The translations under genes were made by a program, and so were the position numbers. The notes under the pieces are model-generated. The model saw only the letters and a program-made list of their open reading frames with translations. It was not told the DNA's origin and ran no database searches. Below, one piece after another: positions 1 through 64,000 of a stretch of 64,000 nt of DNA (the first letter of the stretch is position 1; each line of letters begins with the position of its first letter). The stretch spans positions 1,800,557 to 1,864,556 of the forward strand of contig LODT01000028.1 in NCBI GenBank assembly GCA_001606155.1, read 5' to 3'. Origin of the DNA: Tieghemostelium lacteum (Eukaryota > Evosea > Eumycetozoa > Dictyosteliales > Raperosteliaceae).

Positions 1-1139
1 AAGATCAGTAGCCCAAAGAGCTCTAATCTTCGACAAATTCCTCAATGACCTATCCAACTCAAATCACACGCCCAATTGGAGAGTCAACCTCCAATACCAA
101 ATAGAATATAATCAAGGTATCAACTATCAAAACCAACCAATCTCAACACTTACTTGTGCTCTATCCAACATCCAAAAAGACTGCCTCCTAGCCTGGATGA
201 AATTAAATCCAAACTACAAATTAAATCAATACCCCAATCCTATCTTCAACCACTCAAAAGAGATTAGTCACCAACTCCCCTACAAAAACTTCTTTTCAAT
301 TAACGACAATCCTATTTTCCAAATCAACTACAAAAAATTTACCACACAACACTACTACCACCTGTACCTATACATCAAATACAAAAAAGACCTATCCAAA
401 CAACCTCAAACCAATAATTACCAACCCAAGGAAGGTGAATTTATTCCTCTTCTACAAATAGATACAACCAAACCTCCTCCATCTATAATCCTACCCCTCA
501 CTCCTTCCCAACTAAAAATGGAAAAAAATAACCATATCAACTGTTCCAAACTACTCCTAACAATCAACAAAGTTAAAGATCCAAACCACCACAACATTAT
601 ATTCCGCTACATTACCAAATCTCTTCCATTAGACTACTCCAACAAAAAGTGCACCTTGTGCAACACAGTCTCTGAATCTATTTCTACCCACATCTTTTTT
701 GAATGCCTAACAACCACCACTGAATACACTCATCAATTCAAAAACACAATCAAATACTTCCAACTCAAAGATATTGAATGGACTCCTTCTTCAATTCTCA
801 ACATCTACAATAGTAAATATCACATAATTCTAATCAACATAATCGCCATCACCTTCAAATCAATCTGGAACAAATGGACATCATTCTTATACACCGACAC
901 ATCCAATTTAATCAAAATACCTACCCTTAACCAAATCCTAAATATAATCCACCTAGAAAAAGAACTCCTTAAAGATAAAATCCTGCAACTCCAAATAAAT
1001 AGAGATCTAGACAAAATCAATTTCTCCATACTCAAATTCAACAATACTTATAAACAAAACTACAAAATATAAATAAAAAAAGCAACTGATGTCGGCTTTG
1101 TGAGCCCCCTCAGTATAATTAAAACTTTAAAAAAAAAAA
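1..1139 (+). mobile_element. 3' end of a non-LTR (LINE-type) retrotransposon
   Basis: The window opens inside a retrotransposon. An open frame runs from base 2 to 1072 and ends in a reverse-transcriptase-type zinc knuckle region. About 55 bp of 3' untranslated sequence follow, including a small hairpin (GGCT TTGTG AGCC around 1094-1106), then an A-run at 1129-1139, the usual 3' end of a LINE. The coding strand is very G-poor and C-rich, and its codons often end in C, unlike neighbouring host genes, which prefer A or T at that position. The 5' part lies outside the window. A second damaged copy lies at 17833-18270. Dictyostelid TRE elements are tRNA-targeted LINEs, but I see no tRNA gene next to this end, so I do not assign it to TRE. 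Confidence 0.8.
2..1072 (+). CDS. LINE reverse transcriptase, C-terminal part (5' cut by window edge)
   Basis: The frame is open from base 2 without an ATG; the first in-frame ATG is at 197, but the coding sequence clearly extends upstream beyond the window. About 356 residues are visible. The C-terminal half holds a Cys-x2-Cys motif (CTLC) followed by His and Cys (THIFFEC), the arrangement of the zinc-binding region that follows the RT domain in many LINE ORF2 proteins. The catalytic RT domain and any endonuclease are outside the window. The stop is TAA at 1070-1072. The frame is unbroken as far as seen, so this copy may be young. Assignment to a LINE rests on the knuckle, the poly-A tail and the second copy in this window. 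Confidence 0.72.
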   Translation, partial: RSVAQRALIFDKFLNDLSNSNHTPNWRVNLQYQIEYNQGINYQNQPISTLTCALSNIQKDCLLAWMKLNPNYKLNQYPNPIFNHSKEISHQLPYKNFFSINDNPIFQINYKKFTTQHYYHLYLYIKYKKDLSKQPQTNNYQPKEGEFIPLLQIDTTKPPPSIILPLTPSQLKMEKNNHINCSKLLLTINKVKDPNHHNIIFRYITKSLPLDYSNKKCTLCNTVSESISTHIFFECLTTTTEYTHQFKNTIKYFQLKDIEWTPSSILNIYNSKYHIILINIIAITFKSIWNKWTSFLYTDTSNLIKIPTLNQILNIIHLEKELLKDKILQLQINRDLDKINFSILKFNNTYKQNYKI

Positions 1140-1388
1140 TGATATTATTTGTGTTCTAACTAGTGTTTAAAATTTGCTTATCTCATTTTTTCTGTCAGTT
1201 GATACCATCTTAATCGTAAATACATTATTGAAGATAATGGAAATCTGTAATTTTATGATGCTAGAGCAATTATTTAAGTTTTATACAAAAATAAATCAAA
1301 TTCTTCAATTACCATGAAAATAATACATTTTATCATAAACTATAATTTTATAATGTATATTGAAAGTGTTAAATAATTTAAGAGAATC

Positions 1389-1687
1389 GATGAAGCTGAT
1401 GAAATTCTTAGTATGGCTTTCAACCTCTCATCAATGACATTTATCGTTATCTAGTACTCAAATTGTATCGGCTACATTGACACAGGATGTAGTTGCGAAT
1501 GACTAATAATTTTATAACCAACCCAGATAGAATTTTACTAAAGAGAGATGAATTGACTATAGATGGAATCAAACAGTTTTTTGTAGCAGTAGAAAAAGAG
1601 GATTTGAAATTTGGTACACTATGTGATATCTATGATTCCCTAACCTTCCGTTATATTTTGTTATACCAAAAAGAGTTGATAGAGTAA
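1389..1687 (+). pseudogene. Relic of translation initiation factor eIF4A (DEAD-box helicase)
   Basis: Pieces of eIF4A appear in order in different frames. GATGAAGCTGATGAA at 1389-1403 encodes DEADE, motif II. Near 1450-1495 one frame reads SATLTQDV, motif III (SAT) of eIF4A. At 1499-1663 another frame reads [19 protein letters not shown] and [11 protein letters not shown], which closely follows the eIF4A linker and start of the second RecA domain. The segment after motif III is shifted in frame and contains stops, and the Q motif, Walker A and the C-terminal helicase motifs are not present in order. It is therefore a broken, probably partial duplicate. The intact parent gene is not in this window. 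Retention of many identical residues suggests moderate rather than extreme age. Confidence 0.75.
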
Positions 1688-2425
1688 AGAATACAGTTAA
1701 CTTATATATAAAAAATTCAAACAAAATAGACTGAAAATCAGGGAATATTTTATAAGAGTACTCTGTTATAACAGTTGACTAGGTTTAGTATTCCACAGAA
1801 ACGACCTCTTAAAGATTGATCCTCTTTGTTTGTAATAGATGAAATCTTCAATATGATGTAAGTCTTTAACTCTACCTCTTTATAATTTAATATATCATGA
1901 AGTTCTCTACGAAGTTTGTAGCCGATCGGGTTCATAAAAGTTTTCAACAGTATTTAAAAAATTCTTGACTAACATATTGTCAACCCTCAAAAACTTAAAT
2001 AAAAAAAAATCTTTAATAGTTTACGAATACCCTTCCTAATTGTTGTTAAAGAATCTTCATAATTACTGTCATTACAATTTAAACTTTCTGACAGATGACA
2101 ACCATAAAGTGATCTAGAATCAAAATGTCGTCACTCGCGTAGAAAAAGGAATCAATTTTAAATTTTAAAATAATTTTAAAATTTCCACCTTATTGCAACG
2201 AAAAAAAAAACTTTTATTCTTTTTATTTCGTTGTAAGATTTCTTATTTTTGTTTTAAAATAAACTAAAAACTAGTACACAATAGTTCATAAAGTGTGTTC
2301 TTAAGTGGTAGTGTGTGCTCAAAATAATAATAATATTTTACAACAAACAAAAAATCAACAAACACTATTTTCTTAACTGGTTCAAGATAAAATTTTAAAT
2401 TTTCATAGTTGTTATTTTTAAAAAA
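1688..2425. other. AT-rich spacer without a clear gene
   Basis: No convincing gene. A 65-codon minus-strand frame (1750-1947) contains TNKED and GRF strings faintly like helicase motif VI of eIF4A, which could be an inverted piece of the neighbouring relic, but the match is too weak to call. The last 300 bases before the elongase ATG are A/T runs typical of dictyostelid promoters. Confidence 0.5.
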
Positions 2426-3366
2426 ATGACTTCAACAATAACATCATCATCATCATCATTATCAAACTCAACACATTTTGATTCCATTTTAAATTTAAAT
2501 ATGGAACAAATATATAAGGACATTGATAGATTCAGATGGAGAAGTGGAGAGACACTTTTCTCAACAGTTCATGTACCAGTGTTGGCATCGGTTGCATACT
2601 TTACAGTTATATTCACCTTACAAGCTCTGATGAAGAATCGAAAGGAGATTAAATTACACAGTTTTACAGTATTTCATAACCTATTCCTCTCCAGTTTATC
2701 ACTGGTGATGTTCATAGGGGTATTTATTCCACAAGTAAAGTACCTATTCAACACTAGTTTCTATAATCTATGTTGTGTTCCATTGGAAGATGGTTTTGTC
2801 AGTTTTTCATTATATGTCTTCTATCTATCTAAAGTCTATGAATTTATTGACACCGTTTTATTAGTACTTAGAAAGGTATGTATATTCTCAATTCGCATTC
2901 CAAAAGAGATTTTATTCAAAATTGTATATTCATTCAAACAATATTCAATTTTCGTGATATCTAGAAAAAATTGATATTTTTGCATGTGTATCATCACTTT
3001 ATTACCTTTTGGTTGGTTTGGGTGAATTTGAATGCTAAAACTGGTGTACAATGGGCTGATATCTCTGCCAATTGCTTTGTTCATATTATAATGTACTATT
3101 ATTATTACCAAACTGAAATGGGTAATAATCCATGGTGGAAGAAATATATTACAACAGTACAGATTATTCAATTTGTTTTTGATATGACTTTTCATGTATT
3201 TTGGCATTACTATAATCTAAATGGTGGTTGTAGTGGTAATATTCCAAGCACACTATTTAGTGATTTTGTAATTCTATCTTTCCTTGGTTTATTCATTGAT
3301 TTCTATCTAAAAAGTTATTCAAGAAAATCTTCTTCTGCTCCAACTAATAAACCAAAAACAAATTAA
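2426..3366 (+). CDS. ELO-family very-long-chain fatty acid elongase
   Basis: Condensing enzyme of the ER fatty-acid elongation cycle (malonyl-CoA plus acyl-CoA to 3-ketoacyl-CoA). Exons by hand: 2426-2875 and 2965-3366, intron GTATGT...CTAG, phase 0, giving about 283 residues. The join creates KKLIFLHVYHH, the catalytic histidine box (HVYHH). Upstream is YEFIDTVLLVLRK, the family's D-T-V region, and downstream NCFVHIIMYYYY, the third conserved ELO motif. Several hydrophobic membrane spans are visible. The N-terminal Ser/Thr run is low complexity. The histidine box lies directly after the intron, so unspliced mRNA would give an inactive protein of 182 residues. Substrate length preference cannot be read from the sequence. 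Confidence 0.9.
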
Positions 3367-3423
3367 GAAATTGATTTTTTTACTATTTTTAGAATTTCTA
3401 TTGAAAACCTAATTCCATCTTTA

Positions 3424-4314
3424 TTATAATAATGCTTGATTTGAATTATCATCGCTATTATCACTATCATCATCGTCAATAATATCATTATCTAATTTTA
3501 TACTTTTAATTTTCTTAATCTTATTATTTGTATTATTATTTTGAATTGTAGCTTTTTGATTTGTTGATGTTGATAAACTTATCTCTAAACCTTGAAAGTT
3601 TATTGTAGATTCTAAAATATCTTGTTTTAAATTACTATTTACATTTCTATTTGGTATTTTAAATTGGAATCTTGCTCTTTTCTTTCTCTTATCTGACTGT
3701 TTCCAAATAAATAATACAACAACCAATAAGAAAGATAGAATTAATATTACCAAGAATATCGATCCCCAGACTTTACCTGCACTCGATACACTAGGTTTAA
3801 AAGGTAGAACCCAAAAAGGATTCGAAGATTTATAATAACAAGGTAAAGATGACTTTCCATTATACAATGTATTCATATACTCTATCACCCATGTCAAATT
3901 TGCAGAATACAAACCAGTGATATTCGATAGTTGGTATTGTGAATCACCATCACTGAATGCCACTGAAAGTACACCTTGATAGCAATTTGAAAATCCAGAT
4001 GAATCGTTATCTGCTAGATCATCTGTAACCCTTGTAGGTTGTGTGTCAGGTGTTACACCTTGACTTGACATATATTTAACATATGCATCTTTAAATGACA
4101 CAAACCACCATACACCTACTGAACTACATGGTCCGAATGATGCCTTTTGTCCTATCGAAGAACTCTTTATTATACAACTACTATCTGAAAATGATTCTGC
4201 TAATTCTACATTGGGTTTATAAACTTTTTGGAAAAAAAATATACACAATAGTAATGATAATAGTGATACAAATACATTTATCCAAATAAATGACTCTTTA
4301 GAGAGAATTTTCAT
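3424..4314 (-). CDS. Two-pass membrane protein of unknown function
   Basis: Unrecognised protein of about 296 residues. I place the start at 4314 (MKILSKESF), because the frame upstream runs into an A/T homopolymer. A first hydrophobic segment lies at about residues 10-30. A loop of roughly 150 residues with several cysteines, an NLT glycosylation site and Trp-rich stretches follows. A second span at about residues 190-215 is followed at once by a basic stop-transfer sequence (KQSDKRKKRAR). The tail is rich in Asn and ends in an Asp run. This suggests both termini in the cytosol and a glycosylated, disulphide-bonded lumenal or outer loop. It is convergent with the elongase gene, 57 bp away. 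No family is assigned. Confidence 0.65.
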   Translation of the reverse strand: MKILSKESFIWINVFVSLLSLLLCIFFFQKVYKPNVELAESFSDSSCIIKSSSIGQKASFGPCSSVGVWWFVSFKDAYVKYMSSQGVTPDTQPTRVTDDLADNDSSGFSNCYQGVLSVAFSDGDSQYQLSNITGLYSANLTWVIEYMNTLYNGKSSLPCYYKSSNPFWVLPFKPSVSSAGKVWGSIFLVILILSFLLVVVLFIWKQSDKRKKRARFQFKIPNRNVNSNLKQDILESTINFQGLEISLSTSTNQKATIQNNNTNNKIKKIKSIKLDNDIIDDDDSDNSDDNSNQALL

Positions 4315-4969
4315 TATTCCAGAAAAAAAAAAAAAAAAATTTCTTAATATAACCAACCCCCAGAAATTTACCTTTATTTCGCATCAATCTATATCTCCCA
4401 AACAAAATTATTATTGAAACAACCAATTAAATTTTTTTAATATTTTAAGAATTGAATCTATTTCAATAGCTGAATTTGAAGAAAAAGGAAATAAAAATTA
4501 TTTTAATGTAGTCTGGTAAGAATTGAAATATAATTCTCGTCTGATTCTGTAACTCCGATTCAATGATGTACCATATTTACCCTAGATTTACTATATTTTC
4601 GAACCCATGGGCCAAATCAGCCTTTAAAGTGAAATCTTATTAATATTTTGCAATACCTATAGTACTAATAATGTCTATTAATTATAAATAAAAAACTATT
4701 TAGAAAATCAGGAACTGCGATGAAGGGATAACCTCTACGCAAAAGGGATTAATCGGATACCAAGTATCATCCTCTTAGCCTCTTCTCATAAGATCTTCTG
4801 GTTTCACTTCATTACAGGAACAAATAATTCTAAAAATTAAAACCCCCAATATTTTGGTAAGAATCTTGTGTTCCTAACTTTTTAATTTGTCTAATGATTA
4901 CCCCAATTTTTTTTTTTAAAAGTTTCATTTTTTGGATTTGATATCATAAAAGAAAAACAATACCAAAAC
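4315..4969. other. Intergenic region, no gene seen
   Basis: Contains A/T runs at both ends and a more mixed-composition stretch at about 4520-4830. I tested that stretch for tRNA A/B boxes and for C/D snoRNA boxes and found none. It separates two divergent genes and probably holds both promoters. Confidence 0.5.
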
Positions 4970-5351
4970 ATGTCTGGTAAAAAGTTTTTAGAATATGCAG
5001 TTGTATTTACAACTCCTGTTGCAATATTGACAGGAATTACATGGTTTCTACAAAGAGATAATAGCAAGGATATAGAAGTAATTTGAAATTGATTATTTGT
5101 GTCTCTAAGCAATGAATTTGAGTCATTAATTTGAGTTTTATAATTAAATGCAGGAATACAAGAAATCAAATCCAGCTCTATTTAAAAATAATCAAGAGAA
5201 TAATGAAAAGATTTTTAAATATATATTGGAATCTTCTAAAGGGGATAGAATAGATTTTATGGCTGGACCAAATAATACAATGAATCAAATTAGAGATCAT
5301 TCAAAATCTAACTCAACAACAACACCAACTAATCCAGAACAAAACAAATAG
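4970..5351 (+). CDS. Small single-pass membrane protein, possibly mitochondrial
   Basis: Two exons, 4970-5077 and 5154-5351 (intron GTAATT...TGCAG, phase 0), encode about 101 residues. The protein starts MSGKKFLEY and has one hydrophobic segment (about residues 9-27, VVFTTPVAILTGITWFL), then a hydrophilic tail containing EEYKKSNPALFKNNQENNEK and a Thr/Asn-rich end. The size and layout (short basic N-terminus, one span, polar tail) resemble small respiratory-chain assembly factors of the mitochondrial inner membrane, but I see no diagnostic motif, so this is only a suggestion. It is followed 286 bp later by the phosphodiesterase gene on the same strand. Confidence 0.6.
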
Positions 5352-5637
5352 TAATATTCATCGTGACATAATTAACCTTTTTGAGATAAAAAATGTAAAT
5401 AAACATCGAAATATTTAATAAAAAAAAAAAATTAAAAAAAAACACAATAACCACTTTAGTTAACAATATTCTTAACCAAAGAAACAATTTCAAATTTTCA
5501 ATTTGGGAAACTAATGTTCAATAGTTTTTTTTATAATTAATAATTGTTTTTGACAAACTCTGAAACTTTAATCTTTTTTTTTTTAATTTCATTTTTCATT
5601 TTAATTACCATCAACTTTTTCAAATAACATAAGAGGG

Positions 5638-6813
5638 ATGAAATTTAGTACACTAAAAATTTTAGTTTATATCATTTTCATTGGTATTGGATCATTGATA
5701 TACTATGAAAATAATTTTAATGATAGAATAACACATTCTCAAAAAGAGAGACAGGTGGTTTTTGAAAAATACTCACCAGATAAGACACTGATATTGTCAC
5801 ATCGTGGTTCTAGATATTTGCTACCAGAGAATACTATATTAGCATTTCAGACTGCCATGGACTTGGGTGCTGATGTCATTGAAACTGATGTGAGATTGAC
5901 AAGTGATGGTGAATTGGTAATGTTCCATGATAAACTTGTAGATAGAACAACAAATGGTAGTGGAGTTGTAGAAAGTCATACATTACAAGAACTGAGATAT
6001 CTAGATGCTGGATATAGATTCTCTCCGGATAATGGTACCTCTTATCCTTATCGATCTAAAGGTATAAAGATACCAACTATTTGGGAGCTATTTCACAAGT
6101 TATCTCCAGATTATCAGATTAATATAGAGATTAAAGAAGATGATGTTGTAGTTGCTGAGAAATTGTGGAAAGCTATAACAGAGGCAATGGAAGGTACCGG
6201 TAGAAAATCAAGATCTCTAGTTATTGGATGTAGATTCTGTGCACCTACAAAGAGAATAAGAGAACTAGCTCAACAATATGCTAATGAAAAGGGATTGGAT
6301 AGATTACCAATTACAACTTCTGGTTGCGAAAAGGAAGTTACAAAATTTGTAATACTCTCTCAATTGTATCTAGCAAAGATTTACTATCGATTTAAACCTA
6401 TTGATAGCTTTGAGTTACTACAGATTCCAACTCACAGTGGTGCCATTCGATTGGATAATGAAAAGGTATTGTCATCTGCTAAACATCTAGGACTGCATAC
6501 TCACTTTTGGGTTATAAACAATGTTCAAGAGATCAATAGAGTTTTGGACCTCAATGTCGAAGGTATCATCTCAGATAGACCTGAAAGATGTATTCGTATA
6601 TTCAAAGAAAGAGGAATGAAACCTCAATCTCAAATCATACCACAACCATTACCAAATAACTCTACTGGTACCTATTTCCAGCCAACATTTGATATCGAAG
6701 AGAATCATACCTGCATTTCACTGGTTTGTAAACTTTTACAAAAGAGTTATCATATTGCAATATCACTATCTTTAGCATTTATAGTTTATAGAATATTTAA
6801 AAAGAAATATTAA
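5638..6813 (+). CDS. Membrane-anchored glycerophosphodiester phosphodiesterase
   Basis: GDPD-family enzyme, 391 residues, single exon, close in layout to the GDE4/GDE7 (GDPD1/3) lysophospholipase D group. An N-terminal span (about 6-22) is followed by the catalytic TIM barrel. His55-Arg56 lie in LILSHRGSR, LLPENT follows, the metal-binding Glu82 and Asp84 lie in IETDVRL, and the catalytic His97 in MFHDK. NIEIKED, the conserved strand with a metal-binding Glu, comes at about residue 160. The C-terminal segment near 365-385 is again hydrophobic. These residues predict a metal-dependent hydrolase of glycerophosphodiesters or lysophospholipids on an internal membrane. All expected active-site residues are present. 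The start is the first ATG after a long T/A-rich leader. Confidence 0.9.
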   Translation: MKFSTLKILVYIIFIGIGSLIYYENNFNDRITHSQKERQVVFEKYSPDKTLILSHRGSRYLLPENTILAFQTAMDLGADVIETDVRLTSDGELVMFHDKLVDRTTNGSGVVESHTLQELRYLDAGYRFSPDNGTSYPYRSKGIKIPTIWELFHKLSPDYQINIEIKEDDVVVAEKLWKAITEAMEGTGRKSRSLVIGCRFCAPTKRIRELAQQYANEKGLDRLPITTSGCEKEVTKFVILSQLYLAKIYYRFKPIDSFELLQIPTHSGAIRLDNEKVLSSAKHLGLHTHFWVINNVQEINRVLDLNVEGIISDRPERCIRIFKERGMKPQSQIIPQPLPNNSTGTYFQPTFDIEENHTCISLVCKLLQKSYHIAISLSLAFIVYRIFKKKY

Positions 6814-7002
6814 ATTTATAATAATCATATATTTAAATAAAAAAATTACTAAAAAAAGTTTCTGTTCTATAAATAACAAAAATCAAATTGACCACTCAAT
6901 GTGCTTTTTTCTTCAGAAACAAAGAGAAATTTTTTTTTTTTAATTTTTTTGATTTCTTTTCACTACAAAAAAAATTAAAAAAAGTAATTAAAAGCTTTAA
7001 AA

Positions 7003-8196
7003 ATGAGCGGAGGTAGACAAGACGAATCAAATCCATTTTATAGTGATTTGTCATTTACAAATTCACCACCACAACAAAACAATAATAATAGTAACCAAGC
7101 ACAGGCTATATTTACAAATACCAATATCAATTATAATGATTTCACCAACTCACAACCAAACCCCGGTGTATCCTATCAACCAAATTTACAATTTCAAGAA
7201 TTTTCTCATACAGCAGTAGATATCAATCAAAATGTACCATTGGTAGGTGGTAGTGGTGACAATAAGATTGGTGGTGGAAATTCAAAAGTACCAGAGAGTG
7301 ATTTTTACTCTGGTGACAACAGTGGAAATAGTAGTAATAACAATCAAAATAATGCAGAGGGTGTAGATACAAAAAAGTATAGTTTCTATCAGATTCCATA
7401 CTATAGAGGTTTATTTAATGTTGATACTAAAGAAGTTGGTTTCCGTCTCATAAGATCCATGTTACCTATCAAATTTTCATTTTTCAATTTAATCAAAGAG
7501 AACCCTGATCTTTATGGTCCATTTTGGGTTTTAACCACTTTAGTATTCGTTATAGCAGTATCAGCAAATCTAAATGAATATTTTTCTTCTGATCATTCTA
7601 GTAAGTATTGGAACTCCATATTTAAGCTTCATTCAAAAAAAAAATTTTTATAGAATTCTATTCCCCACCGTTTTAAAATAGAATGAAGGTTTTATTGTTT
7701 AAAAGTGTATATATACTGATTATGGTTTTAATTTTATACATTTATAGAATGGCAAGTCGATATGCAAAAGATAGTGTATTCAGCAATTGCAATTTATGGT
7801 TACTCTTTCATTGTACCTTTGATACTTTGGGGTGTATTTAAATGGATGAAATTAGGATTAAGACTGTTGGATATGTTATGTATCTATGGTTATACATTGT
7901 TTATTTATATTCCAGCATCCATTTTATGTGTAGTTCCATTACAATTGGTTCAATGGATTATTGTTGGTATAGCAGCATTGGTATCAGGAGCATTCTTGGT
8001 TACCAATATATTCACACCACTTAAAGAGGATTTCACAAAGAGAGGTATTATCATTTGTGCAGTTATTGGTGCTCTTCATTTAGGTTTGGCATTACTCCTC
8101 AAACTCTATTTCTTTGCCAACAATACAGAGAATTTTGATTTCTCAATAGGAATTAACCCAGCAAGTAGCAGTAGTGTACACAGTAGTCAAAAGTAA
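7003..8196 (+). CDS. YIPF1/YIPF2-type Golgi membrane protein (Yip1 domain)
   Basis: Exons 7003-7600 and 7748-8196 (intron GTAAGT...TATAG, phase 1) give about 348 residues. The cytosolic N-terminal half is rich in Asn, Ser and Gly. The Yip1 domain begins at YQIPYYRGLFNVDT and has about five membrane spans. Across the splice it reads KWQVDMQKIVYSAIAIYGY, where YGY and the following FIVPLILWG are typical of YIPF1/2. Family members sit in the Golgi, bind Rab GTPases and act in vesicle trafficking. The gene lies on the same strand as the phosphodiesterase, 189 bp after it. An alternative unspliced reading would truncate the protein before most membrane spans. Confidence 0.88.
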
Positions 8197-8373
8197 ATCA
8201 TTTTAACCTTTTCCCCCATCTCCTCCAAATAAATACTTTAACAAATTATATAAATTATTATTGTAAACAAAAATCACATAAAAAAATAATTATAATAAAA
8301 AAAAACCCAACTGGAAGTATATTCTATCTTTTTAGGATCATTTCGCTAAATTATTCCTCCTCTATTTAAATTT

Positions 8374-10942
8374 TTAATCTACATTTGAATTTTGACTTGA
8401 TAAATGAACTGATGAAATCATAAATGTAAATTCATCACTTAGAGTCTGGTAATATTGCATTGATTCCCTAGGTCCAAAATGTCCAGTATCATTTTGAATG
8501 TGAAGCAAAATCAAAGGTTTAGAGTCTTTAGAATTTTTCATTCTATTTGATGATTTTAAATGCTGTCTTAATTTTGCAGTAAACCTTAGTGGTTGCCAGA
8601 AAGGTACTCTAAAATCTGATGTTGAACACGTAAGATAGAGATTAGGTAGAGACTTTACAGAATCCAATTTATCAATAAGTAAATAGGGGTCATAGGTTTT
8701 TATCAGTTCAAGTGTTGAGTTGTCAGTTATAGGATTACCCCATTCACCTTGTTCGTGTATAGTCAATGGTAAGGATTCGTCTAACATTGTATTTAAAACA
8801 TCTACAAATGGTACTTTAGCAATGATTCCACTGAAATAGTGTGGATATTGAAGTGCAACATAGGCCATTAGTAATCCACCTGCTGAACCACCTTTACCAA
8901 TCAGGAATTTGGGTTCAGTGTATTTCTCTCTAAAGAGATATTCAACACAATCTATAAAATCATAAAAAGTATTTAGTTTTTGTTTACCTCTACCTGCATC
9001 ATACCATTGTCTACCCATTTCACCCCCACCTCTGACATGAGCTAAAACTATAATCCAACCACTGTTGAGAAGGTATCTATCCTCTAGATCAAAATCAGCT
9101 TCTAAGAGAGTACCATAGGCACCATAACCTTTGATTAGGCATGGATTCTTTCCATTTAATTTCACATCTTTATGATGAATGACAGAAATAGGTATTTTTA
9201 TAGAGGGATGATGACTGGATTGAACAAAATCTCTTTTTGTTACAAAATCAGATTCAATGAATGCCAATGGTCCGTACATTGTTGGTAGATCACCTTTTGC
9301 TTGATAGGAGGTATCAGTAAGACTGAAATCATAAGATATCATTGGTTGTATAGGTGACTGTTTGTAGACTCTAAATGTTGAGTTTTTATCAGAATTATTT
9401 ACACCCAATTGTAATTTACAAACATCTTCAAATGAGATGATTCTGCAATCCTTTTCATTGCTACTGAATTCCTTAGTTTCAGGATCCTTAGATATTATCC
9501 TCAGACGATGGATTGAATTTAAAAGTTCATGTAATACTAATTTATCTTTGTATAAATCAACATCTCTAATACATAGATTGTTAATTGACAATATCAGAGG
9601 TTTTAAATCACCAATATCACCATTTTCAATACTATCCGGTACCGAATAGATACTTAGATCCTTTTTATCAAAATTTGCAAATATTATAAATTTATCCTAA
9701 AATATGTGATAATAATATTATAAATTCAAAATTAGTAGTTATGATTATTGAATTATTGTCAAAAATACATACATCATTATGTTCAACATAATATTCTAAA
9801 CCCTCTTTTCTATTTAAAATAATTTTTGGTTTTTCATAGGGAATATTTAGGTTAATGTAATAGATGAGTGTTGATAACTTGTTATTGGAGCAGAATAACA
9901 GGTAATTGGAATCTTTAGATTTTACAATCTCTACCAGATTAGATTCACTAGGTTCGTGATAGATAAGTTCACTATTTAGTGAACTATGTAAGGTTTCATT
10001 AATTACTTTTCTATAGATTTTATCAGGTCTTTTAATGTGGTCACGGGTTGTATAGTAGAGTTCATTGTGTTTACCCCATTCTATGGATAATACATTATCA
10101 ATAATTTCAATGAGTTCTGATTTAAAACTATTTGGTTTCACTCTTTTCACTACAGCTATATACTCTTCATTTCCTGCATCTGCCACATAGGCAAACAATT
10201 GTTGATCTTCTGAGAATTTTATAGAGGTAAGATCCATCAATTTCAAATTAAAATAACTCTGTAGAATTGGATTATTAATTTGATCACCATCAGAAAGTTC
10301 TCTAAATTCCATTTCATCATCTTCCATAAAGAGTAATTGTACAAATTGATCTGATATTCTCTTTCTAAAATAACTTCCACCCTCTTTAAAATATTCATAA
10401 CCATCAATAACTTCATACTCTTCATCTGTACTGTCTATATAAGATTTCTGAAACACCTTTCTAATAGATTTAGAAAGAGGTTTTAAAGCTTTCTGATCCA
10501 TAAATTCACGTAGATATCTATTCTCACTATCAATATATTTCAAAACTCTTCTATTGTCAATATCCCTCAACCAATTATAATTATCAACCATTCCCATTCT
10601 ATTTGTAAATTCTATAGCTACAGGAGGTTCAGGTGCCTTTGGTATTACAGGTGCCTGCATATCTCTAAAATAACTAACATAATCTTTTATAAATATTGAA
10701 TCTCCACTATTATCAATTCCAGTACATTTTTGTTTAACTGAATTTAAAATTTCATCTCCAGTTTGTTTAGTTATTGAAGTAGTTTCACCATCTATCAATG
10801 TTAGATTATCTTTAATATTCTTTATCAATTTAAAAAATTCTCTTTTTGGTGTTATTATTCTATTATTATTATTGAATAAATAATTTATAGAGTTACTGAA
10901 TCGATGTGGGATATATTGTTTTTTTAATCTTGATAAAATCAT
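8374..10942 (-). CDS. S9-family oligopeptidase (oligopeptidase B / prolyl oligopeptidase type)
   Basis: Serine peptidase that cleaves short peptides. Exons 10942-9773 and 9696-8374 (intron GTATGT...TTTTAG, phase 0) encode 830 residues. The join restores EYYVEHNDDKFIIFAN, a conserved propeller strand of oligopeptidase B. The first ~450 residues form the beta-propeller, the rest the alpha/beta-hydrolase domain: GYGAYG oxyanion region, nucleophile Ser in GKGGSAGG (about residue 661), Asp in STSDFRVPFWQP and His in NDTGHFG near the C-terminus. The extra N-terminal ~100 residues are basic and hydroxylated at the start (MILSRLKKQYIPHRFSNS), which suggests a mitochondrial targeting peptide. The triad is complete. 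It is convergent with the YIPF gene. Confidence 0.9.
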
Positions 10943-11621
10943 TATACATTGGTATTTGAGATATCTTTAAAAAAAATTTTTTGTTTTAAAAAAATGATGA
11001 TGATTCTGTAAACATTATTTTTTGTTGACACAAATACTATATCACTCAATCCAAACTTTTATTTTATGTATTGTGTATGATATGTTTTTAAATTTTTTAA
11101 CTCGAACAATATTTCAATAAGACTAATAACGGTAAAATAGTTTTTAACTTATTTTGGAATGAATTAATGCTTTGAAAATTGAAATGATAAATCAGGCAGA
11201 ACTAAATCAAAGTTGGTCGAGATATTAATATGATTACAATTTTTTTAAAAAACCCACAAATTCACCACTCCAATACACCCCTTTTTCAAACACATACCAC
11301 ATTAATAATTTGAAATTTTATTTCGATTTTAGTAGGGTATGATTACTCTACAATGTCACATTATTAACACACCCATCAAAAAGGGAGATCTTGTGCATGT
11401 AATTATCAAAAAATTAATAACAGCATAAATATTTCAATAATTATGTGTATCATTGTTACACAAATATTAATAAGAACAACAACAACAGAAAGAAGGAAAT
11501 ACAACATTTAATTTTTTTTATTGCTGTAATTCAACAACTATATTTGTAAGCTTACCGCTCTCTTTTTTGTTTAAATTTATCAATTAATAATTCAAATATA
11601 TTTTCAAAGGTAGAAGTACAA

Positions 11622-11652
<31 letters not shown>

Positions 11653-11782
11653 GTTATATTTATATATTAATTCTAAAAGTGTCACATATTAACACATAAA
11701 TTAAGGTATTATTAATACCAATATTATTCTTTATATTATCTAAATCACTTTTAATTTTAAAAGAATTTAATATAATTAAAAA
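10943..11782. other. AT-rich intergenic region with a TA microsatellite
   Basis: About 840 bases without a gene. A (TA)n run of 26 bases lies at 11627-11652. The only other visible structure is A/T-run promoter-like sequence. It separates the oligopeptidase and Rho GTPase genes, which are divergent. Confidence 0.6.
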
Positions 11783-12461
11783 TTGGCGAATATTCAATAC
11801 ATTAAAGTAGTTATAGTTGGGTATGTTATTTGAAAACATATATATTATAGTAAAAAAAATGAAATTCAATTATTAATTTTATAAAATGTTTCAAAGTGAT
11901 GGTGCAATTGGAAAAACATCATTACTGATTAGTTTTTCAAGTGGAGGATTTCCTAGAGATTACCAACCAACTGTATTTGATAATTTTAGTAGTTTATGTA
12001 CATTTAATGGAAAGACATTTACATTGGGATTATTTGATACAGCAGGTCAAGAGGATTTTGATAGATTACGTCCATTAGGATATACAAGTACCGATGTTTT
12101 TTTGATTTGTTATTCTGTTGTCAACCCACCATCTTATCAGAATGTTTTAGATAAATGGTATGTTGAATTGATGACACATACAGCAAAGATACCAATTGTT
12201 TTGGTTGGTACTCAAAATGATCTTCGAACAGACAAAGAAACTTTAGATCTTCTCACTCTTAAACAACAGTCTCCCATCACCTATGAACAAGGAATGATGA
12301 TGCGTAAAAAAATTCAAGCCAAAGCATTCACTGAATGTTCGGTGCTCTCTCAAAAAGGTGTTAAACAAGTCTTCGAATGTGCTATTAAAGCCTATCTTGA
12401 AAATCAATCGGATATTATAAAAGACAAGAAAAAACAACAAGAAAATTGTATAATTTTATAA
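11783..12461 (+). CDS. Rho/Rac-family small GTPase, first exon lacking an ATG
   Basis: Two exons, 11783-11820 and 11897-12461 (intron GTATGT...CAAAG, phase 2), encode about 200 residues. The splice restores KVVIVGDGAIGKTSLL, the P-loop. Switch II is LFDTAGQEDFDRLRPLGY, the guanine specificity loop is GTQND, and the Rho insert is present as a short form. The C-terminus is basic (KDKKKQQEN) and ends CIIL, a geranylgeranylation CaaX box. The expected initiator Met before ANIQYIK is TTG here, and an in-frame TAA lies two codons upstream. The ATG at 11886 lies inside the intron; starting there would drop the first beta strand. So this is a non-ATG start, a lost start or a base error. Otherwise the GTPase is intact. 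Confidence 0.82.
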
Positions 12462-12539
12462 GAATTAAATATTATAATAGTCAATCGGGTGTTAGTGTGG
12501 TGGTAATGCAAATACATTTGTAAATAAATTAACTTTTTT

Positions 12540-14711
12540 TTAATTTAATTGTTCTTCAATTGCAAATAGTTTAGCATTTAAATCATCCAATTCCTTTTGT
12601 AATTGTAATTCTTTTCTAATTAGATTATTCTTTCTATCTTCAAAATCTTTTTCACCAACTGATCTAACCCATTCTTTGGCATTAGTAAATAGATTGTCTA
12701 GACGTTGAATCACTTTTTCAAATTCAGATTGTGTTAATTGTTTCTTTTCCTCCAAATCCTTTTTCTCATCTTTTAATTCAGTCTTATGGAAATATTTCTT
12801 TACAGCTTGTCTCTGTTGGATAAATCTATGATCATTCAATAACATTTTTGAAGCATACTGAATTCTAGGTGATGAAAATGAAACAAATGTATCATACCCT
12901 GTTACTCTATTACCACTACTGCTACTAATCTTACTTGTCATTTGTACTGAATTATCTAATGATGGTGAACATGTTTGTTGAAGTTTTTGAGATTGTTGTT
13001 GCTGTTGTTTAAGTGCCATGGAAATCTCAGGTAGATTATGTTGATATACAGTACCCATCCAAAAATAGATAATATTTAAACTAAAATATTCATCTAATTC
13101 CTCTGGTTGTTCATCAAATATCTCTTGAATGATATCATTTACAATAATAGTTTGTCTCTCCGTTATAATTTCCAACATTTTCCAATATCTTTGATATTTC
13201 TCCAAAATGGCCTTTTTTTCTTTATCATCAATATCTGATAAATTAGACTTTTGATACATTGAATCTGCTACTGATCCAATTTTATGTATAGTCTCTGATA
13301 GAAATAGATCAACTACATATTTATAGTTTTCACCTCTAACTATTAAACCAGATATCAAATCAATATCTCTCATTTGACCACCAAATATTTCAATCATATT
13401 TTCAATTTCACCTTGTTCCAATAGATTCTTTGTTGATATCAATTGATTACTATTATTATTTAATGTACCAGCTGTAATAGTACCATTATTTTCAACACTA
13501 CCATTAGGTCTATAAACTGTATTTAAATAGTTTCTAACTTGATTTGTCTCTGGGAAATGAATATTATATATAAATCTTCTTCTTTTAAATGATAAATCTT
13601 CAAAATTTAAATTAGTATACTAATTATATAAAATGAAAAGTAGAATAAACATACTTGAATCTAAATGAAAATGAACAAACTGTGAAGTTGTTAAAAATAG
13701 AATATTTGCCAATTTGTTATCAGTGATTGATATACACCAATCTAAAAATCTGGTGAAATTATCTGATGTTGGCATAGTTTCTAAATTTGAAATGGTTATT
13801 AATGGTACAATTTTATATTTATCTCTAATCTCTAATAATGCTTGAAATACTGTATCTAACCCCTGTACAATTTCCTCTACATTAATTTCTAAAAAATAAT
13901 AGAGTTAGTGTACACTCTAAAGGTTGAAAACTTCATTGTACATACTTTGTTTTTTATCACCTTTCATTACAAGTGATGATATTGGGTCACTTGAAGGTAA
14001 TAAGTACCCCATTTTCTTTAGAAATGATAGTAAAAGTTCATCACCTGTCATTACAGCATTTTGTCTCATGTCAACTAGAATTGACATTTCTCTAGATGAT
14101 ATTACTCTTCTGACTATATGTGATTTACCACTACCTTCTGGACCTACAATTACCAATGGTCCTAACGGTGGCATAGATAAGAATTTATTAAGATAGGATT
14201 CCTCTTTTTTTCTATTAAAAGGTATAGATACATCATACGGATTCTCACTAGAACTACCATAACCACCAACCAATGCACTTGGTAGATTATATAAAAATGG
14301 TGATAATACAGTACGTTCTTTAGCAGTCATTGATAACATATCAATTTCATCTGGACCTTTCTGAAACTTTTTAATAATCCTCTTTTTCTGTCTGGGTTGC
14401 CATCTTCTTGCAAAGAACATTACACCTATGATTGTAAATCCCATTATAAATCTCATACCCCATGATCCAAAATATCTTTGTTGATATTTTATATTACTAC
14501 TATTGATTTGCTGTGTAAGTATGGTTTTAGATGTTGGTGCATTCAAGGCATTACTATTACTCCTGTGCTCCTGTAATATAGTATTTTGATTGCTTCTGTA
14601 GGTATTAAAAGTACTATAAGATCTAATAGTATTTACTGTATTTTTATTGATATCTATAAACCTATGAAATATTGAATTGTTTTTAATTATATTTTTTGTA
14701 ACTGTTTGCAT
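12540..14711 (-). CDS. Predicted mitochondrial membrane P-loop ATPase with coiled-coil tail
   Basis: Three exons by hand: 14711-13946, 13888-13655 and 13597-12540 (phases 1 and 1), about 685 residues. The N-terminus is rich in basic and hydroxylated residues with no early acidic ones, as in mitochondrial presequences. A membrane span follows (MRFIMGFTIIGVMFFARRW, about 87-105). Walker A is GPEGSGKS at about residue 195, and a hydrophobic strand IVPLITISNLE in exon 2 could be Walker B, though the usual acidic residue is less clear. The last ~70 residues (LEEKKQLTQSEFEKVIQRL onward) are coiled coil. This layout resembles archaeal-type or AAA-like ATPases of the inner membrane. The exact family is not recognised. 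The third exon's acceptor (TTGAAG) was chosen by phase. Confidence 0.7.
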
Positions 14712-14803
14712 TGTGATTAAATTTGAAAAGTGATTGCAATTTTTAAAATATTTATTTTATTCTATTTTTACACAAAAAAAGCACAGAAATTAAAATCAAC
14801 AAA

Positions 14804-15290
14804 TCAGATTGTGGTGTGTAAGAGCTCCTTGGTGATTTGAGTTCTAATTTTGTCTCTACATGATCTAAATACTTTAATATCCTCAATTCCATTTTCTACT
14901 AAGGTTCTGACAGAAGAAAATAATCTTCCTGTTTCTCCATCTTTTGAAATTAGATCCAAATACCCATCACAGATTTTCTCCCCTACTGATATATTGTCCT
15001 CTATATCAGACCCATTCGTTATTGTATCGTTAAAACCTTTATCATCAAATGTTTTTAAACCTAAGTCTATATAATAAATTAACAGCTTTTTTAGAGGTGA
15101 GATCAGATTTTTTACATATCACCAGAACCAACATGCACTGTCGGAATTCTACTAGTTCCAGTCTTTTTGGAGCTACAAATAACGCACATTTTACCAGCTA
15201 GTTTATTGGATAAAGTAACAGGGTCCTCTTGAATTGCACTTCTTAATTCATCAGTATTTGTGTTGTTTAAATCAAAATTCTTTTGGTTTA
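14804..15290 (-). pseudogene. Fragment of an unrecognised gene with a CxxC motif
   Basis: Translation on the minus strand gives two coding-looking stretches in different frames. One (about 15290-15115) contains MCVICSSKKTGTSRIP, a Cys-x2-Cys motif in a polar context. The other (about 15073-14804) contains SVGEKICDGYLDLISKDGE and ends KELLHTTI before TGA. Between them a short piece (CKKSDLTSKKAVNLLY) reads in a third frame. There is no in-frame ATG at the left boundary and an in-frame stop precedes it, so this looks like a 5'-truncated, frame-shifted gene fragment. It lies 38 bp beyond the 3' end of the LRR-like relic, inside the transposon island. I do not recognise the family. Confidence 0.45.
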
Positions 15291-15417
15291 TAATTTAGAG
15301 GTTAAGAAAAGTTGATAATAACTTTATTTATTTATAAAAAATGTATTCTTTAGTTTTGTGTTTGTCAATTCTAACACCTTGAGAAATTAGATATCGAATT
15401 GAATGATCACTGAGAAA
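15285..15417 (-). repeat. Inverted repeat, left arm (3' end of LRR-like gene)
   Basis: The reverse complement of this segment matches 16270-16408. The last ~90 coding bases and the start of the 3' flank are nearly identical; similarity fades in the A/T-rich flank. The arms enclose about 850 bp of the LRR-like frame. Confidence 0.8.
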
Positions 15418-16272
15418 ATCAGGATCTTCAGAAATTTTGATAATTTTGATTTTACTGAGATATTGTTGAATAATTTCTTGTGAAACTGCTTGACTGTCAT
15501 CATGAAATTTTGGTGCCATTCCGACATCCTTTTCACGATAGTCTAAGCCATAATACTTTTCAAATTTGATAACTTCAAGAGTTTCAATGTTTGAGAGGTA
15601 TTGAAATGAATTGTGAGGGAATTTATAATTAGAGATTGTCAAATGTTTGACATGTTGAAGTTGTTTGTATCCTTCACTTGTGATCAATGGACAGTTGATA
15701 ATTGATACTGCTTTGGCATTCCAAAGATATTTCATTGCATTGTCATCAATTTTCGAACAAGTTCTCAATTCAATTCTTTCAATTCCATCAAGAAATGATA
15801 TTCCTTTCGAGGTGATATTGTGGTTTATGAATATCTTAATTGATCTTGTTCCAATGAGATATTGAAGAGTTTCATCATCAATATTTGAGTCAAAAATTGT
15901 GAGGTGTTCGAGCGGTCCAATATTTGGATTTCTGTTTGAGAAAATATTGGTGATGAATTTTGATGTTAACAGGTCCCGTCTATTTGGGCTTACATCAAAT
16001 ACTTGAAGATTAGAAAAATCTGAAAAGTAATTTTCCTCTACTAAAAATTTTTTGATATAAAGATGAGTGATCAATCGATTTCCTGCTGGTGGAAGATACT
16101 CAATTTTGTTGATTGCCTGCACAATTACGCTGAAGTATTGTAAATTGGATAATAAATCATATGATTGACACTCTCGAAATCTATCCAAACTTAATGATTT
16201 AAGTTTTCCACTTCTACATAATCTTTCAGTATTTACAGCTTGTATACCAAAGCATCTTCTAATTTTAAGTTC
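15328..16272 (-). pseudogene. LRR-like repeat protein gene, 5' end lost by inverted duplication
   Basis: An open frame of about 314 codons without an ATG; the first ATG-like start used by translation tools near 16188 is actually TTG. It reads as degenerate leucine-rich repeats of about 22-24 residues, for example LTISNYKFPHNSFQYLSNIE and CSKIDDNAMKYL, similar to F-box/LRR-type solenoids. Upstream the frame meets TGA at 16273-16275, exactly where the sequence becomes an inverted copy of this gene's own 3' end (16270-16408). So the 5' part has been replaced. The remaining frame is unbroken, which suggests a recent event. Function unknown; dictyostelid genomes carry many lineage-specific LRR families. 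Confidence 0.55.
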
Positions 16273-16408
16273 TCAGTGATCATTCAATTCGATATCTAAT
16301 TTCTCAAGGTGTTAGAATTGACAATCACAAAACTAAAGAATACATTTTTTATAAATAAATAAAGTTACTTTCAACATTATCAACCTTTCTCATGTAACCT
16401 CTAATTCA
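16270..16408 (+). repeat. Inverted repeat, right arm (inverted copy of the LRR-like 3' end)
   Basis: This segment repeats, on the plus strand, the coding end and stop region found on the minus strand at 15285-15417, including the codons for GVRIDxHKTKEYIFYK. It differs by few substitutions in the coding part. It truncates the 5' side of the LRR-like gene. Confidence 0.8.
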
Positions 16409-16654
16409 CAAAGTCTTTATCTTTTTATCTTTCATTATTAATGATAGATAAACCTTTCTTGATTTCATCTTCACTTCTTTTGGTCTTTAGTATATAATAT
16501 AGTATCTAACTCTTTTTAAGTTACAAGATAATTTTTTGATAATATGGATTATTATTATATTTCACTGATATTAATTAAAGTGAAGAAAACTATAAGGTTT
16601 TAAGGAAAAAAGGGTTTACCTTTCATATTGAAAATATTTTTTAATGTTATAAAT
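16409..16654. other. Short AT-rich spacer
   Basis: No gene seen. The last eight bases (TTATAAAT, 16647-16654) are the left target-site duplication of the hAT element. Confidence 0.6.
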
Positions 16655-17456
16655 TAGTGTTTAAAATTGGTATTTTGGTACGGTATTAGGGGTTAAGGTA
16701 AGTTACCATACCATACCATTAATTACTGGTAAGTTTACTGATTTATTGGTAAGTAACCGCGGTATACCTATTCGGTATACCGGCTAAGGTTTACCTATTC
16801 GGTAAACCTTTTGGCATCCAGAAGAAAAACCTTTCTACACCGATTATTCTAGCCTAAGCTAGTGGAAAAGATGATCCTCATCTAAGGACAACTTTGGAGT
16901 GGTGTATACCCACGGACCATCCAATTGAACAATCTGAACCTGTAAACACTGTTATCTTTTTCGCTATTTTAGTTGATTGATGGAGATTAGCCTGCTCATT
17001 GATTTTTTGAATTGATGTATTCTACATGGAGCGAAGGGATTTATCTAAAAAAAAAATATCAAATTTAATTCAAAATAATTAATTTATCCATTACGAAACA
17101 TAAATAATTCGTCATATTCATAATATAATTACTAAATTGCAAAGAGTATTTAAAATTTTGTTAGTTTTTTATAATGCACGATAATACCAAAGTGTACCAA
17201 TACCATACCAGTTTACCGGTGGATTATCATATAAATTTCTTTAGAAATAAAGTATTAATTTAAAGCAAATAAAGAAGGGATATTTTATTTCAAAAACATG
17301 ATATCTCTCCCAATAGGGGGTTTATATGTCTTAATTATAGTCGTGTAGTTCTTTTATCCACTTTAATACCAGTGGTAATCCAAAAAAATTTACCAACGGT
17401 AATGGTATAATAATTTACCAATGGTAATTGGTATACCGTACCAATTTTAAACACTA
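16655..17456. mobile_element. Non-autonomous hAT-type DNA transposon with 8-bp target duplication
   Basis: The element is 802 bp. Its ends are perfect inverted repeats of at least 18 bases, starting TAGTGTTTAAAATTGGTA and ending with the reverse complement. It is flanked on both sides by TTATAAAT (16647-16654 and 17457-17464), a perfect 8-bp direct repeat. Eight-base duplications and short ends with the pattern TAGnGTT are hallmarks of hAT transposons. The subterminal zones are packed with GGTAA/TTACC and GGTATACC motifs in both orientations, probable transposase-binding sites. No transposase-like frame is present, so it must be mobilised in trans. The exact duplication argues for fairly recent insertion. 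Confidence 0.88.
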
Positions 17457-17464
17457 TTATAAAT

Positions 17465-17832
17465 GTATAGCTATCGTATTTATATTTTTTACTATTTCTT
17501 TATTTGTTATTATCCATTTGATTTGTTTTATATTAATAATAATAGTTGTAGAAACAAAAAAATTGTTATTTATAATTTCAATTTAAAATATCATCTTATT
17601 AGATTCCTACTTTAAAATAAAAATAGATGCAAAGAAATCAATAATGGAATATCATTGTTCAAATTAATTTTAATTTAAAAAAAAAAGTTAATTTATAAAT
17701 CTGATCTTTCAATCCTAGATCCAGATAACTATAATAGCGAATTATTAGGTACCTATCAGGTAGGTTAATTACCTATTAGAAGAAATCCTAGCCTGATACA
17801 AGCCAATGGAATAAAATTGTGGAAACACTCAA
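17465..17832. other. Spacer between mobile elements
   Basis: No gene seen. It contains a partly palindromic stretch of GGTA/TACC words near 17750-17780 (GGTACCTATCAGGTAGG), similar in style to hAT subterminal motifs, but without a recognisable end. Confidence 0.45.
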
Positions 17833-18270
17833 AAAACCACAAATGAATACACTCACCAATTCAAAAGCACAATCAAATATCTCCAAATCAAAGATATTGA
17901 CTGGAATCCTTCTTCAATACTCAACGTCTCTTAATCTATTTCCACCCACATCTTTTTTGAATGCCTAACAACCACCACTGAATACACTCATCAATTCAAA
18001 AACACATTCAAATACTTCCAACTCAAAGATATTGAATGGACTCCTTCTTCAATTCTCAATATCTACAATAGTAAATATCACATAATTCTATTCAACATAA
18101 TCGCCATCTCCTTCAAATCAATCTGGAACAAATGGACATCATACTCATACACGGACACATCCAATTTAATCAAAATACCTACCCTTAACCAAATCCTAAA
18201 TATAATCCAGCTAGAAAAAGAACTCCTTAAAGACAAAATCCTGCAACTCCAAATAATTAGAGATCTAGAC
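17833..18270 (+). mobile_element. Rearranged fragment of the LINE found at 1-1139
   Basis: Two pieces of the same LINE coding region are joined. The first (about 17833-17929) matches about 710-805 of the window's first LINE with many differences. The second (about 17929-18270) matches about 672-1015 and is nearly identical, differing at only a few percent of positions by eye. The region 721-805 is therefore represented twice in tandem. Substitutions have introduced stops and it ends abruptly at AGATCTAGAC, with no 3' UTR or poly-A tail. It looks like recombination between two related copies, one old and one young. Confidence 0.85.
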
Positions 18271-18349
18271 CTATATTGCTTATCATAGAAATGTTTGTTA
18301 ATTCACTTTTTTTGAAGTCTTTGCATTGATTTTGTTTATAACTTCAATT

Positions 18350-18733
18350 TAGTGTTTAAAATTGGTACGGTATACCAATTACCATTGGTAAATTATTTTA
18401 CCATTACCGTTGGTAAATTTTTTTGGATTATATAATCTTGCTAAATCTTGGTTTCAATTCCAATTTACATTGCCATCAACAGTTGCTAAAGTTGGATTTG
18501 CTGACTTTATTCCTTTCTTCAGACTAATTCAAGTTACCAATAATAATAATTTGTTTTTAATGAATATGGATAACTTCCATTTATTCTCAAAAATGGTAAC
18601 TAAAATAAATAAACAACTTTCAGAAACTATGAATTCTTATAATAGTATTGTTAATGTGGCAAATCCTAATGGTTCATCTACTCAGACATATATTCCATGT
18701 CATTCATGTAATAGTTCATCTATTTAAACACTA
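18350..18733. mobile_element. hAT end joined to foreign sequence (possible second non-autonomous element)
   Basis: Bases 18350-18428 match the reverse complement of the right end of the 16655-17456 hAT element almost base for base, starting TAGTGTTTAAAATTGGTA. Similarity then stops. An 11-base match to the inverted end, TTTAAACACTA, lies at 18723-18733. Between them a plus-strand frame (18410-18727, 105 codons) reads into unrelated sequence with PCHSC near its end. No 8-bp duplication flanks the pair. It may be a hAT derivative carrying captured DNA, or a broken end next to a chance match. The internal frame is unrecognised. Confidence 0.5.
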
Positions 18734-18811
18734 TTTTGAAAATGCCTAGGGCGTTGGATTTGTCATAAATTTCAAAATGTAAAAACTTTATTTTTTTTGA
18801 TTTAAATTTTT

Positions 18812-19138
18812 TTAATTTACAATTATCATATCTTTTTCTAAACGATAATTAATATATCCTCTAGTCAATTGAGAAATGTCGTTATGTTTGTATAGCATCA
18901 ATGTCAAATTCATATTTACTCCATTTAAATTTATTTCATTACCATCTTGATCAGTTAAATAAATAGTGAGTGTAGTTTTGGTACCTGACACCAATTGTTT
19001 ACTATAACTTTCTATATCATAATTCTCCCAATGAATATTTGAAAAATCTGGACTACCTGCACTTGTATATATCTCTTGTAATACATCATCAACCTCATTT
19101 GTACAAATAACTGAGTGAATATAAATTACACTATCCAA
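18812..19138 (-). pseudogene. Fossil piece, structural-protein-like (Polinton-type)
   Basis: A minus-strand piece of the element. Its beta-rich composition (TLTIYLTDQDGNEINL, NLTLMLYK) fits the capsid-associated protein family of Polintons and related viruses. Named by composition and position near the better preserved piece at 20660-20989. Confidence 0.45.
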
Positions 19139-19727
19139 TTTAAATTAATTACATTGGTTGATTCTAGAATGTAATTATTAAATTGATTTGATGTATTCTG
19201 ATTGAAACCTAATTGTCTAAATAAATTATTTGTAAATATAAATATAGGTTGTATATTCACTGTAAAACCATTCTTAGTTGATCATTCCATAATATTAATG
19301 AAGCACAGATGGTGTGCTCATATACAAAATAATGGTAGTGTTTTTGATTGTGGAAGTAAATACCCCCTCTCTCATACAACTTTTTTTTTTTTTTATTTTC
19401 CCCCATGAATTTTTTAATTTCAAACTTAGAGATATTAATACCACTTTCTGAATTATTTTCAAAGTCAACAACATAGCAGTGTAACAGGACTCTATGGTGG
19501 AAGTGATGATTTAACACCTCAACAACATCAACAACAGTTTATGAATAATATCATACAAAATTCTAATTGTAATCAACCCAATAACAACAACAACAATGAC
19601 TATTGTATCCCCTTTTAGCTATAGTATTTTCCTAAAATAAATATCTAGCGTTGTTTTCAAAACCAAACGACAAATTTTAATCAAAAACACAAAGTTTTTT
19701 TTGACATTATTTTAATTTAATTTATTT

Positions 19728-20090
19728 TTATTTATTCAACAATCTATTTAAATGATAATTTTTTTTAATTATGTCATAACCAGCGTGGATCACAAACTCA
19801 TGTATATAGGATGTTATATTCACCTTTGGATAATTTAGATTTTGAAAAGTATCAGAGAAATTGGATGTCAGGTATCTCCATTGGAATTCATTACATGGGA
19901 TTTCACTAGTCAACAGAGAGATCAAACAGAAGAGTTTATCCCATACAGATTTAATGGTGAGCAACTCATCAACAGAGAAAAGTAAAGGTTCGGTTTCCAA
20001 CAAAACAAACAGCTCTTCCCTTCTATTTAAGATTTTGCTTGACTCATTGTAGTTGACCATACTTTTAGAGAACCTTTTACCCAGGGACAT
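19728..20090 (-). other. Unrecognised frame inside the fossil element region
   Basis: A 120-codon frame, beginning MSLGKRFSKSMVNYNES, predicted largely helical and rich in Leu, Ser and Glu. It resembles no protein I know and may be a host gene fragment inserted into the element or an element gene of unknown type. No partner or splice signals could be matched to it. Confidence 0.3.
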
Positions 20091-20659
20091 TTGTTCTCCA
20101 TTCCAACCTCGTGTAGCTTCTAATAGGTTTAAGATGGAAGAGATTGGAGAGAAAAAAGTAACTAAATGATTATAGAAAACAGAAGTATGCTATAGATTAC
20201 TGAAGAATATATGAAGCTGCATACTATTCAAATATACAGGTATTTGTGGAAATGTTGGTTCAAACTTAAGTTGCACATTGGAGAAAAAAAAAAAACTAAA
20301 AAAAATTAACAACCTAGGTTTTTAAGTGACTAAGTAAGAGTGTTTCACTACAGGTAAGAAATGCTCTTAGTTGATCACTTTTAATATGAGAATTTGAAAC
20401 GACACTACATAGTAAATAAATTATTTTGTTAATGAGACAGTCTTTTAATTAAAATAGGGTGCACCCTATTTTATTTATTTATTTTTTTTAATTCTATTTT
20501 TGGAGATTTAAAAGTAATTAATTCACGTGAGCCATCTCCCACTAATAATAATGATCAACTAAGAGGTAATTTGCTGTGTTATCAACATTCGAACTTTTGA
20601 ATGAATATTTACCTGTATTTGGTTGTTTACTGTTCGGCCAATTGATAGAATAGATAATG

Positions 20660-20989
20660 TTATTTGGTGATGATTGATATAAGTAAAGTTTGTAGTGTAT
20701 CTTGTAATGATTTTCTATTATAATTTCCAATTGGAATTGTAATGGTTGCACTCTGAATACCTTCTGTTAAAGTGAATGTATTTAAATTTCTCCTAACTGT
20801 ATAAAATGATTTTGGAATTGTTGCCTGTAATAATGCTACTCGATCAAAATTATCTTGAGGATAAAATACTATATAGGAAGTGAAACGAGAATTTGTACCA
20901 TTGGTTCTATTATGTGAATTGATGTAATATATCTTTTTGTGTGTGATTAAAGACATTTTTATATAATATAATAAAATATAATAATACAA
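20660..20989 (-). pseudogene. Fossil piece, minor-capsid/penton-like protein (Polinton-type)
   Basis: The N-terminal part reads INSHNRTNGTNSRF, then FDRVALLQATIPKSFY and NTFTLTEG. This run of motifs (a short strand with an N-R-T signature, then A-x-I-P-K-S-x-Y) is typical of the penton or minor capsid family in Polintons, virophages and some large DNA viruses. Transcribed away from the protease-side genes. Confidence 0.6.
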
Positions 20990-21468
20990 ATGTCAGACGG
21001 AAGATCTAAAACATCTGCACAAAATTTAATTAAAGCTAGAGAAGCTAAGAAAAGTCAATATATTATTTATGAATTCAAGATCTGAAATTTTAAAAAGAAA
21101 TTTGTTGACAAAATTTTAAAGTATACATCTGATATATTTTGATGATTAAATAATAACCATTCTAATTTTATATAAATTAATATTTTATTTCATCTAGATT
21201 TAAATTTAAATTTTCTAGATTCAACTTACCAATTTCATCATTTTGAGCCCACAAAAACTATTATATCTTTATATAATATTGATAATTATTATATAAAGAT
21301 GATGGGTTATTGATAAAAAAAATATTCGAAAGAGAATGAAAAAGATCTGAAATAGATGGACAACATAAAATTGATAAATTACTAACTAAAAAAAGATTAG
21401 CTAACACAACAGAGGAGAAAAGATATTTAGAGGAGGGAATTAAATTAGAAGAAGAGAGAAATAAAAAG

Positions 21469-21915
21469 ATGAATGAATTATTGAGTAAAACGATAACAGC
21501 TAGTTCTAAAAAAAAGAAACTAGGAAAATATGACAGAGGAGTAGATAGTGCTTCTTATCCACCAATCCATTTTAAAAAAGAGAAACCATCAGTATTGGAT
21601 AATGATTCAGAGTCAATGATCGATCAACAACTAAAAAATGCAGGTATTCATTATAATTTCCCTTCTGATAATAATAATAATAATAATGAAACAACAACTA
21701 CCACAACCAACAGTCAAAATATTCCGCAAAATCCAACCAAAAAATTAGTAAATCCACCCAGTGGATTTACCGATGGAGGATTAAATCATGAAATACTAAT
21801 GATGGGAAATAAAATAGTGAGAATTAGTACTGATCTACAAAGAGAGAAAAATAAAGAAAAAAGAAAACAACTTGAAGAGAAGAGACAAGATTTGATTGAT
21901 AGAAAAAAAGATTAA
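21469..21915 (+). pseudogene. Fossil piece, Lys/Glu-rich frame upstream of the protease
   Basis: Highly charged frame with Asn and Thr runs, probably coiled coil at its end (LQREKNKEKRKQLEEKRQD). It lies directly before the protease on the same strand. No family is recognised; assigned to the element by position. Confidence 0.4.
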
Positions 21916-21974
21916 CAGGAAATGGTAATGAACCAAATAATGAAGGTTTATATGATTATCAAATAGAACAAATA

Positions 21975-22325
21975 ATGAAACCATATCATGTTAAAGGATT
22001 TAAAGGTGTTTTTGCAGCAGATGAAATTGAAAATATAGAACCTGATAAAAAAATGTCTTTTATAATGAATTTAGATAAATCAAACCAACCAGGAAGCCAT
22101 TGGGTAGCAGTATATATTGATACTGATAAAGATAAATCAATTGAATATTATGATTCATTATGTGGATCACCTACAGATGATTTTATGAGACAAATTAAAG
22201 TTCTAATTGATGAATATTTAAAGTTTAAAATAAATAAAGTTTTAGATCAAGCTGTTAATACTAGTACTTGTGGTTGGCATGCTATTAGATTTCTTTTAAA
22301 TAGATATAATGGTCATTATTGGTAA
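21975..22325 (+). pseudogene. Fossil adenain/Ulp1-type cysteine protease (Polinton-type)
   Basis: Carries GSHWVAVYID with the catalytic His region, IEYYDSLCG with the Asp/Asn region, and STCGWHAIRFLL with the catalytic Cys region. This order (H, D, C) and the motif wording match the maturation protease of Polintons and adenoviruses and, more distantly, host Ulp1 enzymes. The neighbouring capsid-like pieces favour the Polinton origin. Confidence 0.7.
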
Positions 22326-22458
22326 GATTCAACAGGTTGGAGTGAGATTCGAAAATCTGAGAGAGATGTAAAAGGAATGAAAAAAAATAGTGTTTTGTTA
22401 ATAGAACAATCTTGTTGTTTATTATTATTCAATAATATTACTTTATTTTTGTATAATG

Positions 22459-23586
22459 TTAAAATCTTGTGCAAGTTGGGAATAAAGGACATTTTTTATC
22501 ATTATTTTTAATATGTTCACATCTTTCTGGACAATTAATATCATCACATGTCAAACATTTATCAATAGTTAAACAGGCAAAGTGTCCTTTTGGTAAGTCT
22601 ACACAAGTATAACCAATGGAACATGGATAACTTCTAGAAAAGTGTAAATTATCACCTGTTATACAATGACCACGATGAAGTGTAGGAGGCATTATTGATG
22701 TAGTTGATGTTGTTAGCGATGTTGTTGATGATGTTGGTGATGTTGTTGATGATGTTGTTGGTGATGTTGTTGATGATGTTGTTGATGATGTTGTAGATGC
22801 AGTTGAAGAGGTAGTTGAAGAGGTAGTTGATGTTGTTGGCGATGTTGTTGATGATGTTATTGATGATGTTGTTGGTGATGTTGTTGGTGATGTAGCAGTG
22901 ACTGGAGTACTTGTGGCAGTAGCAGTAGCAGTGGCAGTGACTGGTGGAGTACTAGTGGCAGTGACTGGTGATGTAGCAGTGGCAGTGACTGGTGATGTAG
23001 CAGTAGCTGTGACTGGTGATGTTGCGGTAGCTGTGACTGGTGATGTTGCAGTAGCTGTGACTGGTGATGTAGCAGTAGCTGTGACTGGTAATGTTGCAGT
23101 AGCTGTTGTTGATGTAGATATAGGAGGTACAGGTACCTCTTTAGAAGGATCACAATAACCATCTGAAAAATGTTGTGTCCAATATGGTACACCATTACTA
23201 TCCTTTGCATACCCAAAACCAATATTTGGAAAATTAGCTAGAATAAGATTATTATGTTTCATCATAATATCCACTAGATCATCATCATTATGTTGCCCTA
23301 CAGCTATATTTTGACCTGCTAATGAAGCATTCACCTCACCAAATTTATGCATTCTCTCTAAAAGGCCACCAAGATCACTATCTTGTGTCATTTGTTTAAG
23401 ATATGCTTGGTATTCTGAATGACGTTGAGCACTTTTTTGTAAACAATTATCTAGTGTCATTGGTGGCAATTGAGCATTTGCTCTTTTGGCATTCACTAAT
23501 CCTAATTGATATTGAGGATTATGTTGACATTCTATAGTAATTATAAATATTGTAAAATATAAAACTAAAATTAATTTATTTATCAT
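22459..23586 (-). CDS. Secreted CAP/SCP-domain protein with mucin-like repeats
   Basis: Single exon, 375 residues. A signal peptide (MINKLILVLYFTIFIITIEC) precedes a CAP (PR-1/SCP) domain at about 25-145: an N-terminal helix with LDNCLQKSAQRHSEYQ, the conserved GQNIAVG, and GFGYAKD...WTQHFSDGYC. The CAP fold is somewhat degenerate. A region of Thr, Ala, Ser and Pro follows: eight-residue TATATSPV-type repeats and then Ser/Thr/Pro blocks, a probable O-glycosylated stalk. The C-terminal ~75 residues are rich in cysteine (CITGDN, CSIGYTCVDLPKGHFAC, CLTCDDINCPERC). It is likely a secreted or matrix protein of the multicellular stage; this role is inference. Confidence 0.85.
   Translation of the reverse strand: MINKLILVLYFTIFIITIECQHNPQYQLGLVNAKRANAQLPPMTLDNCLQKSAQRHSEYQAYLKQMTQDSDLGGLLERMHKFGEVNASLAGQNIAVGQHNDDDLVDIMMKHNNLILANFPNIGFGYAKDSNGVPYWTQHFSDGYCDPSKEVPVPPISTSTTATATLPVTATATSPVTATATSPVTATATSPVTATATSPVTATATSPVTATSTPPVTATATATATSTPVTATSPTTSPTTSSITSSTTSPTTSTTSSTTSSTASTTSSTTSSTTSPTTSSTTSPTSSTTSLTTSTTSIMPPTLHRGHCITGDNLHFSRSYPCSIGYTCVDLPKGHFACLTIDKCLTCDDINCPERCEHIKNNDKKCPLFPTCTRF
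22905..23115 (-). repeat. 24-bp tandem repeat in the CAP protein gene
   Basis: About seven copies of a 24-bp unit encoding TATATSPV, with small changes (Ala/Ser swaps). An adjoining (plus-strand GATGTTGTT-like) array at about 22690-22890 encodes the Ser/Thr/Pro blocks. Copy number is likely to vary between strains. Confidence 0.85.
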
Positions 23587-24164
23587 TGTAAATTTGAAAT
23601 TAAAATTTTTTTATTATTTACCCCTTTGGGTATATGTATGTTATTTTTCATATTAATCACATCAGAGTAGAAAAATTGTAGAGAATCAGCACGAAACTAG
23701 GTGTGGGAATATTTATAAAAACATTTTACACACACCCACTTTTTATTTGAGTGGTCTTTGACTTTACTAATTATTTTTGATAGTCGATTCCTTGATTATA
23801 TTCAATTTGGTATTGGAGATTGAATCTCCAGTGGGGTATATCAAAATCAATCTTCTAATCCACAAATTCAACATAATATAAACAAAATTTTATTTTATAA
23901 ATAAATACCCAATTTATGCTGCAAAAGAAAATATTTAAATCCATTATTTCATCTCCCTGAAGAAGTAGTTAAAAATATTAAACCAATCACTATTGTAAAA
24001 AATATTGTATAAGGCTAAAATCTATTAATATTTACACCTTCTACTAAAATTCTAAATGTCATAAAAATTCATTTAGAAATTTATAAATAATAAATTGTAG
24101 AATATGATTAAAAAAAAAAATAAAAAAAAAAAATTTTTGTTTTTTTTTAATATTTAGCCACTCA
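23587..24164. other. AT-rich intergenic region
   Basis: No gene seen. It separates the divergent CAP-protein and UPF2 genes and ends in long A and T runs just before the UPF2 ATG. Confidence 0.6.
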
Positions 24165-24570
24165 ATGAGTTATGTTCCAAAGGTAACAACAAAAGATCAC
24201 GACATATTAGTACAACAAACAAATACGAATTCTTTACCTCAGAATAATAATGAAAGAGATAAAAAGATAAAGACTAGTAATAATAATGCTGTGAAAAAAC
24301 CTCCCATTGCTAAAAAGCAAGCTGGGCAATATGTAGAAAAAAAACCTTCATCGCCTCCAGATTTAATATCCCCAAATGAGGATAATAATATTGGAAAATC
24401 TACACTTAAAAAAGTAATAGATAATACCTCAACAACAACTTCAAGCGACCCTATAGAAACTACAACAACAAATATCCAGCTGCCTACACCAACTCTATCT
24501 AAAAAAGAAGAGAAAAATAAAGCATTTAAAGAAAGAAAAATTCAAGAAAAGAAACAAAAAGACCTTGTTA

Positions 24571-24621
<51 letters not shown>

Positions 24622-27600
24622 ACATCTCTGCCTCAACAACAAGGTGTGATACTACCCACATCTCAGCAAACTATTACTGGAAATGAAAAATCTCAAACCA
24701 GTACATCTACTACTCAGGTATCACAACAAACCAAAAAACCAAAACCAACTCCTAAGTCTGTTTCAAAATCTAACCAGAAACCCAAAAAAATGGTAACCAA
24801 AGAGGAACAAGAAAGACAAGAAAGATTAGAAAAAGAAAAAGATAGATTACTAAAAGAAAAACAACAAAAAGAAAAAGAAAGATTGGAATTGGAAAGAATT
24901 ACTATAGAAAAAGCTGCTGAAGAACAGAGAATTTTAAAGGAAAAACAAGAAAAAGAGAGGTTAGAAAAAGAAAAACAAGAGGTATTTATTACACTATTCT
25001 TTCATTAATAATTAATATTAATTTGTATATTTTTTGAAACATAATATAATAATAACTAATTAAAGCGAGAAAGGATTGAAAAATTGAAAGAGGAATTATT
25101 AGCATCACAAAAATTAAGAGAAACTAACCAAGCAGCTAAACAAAGCAAAATACTTCCAAAGGATTTGGATAGCAGTTTTAAGAAAGTTTCTACGTTTGTA
25201 AAAAAAGTAAAAAATTTGGGGGAGGAGAACAGGGATAATATACTACAGGATGTTAGGTTATTGAATTTATCACAATACAAGAGTGAGATTATACCATCAA
25301 TATTGAAATCAAATTTCAAGTACTCTGATATTAGTTATATTGTTCAGATATTCTCTATTCTCTATCAAAGATATGAGGAAATTGATCAACTGGTACACGA
25401 GCAAATTTATTCATTCTTTTTACCAATTATCATTCCACCTACTGATAGCGAAAGTGATAAAAATACTAAAATTACAAAGAGAAGATTAATCATTCGTTTG
25501 GTTATGGATCTTTTCTATGTTGATGTTCTACACACATTTTCACCAATCCAAAAACTCATAGGCAAATTAACCTCTATTGCCATTGAAACTGATAAGGATT
25601 CAAATTATTCTAATCTATTGATAATTTTGAATTTCCTTAAACCATTTATCCAGTATATAGGTTTAAACAAAAAAGATAAGGTTATTATCATTATTACATA
25701 TATATAAATTGAATATCTTCTAATATTTGCTCAATTATATTTAGAATTCAGAACTACCAGATATTTATGCAAATTTAATTAGTGTTGATGACTCAAAGAA
25801 TGTAATGACAATGATTGTAAACTATTACAACTCTCTATGTCAATTCTTGAGCAAAGAACAAAACCTACTAAAAGAAAAAGAAAAAGAAATCAAGAATCTA
25901 ATGCTCAGTAAGGGTGAAGTTCCACCAGATGTCAATATCACCTATGAGAATATGAGAAAGCAATATGACAAATTGATAACCAATATCTCTGGTATTGCTG
26001 AACTCATTGGTGAGCCAGTGCCCAATAATGACTATTCTAAATTGGAACAAGAATTGACTGAACAAAAAATTGACCAATTGGAGCAATTTGATTCACCCTA
26101 TGAATCAGATGAACAAAAACAATTTTATGAGTCTTTTGTTGATATCAAAACATTGTTATCACAAACACCAATTCCAAAAGATGAAACTGCGCCCAACACT
26201 GCTGCTGATGGTTTAACTCAGAGTAGTAATCCAAGTAAGGAGGAAATCAAAAAAGAAAAGAACAAAAACAAACAATTGATGGAGGATCTATTAAAATTGT
26301 TAAAAAGTTCATGTAAAGTCTCTCAAGTAGATCCTATTGTTGTAGACTTCCTTCGACTGCCAATCAAGTATACAAAAAAGTTTCTGCAACAGATTTATAA
26401 TCCACAAAGAAATGATCAGATTCCATATTTCTCTAGATTCCTGGCCAATATCTACCAATCACCAATCTATAAAGACTATGTAATGAGTTTTATAAAAGAG
26501 ATGGAAGAGGATCTAAAGCAAATGTTACCAAGAAAAGAATCCAATTTGCTGAGTGTAAAGCTAAAAGAGATTATATTCTTTGCAGAATTGATTAAGTTCC
26601 GTGTTCTCTCCAGAAGTGTGGCTTTCAATTATCTAAAATTATGTTTTGATGATTTCTCACATCATAATATAGATGTTGCATGTGCTCTCTTTGAACATGT
26701 TGGTAGATATCTCTACAAATGCTCTGACACTCAACTGCGTCTTAGAAATATGTTGGATATTCTAGTAAAATACAAGAATGCAAAATTGATGGATCCTCTA
26801 AAGGAGATAATGATTGATAATGCTTATCTCACCTGTAGACCTATTCAATCTGCCAAAAAGAAAGAAAGTAATCCTATAAAACTGTTTACCAAACATTTGA
26901 TTTTCAAGAGTCTTACCAAGTCTAGTGTACATACAGTCGTTCAGAAACTCTTACAATTGCCTTGGGATAAAACCTCTCAGCAATATCTCTGTAAATACCT
27001 ATTAGATGTTCAAAAAGGTAAATTTGCTAATATTTATCTGATTGCTGATGTAATTTATCATCTAAATAACAGTCATCCGCAATTTGTCAGATCACTCATT
27101 TGGAAACTCTATGAAGAAATCTCTGTGGGTTTTGAAAAAAATAATTTCAATCACAATCAAAAGAGAATAATGCAAGTCACTCTATTTGGTGAGCTATTTA
27201 ATGCCTGTGTATTGCATCCTATCCATGTATTTTCACTTTTAAATGCCTCTTTAGAGTATCAATACAGTAGTAGTCACCTATTCCCTGCCAACCATGAGAG
27301 GGAAAGAGAAATACTTTTACACCGTCCAAAACCAAATTTGGATGACATTGATCCTATTAATGACTGCTTCCGTATTCGTTATGTATGTACTCTAATCAAT
27401 GTCTGTAAAGATTGTTTCTCTTCTGAAGATATAGAACAGCTGAAAGTATATTTAGTTTTCTTACAAAGATACTCTCTTACAAAACAATTGCCTCTCGAGA
27501 TTGAATTTATGATTGCTGATTGTCTTCAATTGGTACCTGCTGTTAAAATATATAAAGATTGGAAAGAGGCCAATGATGATTGTTTAGCTATCGAGAAACA

Positions 27601-28315
27601 ACAAAAACAAAAACAATCTTCTTCTTCTTCTTCTTCTTCTTCTACCTCTACTTCTTCTACAACTACCCTTCAAAACCAGAGATTATCCACACAGGATAAC
27701 TACTTGGATAATGATGCTGAATCAACTCATAGAAGACAAAAGAATGTAAAAATGAATCAGCCAATTTCCAATATTGACAATTATGCTATGGCTTTCCAAC
27801 AAAAGCAACATCAACAATTGTATCAACAACAGCAACTACAACAGCCAAGAGAAGATGAGAAATTAGAAGAAGATGAAATGATGAAAGAATTTAAACTCCT
27901 TCTACAAGATACTACTTATGAATCACCAATTGTTACTAATCAGAGCTCTAGTTCATTACCAAACATGATTGCAGGTTCTAATAATGCATTTATACTGTCT
28001 GGTGCACCAATTAGAAAGAGTGAAAAACAAAAACTCAATCTACCATCACTATTTAACCATATGGATAACAACAATAATAATGAACAAAATAGTAATAGTA
28101 ACAACACTATTAAAGTTCTAATGAAACGGGGTGATAAACCTATTAGCAAAACTATTGAAGTTCCAGAAGACTCTCTCTTGATGACTAATCTTAGAACTGC
28201 TAAAGAAGAGTTGGAAAAAGAAACTAGAGAGAACAAAAGAGCAGTTTTACAATTACAGCAGCAACAAAACACTGAAGGTTATACACTGATTTTACCAAAG
28301 AAATCAACATCTTAA
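24165..28315 (+). CDS. upf2: UPF2, nonsense-mediated decay regulator
   Basis: Scaffold of the UPF1-UPF2-UPF3 complex. Exons 24165-24981, 25066-25680 and 25745-28315. The N-terminus is a Lys/Glu-rich coiled-coil zone (EEQERQERLEKEKDRLLKEK) as in UPF2. Helical MIF4G-type domains follow, e.g. VACALFEHVGRYLYKC and NMLDILVKYKNAKLMDP. The C-terminus has an acidic segment (EDEKLEEDEMMKEF) and the UPF1-binding region (IKVLMKRGDKPISKTIEVP...). Exon 1 cannot be read in one frame: the frame from the ATG passes into poly-Thr at an (ACA)n tract (24573-24620) and soon stops, while the frame that continues correctly reads poly-Gln there. One extra or missing base in or near the tract explains this. It is convergent with the CFIm25 gene. 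Confidence 0.87.
24573..24620 (+). repeat. (ACA)n microsatellite in UPF2 exon 1
   Basis: About 16 ACA units. The upstream and downstream coding frames of UPF2 differ by one base across this tract, making it the probable site of slippage or of a sequencing error. Confidence 0.85.
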
Positions 28316-28453
28316 AATGTAATTTTTTTACTTAAAAAGACAACACTGAAATAAATTGATAGTCTTAAAGATAAATAGTAGTATTCAATATTCATAAAAG
28401 TTATTTATTTTTTATGAAATAATGGTGGATTTAGGGTATTTTATAGATATTTA

Positions 28454-29220
28454 CTAATCCACATTTAAATATACAAAATTATAGGTACTTATTAGTTGTG
28501 GTATACACGATATAATTGAGCCATAATTTTGAGCATTATTAAAAAGATCAAAGATGGGTAAAGCTCTTAATTGAAAATTTTTTGGTAGCGCAAATGTGCA
28601 TTTTTCTGGTAATGTAACAACATAGAGTTTTCGACATTCTTTAGGTTTACTAATATGTGGTGGTATATATGGATACTATTATTAAAGTGTTATTAAATCA
28701 TGCCTTTTAAAAAAAAATATATATCTACTACTACTTACTAATTGAGGTTCAAAATTTGGTCTCCACCATGTTGCAACGTGATCAACTACCTCAAAAGGTG
28801 ATGTATCTGATGATTGACCAATGATTGGTGATAACTTTTTTGTTAATTTTCTAATTAAACCCTCTACTTCATCTTCACCAGGTTTTAATTTACCACCTGG
28901 TCTAATATTTTAATTAGTTTATTATTAGATTCCATTATAATCATCTCTCTTTCTCTCCCTCTCTCTCCCTAACTACTATTTACCTACAATTTATAAAATG
29001 AATTTGCTATTTGTAATAATAATATATGTGGATGGTTGTGATCGTGAACTATAATAATTGCTTCAACAGTCTTTCTAATACCTTCTTTTTCATAGGTTTC
29101 TTTCATTCTGTTCAGTCTTGATGTAACTGAAGGATCTTTCTCTGCAATTGCTTCTACTTTACCAAATGTGTAACTAGTATTGAAATTATATAATGTTAAA
29201 GTTCTAATAGCTGTACTCAT
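28454..29220 (-). CDS. Cleavage factor Im 25 kDa subunit (CPSF5/NUDT21)
   Basis: Nudix-fold subunit of pre-mRNA 3' processing factor CFIm, which binds UGUA in the nucleus. Exons 29220-28988, 28901-28739 and 28675-28454 (phases 2, 0) give 205 residues, near the human 227. Motifs: YTFGKVEAIAEKDPS, RKTVEAIIIVHDHNHPH, then across the first splice FYKLPGGKLKPGEDE (degenerate Nudix box), WWRPNFEPQ and YPYIPPHISKPKE. The C-terminus FDLFNNAQNYG and SIISCIPQLISTYNF matches the family end. The first donor is GTAGGT, chosen because it restores LPGG. It shares a ~130-bp divergent promoter with CCT4. Confidence 0.93.
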
Positions 29221-29350
29221 TGTATTCTTATTTTTTAATTTTGATTAATAATGATAACGTTTTTTTAGTACAATTTTTTTTTTTTTTTTTTTTTTGGTTT
29301 TGTTTTTTTTTTTTTTAGTTTCATTGTGACATTCTAATTCAGAAAATAGG

Positions 29351-30934
29351 ATGGCAACAACAGTTAAAAGTAGAAGTGATTTCTCAGAGAGAGAAAAAGA
29401 AAAAGATATCAGAACTAGTAATATAGTTGCTGCTCGTTCAGTTGCAGATGCAATCCGTACCTCATTAGGACCCAAAGGAATGGATAAAATGATCAGTTCA
29501 CCAACAGGTGAAGTTATCATTAGTAATGATGGTGCAACAATTTTACAAAAATTAGAACTCAGACATCCAGCAGCAAGAATGTTAGCAGAGTTAGCCAAAG
29601 CACAAGATATAGAAGCAGGAGATGGTACAACTAGTGTTTGTGTTATTGCAGGTGCATTATTAGGAGCAGTATCTACTTTAATGTCAAAAGGCATTCATCC
29701 ATCTATTATCAGTGAGGCATTCCATCAAGCACTACAAGAGTCACTAAAAGTTTTGGTAAACATGTCAGTACCAGTATCACTCAGTGACAGACAATCACTG
29801 ATAAAGAGTGCAACTACCTCATTGAATTCCAAAGTTGTCTCTCAATACACAAATTTGGCATCCATTTCTGTAGATGCTGTCTTATCTGTCATCAATGTAG
29901 CACAGAATCCAGATAATGTCAATCTAAAAGACATTAAAATCATTAAGAAATTAGGAGGTACCATTGATGATACCGAATTGGTACACGGTTTGGTATTTGA
30001 TCAGAATGCATCTCATACTGCTGGTGGCCCAACACGTATTCAAAATGCCAAAATTGGTTTAATTCAATTTTGCCTTTCTGCACCAAAACCCTATATGGAT
30101 AACAATATTGTAGTTTCTGACTACACCAAAATGGATAAAGTCATCAAAGAAGAACCAAAACTCATTTTGGAAATGTGCAGAAAAATTCAAAAATCTGGTT
30201 GCAATGTATTGTTGGTTCAAAAATCTATTCTAAGAGATGCAGTAAACGAACTGTCTCTCTCTTATTTAGCTAAACTAAAAATTTTGGTTATTAGAGATAT
30301 CGAAAGAGAGGATATTGAATTTATATGTACAACTATTGGCTGTACTCCAATTGCTAATATCGATGCCATGACTCCTGAGAAATTAGGTAAAGCTGATTTA
30401 GTAGAAGAAGTAAGTACCACCGATGGTAAGATTGTAAAGATTACTGGTATTCCAAATCCAGGAAAAACTGTTACCATTCTAGCCAGAGGTTCAAATAAAT
30501 TGGTTTTGGATGAAGCTGAACGTTCAATTCATGATGCACTCTGTGTCATTAGATCTTTGGTCAAAAAGAAGTATTTAATTGCTGGTGGTGGTGCACCAGA
30601 GATTGAAGTCAGCCAACAAGTTACTGAATTCTCAAAGACTTTATCTGGTGTCCCTTCAGTTTGTATTAGAGCCTATGCTGAGGCACTTGAAATCATCCCA
30701 TATACCTTAGCTGAAAATGCTGGTCTACATCCAATCTCAATTGTCACTGAACTAAGAAATAAACATGCTCAAGGCGAAAAAAATGCTGGTATCAATGTAA
30801 GAAAAGGTGCCATTACTGATATTCTTCAAGAAAATGTTGTTCAACCACTTTTGGTTTCAACTAGTGCTCTCACCTTGGCAACTGAAACTGTTATAATGTT
30901 ATTGAAAATTGATGATATTGCCACTAGTCGTTAA
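29351..30934 (+). CDS. cct4: CCT4, T-complex protein 1 subunit delta
   Basis: One of eight subunits of the cytosolic TRiC/CCT chaperonin that folds actin and tubulin. 527 residues, single exon, the usual length. Group II chaperonin motifs are complete: [39 protein letters not shown] (nucleotide binding) and GGGAPE near residue 410. The wording [15 protein letters not shown] and [13 protein letters not shown] is that of the delta subunit. A T-run followed by ATTCAGAAAATAGG precedes the ATG. Divergent from CFIm25, so the two may be co-regulated. It is convergent with the ankyrin gene, 82 bp away. Confidence 0.95.
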
Positions 30935-31016
30935 AAGCAAATCAATAAAACATAAAAAAAAAATATAAAACATGATGGTTTTTGTGTATTTGATTGAATT
31001 TATTAAATAGTGTCAC

Positions 31017-33028
31017 TTAGAAACAAAAAGAATCTAATATAATACAACAACAAGAGGCAATTTCAGATAAAATGAAAGCCACTTGTGAGAAATCAGCAAC
31101 TCTGTTATGGCATACCAAAGCAGACACAACAAACAGTAGTTGAGTAGTAACATTAAATAGGGTATAAATTGAATTAATCAATTGATCTGAAAACTCTTCA
31201 GTAATAGGTGGTTGTTTTTGACGTTCTGGTTCAATATAGTCAACTAAAATGATTTGCTTCAATTCAATTAGATCCTGTGCAATGAGTTGTGCTGGTAAGA
31301 TTATTTGTAAATCTCTTTGTTGACTGTTGAATTTGGTAAGATTATGAATGGATTGCTGAATAGAGGAAACAGTTACCAACAATCTATCTTTAAGAGATGT
31401 TGATAGGGAATGAGTGTGCATTGGTCTTGATCTAAAATAATCTAGACTGGATCTTAATTGTTTGGCTGCAGTCTCAGTTAGATCTTTTTCAACTTCAATA
31501 TCTAGTGATGGACCTACTCTTGAAGAAACAATTTTTGCAGAATTGGTCTTTAGACTTGATAATTGCTCAGCAATTGATCTCCCAAGAGTTATAATATTTT
31601 CAGGTGATTTTGTTATTATTGGAGAACCAGTATTGGCACCTATTGTGCTATTATGTTTAATTTGAGTTAATACCATCAGTGATTTAAATGTATTGGAAAT
31701 GGATTGTAATGAATCTGATAGTGTTTTGGAATCTGATGGTGATCTTATTATATAAATACGTGTTGAGACATTCGAAATTAATTTACTAAGATTATTTAAT
31801 AGACCCTGAGGTAATTGTGTCGAGGTTGATACTGAATTCATTGCTGAACGACAAGATAGGGCACATTCAGCAATTGATCTATTAATATCATCTTGTGATA
31901 CCTCAGACCAACAATAATACATCCAATGTAGTGAACCAACAAAAGCAGCCACCAAACGCATTAATTCAGAATGATCAATTCTACTGAAAAGTCTCATTGA
32001 AATACCTTCTCTGAGATTCTTGACACGTTCTTGTATTGAGTTTATAGAATCTTGGTTTCTAGCAATTTCAGTGAATGATGATGTCTCTTGATTACCAATA
32101 ATCTCTAATAGATGTACTAATATATTACCACATTCATCAATAGCCTTTGATATATCATCATAACGTACTTTTTCTGATCTCAATGCAACAACACTAGTTC
32201 TATAGGCTACTTCTAACCAAATAATTTTCATATCTTGAGTATTATTAAACTCGTCACCCAATAAAGTACTAGGTGTTATAATATCTAATTGTGGTGGTCT
32301 GCTTATGGGTTGTCCTGATGAATTTATAATTTGTTGTGGTACTGTTGTTACAATAGATGGTGTTAATGGTGGTGTTACTGAATTTAAATTATTATTATTC
32401 TGTGATAATAAAGTATTGGGTGTAGTATTTGTAGTTGTTGTAGTTGTAGTTGTTGTTGTTGTTGTTGTTGTATTTCCTCCACTAGATAAAGTTGGAGTAG
32501 AAGCTGATATAGTAGGTTTCACTATTGGAGATGGTTTTCCAGTTGGTACATTTATCTGTTTAGCTCTTAGTCTTAATTGTACAGCTTCTTTATATCTAAT
32601 AATTACTCTTCTTGGTAGTAATTCTAAGTATCTTTCACAAGATTTTCTATCTTTTGATTCGATATCTAAATCAGCACCCTTATTAACTAATAGAATTACA
32701 ATATCTTCTTGTTTCTCTGATGATTTTGCTAATTTTAAAGCCAATATAATGGGCTAAATTGAAAATTAATATATATATTTATGTCTTTAAACTTCATAAA
32801 ACTAATGTTGAGACTTACAGTATCACCAATAGGTGTTTTTAAATTTACATTTGCAGCATTTTCTAATAATAAGCTACATGCTGCTAATTGTTCACCAGTG
32901 ATAGCATTATGCAATGCTGACAAACCCTCTTTATCAAGTTCGTCAGGTTTCTCCTTACCAGAGCTTAATAGTTTTTTAATTTTTTCTAAGTCACCTTTTC
33001 TTGAGGCTTTACAAAGATCCTTTCCCAT
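31017..33028 (-). CDS. Ankyrin-repeat protein with long helical C-terminal domain
   Basis: Exons 33028-32819 and 32753-31017 (GTAAGT...TTTAG, phase 0), 648 residues. The start MGKDLCKASRKGDL is chosen over an upstream ATG in hydrophobic noise. Two to three ankyrin repeats occupy residues 1-115 (GLSALHNAITGEQLAACSLL, PIILALKLAKSSEKQEDIVILLVNKGADL). A Thr/Asn/Pro-rich linker with a (T)n run follows. Residues ~240-648 are almost all helical (e.g. HSELMRLVAAFVGSLHWMYY), resembling bundle domains of vinculin or talin-type adaptor proteins, but without a diagnostic motif. Probably a cytoskeletal or membrane adaptor; function is inferred only. Confidence 0.75.
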
Positions 33029-33153
33029 TTCAATATATAACACTATATTACACTTGTATAAAATAATAATAAAAAATGTGTTGATTTTAATACCAAAAAT
33101 TCTGATAATGAAATCAAACAATCAAAAAACTGTTAAATTTGAAAAAAATTTTA

Positions 33154-35871
33154 TTAGTTTGTGAAATTAATTGAATAACCATTCTTAGTTGTACCCAAAA
33201 AAATTTTTTCATAGGATGTATTAAATCTATTAGCAAATTTTGGAGAATTTCTAACAAATTGTTCAATTTGAGTTTTCTCCGATATATTTGAAGGTAATTC
33301 AATGACAGCTCTAGTTTTAGCATTAAATTGAACGACCAATAACAGGTTTTCTCTTTGTTGATATTTTTCAATTGATTTTGGCCAGTTTTGTTTGGTAATA
33401 ATTGGTTCATTTAAATCACCAGAAGTAGTTTTAATATCATTTAAGTTAATACTATTCAATTGAGTAGAGTAGAGTTGATTGTCATTATTAAATCTAACTA
33501 ATTGATCCCAATTATATTGGGCAGTTATTGGTGCAAATGGTGTCAATAGTAATAATAATGTTCTAAGTGATTTAAAGTATTCAATGGAATGACATTTAGT
33601 GTTATCTGATACTTTTTGTAGGAAATTTGATAGAGTCATTAGAGATGATATTGCAGTATTAAATGTATAATTTTCAATAGATTCACTAACTCTACTAATG
33701 GTTTGGTTACATTGGAATTCAATTGATTTTAGTTCTTTCTCATCTAAAATCTGAGGTTGAGAATGTGAAGAGGAAGCTTTCTGTTCAACAATGAAATTGG
33801 ATATTAATTGGTCAACTCTTTTTAACCATTTTTTACAACCATCAATACCATCATTATCCCATTCTAAAGAGTTTTCAGGTGGTGCCTTAAAGAGTATATA
33901 AACTTTAAGAGTATCAGAACCATATTTATCAATCATTTCACTTGGATCCAAACCATTTAATTTAGATTTTGACATTTTTTCAATGGTTACATTTACAGGA
34001 TTTCCAGTGAGTTTACTGATTGGTGGCTTTTGGTCAGTTAAAACATCACTGGGATGCAATGGTTTTAGTGTATATTGGTCACGATATGTTGGTGATTTTA
34101 CTAGACCCTGTGTTAACAAAACTTTAAATGGCTCCTTATGAGAGATTAAAGATTGGTCATAAAGGAATTTAGTTATAAATCTACTGTAGAGTAGATGTAA
34201 AATGGCATGTTCAATTCCACCAACATAGATATCCACTGGCATATAATTATTTGCCAATGTACTTGAAAATATTTCATTTTGGTTTTGGTTATCAAGGAAT
34301 CTTAAATAATACCATGATGAATCAACAAAAGTATCCATAGTATCAGTTTCTCTTTGTGCATTGTTATTTAAGCATATTGGACATTTACATTGTTTCCAAC
34401 CTGAGAGATCATTTAAAATATTACCTTTTCCAGTGAATTGTACCTCTATTGGTAAGAGAACTGGTAGTTCATTTTCGGGTACAGGTACTGTACCACATGT
34501 TGGACAATGTATAATAGGTATAGGTGTACCCCAATAACGTTGTCTCGATATTAACCAATCTCTAATTCTATAGGAAATAGTTGGTTTTCCCCAACCTTTT
34601 CTTTCAAAATCATCAATAACATCATTGATATTCCATTGTGAATAATTACCAGATTGAATTAATTTACCAGTTAGTTCTGAATCAAAACATTCACTTTCAA
34701 TGCTATTGCTGCTGCTAGTGATGTTGTTGTTTACTGATGATTGTCTTTCTAAAACCTGTACAATTGGTAGAGATAGTTTTTTAGCAACCAAATAATCTTG
34801 TTTATTATGAGCAGGCACACCCATAACAGCACCAGTACCATAATCAGATAAAACAGTACTAGATATTATTAATCTAACTAAATTAGCATTCGGAGACTGA
34901 ACCAAATGGCCAGTATCGATAGCACAAAGTTCATCAATATTTCTCAATTGATTAGATTCTACCATTTGTATAAAATTTGAGATTTCTAATTTTTTTTCAT
35001 TGGTTGTGTTCATTAGAAAATCTTTATCTTTTAGTATTGGATGTTTGCTAGATATTGCTAAAAATGTAACACCATACAATGTCTCAATTCTAGTAGTAAA
35101 AACTGAAATTTTTGAGTTTTTACTAGTGTTCAAAATAAAATCTAAATAATGACCTTTAGATCTACCAATCCACTCCTTTTGCATTGATTTAATTTCATCA
35201 GACCAACCAGGCAAAAGATCAAGATCATCATGTAATCTATCAGCCATAGATGTAATTTTAAAAAACCACTGTGACATGTCTTTTTTTTCAACAATGGCAT
35301 TTGATCTCCAAGATCTTCCCTGAGCATCTACTTGTTCATTGGCTAGAACAGTCATGTCAATAGGATCCCAATTAACAGTTGCCAATTTCCTGTAGGCTAA
35401 TCCTTGTTGATACAGTTTAATAAATAGTTGTTGTGTCCATTTATAGTACTGATCTGAACATGTTGATATCTCTCTGTGCCAGTCAAATTCTAAATTTAAA
35501 CGTATCAATTGATCCTTCATTGAATTTATATTTGACTGTGTCCATACATGCGGGCTAATCTGTTTCTGTATAGCTGCATTTTCTGCTGGTAATCCAAATG
35601 AATCCCATCCCATTGGATGAATAACATCATATCCTTGCATTCTCTTAAATCTACCAATACAATCACTCATTGTATATACTCTAACATGTCCCATGTGTAA
35701 TGCACCTGATGGATATGGAAATTGTGATAGTGCGTAATATTTAGCTTTACTTTGAGAAATATCACTAATTTTACTACTACCATTAATGCTTTGATGATTA
35801 AGGGTAGAGTAACATCTTTTAATTAAATTTAATTTAACTAAATTAGTGTTTATTCTTATTATATTAATCAT
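33154..35871 (-). CDS. Mitochondrial leucyl-tRNA synthetase
   Basis: Class I aminoacyl-tRNA synthetase, 905 residues, single exon. The first ~25 residues (MINIIRINTNLVKLNLIKRCYS) look like a mitochondrial presequence. The HIGH motif is HMGH in YPSGALHMGHVRVYTMSD, KMSKS is intact in EKMSKSKLNG, and the editing (CP1) domain contains TTRIETLYGVTF and GTGAVMGVPAHNKQD with the conserved Thr-rich site. It has the bacterial/mitochondrial layout (WDSFGLPAENAAI, CPTCGTVPVPE zinc-like pair). It supplies Leu-tRNA for mitochondrial translation. The cytosolic enzyme would be a longer, separate gene. Confidence 0.94.
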   Translation of the reverse strand: MINIIRINTNLVKLNLIKRCYSTLNHQSINGSSKISDISQSKAKYYALSQFPYPSGALHMGHVRVYTMSDCIGRFKRMQGYDVIHPMGWDSFGLPAENAAIQKQISPHVWTQSNINSMKDQLIRLNLEFDWHREISTCSDQYYKWTQQLFIKLYQQGLAYRKLATVNWDPIDMTVLANEQVDAQGRSWRSNAIVEKKDMSQWFFKITSMADRLHDDLDLLPGWSDEIKSMQKEWIGRSKGHYLDFILNTSKNSKISVFTTRIETLYGVTFLAISSKHPILKDKDFLMNTTNEKKLEISNFIQMVESNQLRNIDELCAIDTGHLVQSPNANLVRLIISSTVLSDYGTGAVMGVPAHNKQDYLVAKKLSLPIVQVLERQSSVNNNITSSSNSIESECFDSELTGKLIQSGNYSQWNINDVIDDFERKGWGKPTISYRIRDWLISRQRYWGTPIPIIHCPTCGTVPVPENELPVLLPIEVQFTGKGNILNDLSGWKQCKCPICLNNNAQRETDTMDTFVDSSWYYLRFLDNQNQNEIFSSTLANNYMPVDIYVGGIEHAILHLLYSRFITKFLYDQSLISHKEPFKVLLTQGLVKSPTYRDQYTLKPLHPSDVLTDQKPPISKLTGNPVNVTIEKMSKSKLNGLDPSEMIDKYGSDTLKVYILFKAPPENSLEWDNDGIDGCKKWLKRVDQLISNFIVEQKASSSHSQPQILDEKELKSIEFQCNQTISRVSESIENYTFNTAISSLMTLSNFLQKVSDNTKCHSIEYFKSLRTLLLLLTPFAPITAQYNWDQLVRFNNDNQLYSTQLNSINLNDIKTTSGDLNEPIITKQNWPKSIEKYQQRENLLLVVQFNAKTRAVIELPSNISEKTQIEQFVRNSPKFANRFNTSYEKIFLGTTKNGYSINFTN

Positions 35872-35990
35872 TATGTCATAGATTTAGAGTAATCGTCCCT
35901 CGCTTTTTTATAAAATATTAAAAATTTTAAAATGATGATTTTTTTTTTTTTATTGTCATTGGCATTTTAGCTAAAATGTAAAATGAGCAT

Positions 35991-36860
35991 TTACTTGGTA
36001 ACACCAGCATTATGTTGATAAGCTTGATAATCAAACTTTTCTTTTTGGAATTCAGCTTCTAATACTTTACCTTCCTCTTCCATCTTTTGATTTTTAGTTA
36101 AATGTCCAAATTTCTCTTTTATTACACCTTTAACCTTTTTCATTTGAGATGGTTTGTGTGGTTCAGTATAACCAGATCCATAAGTACCAGTTGGATGATG
36201 TGTTGTTGAAGCAGCAGGAATATCATTATTGGTTGGAGCAGTTGAATGTGTACCACCAAGGTTTGATGATGGATGTGAACTACTACCACTTGTAGAACCT
36301 GTAGTAGCAGTATTTGTTGCTGTTGTTGTAGGTGCACCAGTTTTATCTTTCTTGTGGAATAATTTTGAAAATTTATTTCCTTTATGATCGGATGGTTTAG
36401 CTAATTTATCCTTTTGTAAAGCCAATTGAGAATCTAATGGTAGTGCTGTACTATTCTGTTGAACTTTAGTTACTGGTGGCAATGGTGGTGGAACTGGTAT
36501 TGCTGAAGATGTTGGCATTGCTGCAATTGTACCACCTGACAGGAATGGTTTATCGATAGTAGTCTTTGATGCAGTTTGTGTAATTGTGGAATTGGGCAAA
36601 AATGTTTTTTCTTCAACTACAGTTTCTATTTTGTTTGGATAATAATTATTAATATTAATTTTATTTATTTAAATTGATATATGGCTTTTTTTTGGTTTTT
36701 TTTACATACCAGTTTTAGTTACAATATTCTCATTAGAACGTTGTGATGTTAATTTTGGTGTTAACTCACTTGCATGTGTGGAAACAATAGGTGAATTTGC
36801 TGAATTATATACAAAGGAATTTCCTTCCTTTTTTACTACATTATAAGTTGATGCTGACAT
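35991..36860 (-). CDS. Low-complexity protein with CsbD-like C-terminus
   Basis: Exons 36860-36710 and 36625-35991 (GTATGT...AATAG, phase 1), about 261 residues. Ser/Thr/Pro/Gly-rich, with a PPPLPP stretch, over the first ~210 residues. The C-terminus reads KVKGVIKEKFGHLTKNQKM then EEEGKVLEAEF, resembling the short CsbD stress-protein motif (KGxxKExxGxLTxxxxxxxEGK). The central KFSKLFHKKDKTG is basic. The motif is suggestive of a stress-related or cell-cortex protein; biochemical role unknown in CsbD proteins generally. Same strand as LeuRS, 120 bp upstream of it. Confidence 0.7.
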
Positions 36861-37136
36861 AATTTGATTTCTATTATTTCTTATTTAAGGTTACTAATAA
36901 TTATTCAAATGAATAGGATTTAAAAAAAATTTTTATTATTAATAATATTTATCTTTGATAAGATTTCAATGTTATTGAATTTACTAAAAAAGTCAAAAGG
37001 ACCGTAGGATTAGATTGCCTCTTTTTCCATTTTTTACCAAATAAAGAGAAAATTTTAAAAAACTGTGTTATAATAGATTCAAAGAATTAAAAAAAAAAAA
37101 AAAAAAAAAAAGGAAGATATTCTATTTATTGTTAAA

Positions 37137-38054
37137 TTATACAATTGGTTGTTGAGGTTGCACTTGATCAGTGGTACTATTTTGGGCTAATATCTGTTGA
37201 CTATTCATTACAAGACCCTCTTGAGAATTATTATAATTTCCATTACCATTTTCTTCTTTTTTAATATCACCATTTTCATTAGTCTGTTGTTGTGGTTGTT
37301 GTGGTTGTTGCTGTGGTTGTTGAATAGTTGGTTGGTTATTTTCACCTCTTGAATCGATTTCTGTTTTAATTGTTTGCATTGTAGATATAGTAGGTTGTTG
37401 TTGAGATATTTGGGGTATCACACCTTGTTGTTGTTGTTGTTGTTGAGCTTGTTGTAATTGTTGTTGTTGTTGTTGTTGTAGTGTCTGTTGTTGCTGTTGT
37501 AATTGTTGTTGTTGTTGGAAATATAATTGTTGTTGAACATGTGCTTGTTGAGTTTGTTGGACTTGTTGTTGTTGTTGTTGTTGTTGAGCTTGTTGTTGTT
37601 GTTGATTCTCTGAGGTAGATTGCATTTTAAAATCGCATTCGACCCTGGTATCTCTATAACTAATGATAAAAGTAACTTTTTGATATTCATTAATGAGAGG
37701 TTCACCATTGTCAGGATTGATAACTTTTTTCTTTATCCACTCTTTACCAGTAGACAGTGTTGGAAACCCAGAACGAACATTAAATGTATAGTATAAATGT
37801 TGAACATTAGTTTTCTCATTTTGTATAATTTGTTGTCTCTCTTTAGTATATGATCTCCAACATCTAAATGAGGCAAAATGTTCTCTAAATAGTTCAACTG
37901 GTAAACAACCTAATGGCACACCTTTTACTGTTTTACCACTACCATTCTCTAAACGGTCAAGAAGAATAGTATGTGCTACTTCTAAAAATTCTTGTAATCT
38001 AATTTGTTTGTATAGTGTAGTAAAATAGGTTTTATCAATTACTTGGTCTTCCAT
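37137..38054 (-). CDS. Glutamine-rich protein with a conserved-looking N-terminal domain, unknown
   Basis: 305 residues, single exon. The first ~155 residues are non-repetitive and well structured in appearance: KQIRLQEFLEVAHTILLDRL, VPLGCLPVELFREHFASF, then beta-rich YYTFNVRSGFPTLSTG and VTFIISYRDTRVECDFKM. I do not recognise the domain. Residues ~160-240 are dominated by Gln runs with Leu, Ala and Val, followed by an Asn/Gln/Pro tail. Poly-Gln tracts with a short folded domain are common in dictyostelid transcription or chromatin proteins, so a nuclear role is possible but unproven. A 31-base A-run (T on the coding strand) lies just past its stop. Confidence 0.6.
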   Translation of the reverse strand: MEDQVIDKTYFTTLYKQIRLQEFLEVAHTILLDRLENGSGKTVKGVPLGCLPVELFREHFASFRCWRSYTKERQQIIQNEKTNVQHLYYTFNVRSGFPTLSTGKEWIKKKVINPDNGEPLINEYQKVTFIISYRDTRVECDFKMQSTSENQQQQQAQQQQQQQQVQQTQQAHVQQQLYFQQQQQLQQQQQTLQQQQQQQLQQAQQQQQQQGVIPQISQQQPTISTMQTIKTEIDSRGENNQPTIQQPQQQPQQPQQQTNENGDIKKEENGNGNYNNSQEGLVMNSQQILAQNSTTDQVQPQQPIV

Positions 38055-38415
38055 TGTCTTATTATAATTATATAATTATTGCAATGTAATTCAAATAAAA
38101 AAAAATAATGGGTTAAAAGAGATAATATTCATGTGAAGATATTTTCAATACATTATTGAATTTTGAAATGTTAGTGTTTGTTTAAAAAAAAAAAATTAAA
38201 ATGATAATTAGTATCAAGGAATAACTTCTACCAACTTCACAATCAATTGTGATTTTGATAAATTTTATTTAAATTTAATTAAATATTTTTTACATACTCG
38301 TCTACAGGAAAGAAAATATAAATAAAAATTCAAAAAAATAAAAATTTCAAAAAAATAAAAAAAAAAAATAATTTTAGTAATTCAGTGAGACACACAGAAA
38401 GAACAACATACAAAC
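38055..38415. other. AT-rich divergent promoter region
   Basis: Spacer between the divergent Q-rich and SPT4 genes. Only A and T runs seen; no further gene. Confidence 0.6.
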
Positions 38416-38789
38416 ATGTCTTCAATTGTCCCAAGTAATTTCAAAAAATCAAGAGCTTGTTTAGAGTGTGGTCTTGTCAAAACTATTGAACAATTTGAGG
38501 AGACAGGATGTGAGAACTGTGAGGACCACACACCAATGCAAGGTAATAAACCTGCTATTTTACAATCTACAACTGCAACTTTTGAAGGGTATACTATATT
38601 ACACATTATTCAACAAAAAAACTATCAATTACTAACATTTAATATTAACAATGTAGATTAATTGCAATAATGAAACCAAAAGAAAGTTGGATAGCCAGAA
38701 GAAGAGGTTTTGAGAAAAGAGTACCTGGATGTTATGCATTATCAACTGATGCTGATCAAACTTCCTCACGTAATGTTACAAGATATTAA
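38416..38789 (+). CDS. spt4: SPT4, transcription elongation factor subunit
   Basis: Small zinc-finger partner of SPT5 in DSIF, which binds RNA polymerase II. Exons 38416-38588 and 38657-38789 (GTATAC...TGTAG, phase 2) give 101 residues. The four zinc ligands are present in CLECG and CENCED. The splice restores FEGLIAIMKPKESWIARRR, the most conserved stretch of the family, and the protein ends VPGCYALSTD...RNVTRY. Length fits the family (about 100-117). The donor GTATAC is unusual, but phase and homology fix it. Confidence 0.94.
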
Positions 38790-39075
38790 TCATTATCACG
38801 TGTCAAAAAAGTTTAAAACATTATAATAATAATATTCCCACATTTTAATAGATATCTATTAAAAAATATTGCTCCGAAAATAATTTCATAGATAATCTAT
38901 AAATATTTATGAAATACTGATAAAATTGTGTCAGTCATCATAGTACTATATTCAATCTTTAAAAAACAAAATGTAAATATATAAAACCACAAATAAAAAG
39001 AAAAATAAAAACTTCTCAAATTTCGAAATAAACAAGATTGATTGGGAGTGTATAGAAAAATAGGATAATATTTGT

Positions 39076-40269
39076 TTAATTATTAATTGCTTTATAAAAT
39101 ACATTGTAAGAACTTTCAAGATCAAATAGTAATTGTCTAGTTTGATCTTCGTCCAATTCATCATTTGCCTTCATTTTGTTTAGTGTTGAAATCCAGTGCA
39201 TTATTTTCTCTTTACCATCAAAAGTCTTTGGTAACCAAGTATTCTTATTTAGACACTCCATTAGATCACTAAGATATGGATGTAAATTATCGACAGCAAC
39301 CATTTTTAGTCTAACTGAATCCATTGTTGTAATAAATGTCTGCACTGCCTCTGCTACATTTTTGGCTCTTGCTGAATCTGTTAAATCAGTAGTATGTGTA
39401 GTATGCTCCAATGTAGCTGGAAATCCTTTATTTACAAGTCTATCATCTAATATATATATATATAAAATATTTAAATATTAATTTTCTAAAAATTCAATAA
39501 ATTATATACTCTTGTACAGAGCACTCATAATACATACATGCTGCTTTACAATTTAAATCATAATCTTTCATAAAATTAGGTACATTTGAAATATTATCTT
39601 TAACTAGAGTTTGGGAGGATTTAAATTGTGCAATTAATTTTGAACAAGAGGTCGTGTAATCTTTGGCTGAAACATCATCACGAATATATGCTTTCTCTAG
39701 AACTTCAGTAGCTCTAATGATAGCATAGAGTTCAGCTAGATTCTCATAAACTTCTCTCTCTTGAACACCATTATATAATTTAATTTCTTTATAACTGTTT
39801 AGAATTGCCTCTTGTTGTTGATAAATCTTTAAATTAGTTTCATTGGCACTATTTCGTTGTTGATTACTGCTATTATTATTTGGAAGTGGTTGTTGTTTAA
39901 TATTATTATTAGAATTATTGTTATAGATATTATTTGAAGTATGACCACCACTTCCAGTCATAGATTGGCTATATGGCGGTGGTGGTAATCCGTTGCTATT
40001 ATTCATTGTATTGTGTAAATTGCCATTGGATCCTGTACTTTTTATTGTTCCTGGTGGTCCTAATGGTTTATTTACATACTAGATTATATGTATTAGTGTT
40101 AAAAAACTCAAAAGAGATGCTTTAGAGTACCTCAATTCATAAACAAAATACATACAGGTGGTGGTGCTTCATATCCTCCACTTCCTCCTACTACTCCTTG
40201 ATTATAATAACTTTGTGAATTAGGTGTTGGTGTTTTAGTGTTCACCTGGTGATAATAATTAAAACTCAT
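39076..40269 (-). CDS. vps28: VPS28, ESCRT-I subunit
   Basis: Component of ESCRT-I, which sorts ubiquitinated cargo into multivesicular bodies. Exons 40269-40156, 40078-39518 and 39426-39076, about 341 residues. The N-terminal ~130 residues are an Asn/Pro/Ser-rich extension not found in animal VPS28 (about 221 residues). The VPS28 core starts near EREVYENLAELYAIIRATEVLEKAY and has AYIRDDVSAKDYTTSCSKLI. The C-terminal helical domain reads VAVDNLHPYLSDLMECLN and ELDEDQTRQLLFDLESSYN. The exon 2/3 junction (donor GTACAA, acceptor AAATAAAG) was chosen by phase and is the least certain. Confidence 0.88.
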
Positions 40270-40396
40270 CAATGGTTAAATGTTTAAACACCTCTAAAAA
40301 TTAAGGTTAAAAAAAAAAAAAAAAAAAAAAAAATATTACACTTTCTTATTTTTTTGAGATAGAAAAATATCCAACATACACCCAAAAGTGTGATTT

Positions 40397-40743
40397 TTAA
40401 TTATGTCTAAAGAATTTTAAACTTAACCAATTAAAGTATACAGTTATAATAGTCACAGGTACCAAAGCCGGTATCAATAGACAATAATACCAATCATGTT
40501 TTATAAAATCCAAAACTCTATTTCCAGAATCTGGCAATAGTTTGGAAAAAACGAGACAGTAACTCGTCACTATAAAGAATATTAATGTACACAATATGAT
40601 AACCCAACCATAGAAAACTGTTAAATCATGGTTTTCAATATTTAATCTTTGCATTGGTTTATATTTTTTTCTAACTGGTGGTACTGAATTTAAAAATGAG
40701 CTTGCCACTGTTGTACTTGTATTTTTACTATTACTACTACTGC

Positions 40744-40778
<35 letters not shown>

Positions 40779-41083
40779 GTTAAATTATGAATTGGGATAT
40801 TTGCAGATGTTGGTGTTGTTGGTAAACTTATTGATCCAACAGATGTGTTATTAAATAGATTATTGGTAGGTTGTGAAATTTTTGAAAGATTTGGTGAACT
40901 TGATGAAGGTGATATTTGAGATGTTAATGGTATTGAGTTATTTGATAATGTATAATAATAGTTATTTGTTGCTACTGTTGACGGCAGATTATTCAAATTT
41001 ACATTCATATTGGTTCTTTGTCTTTCACCAATTTTCCCTAAAAGAGTAGGTGAAGATATAGGTGAAACTGGTGGTGATGACAT
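40397..41083 (-). CDS. PIG-Y-like subunit of GPI-GlcNAc transferase with long low-complexity N-terminus
   Basis: The last ~80 residues match PIG-Y: two membrane spans, VFYGWVIILCTLIFFIVTSY and YYCLLIPALVPVTIITVYF, then WLSLKFFRHN at the exact C-terminus, as in PIG-Y proteins (…KLFRHN). PIG-Y regulates the first step of GPI-anchor synthesis at the ER. The upstream ~145 residues are Ser/Asn/Thr/Pro-rich with an Asn run and are absent from human PIG-Y (71 residues); plant forms also have some extension. Single exon, 228 residues. The start lies only 68 bp from the DNL zinc-finger gene start, a very tight divergent pair. Confidence 0.8.
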
Positions 41084-41151
41084 TTTAAATGCATAGTTTT
41101 TGTTGTTTAAACAAATTTAAAAAACAAAAAAAAAACTTTTATTTTATCAAA

Positions 41152-41823
41152 ATGATGCAACGAATAAATAAGAAATTAATATATCATATCTTATCAACAC
41201 CAATAAGATTAAAAACTATTGGAAATGATAACATTATCCCTAAAATTAGTAAATTAATACAAAACAATAATCAAATATTTAAATTCTCCAGTGTTATCAC
41301 AAGTAACAATAAAAGTAGTGTTTACAACTTCTACAACAATGTCGAAGCATACAACATTAAAAGATACTATTGTAATAAAACTAATGGAAGTACACCAGCA
41401 GAAGTTGATATTCACAATGAAGATGATGTAAATAATGAATTTAAAGCAGTAATTGACTCACAAGGTCAAAGAGTAGAACCAAAATATTATATTGAATTTA
41501 CATGTACTTATGTGGAACCTGGTGAATCCAAAGAATGTGGTCATGTTTCAAAAAAGACATTTTCAAAACATAGTTATCATAAAGGAGTAGTTTTGATAAA
41601 ATGTGATGGTTGTAAAAAGATTCACTTAATTGCAGATCATTTAGGATACACTGGTTTCCAAAATCAAGGTAAAACTATTGAAGATTTTATGGCTGCAAAA
41701 GGTATACCTGTTCAAAGATATAAATTAGATAAAGAATTAACTGTTGATGGTGATGATGATAATCAATCTACTACTACTACTACTACCACTAATAATAAAT
41801 CTGATATTAATAAGCTATTATAG
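41152..41823 (+). CDS. DNL-type zinc finger protein (Zim17/HEP/DNLZ), mitochondrial
   Basis: Co-chaperone that keeps mitochondrial Hsp70 soluble. 223 residues, start MMQRINKK at 41152 (an upstream ATG at 41089 lies in the short shared promoter). The N-terminal ~75 residues are basic and Asn-rich, fitting a presequence. The DNL domain reads SKHSYHKGVVLIKCDGC then KKIHLIADHLGY; the usual DNL tripeptide (Asp-Asn-Leu) is DHL here. The first zinc pair is unusual: instead of a tight C-x2-C the sequence is CTYVEPGESKEC, C-x10-C, as if about eight residues were inserted. The second pair CDGC is normal. A Thr-rich tail follows. Confidence 0.85.
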   Translation: MMQRINKKLIYHILSTPIRLKTIGNDNIIPKISKLIQNNNQIFKFSSVITSNNKSSVYNFYNNVEAYNIKRYYCNKTNGSTPAEVDIHNEDDVNNEFKAVIDSQGQRVEPKYYIEFTCTYVEPGESKECGHVSKKTFSKHSYHKGVVLIKCDGCKKIHLIADHLGYTGFQNQGKTIEDFMAAKGIPVQRYKLDKELTVDGDDDNQSTTTTTTTNNKSDINKLL

Positions 41824-41883
41824 TATAAATTTTACCAATATAATGTGTTGGTTTTTGTTTTTTCTTATCTTTTAATATTTTTA

Positions 41884-42532
41884 TTAGAAAGGTAATTCCT
41901 CCCCTGCACTTGTTTTATTAATTAATCTAGCAATAGGAGGATAATTTAATATGTTACCAATGATTGGTAATTTTCTCATCACCGATATGACAATTGGGAA
42001 TGCATCACTATTAATAGATAACATGTTAATATAATTTTATAACAATGAATTATCATTTCAGTATTATATGTTTAAACATACCCAAATAAGTTAATAAAAC
42101 CAAAGATTTCGATAAGTAAACCAACAAAGGTCCATTTTGTAAATATGACAATTAATATACCAAAAAAGAAACAAATTGTTCCTTTAATCTTTTTAACTTG
42201 AAAGAAAAATTTAGAAGTCTTATGTAATCCTAATATCAATACAATACCTGATATAAATAATAACTGTTATTACAGTTGATGCCAATAGTAAGTATTTCTC
42301 TCCTCCTGTCTAATCTATTAATAATAATATCTAAATATAAATACATTTCCGATAGCCAATAAACCTCTATCTAAAAATAAAAATATTCCTAATATTGAAA
42401 AGAATGATCCCATTGCTGAGAGCATAACTCCAATTTCTATTGTGGTTATTGTAGTTGTTGTTATTAGTTAGAATACATTCTGCTACGTTAATACATTTGT
42501 AAATACTAACTTTGTTGATCTGTAAATATCAT
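41884..42532 (-). CDS. got1: GOT1 / GOLT1 Golgi transport protein (four small exons)
   Basis: Four-span membrane protein of ER-Golgi transport, 139 residues, the usual size. Exons 42532-42511, 42436-42345, 42263-42082 and 42007-41884 (phases 1, 0, 2). It reads MIFTDQQKIGVMLSAMGSFF, then FLFLDRGLLAIGN, LLFISGIVLILGLHKTSKFF, GFINLFGDAFPIVISVMRKL and PIIGNILN, in the order of yeast Got1. The first exon is only 22 coding bases and its donor is GTTAGT. No exon is long enough to stand out as an open frame, so it is easily missed. It is convergent with the DNL gene (60 bp) and divergent from the CDF transporter. Confidence 0.9.
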
Positions 42533-42650
42533 TTTTTTATTTATAATATTGATGTATTTGATTGGTCTTTGGAAAAATAAAAATAACAATAATAATGCTG
42601 TTGGAACAAAATTTGAATTTGACTCACTGCAGTCGTGAACTAAAAATTTA

Positions 42651-42681
<31 letters not shown>

Positions 42682-42866
42682 AATATTATACCAGCTCAGA
42701 TATTTCAATGATTCATTTATTAATCTATCGTATTACAATGATTCAAATTATAAATGTATTGTCGTTAAAGATTAAAAGTTTAAAAAACACCAATTTAAAT
42801 AAGAATTTTTTGAAATAAATCGAAAAAATAAAACAAAAAACATTTTTTTTTATTTATTTAAATAAG
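42533..42866. other. Divergent promoter region
   Basis: 334 bases between GOT1 and the CDF transporter. Contains a long T-run and a T/A-rich leader before the CDF ATG; no further gene. Confidence 0.6.
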
Positions 42867-44117
42867 ATGTTTTCTGTTCATAAGCAATATGAACAAGATG
42901 AGGGTTTTGAAATGAAAGAATCATTAGTTCAAAACGACGATTTAGCAAAATTAGACTATGAAGAAGATTATTCAGTAAATATACCAATAATTAGTAATAT
43001 TACAAGTACTACAACCACGACTAGTAGTGGTGGTGGTGGTATGAATATACATTACAGAGGTAGATTCCAAAATGATGACGAACTTAGAAATATATTCTCT
43101 AGTACCAAAATGAATGATGAAGATCTTAAAAAACACAGCAAAAGACAAAGAAATTTTTATATTAAACAAAATGAATTAATTGACCAATTTTTGACACCAG
43201 TCTCCGATGTACAGAATGACGAGGAAGAAGAAGAGGATATGAAAGTAAAAATTGCAATTAACGGTAGTTTATTGGTAAATATTGCATTGTTTTGTATGCA
43301 AATTACAGCAGCTATCATTACTGGGTCCTATGCATTGATCGCAACTAGTATTGATGCTTTTATGGATCTTCTCAGTGGTTTCATTCTATTTATGACTGCT
43401 AGAGCTAGAAAGAAGAGAAATTATTTCAAATATCCAACTGGTAAATCTAGAATGGAGCCAATTGGTATCATTATATTTGCAGCCTTAATGTCAACAGTTT
43501 CTATAAATTTAATTGTTGAAGCTGGTTCATCATTATATCACCAAAATAGTGATCCAATTCAATTGGGTATCTTACCAATTGTATTTGTAGTATTGGCTAT
43601 TGGATCAAAAGTACTCATGTATCTCTATTGTCGTGTTCTAACTCACAGTAGTTCTGCAATGACTTTGGCATTGGATCATCGTAATGATATCACTGTTAAT
43701 AGTTTTGGTATTGTTATGGCTATTTTAGGTACCTATATTAAATGGTGGCTTGATCCAATCGGTGCACTCATTGTTGCACTTATCATTCTCAGATCATGGA
43801 CATCACAAGCCTATGAACAAATTGAATTACTTGTTGGAAAGAGTGCCTCTCCAGAGTTCCTTCAGAGAGTTACATATTTGGCTTTGATGCACAGTCCAGA
43901 AGTACTTAAAGTTGATACTTGTCGTGCTTATTACCAAGGTAATAATTTATATGTAGAAGTAGATATTGTCTTACCACCTGATATGCCATTATCTCAAACC
44001 CATGACATTGGTGAGAGTCTTCAAATTAAAATTGAGTCTCTTCCTGAAGTCGAAAGAGCTTTTGTTCATGTTGATTATGAATTTAGACATAAACCCGAAC
44101 ACAAAAGAGTAAATTAA
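42867..44117 (+). CDS. Cation diffusion facilitator (CDF) metal transporter
   Basis: 416 residues, single exon, with about six spans. The cytosolic N-terminus has Thr/Gly runs and an acidic patch (QNDEEEEEDMK). Span 2 carries SIDAFMDLLSG, with the Asp-x3-Asp metal site, and span 5 carries DHRNDITVNSFG (His/Asp). GKSRMEPIG follows span 2. The C-terminal metal-sensing domain reads VDTCRAYYQGNNLYVEVDIVLP, THDIGESLQ and ERAFVHVDYE, as in plant MTP8-11-type manganese CDFs. The DxxxD arrangement in span 5's partner site favours Mn over Zn, but this is inference. Likely a vacuolar or Golgi proton antiporter. Confidence 0.9.
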   Translation: MFSVHKQYEQDEGFEMKESLVQNDDLAKLDYEEDYSVNIPIISNITSTTTTTSSGGGGMNIHYRGRFQNDDELRNIFSSTKMNDEDLKKHSKRQRNFYIKQNELIDQFLTPVSDVQNDEEEEEDMKVKIAINGSLLVNIALFCMQITAAIITGSYALIATSIDAFMDLLSGFILFMTARARKKRNYFKYPTGKSRMEPIGIIIFAALMSTVSINLIVEAGSSLYHQNSDPIQLGILPIVFVVLAIGSKVLMYLYCRVLTHSSSAMTLALDHRNDITVNSFGIVMAILGTYIKWWLDPIGALIVALIILRSWTSQAYEQIELLVGKSASPEFLQRVTYLALMHSPEVLKVDTCRAYYQGNNLYVEVDIVLPPDMPLSQTHDIGESLQIKIESLPEVERAFVHVDYEFRHKPEHKRVN

Positions 44118-44333
44118 TAAATTCTTCATTTTTTAATACATCACAACTTGACTCATAGAAACAAAATAGTTGTTTTTGAAATAGAGTATTTTTTCAAACT
44201 CCAACATTTCAATAAATAAATATTTTTAAATTCAATAATTCTATATTTATATAAATTTAAATAAATGATTTAAATTGTTTACGCAATCTAAATAAATTTT
44301 TGTTTTTTTTTTATGTTATGTTGATTTAGGTGT

Positions 44334-45629
44334 TTATAAAGCACATGTAGGAAAACCAGAATTCCAAGATACAGTACCATCACATGATTGACATTGGTTA
44401 CCATAGAAATTTGATCTACACTGGCAGAATGAATTAGAGCAATAACCATAAGGTATTGAACATTGCCAATCATATAGACATTTACTTGGGAAACCATTTT
44501 GGTCTAAATTTATACATTCTGGGAAACCACCAGACCAAATAATATTACCACTATCACATTGATTACATTGTGCACCTTTGAAACCTGGTGAACATGCACA
44601 TGAACCACTACCACTAACAGATGTTGGTGATGAAGATGATCCATCATAAAGAATTTCACTATTTAAAGTATTGACATTTAATTTAAATATTTTATGATCC
44701 ATTGTTGTAAAGTAAATGTAACCTGAATGGTAAACCAAATCTTGTGTTTGGGATTGTGATAGAAGTACTGTATCCACTCCACTATTAATATTAACTCTAT
44801 AAATAGCATTTTCATCAGAATAATATAAATCAGTTTCGGAATGTGTGAAACCTTTAAGATTTCTATTAGAACTATGAACAGTTGTTAATTGAGATATTTG
44901 GCATTCTCTACAAGTGGTTACACCTTTTCTTATTACTGTTCCATTTCCAGAAAAATCTCTATCAGCTAGATATAGATTTTGACCTACACGTCCCAAAAAC
45001 TGACATCTTCCATTTCTATAGAGATACTCTTCACTACCATAAATTCCACCATTAGTAATTAGTTTATTATAAACTACCAAATCAAATTCACATGAATAAG
45101 TCTTTTGATTAGTTTCATCGAAATTCAAACCCAAATTAAAACCTCTTGGATACCAAATTGGATTATATGTACCATTGGGATAGTTTATAGCAATAACAGC
45201 TGATAATCTCTCACTTGATCTTGTGTAGACTAAATCTGAAGATTCTAAATATGCATAGAGTCTATTAATAGTTCTAAAACCACTTCCACCTTCAATATCA
45301 GATGTTATTTGAAATTCATTTTGAATATTACCATTTCCACCAGAAATTGCTAGTGAACATATAAATTTCTCAGTTTTACCTTTAAAATTACTTAATAATA
45401 ATAAATTTCCATTATTTTTATCAATCTGTAAACCAGGTAAAATCTCTCTTTGTTTGAGACATACGGTATAAGGAGCATTACCACATTCCCAATCTTGATT
45501 GCTTATTATTAGATTTTTATTAATAATTTTAATTAAAATTGTTTTACACTTCTGAAATACTTACCATTGAGTTGATATTTTAATTAAAACAAATGTAATT
45601 AAAAAGATGAGTATTAAATTCACTTTCAT
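44334..45629 (-). CDS. Secreted protein with EGF-like C-terminal repeats
   Basis: Exons 45629-45565 and 45501-44334 (GTAAGT...AATAAG, phase 2), 410 residues. Starts with a signal peptide (MKVNLILIFLITFVLIKIS). The middle is a beta-rich, propeller-like region with repeated short strands (ENAIYRVNINSGVDTVLLSQ, DLVYHSGYIYFTTMDHKIF). The last ~90 residues hold Cys-rich laminin/EGF-like units: CACSPGFKGAQCNQCD, QCSIPYGYCSNSFCQC and SNFYGNQCQSC. The last two have matching flanks (SGGFPEC, NSGFPTC). No transmembrane segment follows, so it is probably secreted. Family is dictyostelid-type, no assigned function. Confidence 0.75.
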
Positions 45630-46098
45630 AGTTCTTTTTGAAAATGTATAATTAAAGTAAACATTTTAATTCTTTTAAATAGACTTTTATTTATCAGTTT
45701 AAACACAAATAGGGGTTTAAAAATAAATTGTTTAATTCTAACTGTTTTCAAACTATTGGTTCATGTATTCAAACAATCATTGTAATATAGTGGGGTGGTG
45801 GTGGTGTGTTTATAAATCCCCCTCCTCCTATTTGTTTGATTTATATATTAATCAAAAAGAGTATTTAGATCTTTCTTATACTCTATAAACAAACAGTTCA
45901 GATAAAAACAAGTTAATTTTAGCTATTTTGATTACATGTTTAGAATATTTTATTTTAATGTTTGATGACTCTGAGTTTTTTTTGTTGCTGTTATTATTTT
46001 TACTGGTAACAGTAGGATAGGAGAGGGTTTGTGTATATTATTAATAGATTATTGTGTTTCTTTATAATAAAAAAAAAAAGAGAAATCCATTAAAATAT
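45630..46098. other. Intergenic region, no gene seen
   Basis: A GT/C-rich patch near 45800-45830 stands out from the A/T background but has no coding signal. Separates the EGF-like gene's promoter from the 3' end of the ATP synthase gene. Confidence 0.55.
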
Positions 46099-46918
46099 TT
46101 AATGGTGGTGTTTGCTTCCTACATTCCAAATTAAATCGTCACCAACTTTGTCTTTTGGCATCCATTCATTGTTTTCAATTTCGTCATAGATTTCTTGTTC
46201 GATGTCTGGGTATTTACCTTCCATTTCTTCGAAAGTAATCTTATCTAAATTTTGAATAAAGTTATCGTTTTGTTTAATTTGTCTATCAATTTCAGCAAGA
46301 CTAACATCTAATTCTTGAGTGAATGATTGTGAATCTCTCTATATAATTATAATTTAATGTGTGTTGTAGGGGGTTTGGGTATGTATAAATATATTAATAA
46401 TTGAGTACAACTCCTGCATGTGATATTAGATAGATGCTACATACATCAGAATCAATTTTGTTTAAGGCATATTTAACAAATCTCTCTTCATCAGCTTTCC
46501 ATGAATCAATTTCTTGGATAGTTTTTTCATAGACAGATTTGAAGTGATCGATGGTTTCAGATGGAAGGATCTTTTTGTAAAAGTTCCAATCAAGTGGAGA
46601 AGCCTCTGCAGAGACCTCTGGTAATGGATTGAAATTGTTGAATAATTTATCAGCATTAGAGGCTTCATTGTAGACTTTCATAATCTCTGGATCTCTTGAG
46701 AGTAATGGATGTTTCATGAGATCATCATATGCTTGATCAATTTGTTCAGAAGAGTTACCTTGTGTTACTTTAACCTCTGGAAGTGACTCAAGACCTGCTA
46801 AAAATGGTTTAATGTGTTCTGGTGAATTAATGCTGCTGCTGCTTTTAATTTGAGCTTTTTCTACTTTAGTAGCACTGTGTTCAGCAGCTCTAAATAAACG
46901 TAATCCATAACGCAACAT
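46099..46918 (-). CDS. Mitochondrial ATP synthase peripheral-stalk subunit d-like
   Basis: Exons 46918-46445 and 46338-46099 (GTATGT...TATAG, phase 0), 237 residues. N-terminal presequence-like stretch (MLRYGLRLFRAAEHSATK). The core PLDWNFYKKILPSETIDHFKSV parallels the subunit d motif (IDWxxYKxxVxxxxxVxxF), and the C-terminal half is charged helix with NLDKITFEEMEGKYPDIEQE, matching the (MTxEDxxExFPE) region of subunit d. Ends KHHH. Subunit d is part of the stator of F1Fo ATP synthase in the inner membrane. An alternative is a lineage-specific ATP synthase-associated protein. Homology is recalled, not searched. Confidence 0.72.
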
Positions 46919-47371
46919 TTTCTTTCAATCTGTTGGGTGTAATAAAAAAAAATTTTTTTAAAAAAAAAAAAAAAAAAATAAGAAAATTTTTGTTTTGAGA
47001 ACTTCTGCTCTCTGGTTATTTATTACTTTTAAATTCAATATTGATCTATCATTAATCAATTTAAATATTCAAAAACTAAGACATTTAAAAGTAAAATAGA
47101 TCTGAAAAAAGATATATAAAACATTTTTTTTTGGTTCAACATAATAATGATAAAGAATCATATAAATATCTAACAATATGGATTACCTTACACAATTTTA
47201 CCGTTATAGAATTATATATTTCAAATAACTTACCTCTTTAGGAAATTTTTTTTTGTTTTTTTTTTATTCGTGTTTTACAATAATGATAATGTCTTCCTTT
47301 TATTGTAAAACATGAGAAAACTAGGAATAATTTTATTTTTCATTTAATTTATTAACCTTTCTTTAAAGAAA
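46919..47371. other. AT-rich divergent promoter region
   Basis: Between the divergent ATP synthase d and beta-helix genes. A-runs and T-runs only; no gene seen. Confidence 0.6.
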
Positions 47372-49174
47372 ATGCACAAATTTTTAAATAATATTGGTAA
47401 CTCTATCAATAAAGCTTGGGATGATTTAGCTCATAGAGATAAACATTTACCCACTACAAATAATCCTCCTACACAAGCACAAATGCCACCATATCAACAA
47501 TATCCACAACAATATCCACAACAATATCCACCAGTTCAATATTCACAATACCAAAATCAACAAGCACAAGTTATTGATAAAAATCATAAATATTATGCAC
47601 AATATCAATATACAAACCAACCACCATATTCACCAGTGGGACACTGTTATCAAGGCACTGCTTCTGATAATAGTTATGAACATTATAGAATGCCACCTGG
47701 AACTATAGTACATTCAGATTATAATAATAATATTAATAATAGTTCATACCCAACTAGACCACCTCCTTCTATACCAACTACTCATGATAATAATAAAGGT
47801 ATTTTACAACCAATTGTTGGTGCATATGGTGATGGTGTTCATGATGATTCTAAAGCACTTCAAAAATATTTTAATCAAGCTTACCAAAATCAAGGAAAAT
47901 TTATTATTCCTCCTGGTAGATATTTACTAAATAGTCAGATTAAATTAAATAGAGATAATATTGAGTTAATTGGAAATCAAAATGTTCAATTTATTGGTAA
48001 CTTACCTCTTTGGTCTAATAGAGGTCAACATGAAGGAGTTATTGTCGAAGCAGAGTATTTATTTGTAATCAAAGCTAATAATGTATGTTTAGACAGTTTG
48101 AATTTATATAATGCCAATGACAAGGCATTTAGTAGTTGCGCTATATGGCATCAAGGTAATAATTTAACAATGACAAATTGTGTTTTGGATAACTTTAATA
48201 ATGCATTGGTTATTGGTACTTTGAATGGTGATGCTAAAAATGTTCCAAATACCTTCCAGAATATTAATGTGTCGAATAATCGTATTACAAATGTAATGGG
48301 TGTTCCTGAGATGGCTGAAAGTAGTTGTTATGGCGATGGTATTTGTTTCTTTGGTTGTAAAGATGTAGTAATGTCAGGTAACTATGTTCATGCCAAACCA
48401 GGATATACACCACGTAATGGTATGAATTCTGGTCCAGAAGGTTACATGACTAGCAGTAATGTAAAATTCTTAAATAATATAATCAGAGGTGACTGGGACT
48501 ATCCAATGACAACTGAAGGTGGTGAATACTGTCAGGTATCAAATAACGATATAGAGGGTCGTTGTGTTACTGCAATTATTGAACGTGGTAGATTTGTAAC
48601 TGTCAGTGGAAATAGAATTCATATTACTGGTAGAAACAGAGATGCACAGGGTCAATCAGCTGCTATTAATTTCTATGGTGTAGATCAGGGTGAGATTAGT
48701 AATAACACCATTACAGGTACTGCACAATATGGTATCTTTCTAAAGAAATCTCACTTTGAGAATCCACATGGTACCAATACAACCGTTCAAAATAACCATA
48801 TTGATGGTGATTTTGTTGTTGGTTTCTTTTGTTGTCATATTAACCAATGTCATATCAAATCAAATAAATTTACAACCAAGAGTTTAGATAAAGGCTCTGT
48901 TGGATTGCAAGTATGGCAGAGTAACAATCTACATGCACAAGAAAATAACTTTCAGTTACCAGAGGGCACTGCTTGTACTTGTGCTGGTTCAACAAATATA
49001 AATATTTCTTCAAATGGAATGATGAATTCTCGTGCCGGTTTCTATGTATCTCAACAGAGTAAGCAAATTACACTTCAACACAATGATTTATCTGGTTGTA
49101 GAGATGGTGGCTTTGGTCAATCCTCTGACAATGAATGTGTTGTTGTATCTCAAAATCATGGCTATCAAAACTAG
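47372..49174 (+). CDS. Pectate-lyase-3-type right-handed beta-helix protein
   Basis: 600 residues, single intronless exon. The N-terminal ~150 residues are Gln/Pro/Tyr-rich (PQQYPQQYPQQYPPVQYSQY). The domain begins at GAYGDGVHDDSKALQKYF, the signature start of the Pectate_lyase_3/phage tailspike-like beta-helix (GDGxxDDTxAxQ), then FIIPPGRYLL. Many short rungs follow, each with Asn ladders, such as GNYVHAKPGY, SNNDIEGR, SGNRIHITGR and QNNHIDGD. No signal peptide or membrane span is visible, so it is cytosolic or exported unconventionally. Function may be polysaccharide binding or cleavage; catalytic residues cannot be assigned. Lack of introns and the bacterial/phage style make horizontal origin possible. 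Confidence 0.85.
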   Translation: MHKFLNNIGNSINKAWDDLAHRDKHLPTTNNPPTQAQMPPYQQYPQQYPQQYPPVQYSQYQNQQAQVIDKNHKYYAQYQYTNQPPYSPVGHCYQGTASDNSYEHYRMPPGTIVHSDYNNNINNSSYPTRPPPSIPTTHDNNKGILQPIVGAYGDGVHDDSKALQKYFNQAYQNQGKFIIPPGRYLLNSQIKLNRDNIELIGNQNVQFIGNLPLWSNRGQHEGVIVEAEYLFVIKANNVCLDSLNLYNANDKAFSSCAIWHQGNNLTMTNCVLDNFNNALVIGTLNGDAKNVPNTFQNINVSNNRITNVMGVPEMAESSCYGDGICFFGCKDVVMSGNYVHAKPGYTPRNGMNSGPEGYMTSSNVKFLNNIIRGDWDYPMTTEGGEYCQVSNNDIEGRCVTAIIERGRFVTVSGNRIHITGRNRDAQGQSAAINFYGVDQGEISNNTITGTAQYGIFLKKSHFENPHGTNTTVQNNHIDGDFVVGFFCCHINQCHIKSNKFTTKSLDKGSVGLQVWQSNNLHAQENNFQLPEGTACTCAGSTNINISSNGMMNSRAGFYVSQQSKQITLQHNDLSGCRDGGFGQSSDNECVVVSQNHGYQN

Positions 49175-49349
49175 ACATATTTCTTCATTTTAAATAAACT
49201 TTCATTTTTGAAACTTAAAAAATCAGATATATGGAGATAATTTCTACTAAAAAATTTTTAGTAAAACTCAAAAAATTTATTTTTTTTTAATTTAATTTTT
49301 TTTTTGAAGAAGAGTGTTGATTTTTATTTGTTTTGGGAGAGATAAACCA

Positions 49350-50438
49350 ATGACTAGAAAAACACCAACTAAAACAACGGGTACCACAAAATCTCCTTCC
49401 ATGATGCCTCAATTCACTATTCAACAGCAGCAGCAGCAAACCCAAATGCAACAATCACACGCAATTAATGTACATATATTCGTTTAACCTCTGCTGTTGA
49501 TGCTTTAATATGTAAACTAACTCACTTTAAAATTATTAAACACAGCAATCAAGAAAAAGAAAGAATTCCGAGGAAAAAGTTCAAGTTATAATTAAAAAAG
49601 CATCTAATCCATTAACAAATTTACAATTAATGTTTGAAAAGTATAAAGATGACGATGAATATATAGGACCCGAAGGTATAGATAGATTTTGTAATGCTTT
49701 AGGTTTTCCTCCCGCTAGTGTAGGTGTTTTAGATTTCTAAACAATAGATTCATACCAAATTCCACAACTCTTTGAATACTCATAAATTATAACAATACAG
49801 ATACAAGTTTTAATATTAGCTTGGAAAATTGGAGCTCAAAAGATGGGTTATTTTTCAAAAACCGAATTTATTGATGGACTTGAACAACTAAAGTATGTTT
49901 TAAACTTTTACCTGAAATTTCAAAAAGTGTAAAAAAAAAAACTAAAAAACTTACACACAAATATATATAGATGCTTCGATTTAGATACTCTCAAGCAAAC
50001 ATTGGTACAATTAACCCTTTCAACTAAATATGATAGTATTAAATTTTTAGAATTATATAAATATGCATTTACCTTTGCAAGTGAAGTAGAGAGTAAAAAA
50101 TCTGTAGATATAGAATCAGCTGCTGAAATGTTATCTATAATTTTACCAGAAGGTCCACATACTACTACTTTTGTAGAGTTTCTAAAAGTATTTATATAGA
50201 TCATTTCGCTCTCAATACCAAAAGTAATAAGTTTTACTAACATTTAACTTAAATATAGGATCGTACACATTCATATAAAGTTTTAAACAGAGATCAATGG
50301 TTATGTTTTTTAGAATTTTCAAAGACAGTAAAAAGTGATTTATCAAACTATGATGAATCAGATGCATGGCCAATGCTATTTGACTCTTATTCTACATACA
50401 AATTAAGTTCACAAAAAATCCAACCAGATAAGAAATAA
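49350..50438 (+). CDS. DCN1-like protein (DCUN1D family), cullin neddylation
   Basis: Scaffold-type E3 that promotes NEDD8 attachment to cullins. Five exons: 49350-49469, 49546-49719, 49801-49892, 49971-50187, 50259-50438, about 260 residues. After a Gln/Thr-rich N-terminus comes the PONY domain: [38 protein letters not shown], then [20 protein letters not shown], and [16 protein letters not shown] with [16 protein letters not shown] at the end, the most conserved DCN1 signature. The splice at 49719 (GTAGGT) is chosen to keep [11 protein letters not shown]. The small exons 3 and 5 are not obvious as open frames. Confidence 0.88.
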
Positions 50439-50629
50439 TTTTCAATGAAATTAGAATCAATTTTAATTGTGTAAATATATAAAATAGAGTTTATGAGCAG
50501 GTAAATTACATGTTATTTGTTTAATTAAAATAACAAAAATACTCTATATAAATTGCAGATATGACAAAAACCCTTTCCAATCAGTGACATCATTTGTCAA
50601 CCCCTTTTACAAATATTTTTAAAATAGCA

Positions 50630-51806
50630 TTAACCATTAATAAATGCTTGTTTATTAATTTCATTACTGCTACTATTTTGAAAATTAATATTATTATTTG
50701 TATTATCATTAATATTATTATTATTATTATTATTTGAATTGTTCTTTTGAACTTCGATAAAACTATTTAATAGACTATTACTGTTGGTGTTTAATCTTTT
50801 ACTTGAGAGTGAATTTACAATATCTGAAAAATTTGAAAGTGAATTTGATGATTTGAAAAGTGGTGATGTTGCCAATAGGTTTGGATCAGTGATGCTGCTG
50901 CTTGTTAAACTATTGGATGATGGTGATGGTGATGATGATACTATTGATTTTTGACCTTTGAAATTTGATATCTTATTCTCTAAATCTGATACCATATTTA
51001 TTAAATCTTGAACTATAACTAATGAACCAGATCTCTTACTAGTTGCATTATCTTCTACTCTATTTCTCTGTGATTTTGTAGGTCTGGGAATATTCATTGA
51101 TAATGGGTTCTCACGTTTAGATTTCTCAGTTGTTGGTGGTTTTGAAAGTAGACCTTGTATAGATGTTGTTTTTCTTCTCTCTCTTACTGATAACTCTTGT
51201 CTTAGATCCCTAATATCGTCTCTAAGACGTTGAATTGTCTCATCTGCGGCTTCTTTAGATTCTTCCAATTCTGATTGCATCCAAACATTTTCCTCTACCA
51301 CCCTATCTAATTTCTCAGTTAGATCATTTATAGATGCAGAAGATGCTCTTTCTCTTCTCTCTAGATAATCATTCTCCTGTTCTAATTTTCTTCTTTCTTC
51401 TAGTAATGTTTGTTTGGTAGTTTGTAGTTTTGATATTTCATCTTGTAAATTGGTTATAAGTTTTGATGATTCTTTAGAGACACCATTTAATTTATCTAAT
51501 ATATTTTCATGATCATTTTTCAATCTCCTATAAATTTAATTTTGAATGGTGTGTGAATATATAGTACAGATCAAAAGTCAATCTAAGATATAGAACATAC
51601 ATATGTTGAGATTGCATATCTGCATATTTCTTTTCGCATGCCTTTAGTTCTCTTTCCATTTCCTCCTCTAATTGCTTTGAAAATTCTTGATACTCTGTGA
51701 AGTTATTTTCTAGAGAATCAAGATCCTGTTGTTTATCTTCAACTTGTTTTTTCCAAAAAGCAATCTCTTCTTGAGGACTATTAAATTTTGGTATTTCCAT
51801 TGACAT
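50630..51806 (-). CDS. NudE/NDEL1 family dynein regulator
   Basis: Coiled-coil partner of LIS1 and dynein. Exons 51806-51601 and 51527-50630 (GTATGT...TATAG, phase 2), 367 residues. The first ~170 residues form a coiled coil: EEIAFWKKQVEDKQQDL, EFSKQLEEEMERELK, QENDYLERRERASSASIND, EENVWMQSELEESKEAADE, and RLRDDIRDLRQELSV, the NUDE_C junction wording of NDE1. The C-terminal half is Ser/Asn-rich and contains LVIVQDLINMVSDLENKI. Acts at centrosome, nucleus and kinetochores. Divergent from the SRP-M-like gene across ~190 bp with a TTG microsatellite. Confidence 0.88.
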
Positions 51807-51818
51807 ATTTAATATTTT

Positions 51819-51819
51819 G

Positions 51820-51861
<42 letters not shown>
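51819..51861. repeat. (TTG)n microsatellite
   Basis: About fourteen TTG units directly upstream of the NudE ATG (in its 5' leader), with no coding role seen. Confidence 0.85.
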
Positions 51862-51863
<2 letters not shown>

Positions 51864-51999
51864 GTTCTACTATTTTTGACGGTTAGGGGATCATATGTGG
51901 TTGTTTTATTTTAAAATTACAAATGGGTAGTTTTGATAAAAATGAAAAAAATAGATTTTTATTTGAGTCAAAAAATTATACTTTAAATTATGATTTATC

Positions 52000-52885
52000 A
52001 TGTTGTCCAACATAAATCACTTAAATCGACTTTTTAAAATTTCAAAATCTATAAATAATAGATTACTCATTAATAGCAAATCGACTATAGTTTTATTCAA
52101 TAGTAATAAAAATGAGAAAACAAATATATTAAACTATCAAACTAGAAATTTTCATTCCTCTAACGCATTACATATATTTGGAGGATTCTTTGATAAACTA
52201 AAAAATAAAATTTCACCAGTAACTATTAAATAGTAATAATAAATTTTAATGATAATACCAACTAACCAAATAAAAATAGAAAACAAAAGAACAAGTAGAA
52301 ACAGAAGAAAATGATATAGTTAAAGATCAACCAACAACAACAACAACAACAATAACAACAAAGGAAACTACATCTAGTAATAATAGCGATGATGATTATA
52401 TGCAATTACTAGAAAGTGATAAAGAATATGATTATAATGTTTTTAAAGAATCATTAGTAAAATATAGAAATGCTACAACAGATCAAGCTAGAATTAAAGA
52501 TTTAAATCAACATGTAGGTTTAACATTCTTTTCGTTAAATATATACAATTTCAAATATACTGATAATAGTATCTAAATTTAGATTAAAATTATAGATAGC
52601 ATGACACCAGAAGAGAGAGCCAACCCAAGTATATTTTTAAAACATGCATTTAAAATCAAACAAAGAATACTAAAAGATTCAGGTGCAACTAATCAAGATT
52701 TTGGATTGTTAGTACATACTTTTGATAATGCACGTAATTTACATGGTGTATTGAAAAGAATTAAAAAACAAGGAAAAGAAGTACCAAATAGTGCTGCTCA
52801 ATTAGCTGAGTTTTTAAAGAATAATGGTACTCTTGTGCAACAGGAAATGATAAAAATGAAAAAAGAAGCTTCAAGAAAGAGATAG
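52000..52885 (+). CDS. Mitochondrial protein with an SRP54-M-like (signal-peptide-binding) domain
   Basis: Exons 52000-52218, 52280-52513 and 52583-52885 (phase 0 each), 251 residues. The N-terminus is basic, Asn/Ser-rich with no early acidic residues and ends near YQTRNFHSSNALHIFGG, a mitochondrial presequence with typical octapeptidase-like cleavage context. The C-terminal third reads IIDSMTPEERANPSIFL, KIKQRILKDSGATNQDF and LLVHTFDNARN, following the SRP54/Ffh M-domain pattern (IIxSMTxxERxxP, then RIAxGSG, then LLKQFE). The NG GTPase domain is absent. So it is an M-domain only protein, likely in the mitochondrial matrix, possibly binding nascent chains or rRNA. Function is inferred. Confidence 0.75.
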
Positions 52886-52976
52886 AGACGATATTAAATC
52901 TTTTGCTAATAAATAATAATAGTCATTTACTAATGAAATTTGTTTAAAATTTTCTGATATTGTGAATGAAGAGGGG

Positions 52977-54648
52977 TTAAATTAAATATTTCTGATAGAA
53001 ATTATGAGAAGGTGTGGATAGAGTAGATGAGAATAATTCAATCCACCAATGTCTACGATAATCACCATGTTGAATGACTCTAACAGTTGCATTTGATTGA
53101 GTATCAGGTTTATCTACAACTTTAACAGAATCAAATAAAAATAATACTTGTTTCCAATGTGTATCACCATCACCTGGTGCTGTTGATAATTCTAATGTAT
53201 TAGATGTCAATGTAAAACTATTTGGTGATAGATTAAATGGTGATATTTCTGATTTTTTTAATTCTAATTCTCCATCTACATTGATAATATATTGCTTAAA
53301 TGATTCAGAATCATTTTGATTTTCTTCCTTATCTAAATGTTCAAAATAAACTGAAAACCATGTTGCGTATCCATGGAAATTACCTACTGGTATTTTAAAT
53401 TTATAGCTTTCCATTGTTTTCTAAATGAAATGAGTTGTTTTTGTTAATAAATAGTACTACAATTGATATTATTTTTAAACATACAGATAGATCACTAATT
53501 GTTATAGTATGTAAATCTAAATATCTTAAGGTTACAGGTTTATCTAGAACACTTGAACTTTTTTCAACATAATAATTTCTAATTGATTTCTCAGTTGCAT
53601 CATCTTTAGCAAGTGGGCTATAGTATTTAGATGTGTTAGTATAGAAATAATATAAAAAATATATAACATACATTAATGGACTCATATCAAGACCGAATAC
53701 ATTTTCCCAACAATTAACTTTATGATTAAAATAATCATCTAATCTAACAGGTGCCATATAAATAGAGGCTTTAGAAGGGAATAATAAACCATCCGATTTC
53801 AATAGATAATCTCTAGCATAGATGACAGATTCTAACATGGATTCAAAAATGAGGAAACTACCCATCCATTCGCTGATAACTATATCAACATACTCTGGGA
53901 ATGTAATTTCCTCTAATTTACCTTTAATTAACTGAATCTTGTCAGCCAGTTGATTGTGATTTACAATCATTTCAGCATAATAATACATATCAGATGCCTC
54001 AACAGCATAGACTTTTTTAGCACCAGCTTTAGCTGCAAAACATGATAATAGTCCAGTTCCACAACCTACATCTAAAACTACTTTATCTTTAAATGTATCT
54101 TTACTATTCATTATAGCATGATAATATGCAGCTGTTCTTCTTTTATCCATAACCATTTCATGATGAATTGACTGTAAGCATAGATAAATTAGTATCCATT
54201 CACTAATAACTATAAATACTATAAAATTGCTAATAATTACAATCTTTGCATATGAATTAAAATATTCTTCATCTTCATAAGTATCTATTGGTTTTCCAGG
54301 ATGGTTATAATCATAAAATGGTTTAGCTTCATTATTTGATCCCCATTCATTATGATTCCAATTAAATTCGTCATTTGTATTAAATTCAGCAGCAGCTGTA
54401 GATTTATTTTGATGATATTCATCATTTATTCTTGGTGGAGGTGGGGGTGGGGGTAAATCTTCAATTTTTATATTATTAACAGTGCTTTTATCTTCTGTGG
54501 GCTTAGGTTTTGTCCCATCTGTACTATCTTCGTTAATATTATTCTTTAGTGCATTTACAATCTCCATTTTTGTTTTTAACACTTCTTCATTTACCAAATT
54601 TAATAATTCCTCTTTCATTACTTTTGAATTAAATGGTTGTTCATCCAT
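52977..54648 (-). CDS. Type I protein arginine methyltransferase
   Basis: Exons 54648-54241, 54171-53672, 53617-53485 and 53420-52977, about 494 residues. Motif I is VVLDVGCGTGLLSCF, followed by VYAVEAS. The double-E loop is ISEWMGSF...FESMLESV, both glutamates present. The THW loop is GDTHWKQVLF. These mark a PRMT1/2/6/8-like type I enzyme that makes asymmetric dimethylarginine. The N-terminal ~135 residues are acidic and Pro-rich (LPPPPPPPRI), absent from PRMT1 and possibly a binding region. The first two introns (69 and 54 bases) are multiples of three without stops, so unspliced mRNA stays open. Tail-to-tail with the SRP-M-like gene. Confidence 0.88.
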
Positions 54649-54797
54649 TGTTGATAGTTGGAAAATTTAAAAAAAAAAAAAAAAAAAAGTATTTTGGTTA
54701 GAGGGGTTTAAACCTTGAGATGTATAGTTTATACTATCCAAATTGGATTTAAAGTAATTTATTAAGATTATTGTTATTTTTTTTGTTATATTGATTT

Positions 54798-55000
54798 TTA
54801 ATATTGATATCTTTTCTGTGGTGATATTGGTCTTCTATTATTATTATTACTACTATTTATATTATTATCAAAAGAACTATAATTTGATTGTAATTGATAT
54901 GATGAGTTATTATTATTTGAAAAATCATCATTATTTGTGAAATTTGAAAACTGACTATTATTATTAATTGGTGATGAAAAATTATTTAAACTTCTAGTAC

Positions 55001-55046
<46 letters not shown>

Positions 55047-56424
55047 TGTTGTAGTTGTAGTTGAATCATTATCTATTAACTGTACATAGGATATTGGGAA
55101 AATACCTTGTCTTCCATCGATTTCACCTTCCCACCACTCTTCATGTGGTTTACCAATTACATTTACAATATCACCTACTCTCAATGGAAGATCACGAGCA
55201 GTCTCTGAATCAAAATCATAGATTGCACGAACTCTAGTTACTTGACCAAGATTCCAGCTTTTTTCGAGGGTAGCTTCACCTCTCTTTCTCCTAGAGGCAT
55301 TAATTATTTGGCCAATTAACATCGGTAAACCTATAAATGTTACCGCTATAATCAATATATATGTACCAATACCAGATTGATTTCTCTTTTCAAAATTCTT
55401 AAAATCAGATACATCTATACCTTGTAGTGTATCTGAAATACTATTTAGGCTAGTACTTGATACTGTTGCTGTAGTACTACTGCCTAATGCTGTTGCTGCA
55501 ACTGTAGAGGTTGAACTTCCTCTACCCAATAAATATCTGAATACTCTCAGTATTCTTGAACCCAATGAATGAAATAATTTAAACAATGTAAATGTTTTTA
55601 ATATTGAAAAAACTTCATTATTAAAATGACTCATACTATGACATAATCTGCACAGGGGGAGTTTGAAAAAAAAACAATTAGTTACAAAGTTTTTTTATAG
55701 TTGAGAGAATATAAACAAACCTTAAAACTGAAGTAAATGAAACGTGTACAGCATCGAAATTTGCATCTAATAATCTTGAAAAACGAGAAAATGTATCAAC
55801 TATAGAATGAAGTGCCTCCATCCAAGTGTGGCCTCCATTTGATATGGCACCAAGTGGTCCTTTATCACCATATGGGTCATTTAAACCTCTATATCCATAA
55901 CCACCACCATAAGAGTTACCATAACCTCCATAAGAGCTACCATAACCTCCATAAGAGTTACCATAACCTCCATAGGAGCTACCATAACCTCCACTATAAG
56001 AACTACCATATCCACCACCGTATGAACTATTACCATAACTACTTCCACCATATCCACCACCATATGAACTACTACCATAAGTACTTCCACCATATCCACC
56101 ACCTCCATAAGAACTACCATAATTAGAACCACCTCCATATCCTCCAGCACCATAAGATGAAGGTCTCATTGAATAACTATCACCATCACCATAACCTGTA
56201 GGTCTCATTGGTGTTCTAGGTCTAGTTATCATTGAACTACTATTATTTACATTAGAAATATTTGTACTATTTGGTAATATTGATGTTGTTGTTGTTGGTG
56301 ATGGTGATATATTATTTGTAATATTATTTGGGGATGTTGATCTTGGTGGCTGTAGTGAACTTGAACTTGATGTTACATTAGAGCCACCTCTTTCCCATGG
56401 TTTTGGTGGTGATGGTCTATTCAT
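54798..56424 (-). CDS. pex13: PEX13 peroxin with SH3 domain
   Basis: Peroxisomal docking-complex protein. Exons 56424-55721 and 55647-54798 (GTTTGT...TGCAG, phase 2), 517 residues. The N-terminal start [14 protein letters not shown] matches PEX13 (PPKPWE). A long Gly/Tyr/Ser repeat region ([15 protein letters not shown]...) follows, common in PEX13 and prone to liquid-like gel formation at the import pore. Then [20 protein letters not shown], the conserved membrane-proximal stretch, and spans near residues 250-350. The SH3 domain is [21 protein letters not shown] then [20 protein letters not shown]. An Asn-rich tail with an Asn run follows. Highly expanded Gly/Tyr repeat. Confidence 0.93.
55880..56150 (-). 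repeat. Gly/Tyr repeat tract of PEX13
   Basis: Tandem imperfect repeats of 15-27 bp encoding [14 protein letters not shown]-type units. Seen from either strand they create spurious open frames, which are not genes. Confidence 0.85.
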
Positions 56425-57276
56425 TTCTGTCTATTATTTATCTGTTTGTTTTTTTTTCCTTTCTATATTAATCTCTATATTCAAAACTCTACTATATTCT
56501 TCTTTAATTATTTTTACAATCTAAAATATGTGTATATATCTATCTCTATGTTTCTTATGAATTATAATCTAAACAAATTGAGAAGGTTTCTAAATTATGT
56601 GATTCGTAACAAAAATTTCTATTTAAAATAGAGGTATGTTGTCATACTAAAGTTTGTTTTGGAAAATTATAAATGAATAAAAAATTGTATATTTTTTTTT
56701 TTTTTTTTTATTCAATTTCCCAAGGGAGAGAATGTCTTGAAAAATCTTTGATGATGAAACGGATGAATAATTCTTTATGTATTATTTAAATATACTATTT
56801 GATTTTTTTTTTGTAAATTGTATAACGAAAGAAAATAAACAAATAAAATTTCTCTCATCTTAATAACTCAAAAAAAAAAATCATAAAAAAATTAATTGTT
56901 TGGGAAATTCGAGTCTTAATCATTATTTCCCAGCTAAGTATCACTAAGAAAAATTTTTTAAAATTTTGATTATTTATAAGATATGAATATTTGGATTCGT
57001 ATTAGTAATTTATCACCCAAATTTTTTCATTTCAATCAAATAAGTAGATACTCTTTTTTATAGATATTATTTCTTTGGATTAAGTTATTTACACTTGTTC
57101 AAGGTATTGTAAACAACATCAGATTTTATCTATTTTTACATTTACTTTGAATAAAAATTTCATGAATTTAGGTCCTAATTATTATAAAAACCTATCAAAG
57201 TTTTAAGAGACACCCACTATATGTCAATCCAAAGAATATTATAACAGAATTTATTTAACAAGTAGGAAAAGAAAAA
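56425..57276. other. AT-rich intergenic region
   Basis: About 850 bases between the divergent PEX13 and EGF surface-protein genes. Several A/T runs, no gene or RNA gene seen. Confidence 0.6.
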
Positions 57277-60200
57277 ATGATAAATAATTCAAATAATTTA
57301 TCTGTTTTACTCTTTGTATTTTTAATTTTATTTATTGCGGCTTTTGATTGTCAAACTTGTATGTGTGTTGGGTTGCGTTAATCAAAAACAAAAAAGGTAC
57401 TTCTAGATTATTAATTAAATTAAAAAATGATAAAATAAAGTTGATAGTATTGATATTACACCAAATGCAGCTTCTGGTGATTTTATAATAACACCTTATT
57501 TAAAATCACAAATATTTGAAATTACAGTAAAATTTAAAGAGACGACATACAATGGAACATTTAAATTTTCATTGACTAGTGGTGCTAATGATTTAGAGAT
57601 TTTTAATCAATCACCTATTAGTATAACTAATGGTGTGTCAAATCCAATTCAATTTAATAGTGGTATATTTTTCTCTGCTACTGATAGAATTTACAATGCA
57701 CCATATTCTATATTATTACGTACTGATACTGATATGGTTATAAAGTTATTGCCATTTAATATATCAAGTCCTTATTATAGTGGTTCACAAAATACACCAG
57801 CACAAGTATCAGTAATTGAAACTAGTATAGATAATATATCTTCATCAGGTACAACATCATCAGGTAACAGCGTGACACTTTGTAAAATTGATCAAATTTT
57901 AGAGGTTAGTAATCCAAATCTTTATAATTTCTATTATAATTTCTATGAGGGAAATAATTATGCTCTGACAACGGTTGGTAAAAGTCAGAATGGTAATATC
58001 CAATTACTAGTACAGCAGTATCTCTATTATCCAACATTTCAATATCAGTATTCAATTAATGATTATGTGAATAGCACATTTCAATTTTCACAGAATATTG
58101 CATGTAATCAATTCCCAAATTTCAATATACAAGGTGAGGCCATTTCAATTGAGGGTAGTGCTGATATACAATTATTCTTAAAGACTAATAATAGACTTGC
58201 AGTTCTGCAAATTGCTGGAGAAGAGTATCTCAATCCAGAGAGAATTCTACCAGACAATGACCCAACTACATTTGAGTATCTTATAAAACGTGTTAGAACT
58301 ACTGGTAATTCCATTTTGGTAAATGCTGCTGGACAAACATTAAATATAGCAATTCCTCCACCTATAACAACACCACCAACTACATTTACAGTATGTTGTA
58401 TAAGTACAAATTCCCAGTTTTCACCAAATGACAATACATTACTATACCAATTAAATTATGATGTATTTAGATTTTCTGTTACTTTCCAAGGTAATCCAAG
58501 TGATTTCTCATTTCTTCAAGTCTATCAAATCTATGATGGAGGTATTGCATCAGATCCTATATACTTGAATAGTCTAACAGCTCAAACACAGTATTTCACT
58601 ATTAGACCAAGATATAGAGCACAAGAGGTAACCATTAGAGGTACCTATAAGAATGGTGATACCTATGTATTCCCAACACCTACATCACTTTCATGGGAAT
58701 ATAATCAACCACATTCTAATGTAGTAGGTATGGCAGGAGCACTACCAAACTTTTCAAGTTACAATACTGCAGAGATTTCCTATAGTCTTGATGGTCTAAG
58801 TGGTTTCTACTACCCTGATATGAAATTCACATATCAATACTATATGAGTGGTAACCTTACTACTTTTCCAATAGCTATAAAGACAGTTGGTGGTGATTGG
58901 CCATTTGATTGTACTGGATGGAGACAATCAATGATTTGTGATGTTGGTTACAGTTTTCTTCCTGATATACCATTTGGTACTGAATTCATATCTCAGAATC
59001 CAAAAATGACACAACCTCAAATCTATACAACAACTGCTAATCAACAAGAGTTAGTATATGATGTTATAAGTCCAATTATGCTTGTAAACTTTAAATTTGG
59101 TATTAAAAGGTTACCTAATCTCAATGTATCTCTTGATTTTATGGAGATTCAAATTCAAGATGATATCGGTGTAGACTATGAAAGATGTCAGTTTAATTAT
59201 GGTCCAATTGTATTCCTAATTAATCAACAAACTAGATTCTATGGTGGTTATAAAGGAGCTTCAGCACATTTATATGATATCACTAATTTTAATAGATATT
59301 TTTGTACTTCTAGAATGACAATGAAATGTGAAGATATCAGAGGAAACACACTACAATGGGATTCGAATGATTTTGTTGAACGTCCCTTAGTAAAACCTTA
59401 TCTAGTTAAAGTACTCAATGGTCATTGTAAGGATACTCTACCATTGGAATTTGATAATATACAATTGATATCCTACAATTATATCTACTCTCTTGGAAAT
59501 AGTAGCCATATTACTATTGACATTTATACATCATTTATTGGTATAATACAATCACAACTATCAAAATACTCTATTCTATTGAAATATGGTAATTCTGAAA
59601 TTTCATTAGAACCTGATTTGTCAACTCTAAACAAACTACAGAATACTTTTACTCAAAGTATTAGTATAGAACCACCAGAAAGAACTGAGATATATAATAT
59701 CACAATGGATATTGTATTCACAGATGCTAATTACACAAATTCACTTCATTTAAATAATGATGAATTGAGATATATATCAACTCAGTTACCAGCACAATCC
59801 AATAAGTTTGAAGCTACTTTCAAATTACAGGACCAATTATTCAGCGGATTCAATTTTGGATTCGCAGTTGGTGATGTTGACCCTAATGTAACGTTAGTAG
59901 CTAACCCATACCAGAATATATCAATGGTCAAAATAGCATATGTATCCCAAATTGGACCACTAAAAACCCAGTATTACTACCTCTATAATCTAACACAATC
60001 ATCTACTTATGTCTTAACTAGATCTGCAACTGAAGTAGGTTGGAATGCATGGGTAGATGAATTTTGTGATTACAGAGGTAATTGTCAAAGAATGACTCAA
60101 ATGCAGACTAGAAATGGTGTTTCTGCTGGTACATCTGCAATATACACTGCATGGAACCAAGTTGTTAAAACTCTAACTATTGATCCACCAACCCTTAGAT

Positions 60201-61986
60201 CCAACTCTGCCAACAGATTGGTTAAAGTAACATTTTACTGTAAACCAAATTTGGATGTCTACAATGGAAATCTACCATACTGGGAAAAGGATACAAATAT
60301 TGATTTTATATTCTATCTAGTTGAGAAACAGTCACTTAACAGATTGGGTTACACAATGAAAACTATTGCCAATTTCACTTATTATACTGAGTTTGAATTA
60401 CCATTGAACTGGGGTGAAAGAGGTATTCATAAAATTGGTGTTCACAATATATTCTCTTCAAGATACGGTAGATTTTGGAAATATAACTATGGTATTGAAA
60501 CTTTTAATATTGTTCAAGCTTCAATGGAACCTGCAATTTGGACTACTTTAATTGATATGTCAAATCCTATTGCACTATATCTAACTGGTAGTAATTTAGG
60601 GTCACTAAATTCACCACAATATAAACCCTATATAATATCAGATAGAGTATACCAAGATCTAGGTGAATACCAATATATTAACTCTACCTATGGATATGCA
60701 ACTCTACCCAATAATTTGAAATTTGTAAGTGGTATGAATCTTACACTTGGTAGTCCAAATGCTGATCCTATTAGACTGTTCATTCTCAGTTGTATGTACC
60801 CAGAATGTAGTGGAAAAGGTACTTGTAAATCGGGTAACTGTTTATGTCAACCTGGTTGGTCTGGTGTAGATTGCTCCATTAGTCTAAATTACCAATGTCT
60901 TGATAATTGTACAAATCATGGACTTTGTATAAACTATGTTTGTTCATGTTTTGAAGGTTTTATCGGTCCAAATTGTTCTATATCTATATTAGAAAATACA
61001 ACACCACTGAATATTACAGCACTTTCAGATGAACCTACATCAAGTATCACACCTTCCATTGGTGGTAAAGACCTGACTGATGAATCTTTGGAAACTTCAT
61101 TTGGTGTATTATTAAAACAGGTTCAAGAACTAGATTTTTATGATAACTTAATTAAAGAATTCAATCTTACTCAACTATGGAGACTAGTATCAAGTAATGA
61201 TACAACTAAACTCTATCATCTAACATTAACACCTGGTTCGTTAATGAGTGTACTCATTGAAACAACCAAAGATCAAAGTAAAACCTTTACATTTGCCAAT
61301 GAAAGCATTACACTACCACCAAACAGTTTGAAATACTATATAAAATTAGAGAATTACGAATTCTTCTCATCTGTAAATCATCTTACATTTGTGTGGGAAA
61401 CTAATTATATAGCACCTAATCCATGCGATACCATTGAACAAAATCAAACATTAGGTGGATCAACAGTTGATGATATACATTACGTTGTAATTCCAGCTAA
61501 TCAATTACAACTCTATGGTAGATTCTCAAATTTTATCATTATAGATACTAGAATACTTCAATCCTCAAACAAAGCTGTTCAATCTGATAAGGATAAAAAA
61601 TTACTCAACATCAAAGTAAATATACCATTTTTTAGAAATTCTGTTGAAATGGACCCAGTAAGTATCCTTGATTATAAATAATGCTTTTGATGATAAATAG
61701 GTACTAATAGTATTATAAATAGGATTTTTCTGTACTATTAGATTACAACTCACCAGAACCATCTGGTAATGAATTTGATGATGAATGTAATATTATAGGT
61801 GGTTTACCTAAATTTGCAATTCCAGTTATTGTTGTTGGTGGTGTAGTTGTATTGGTAACTGCTTTAACTGTAACGTTTGTATTATTATTTAAGTATAGTC
61901 TTGCTTTTAAAACCACTGTACTATCGTGGAAATTAAAATTTTTCGTATCTAAGGCATCCTATGGTACAAAATTAACAAAATTATAA
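57277..61986 (+). CDS. Large EGF-containing type I surface protein (ComC/Tgr-like layout)
   Basis: Exons 57277-57358, 57441-61661 and 61742-61986 (phases 1 and 1), about 1515 residues. Signal peptide (LLFVFLILFIAAFDC). The ectodomain is a long run of beta-rich repeats. Two EGF-like units lie near residues 1175-1240 (CSGKGTCKSGNCLCQPGW, CTNHGLCINYVCSCFEGF). The last exon adds a membrane span (FAIPVIVVGGVVVLVTAL) and a short basic tail. The domain order resembles the dictyostelid ComC and Tgr/tiger families of adhesion or signalling proteins, but no diagnostic name is possible. The tail-side donor GTATCC (61662) was chosen over GTAAGT at 61658 by phase. It is the second gene in from the telomere. 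Confidence 0.8.
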
Positions 61987-62244
61987 TCACATGAACAATA
62001 ATTGTTACTCTAAAAAATAAAAAGAAATCAAACAATTAATTGAGTGTGCTAATTGTGGTGCTGAAAACCAACAATTTTATTTTTTATAAATCCAATCACT
62101 TTAGATAAAAAATTTTTATTTTTTAGTTTGTGTCAAATCCTGTTTCGACCTAACAATTAGATATTTGTAATATTATAATCATAGAAGAACAACAAAAAGA
62201 TTAAAATCATTTAAATACAAGGGATTAAAATAATAACAATAGAA

Positions 62245-63218
62245 ATGGTAGAAGATTGTTTTAGACTAGAAACACCAAGAGAGATTATATATCATAGTAC
62301 ACAATCACTAATATGGATAGCAGTTATATATTTTTCTAAAAAAGACTTGTGTCATTTTATTGATAATGAAAAAGTTAAGAAAAGAAATTATAAACTTACA
62401 CTATTCGAATGGTTCCTATCTTTATCTTTGATATTTGTTACTTTTATGAATATAATGGTTAGAGCTCTAAAAGGTGTACCACATTGGTTGGTAGGTGTTT
62501 TTTAAATATTAACAATGATTATTTGATTTTACTAATGTTATTATATATACACAATGATAGATTCAACCATGTCATGTACTATCATTTTTATTAATATATG
62601 TATTATTGAATACAAAGAATGATGCTAGACATTTCTATTATTATTTCTATTCTATTTGGATGCCGTATGTAATATATTAATTTGAGAGAAGAGAGAGGAA
62701 TGATGAAGTAGAGTTTGGATTATTAATTTGAAATTTGGATATATAGAACTGTTGGATTATTATCACCACCACATGCTAGTTGGTTTAAATGGTGGTGGGA
62801 ACCTACATTATTTTACGTTCATCATGCCATGTTACTATTGATACCATATTATTATTTATTTTTTAATCACCGATTTCACTCTCATTTCATAAGTAGTAAA
62901 ACTACATCTGGACCACATTACTTGGTATCTTCTTTCCAGAGTCTAAAGAAACGTGTTAGATACTTTATTCAAGTGTATGCTTCTGGTTTATTATACCATT
63001 CTTTGGTATTAGGTTTTGCATCATTGTATTTTGAAGAGGATTTTGATGCTATGCGTTGTAGATTCGATGGTGGTGAGATATTTGGTAATTATTGGAGAGA
63101 ATTTATGATCATATGTGCTGTCATTTTAGCAATGATCGTTTGTAAGATACCTGATATTATAGCACACGCTTATCAATATAGAAAACTTTCAACAAAATCT
63201 CTTAAATCTCAAGAATAA
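62245..63218 (+). CDS. TMEM164-family membrane protein
   Basis: Exons 62245-62490, 62561-62664 and 62747-63218 (phases 0 and 2), about 273 residues with 6-7 spans. The second exon starts IQPCHVLSFLLIYVLL, matching the NPCHVxxxxxIxLL motif of TMEM164, and the third has PTLFYVHHAMLLLIPYYYL, matching the H-x-M-L region. TMEM164 was described as an acyltransferase for ether phospholipids acting in autophagy and ferroptosis; transfer of that role here is inference. The Cys-His pair in PCHV is the likely active centre. It is the gene nearest the chromosome end, about 600 bp from the telomeric array. Confidence 0.8.
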
Positions 63219-63435
63219 ACAAGATAGATAAATCATTATTTAAATATTATTTTTTTTATTAGTCTATTTATATCTATTCTTCTTAAAAGTTACGAGGATT
63301 AACCAATTTCATGGTTTTTATAAAATCAATGAATGTACAATAGCACAATAATATTTTTTTAACAGAAATAGTAAAAACACTATAAAATATTCATTTTTTG
63401 GTGTTCCACCTAAATTACAAAAATGTATTTCCTCT

Positions 63436-63469
63436 GAATTAAGTACCAATTGCTAAGAGAAAGTTATAG
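63436..63469 (+). repeat. Subtelomeric direct repeat, copy 1
   Basis: Reads GAATTAAGTACCAATTGCTA then AGAGAAAGTTATAG. It matches copy 2 at 63748-63780 with about four differences. Confidence 0.8.
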
Positions 63470-63747
63470 ATAACATTATTACATGAATATTATAAAAATT
63501 AGGTATATTTTCTATGTAATTTATACGAGATATTTTCGATTTACAAAATACAGATAGAGATTAACTGTATGAATTTATCTGTTTGAATTTTCTTGAGTAA
63601 AGTGGGTATATTATAAGAGAAAAGTGCTTATAATAAAAATAGGGAGTGAAGAATAAAATTCAATCAAGTAAGAATGTAATTATAATACTATTTTCATACA
63701 GATAATGTATATCTGTATATTAATTGTACAAATTTGTGGTGGTCTAT

Positions 63748-63780
63748 GAATTAGGTACCAATCGCTAAGAGAAAGTTGTA
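63748..63780 (+). repeat. Subtelomeric direct repeat, copy 2
   Basis: Reads GAATTAGGTACCAATCGCTA then AGAGAAAGTTGTA. It is 312 bp downstream of copy 1. The spacing suggests a subtelomeric duplication unit or a simple degenerate repeat. Confidence 0.8.
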
Positions 63781-63830
63781 GGGGTTATGTATTCAATTCT
63801 CATCTTGGAATTGTAGCTAATTTCACTGTG

Positions 63831-64000
63831 GATAGGGTAGGTTAGTGAAGGATAGGTTTAGGTGGGTAGGGTAGGGTAGGGGTAGGGTAGGGTAGGGTAG
63901 GGGTAGGGTACGGGTAGGGTAGGGTAGGTAGGGTAGGGTAGGGTAGGGTAGGGTAGGGTAGGGTAGGGTAGGGTAGGGTAGGGTAGGGTAGGGTAGGGTA
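63831..64000 (+). repeat. Telomere repeat array, (TAGGG)n
   Basis: From 63831 the sequence moves through degenerate GGTTAG/GGATAGG words into a regular array of GGGTA units from about 63864 to the last base, about 25 or more units with a few GGGGTA and GGTA variants near the start. The G-rich strand runs 5'->3' towards the window end, the orientation expected of a right-hand telomere. Degenerate units on the inside and pure units outside are typical of a chromosome end rather than an interstitial block. The unit is five bases, TAGGG, unlike the six-base TTAGGG of animals and the A/G-mixed ends of D. discoideum. Confidence 0.9.

Follow-up and report, generated by a model that had tools for sequence, protein, structure and literature searches.

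Regular G-strand end repeats have been described in two dictyostelids, D. fasciculatum (TTAGGG) and P. pallidum (TAAGGG), which belong to groups 1 and 2, respectively (PMC6759168, PMC4931340). The chromosome ends and the rDNA palindrome ends of D. discoideum consist of irregular A(G)1-8 units (PMC6759168), and repeats of 21 and 11 bases are reported for D. firmibasis (PMC11193728). In the myxomycetes Didymium and Physarum, TTAGGG was found on the rDNA (PMC13182076). Tieghemostelium lacteum (= Dictyostelium lacteum) is a dictyostelid of group 3, in the family Raperosteliaceae. Its genome, read by 454 sequencing, was published in 2016 as 23.4 Mb in 54 gap-free contigs, and its chromosome telomeres were called normal (PMC4931340); the size agrees with that of the 43-contig assembly used here. 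The main text of that paper contains no AGGG, and none of the papers listed by literature searches was found to name TAGGG for T. lacteum; the supplement of PMC4931340 may give the unit, which is perhaps already on record.

The chromosome ends of T. lacteum carry the unit TAGGG. The units are regular, as in D. fasciculatum and P. pallidum and unlike those of D. discoideum, but they are five bases long instead of six. The identical unit is present in Giardia, along with TAAGG and TAAGGG variants (PMC10999387), and in the fungus Peltaster fructicola (PMC10100673). The first-pass annotation of this DNA had called the unit unusual; it is indeed rare, but these two organisms were already known to have it. 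Both are distant from T. lacteum, and TAGGG therefore probably arose independently.

The window, that is, the whole stretch of 64,000 nucleotides that was analyzed, corresponds to C23:1800557-1864556, the right end of contig 23 (1,864,556 bases), and the last 3000 bases of the two are identical. Three features are found at its end:

63864..64000, + strand: TAGGG telomere array, with the G strand running 5' to 3' toward the chromosome end
63835..63863, + strand: class B subtelomere-telomere junction GGGTAGGTTAGTGAAGGATAGGTTTAGGT, from the alignment of 7 class B ends
63410..63834, + strand: class B subtelomeric element, non-coding, common to the ends C7L, C8L, C17R, C27R, and C30L

Read by eye, the regular array takes up the final 137 bases of the window, and its last base is the last base of contig 23. 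Tandem Repeats Finder recognized a single period-5 array with the consensus TAGGG at 63833-64000 (33.4 copies, 86% matches, 5% indels). The variant units TAGGGG, TACGGG, and TAGG are few and proximal by eye, extending up to about 63929, and perfect TAGGG units follow from about 63930 to the final base. When the arrays of the whole assembly were cut into 410 tokens, 359 were TAGGG, seven TAGGGG, and six TAGG. As assembled, the arrays are short, with lengths of 40-210 bases for the 18 ends under one tokenising rule. Since 454 sequencing miscalls homopolymers, the variant units are unable to place the boundary of the template.

From the assembly (23,333,832 bases, 43 contigs), 3 kb was taken at each of the 86 contig ends, and the genome-wide pattern was exact (TAGGG)4 only, so that the following counts apply to this pattern and not to shorter or degenerate internal stretches. 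It had 286 matches, 178 forward and 108 reverse, against about 1e-6 expected by chance in 23.3 Mb with independent bases, and the reversed-pattern control had 0 matches genome-wide. All 286 matches are located at most 196 bp from a contig end, at 18 of the 86 ends, and at every one of these 18 the G strand points outward; no internal or inward-pointing exact (TAGGG)4 was found in 23.3 Mb. The contig C2 (1,465,623 bases) has an array at both ends, while the remaining array-bearing contigs are broken. A 19th telomeric end is C4L, where the assembly stops as the junction reaches GAGGG, without an exact (TAGGG)4. The annotation had proposed that the contig stops at the natural end of a chromosome, with TAGGG units whose G strand points outward. 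Both the recurrence of the array at other contig ends and its confinement to terminal positions agree with that proposal, and the mainly internal arrays that the annotation had named as a refutation were not found with exact (TAGGG)4.

The other 67 contig ends have neither an array nor a junction. Most of them stop in other sequence, for example (TAA)n, and are probably assembly breaks. Tandem Repeats Finder also detected a 24-base minisatellite, GTAGCAGTAGCTGTGACTGGTGAT, at 22925-23106 of the window. Similar repeats are where C7R, C26R, C27L, and C35L stop, and they are a dispersed family that breaks the assembly.

Homologous junctions are found at the 19 telomeric ends, on contigs that are otherwise different, and can be divided into two classes. 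The alignment included 11 class A and 7 class B ends, with C20L left out as its sequence did not match the extraction pattern. The class A junction is TAAGCAAATAC followed by GGTGGGTAG(G/A)G(T)AGGTTAGGTGAGGTTA and is found at twelve ends (C2L, C2R, C4L, C6R, C9L, C12L, C15R, C20L, C22R, C31R, C41R, and C42L), which adjoin a GAAGGTT satellite of 16-60 units per 3 kb in a single orientation. The class B junction, GGTAGGTTAGTGAAGG(A/C)TAGGTTTAGG, lies directly proximal to the array at seven ends (C7L, C8L, C17R, C27R, C30L, C39R, and C23R, which is the window). In blastn comparisons of 63410-64000 with five other ends, the class B element showed 88.6-91.4% identity with the array included and 85.9-89.6% with the last 150 bases of each end excluded. 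C39R shares sequence with the window only from 63809 on and has 63 GAAGGTT units per 3 kb. Between ends in general, the subtelomeric elements are 86-97% identical. What the annotation had described as degenerate proximal units is, at 63835-63863, a subtelomeric junction conserved at seven ends; this conservation in the alignment rules out decaying telomere units.

Several further observations concern the subtelomeres. Within the class B element, a sequence of about 178 bases is imperfectly repeated, and 63605-63781 of the window matches a second copy in C8L, C17R, and C27R with 70-71% identity. Four ends without TAGGG (C10R, C16L, C19L, and C29L) stop within the GAAGGTT satellite, which has 20-36 units per 3 kb there and the same outward orientation as in class A; they are therefore probably further chromosome ends. 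Provided that each end was assembled only once, the 19 telomeric ends and these four satellite ends suggest 10 chromosomes or more, perhaps 12. The open frame at 57572-61681 of the window, the last large one on the way to the subtelomere, has 1369 residues. It includes EGF-like domains and a ComC supersandwich domain, which suggests a protein of the surface or adhesion type.

A search for a telomerase reverse transcriptase (TERT) gene, also proposed by the annotation, was successful. A profile search of the contigs revealed one locus matching Telomerase_RBD, and the 931-residue protein is 100% identical over its full length to DLAC_00648 of Tieghemostelium lacteum. DLAC_00648 matches Telomerase_RBD (PF12009) with 47 bits (cut-off 25) and RVT_1 (PF00078) with 38.3 bits (cut-off 29.6), and its alignment with human TERT spans residues 226-898 (E 3.8e-37). 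It includes, in order, FYRTET (at 440), LRFVPK, VLDIQKCYDNI, MGIPQGSNIS, GRFIDDYLQI, and WCGFLI, which we take to be the T motif and motifs 1, A (with D593), B', C (with D753 and D754), and E, respectively. D593, D753, D754, and FYRTET are in register with human TERT. Judged from its sequence, DLAC_00648 is an intact TERT gene. D. discoideum also has a TERT homologue, but that protein carries a long poly-Asn insertion, which is described as absent in other sequenced dictyostelids (PMC6759168). The only run of at least four Asn in DLAC_00648 is five long, at 192, well N-terminal to the reverse transcriptase domain, in agreement with that description.

The TAGGG arrays are telomeres, very probably made by telomerase, and confidence is high that the T. 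lacteum telomere is built of telomerase-added TAGGG on one of two conserved subtelomeric junctions. In the proposed mechanism, the product of DLAC_00648 would copy a CCCTA-permuted template in a putative telomerase RNA and would add TAGGG to the 3'-ending strand, extending an array seated on a class A or class B junction; a 3' overhang and the real length of the array are likewise presumed. In kind this is known: a true telomere with an ordinary mechanism and a rare unit. In D. discoideum, telomerase activity is disputed, being reported as not detected (PMC6592521) and as putative (PMC6759168).

The ends may be real chromosome ends that are now kept mainly by recombination between ends in an ALT-like manner, with telomerase minor or inactive. 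Subtelomeric elements are common to several ends, and their 86-97% identity indicates that the ends exchange sequence; moreover, the tert-like gene of D. discoideum can be deleted, and recombination was proposed to maintain the ends of that species (PMC6759168). However, the near uniformity of the arrays is what templated addition gives, and the TERT gene is intact; ALT-like maintenance as the main process is thus improbable.

Two other explanations deny that these are chromosome ends at all, and both are exceedingly unlikely. In the first, the array is an ordinary microsatellite from inside a chromosome, where the assembly ended by chance; many other contigs do end in simple repeats, (TAA)n among them. 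This explanation is refuted by exact (TAGGG)4 matches that are all terminal and outward, unless the assembly systematically broke at every internal copy, all of one orientation; furthermore, the DNA next to the arrays is common to several ends. In the second, the arrays come from contaminating DNA or from the ends of rDNA palindromes outside the chromosomes; dictyostelids do carry such palindromes with telomere-like ends (PMC4931340, PMC6759168), and some array-bearing contigs are only 10-22 kb long (C6, C12, C22, and C41). The window, however, belongs to a contig of 1.86 Mb that contains protein-coding genes, and the palindrome ends of T. lacteum are A/T-rich, unlike its chromosome ends (PMC4931340). 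Telomerase-added TAGGG on chromosome ends is the preferred explanation.

The annotation had also held that the array fixes the probable template of the telomerase RNA and could be used to find that RNA. The array does not fix which permutation of CCCTA is used, nor was it enough on its own to find the RNA. In the literature, no telomerase RNA had been identified in D. discoideum as of 2019, according to PMC6759168, and a literature search on telomerase RNA and Dictyostelium returned no title reporting such an RNA among the matches listed. A 2025 review of telomerase RNA evolution names Amoebozoa once, for the loss of telomerase in Entamoeba (PMC12133305).

For the search, (CCCTA)n runs were listed for each 3'-end permutation, and sites farther than about 250 bases from any contig end were treated as non-terminal. 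CCCTACCC followed by a non-T base, with at least 8 bases, was found at 94 sites (74 non-terminal), and the other four permutations, with at least 9 bases, at 27, 35, 28, and 54 sites (14, 31, 28, and 49 non-terminal). The non-terminal template-like sites add up to 196: 122 for the four permutations listed from 9 bases upward, and 74 for the one listed from 8 bases upward.

DUSE is a dictyostelid promoter word (PMC7919456). It was taken here as CCATAA, which is present upstream of 3 of the 5 U2/U6 matches in the genome. TCCATAA followed by CTACCC gave 15 matches at 56-116 bases, versus 44 for the reversed pattern, and 25 versus 33 at 118-178 bases; CCATAA followed by ACCCTA at 56-116 bases gave 60 versus 303. 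Since all three gapped searches yielded fewer matches than their reversed controls, there is no DUSE-template enrichment; this applies to the words and distances given and to templates of at least 8 bases, with CCCATAA before CTACCC lying outside the searches. Among the 196 non-terminal sites, three have the DUSE word at 56-116 bases (C11:541140, C19:463456, and C29:533607). C11:541140 is at the edge of an opposite-strand open frame, between two frames resembling exons of one gene, and C19:463456 is inside a frame that is open through all 250 bases; C29:533607 is the sole non-coding site. The template sites that were read are 21 of the 28 CTACCCTAC sites, together with C11 from the other permutation classes. 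Apart from C29, 15 of the 20 CTACCCTAC sites read are in frames open across the surrounding 250 bases and five are not. The small-RNA search suggested by the annotation thus left one weak non-coding lead, which is no better than chance and has a low probability.

At this candidate, a 12-bp stem carries the template CTACCCTAC in its loop. The DUSE-like word lies 82 bases upstream, and a short hairpin followed by a T run was recognized by eye. Of 2000 shuffles, 82 gave a stem at least as good as the one around the template, and the whole fold is unremarkable (z -1.83), with 10 of 200 shuffles doing equally well. The DUSE-like word and the start codon of a divergent open frame overlap. An Rfam search of the locus gave a single match (E 0.38), outside the candidate, and no tRNA was found at the locus. 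The stem encloses the template, but there is no pseudoknot, and known telomerase RNAs are unlike this layout. There is a slim chance that the intergenic stretch C29:533585-533737 is the telomerase RNA gene, with CTACCCTAC as its template. As a separate observation, C29:533700-533737 stands out from otherwise very AT-rich intergenic DNA as an island with a GC content of about 50% (30-base bin). With its small AAGGT/ACCTT hairpin before the T run, it resembles the 3' portion of a small RNA.

If C29:533585-533737 were the telomerase RNA gene, it would be the first telomerase RNA known in a dictyostelid. It would then show the template drifting from group to group, and would do so in a species whose rDNA palindromes reportedly have a different, D. 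discoideum-like end. The exact unit and the two junction classes are now assigned to the telomere of a group-3 dictyostelid, and the units differ by dictyostelid group: TTAGGG in group 1, TAAGGG in group 2, TAGGG in group 3, and irregular A(G)n in group 4, represented by D. discoideum. Because the template must change in step with the unit, dictyostelids are suited to the discovery of telomerase RNA by comparison between species, and the worth of the TAGGG telomere of T. lacteum lies in the comparative handle that it offers on the dictyostelid telomerase RNA.
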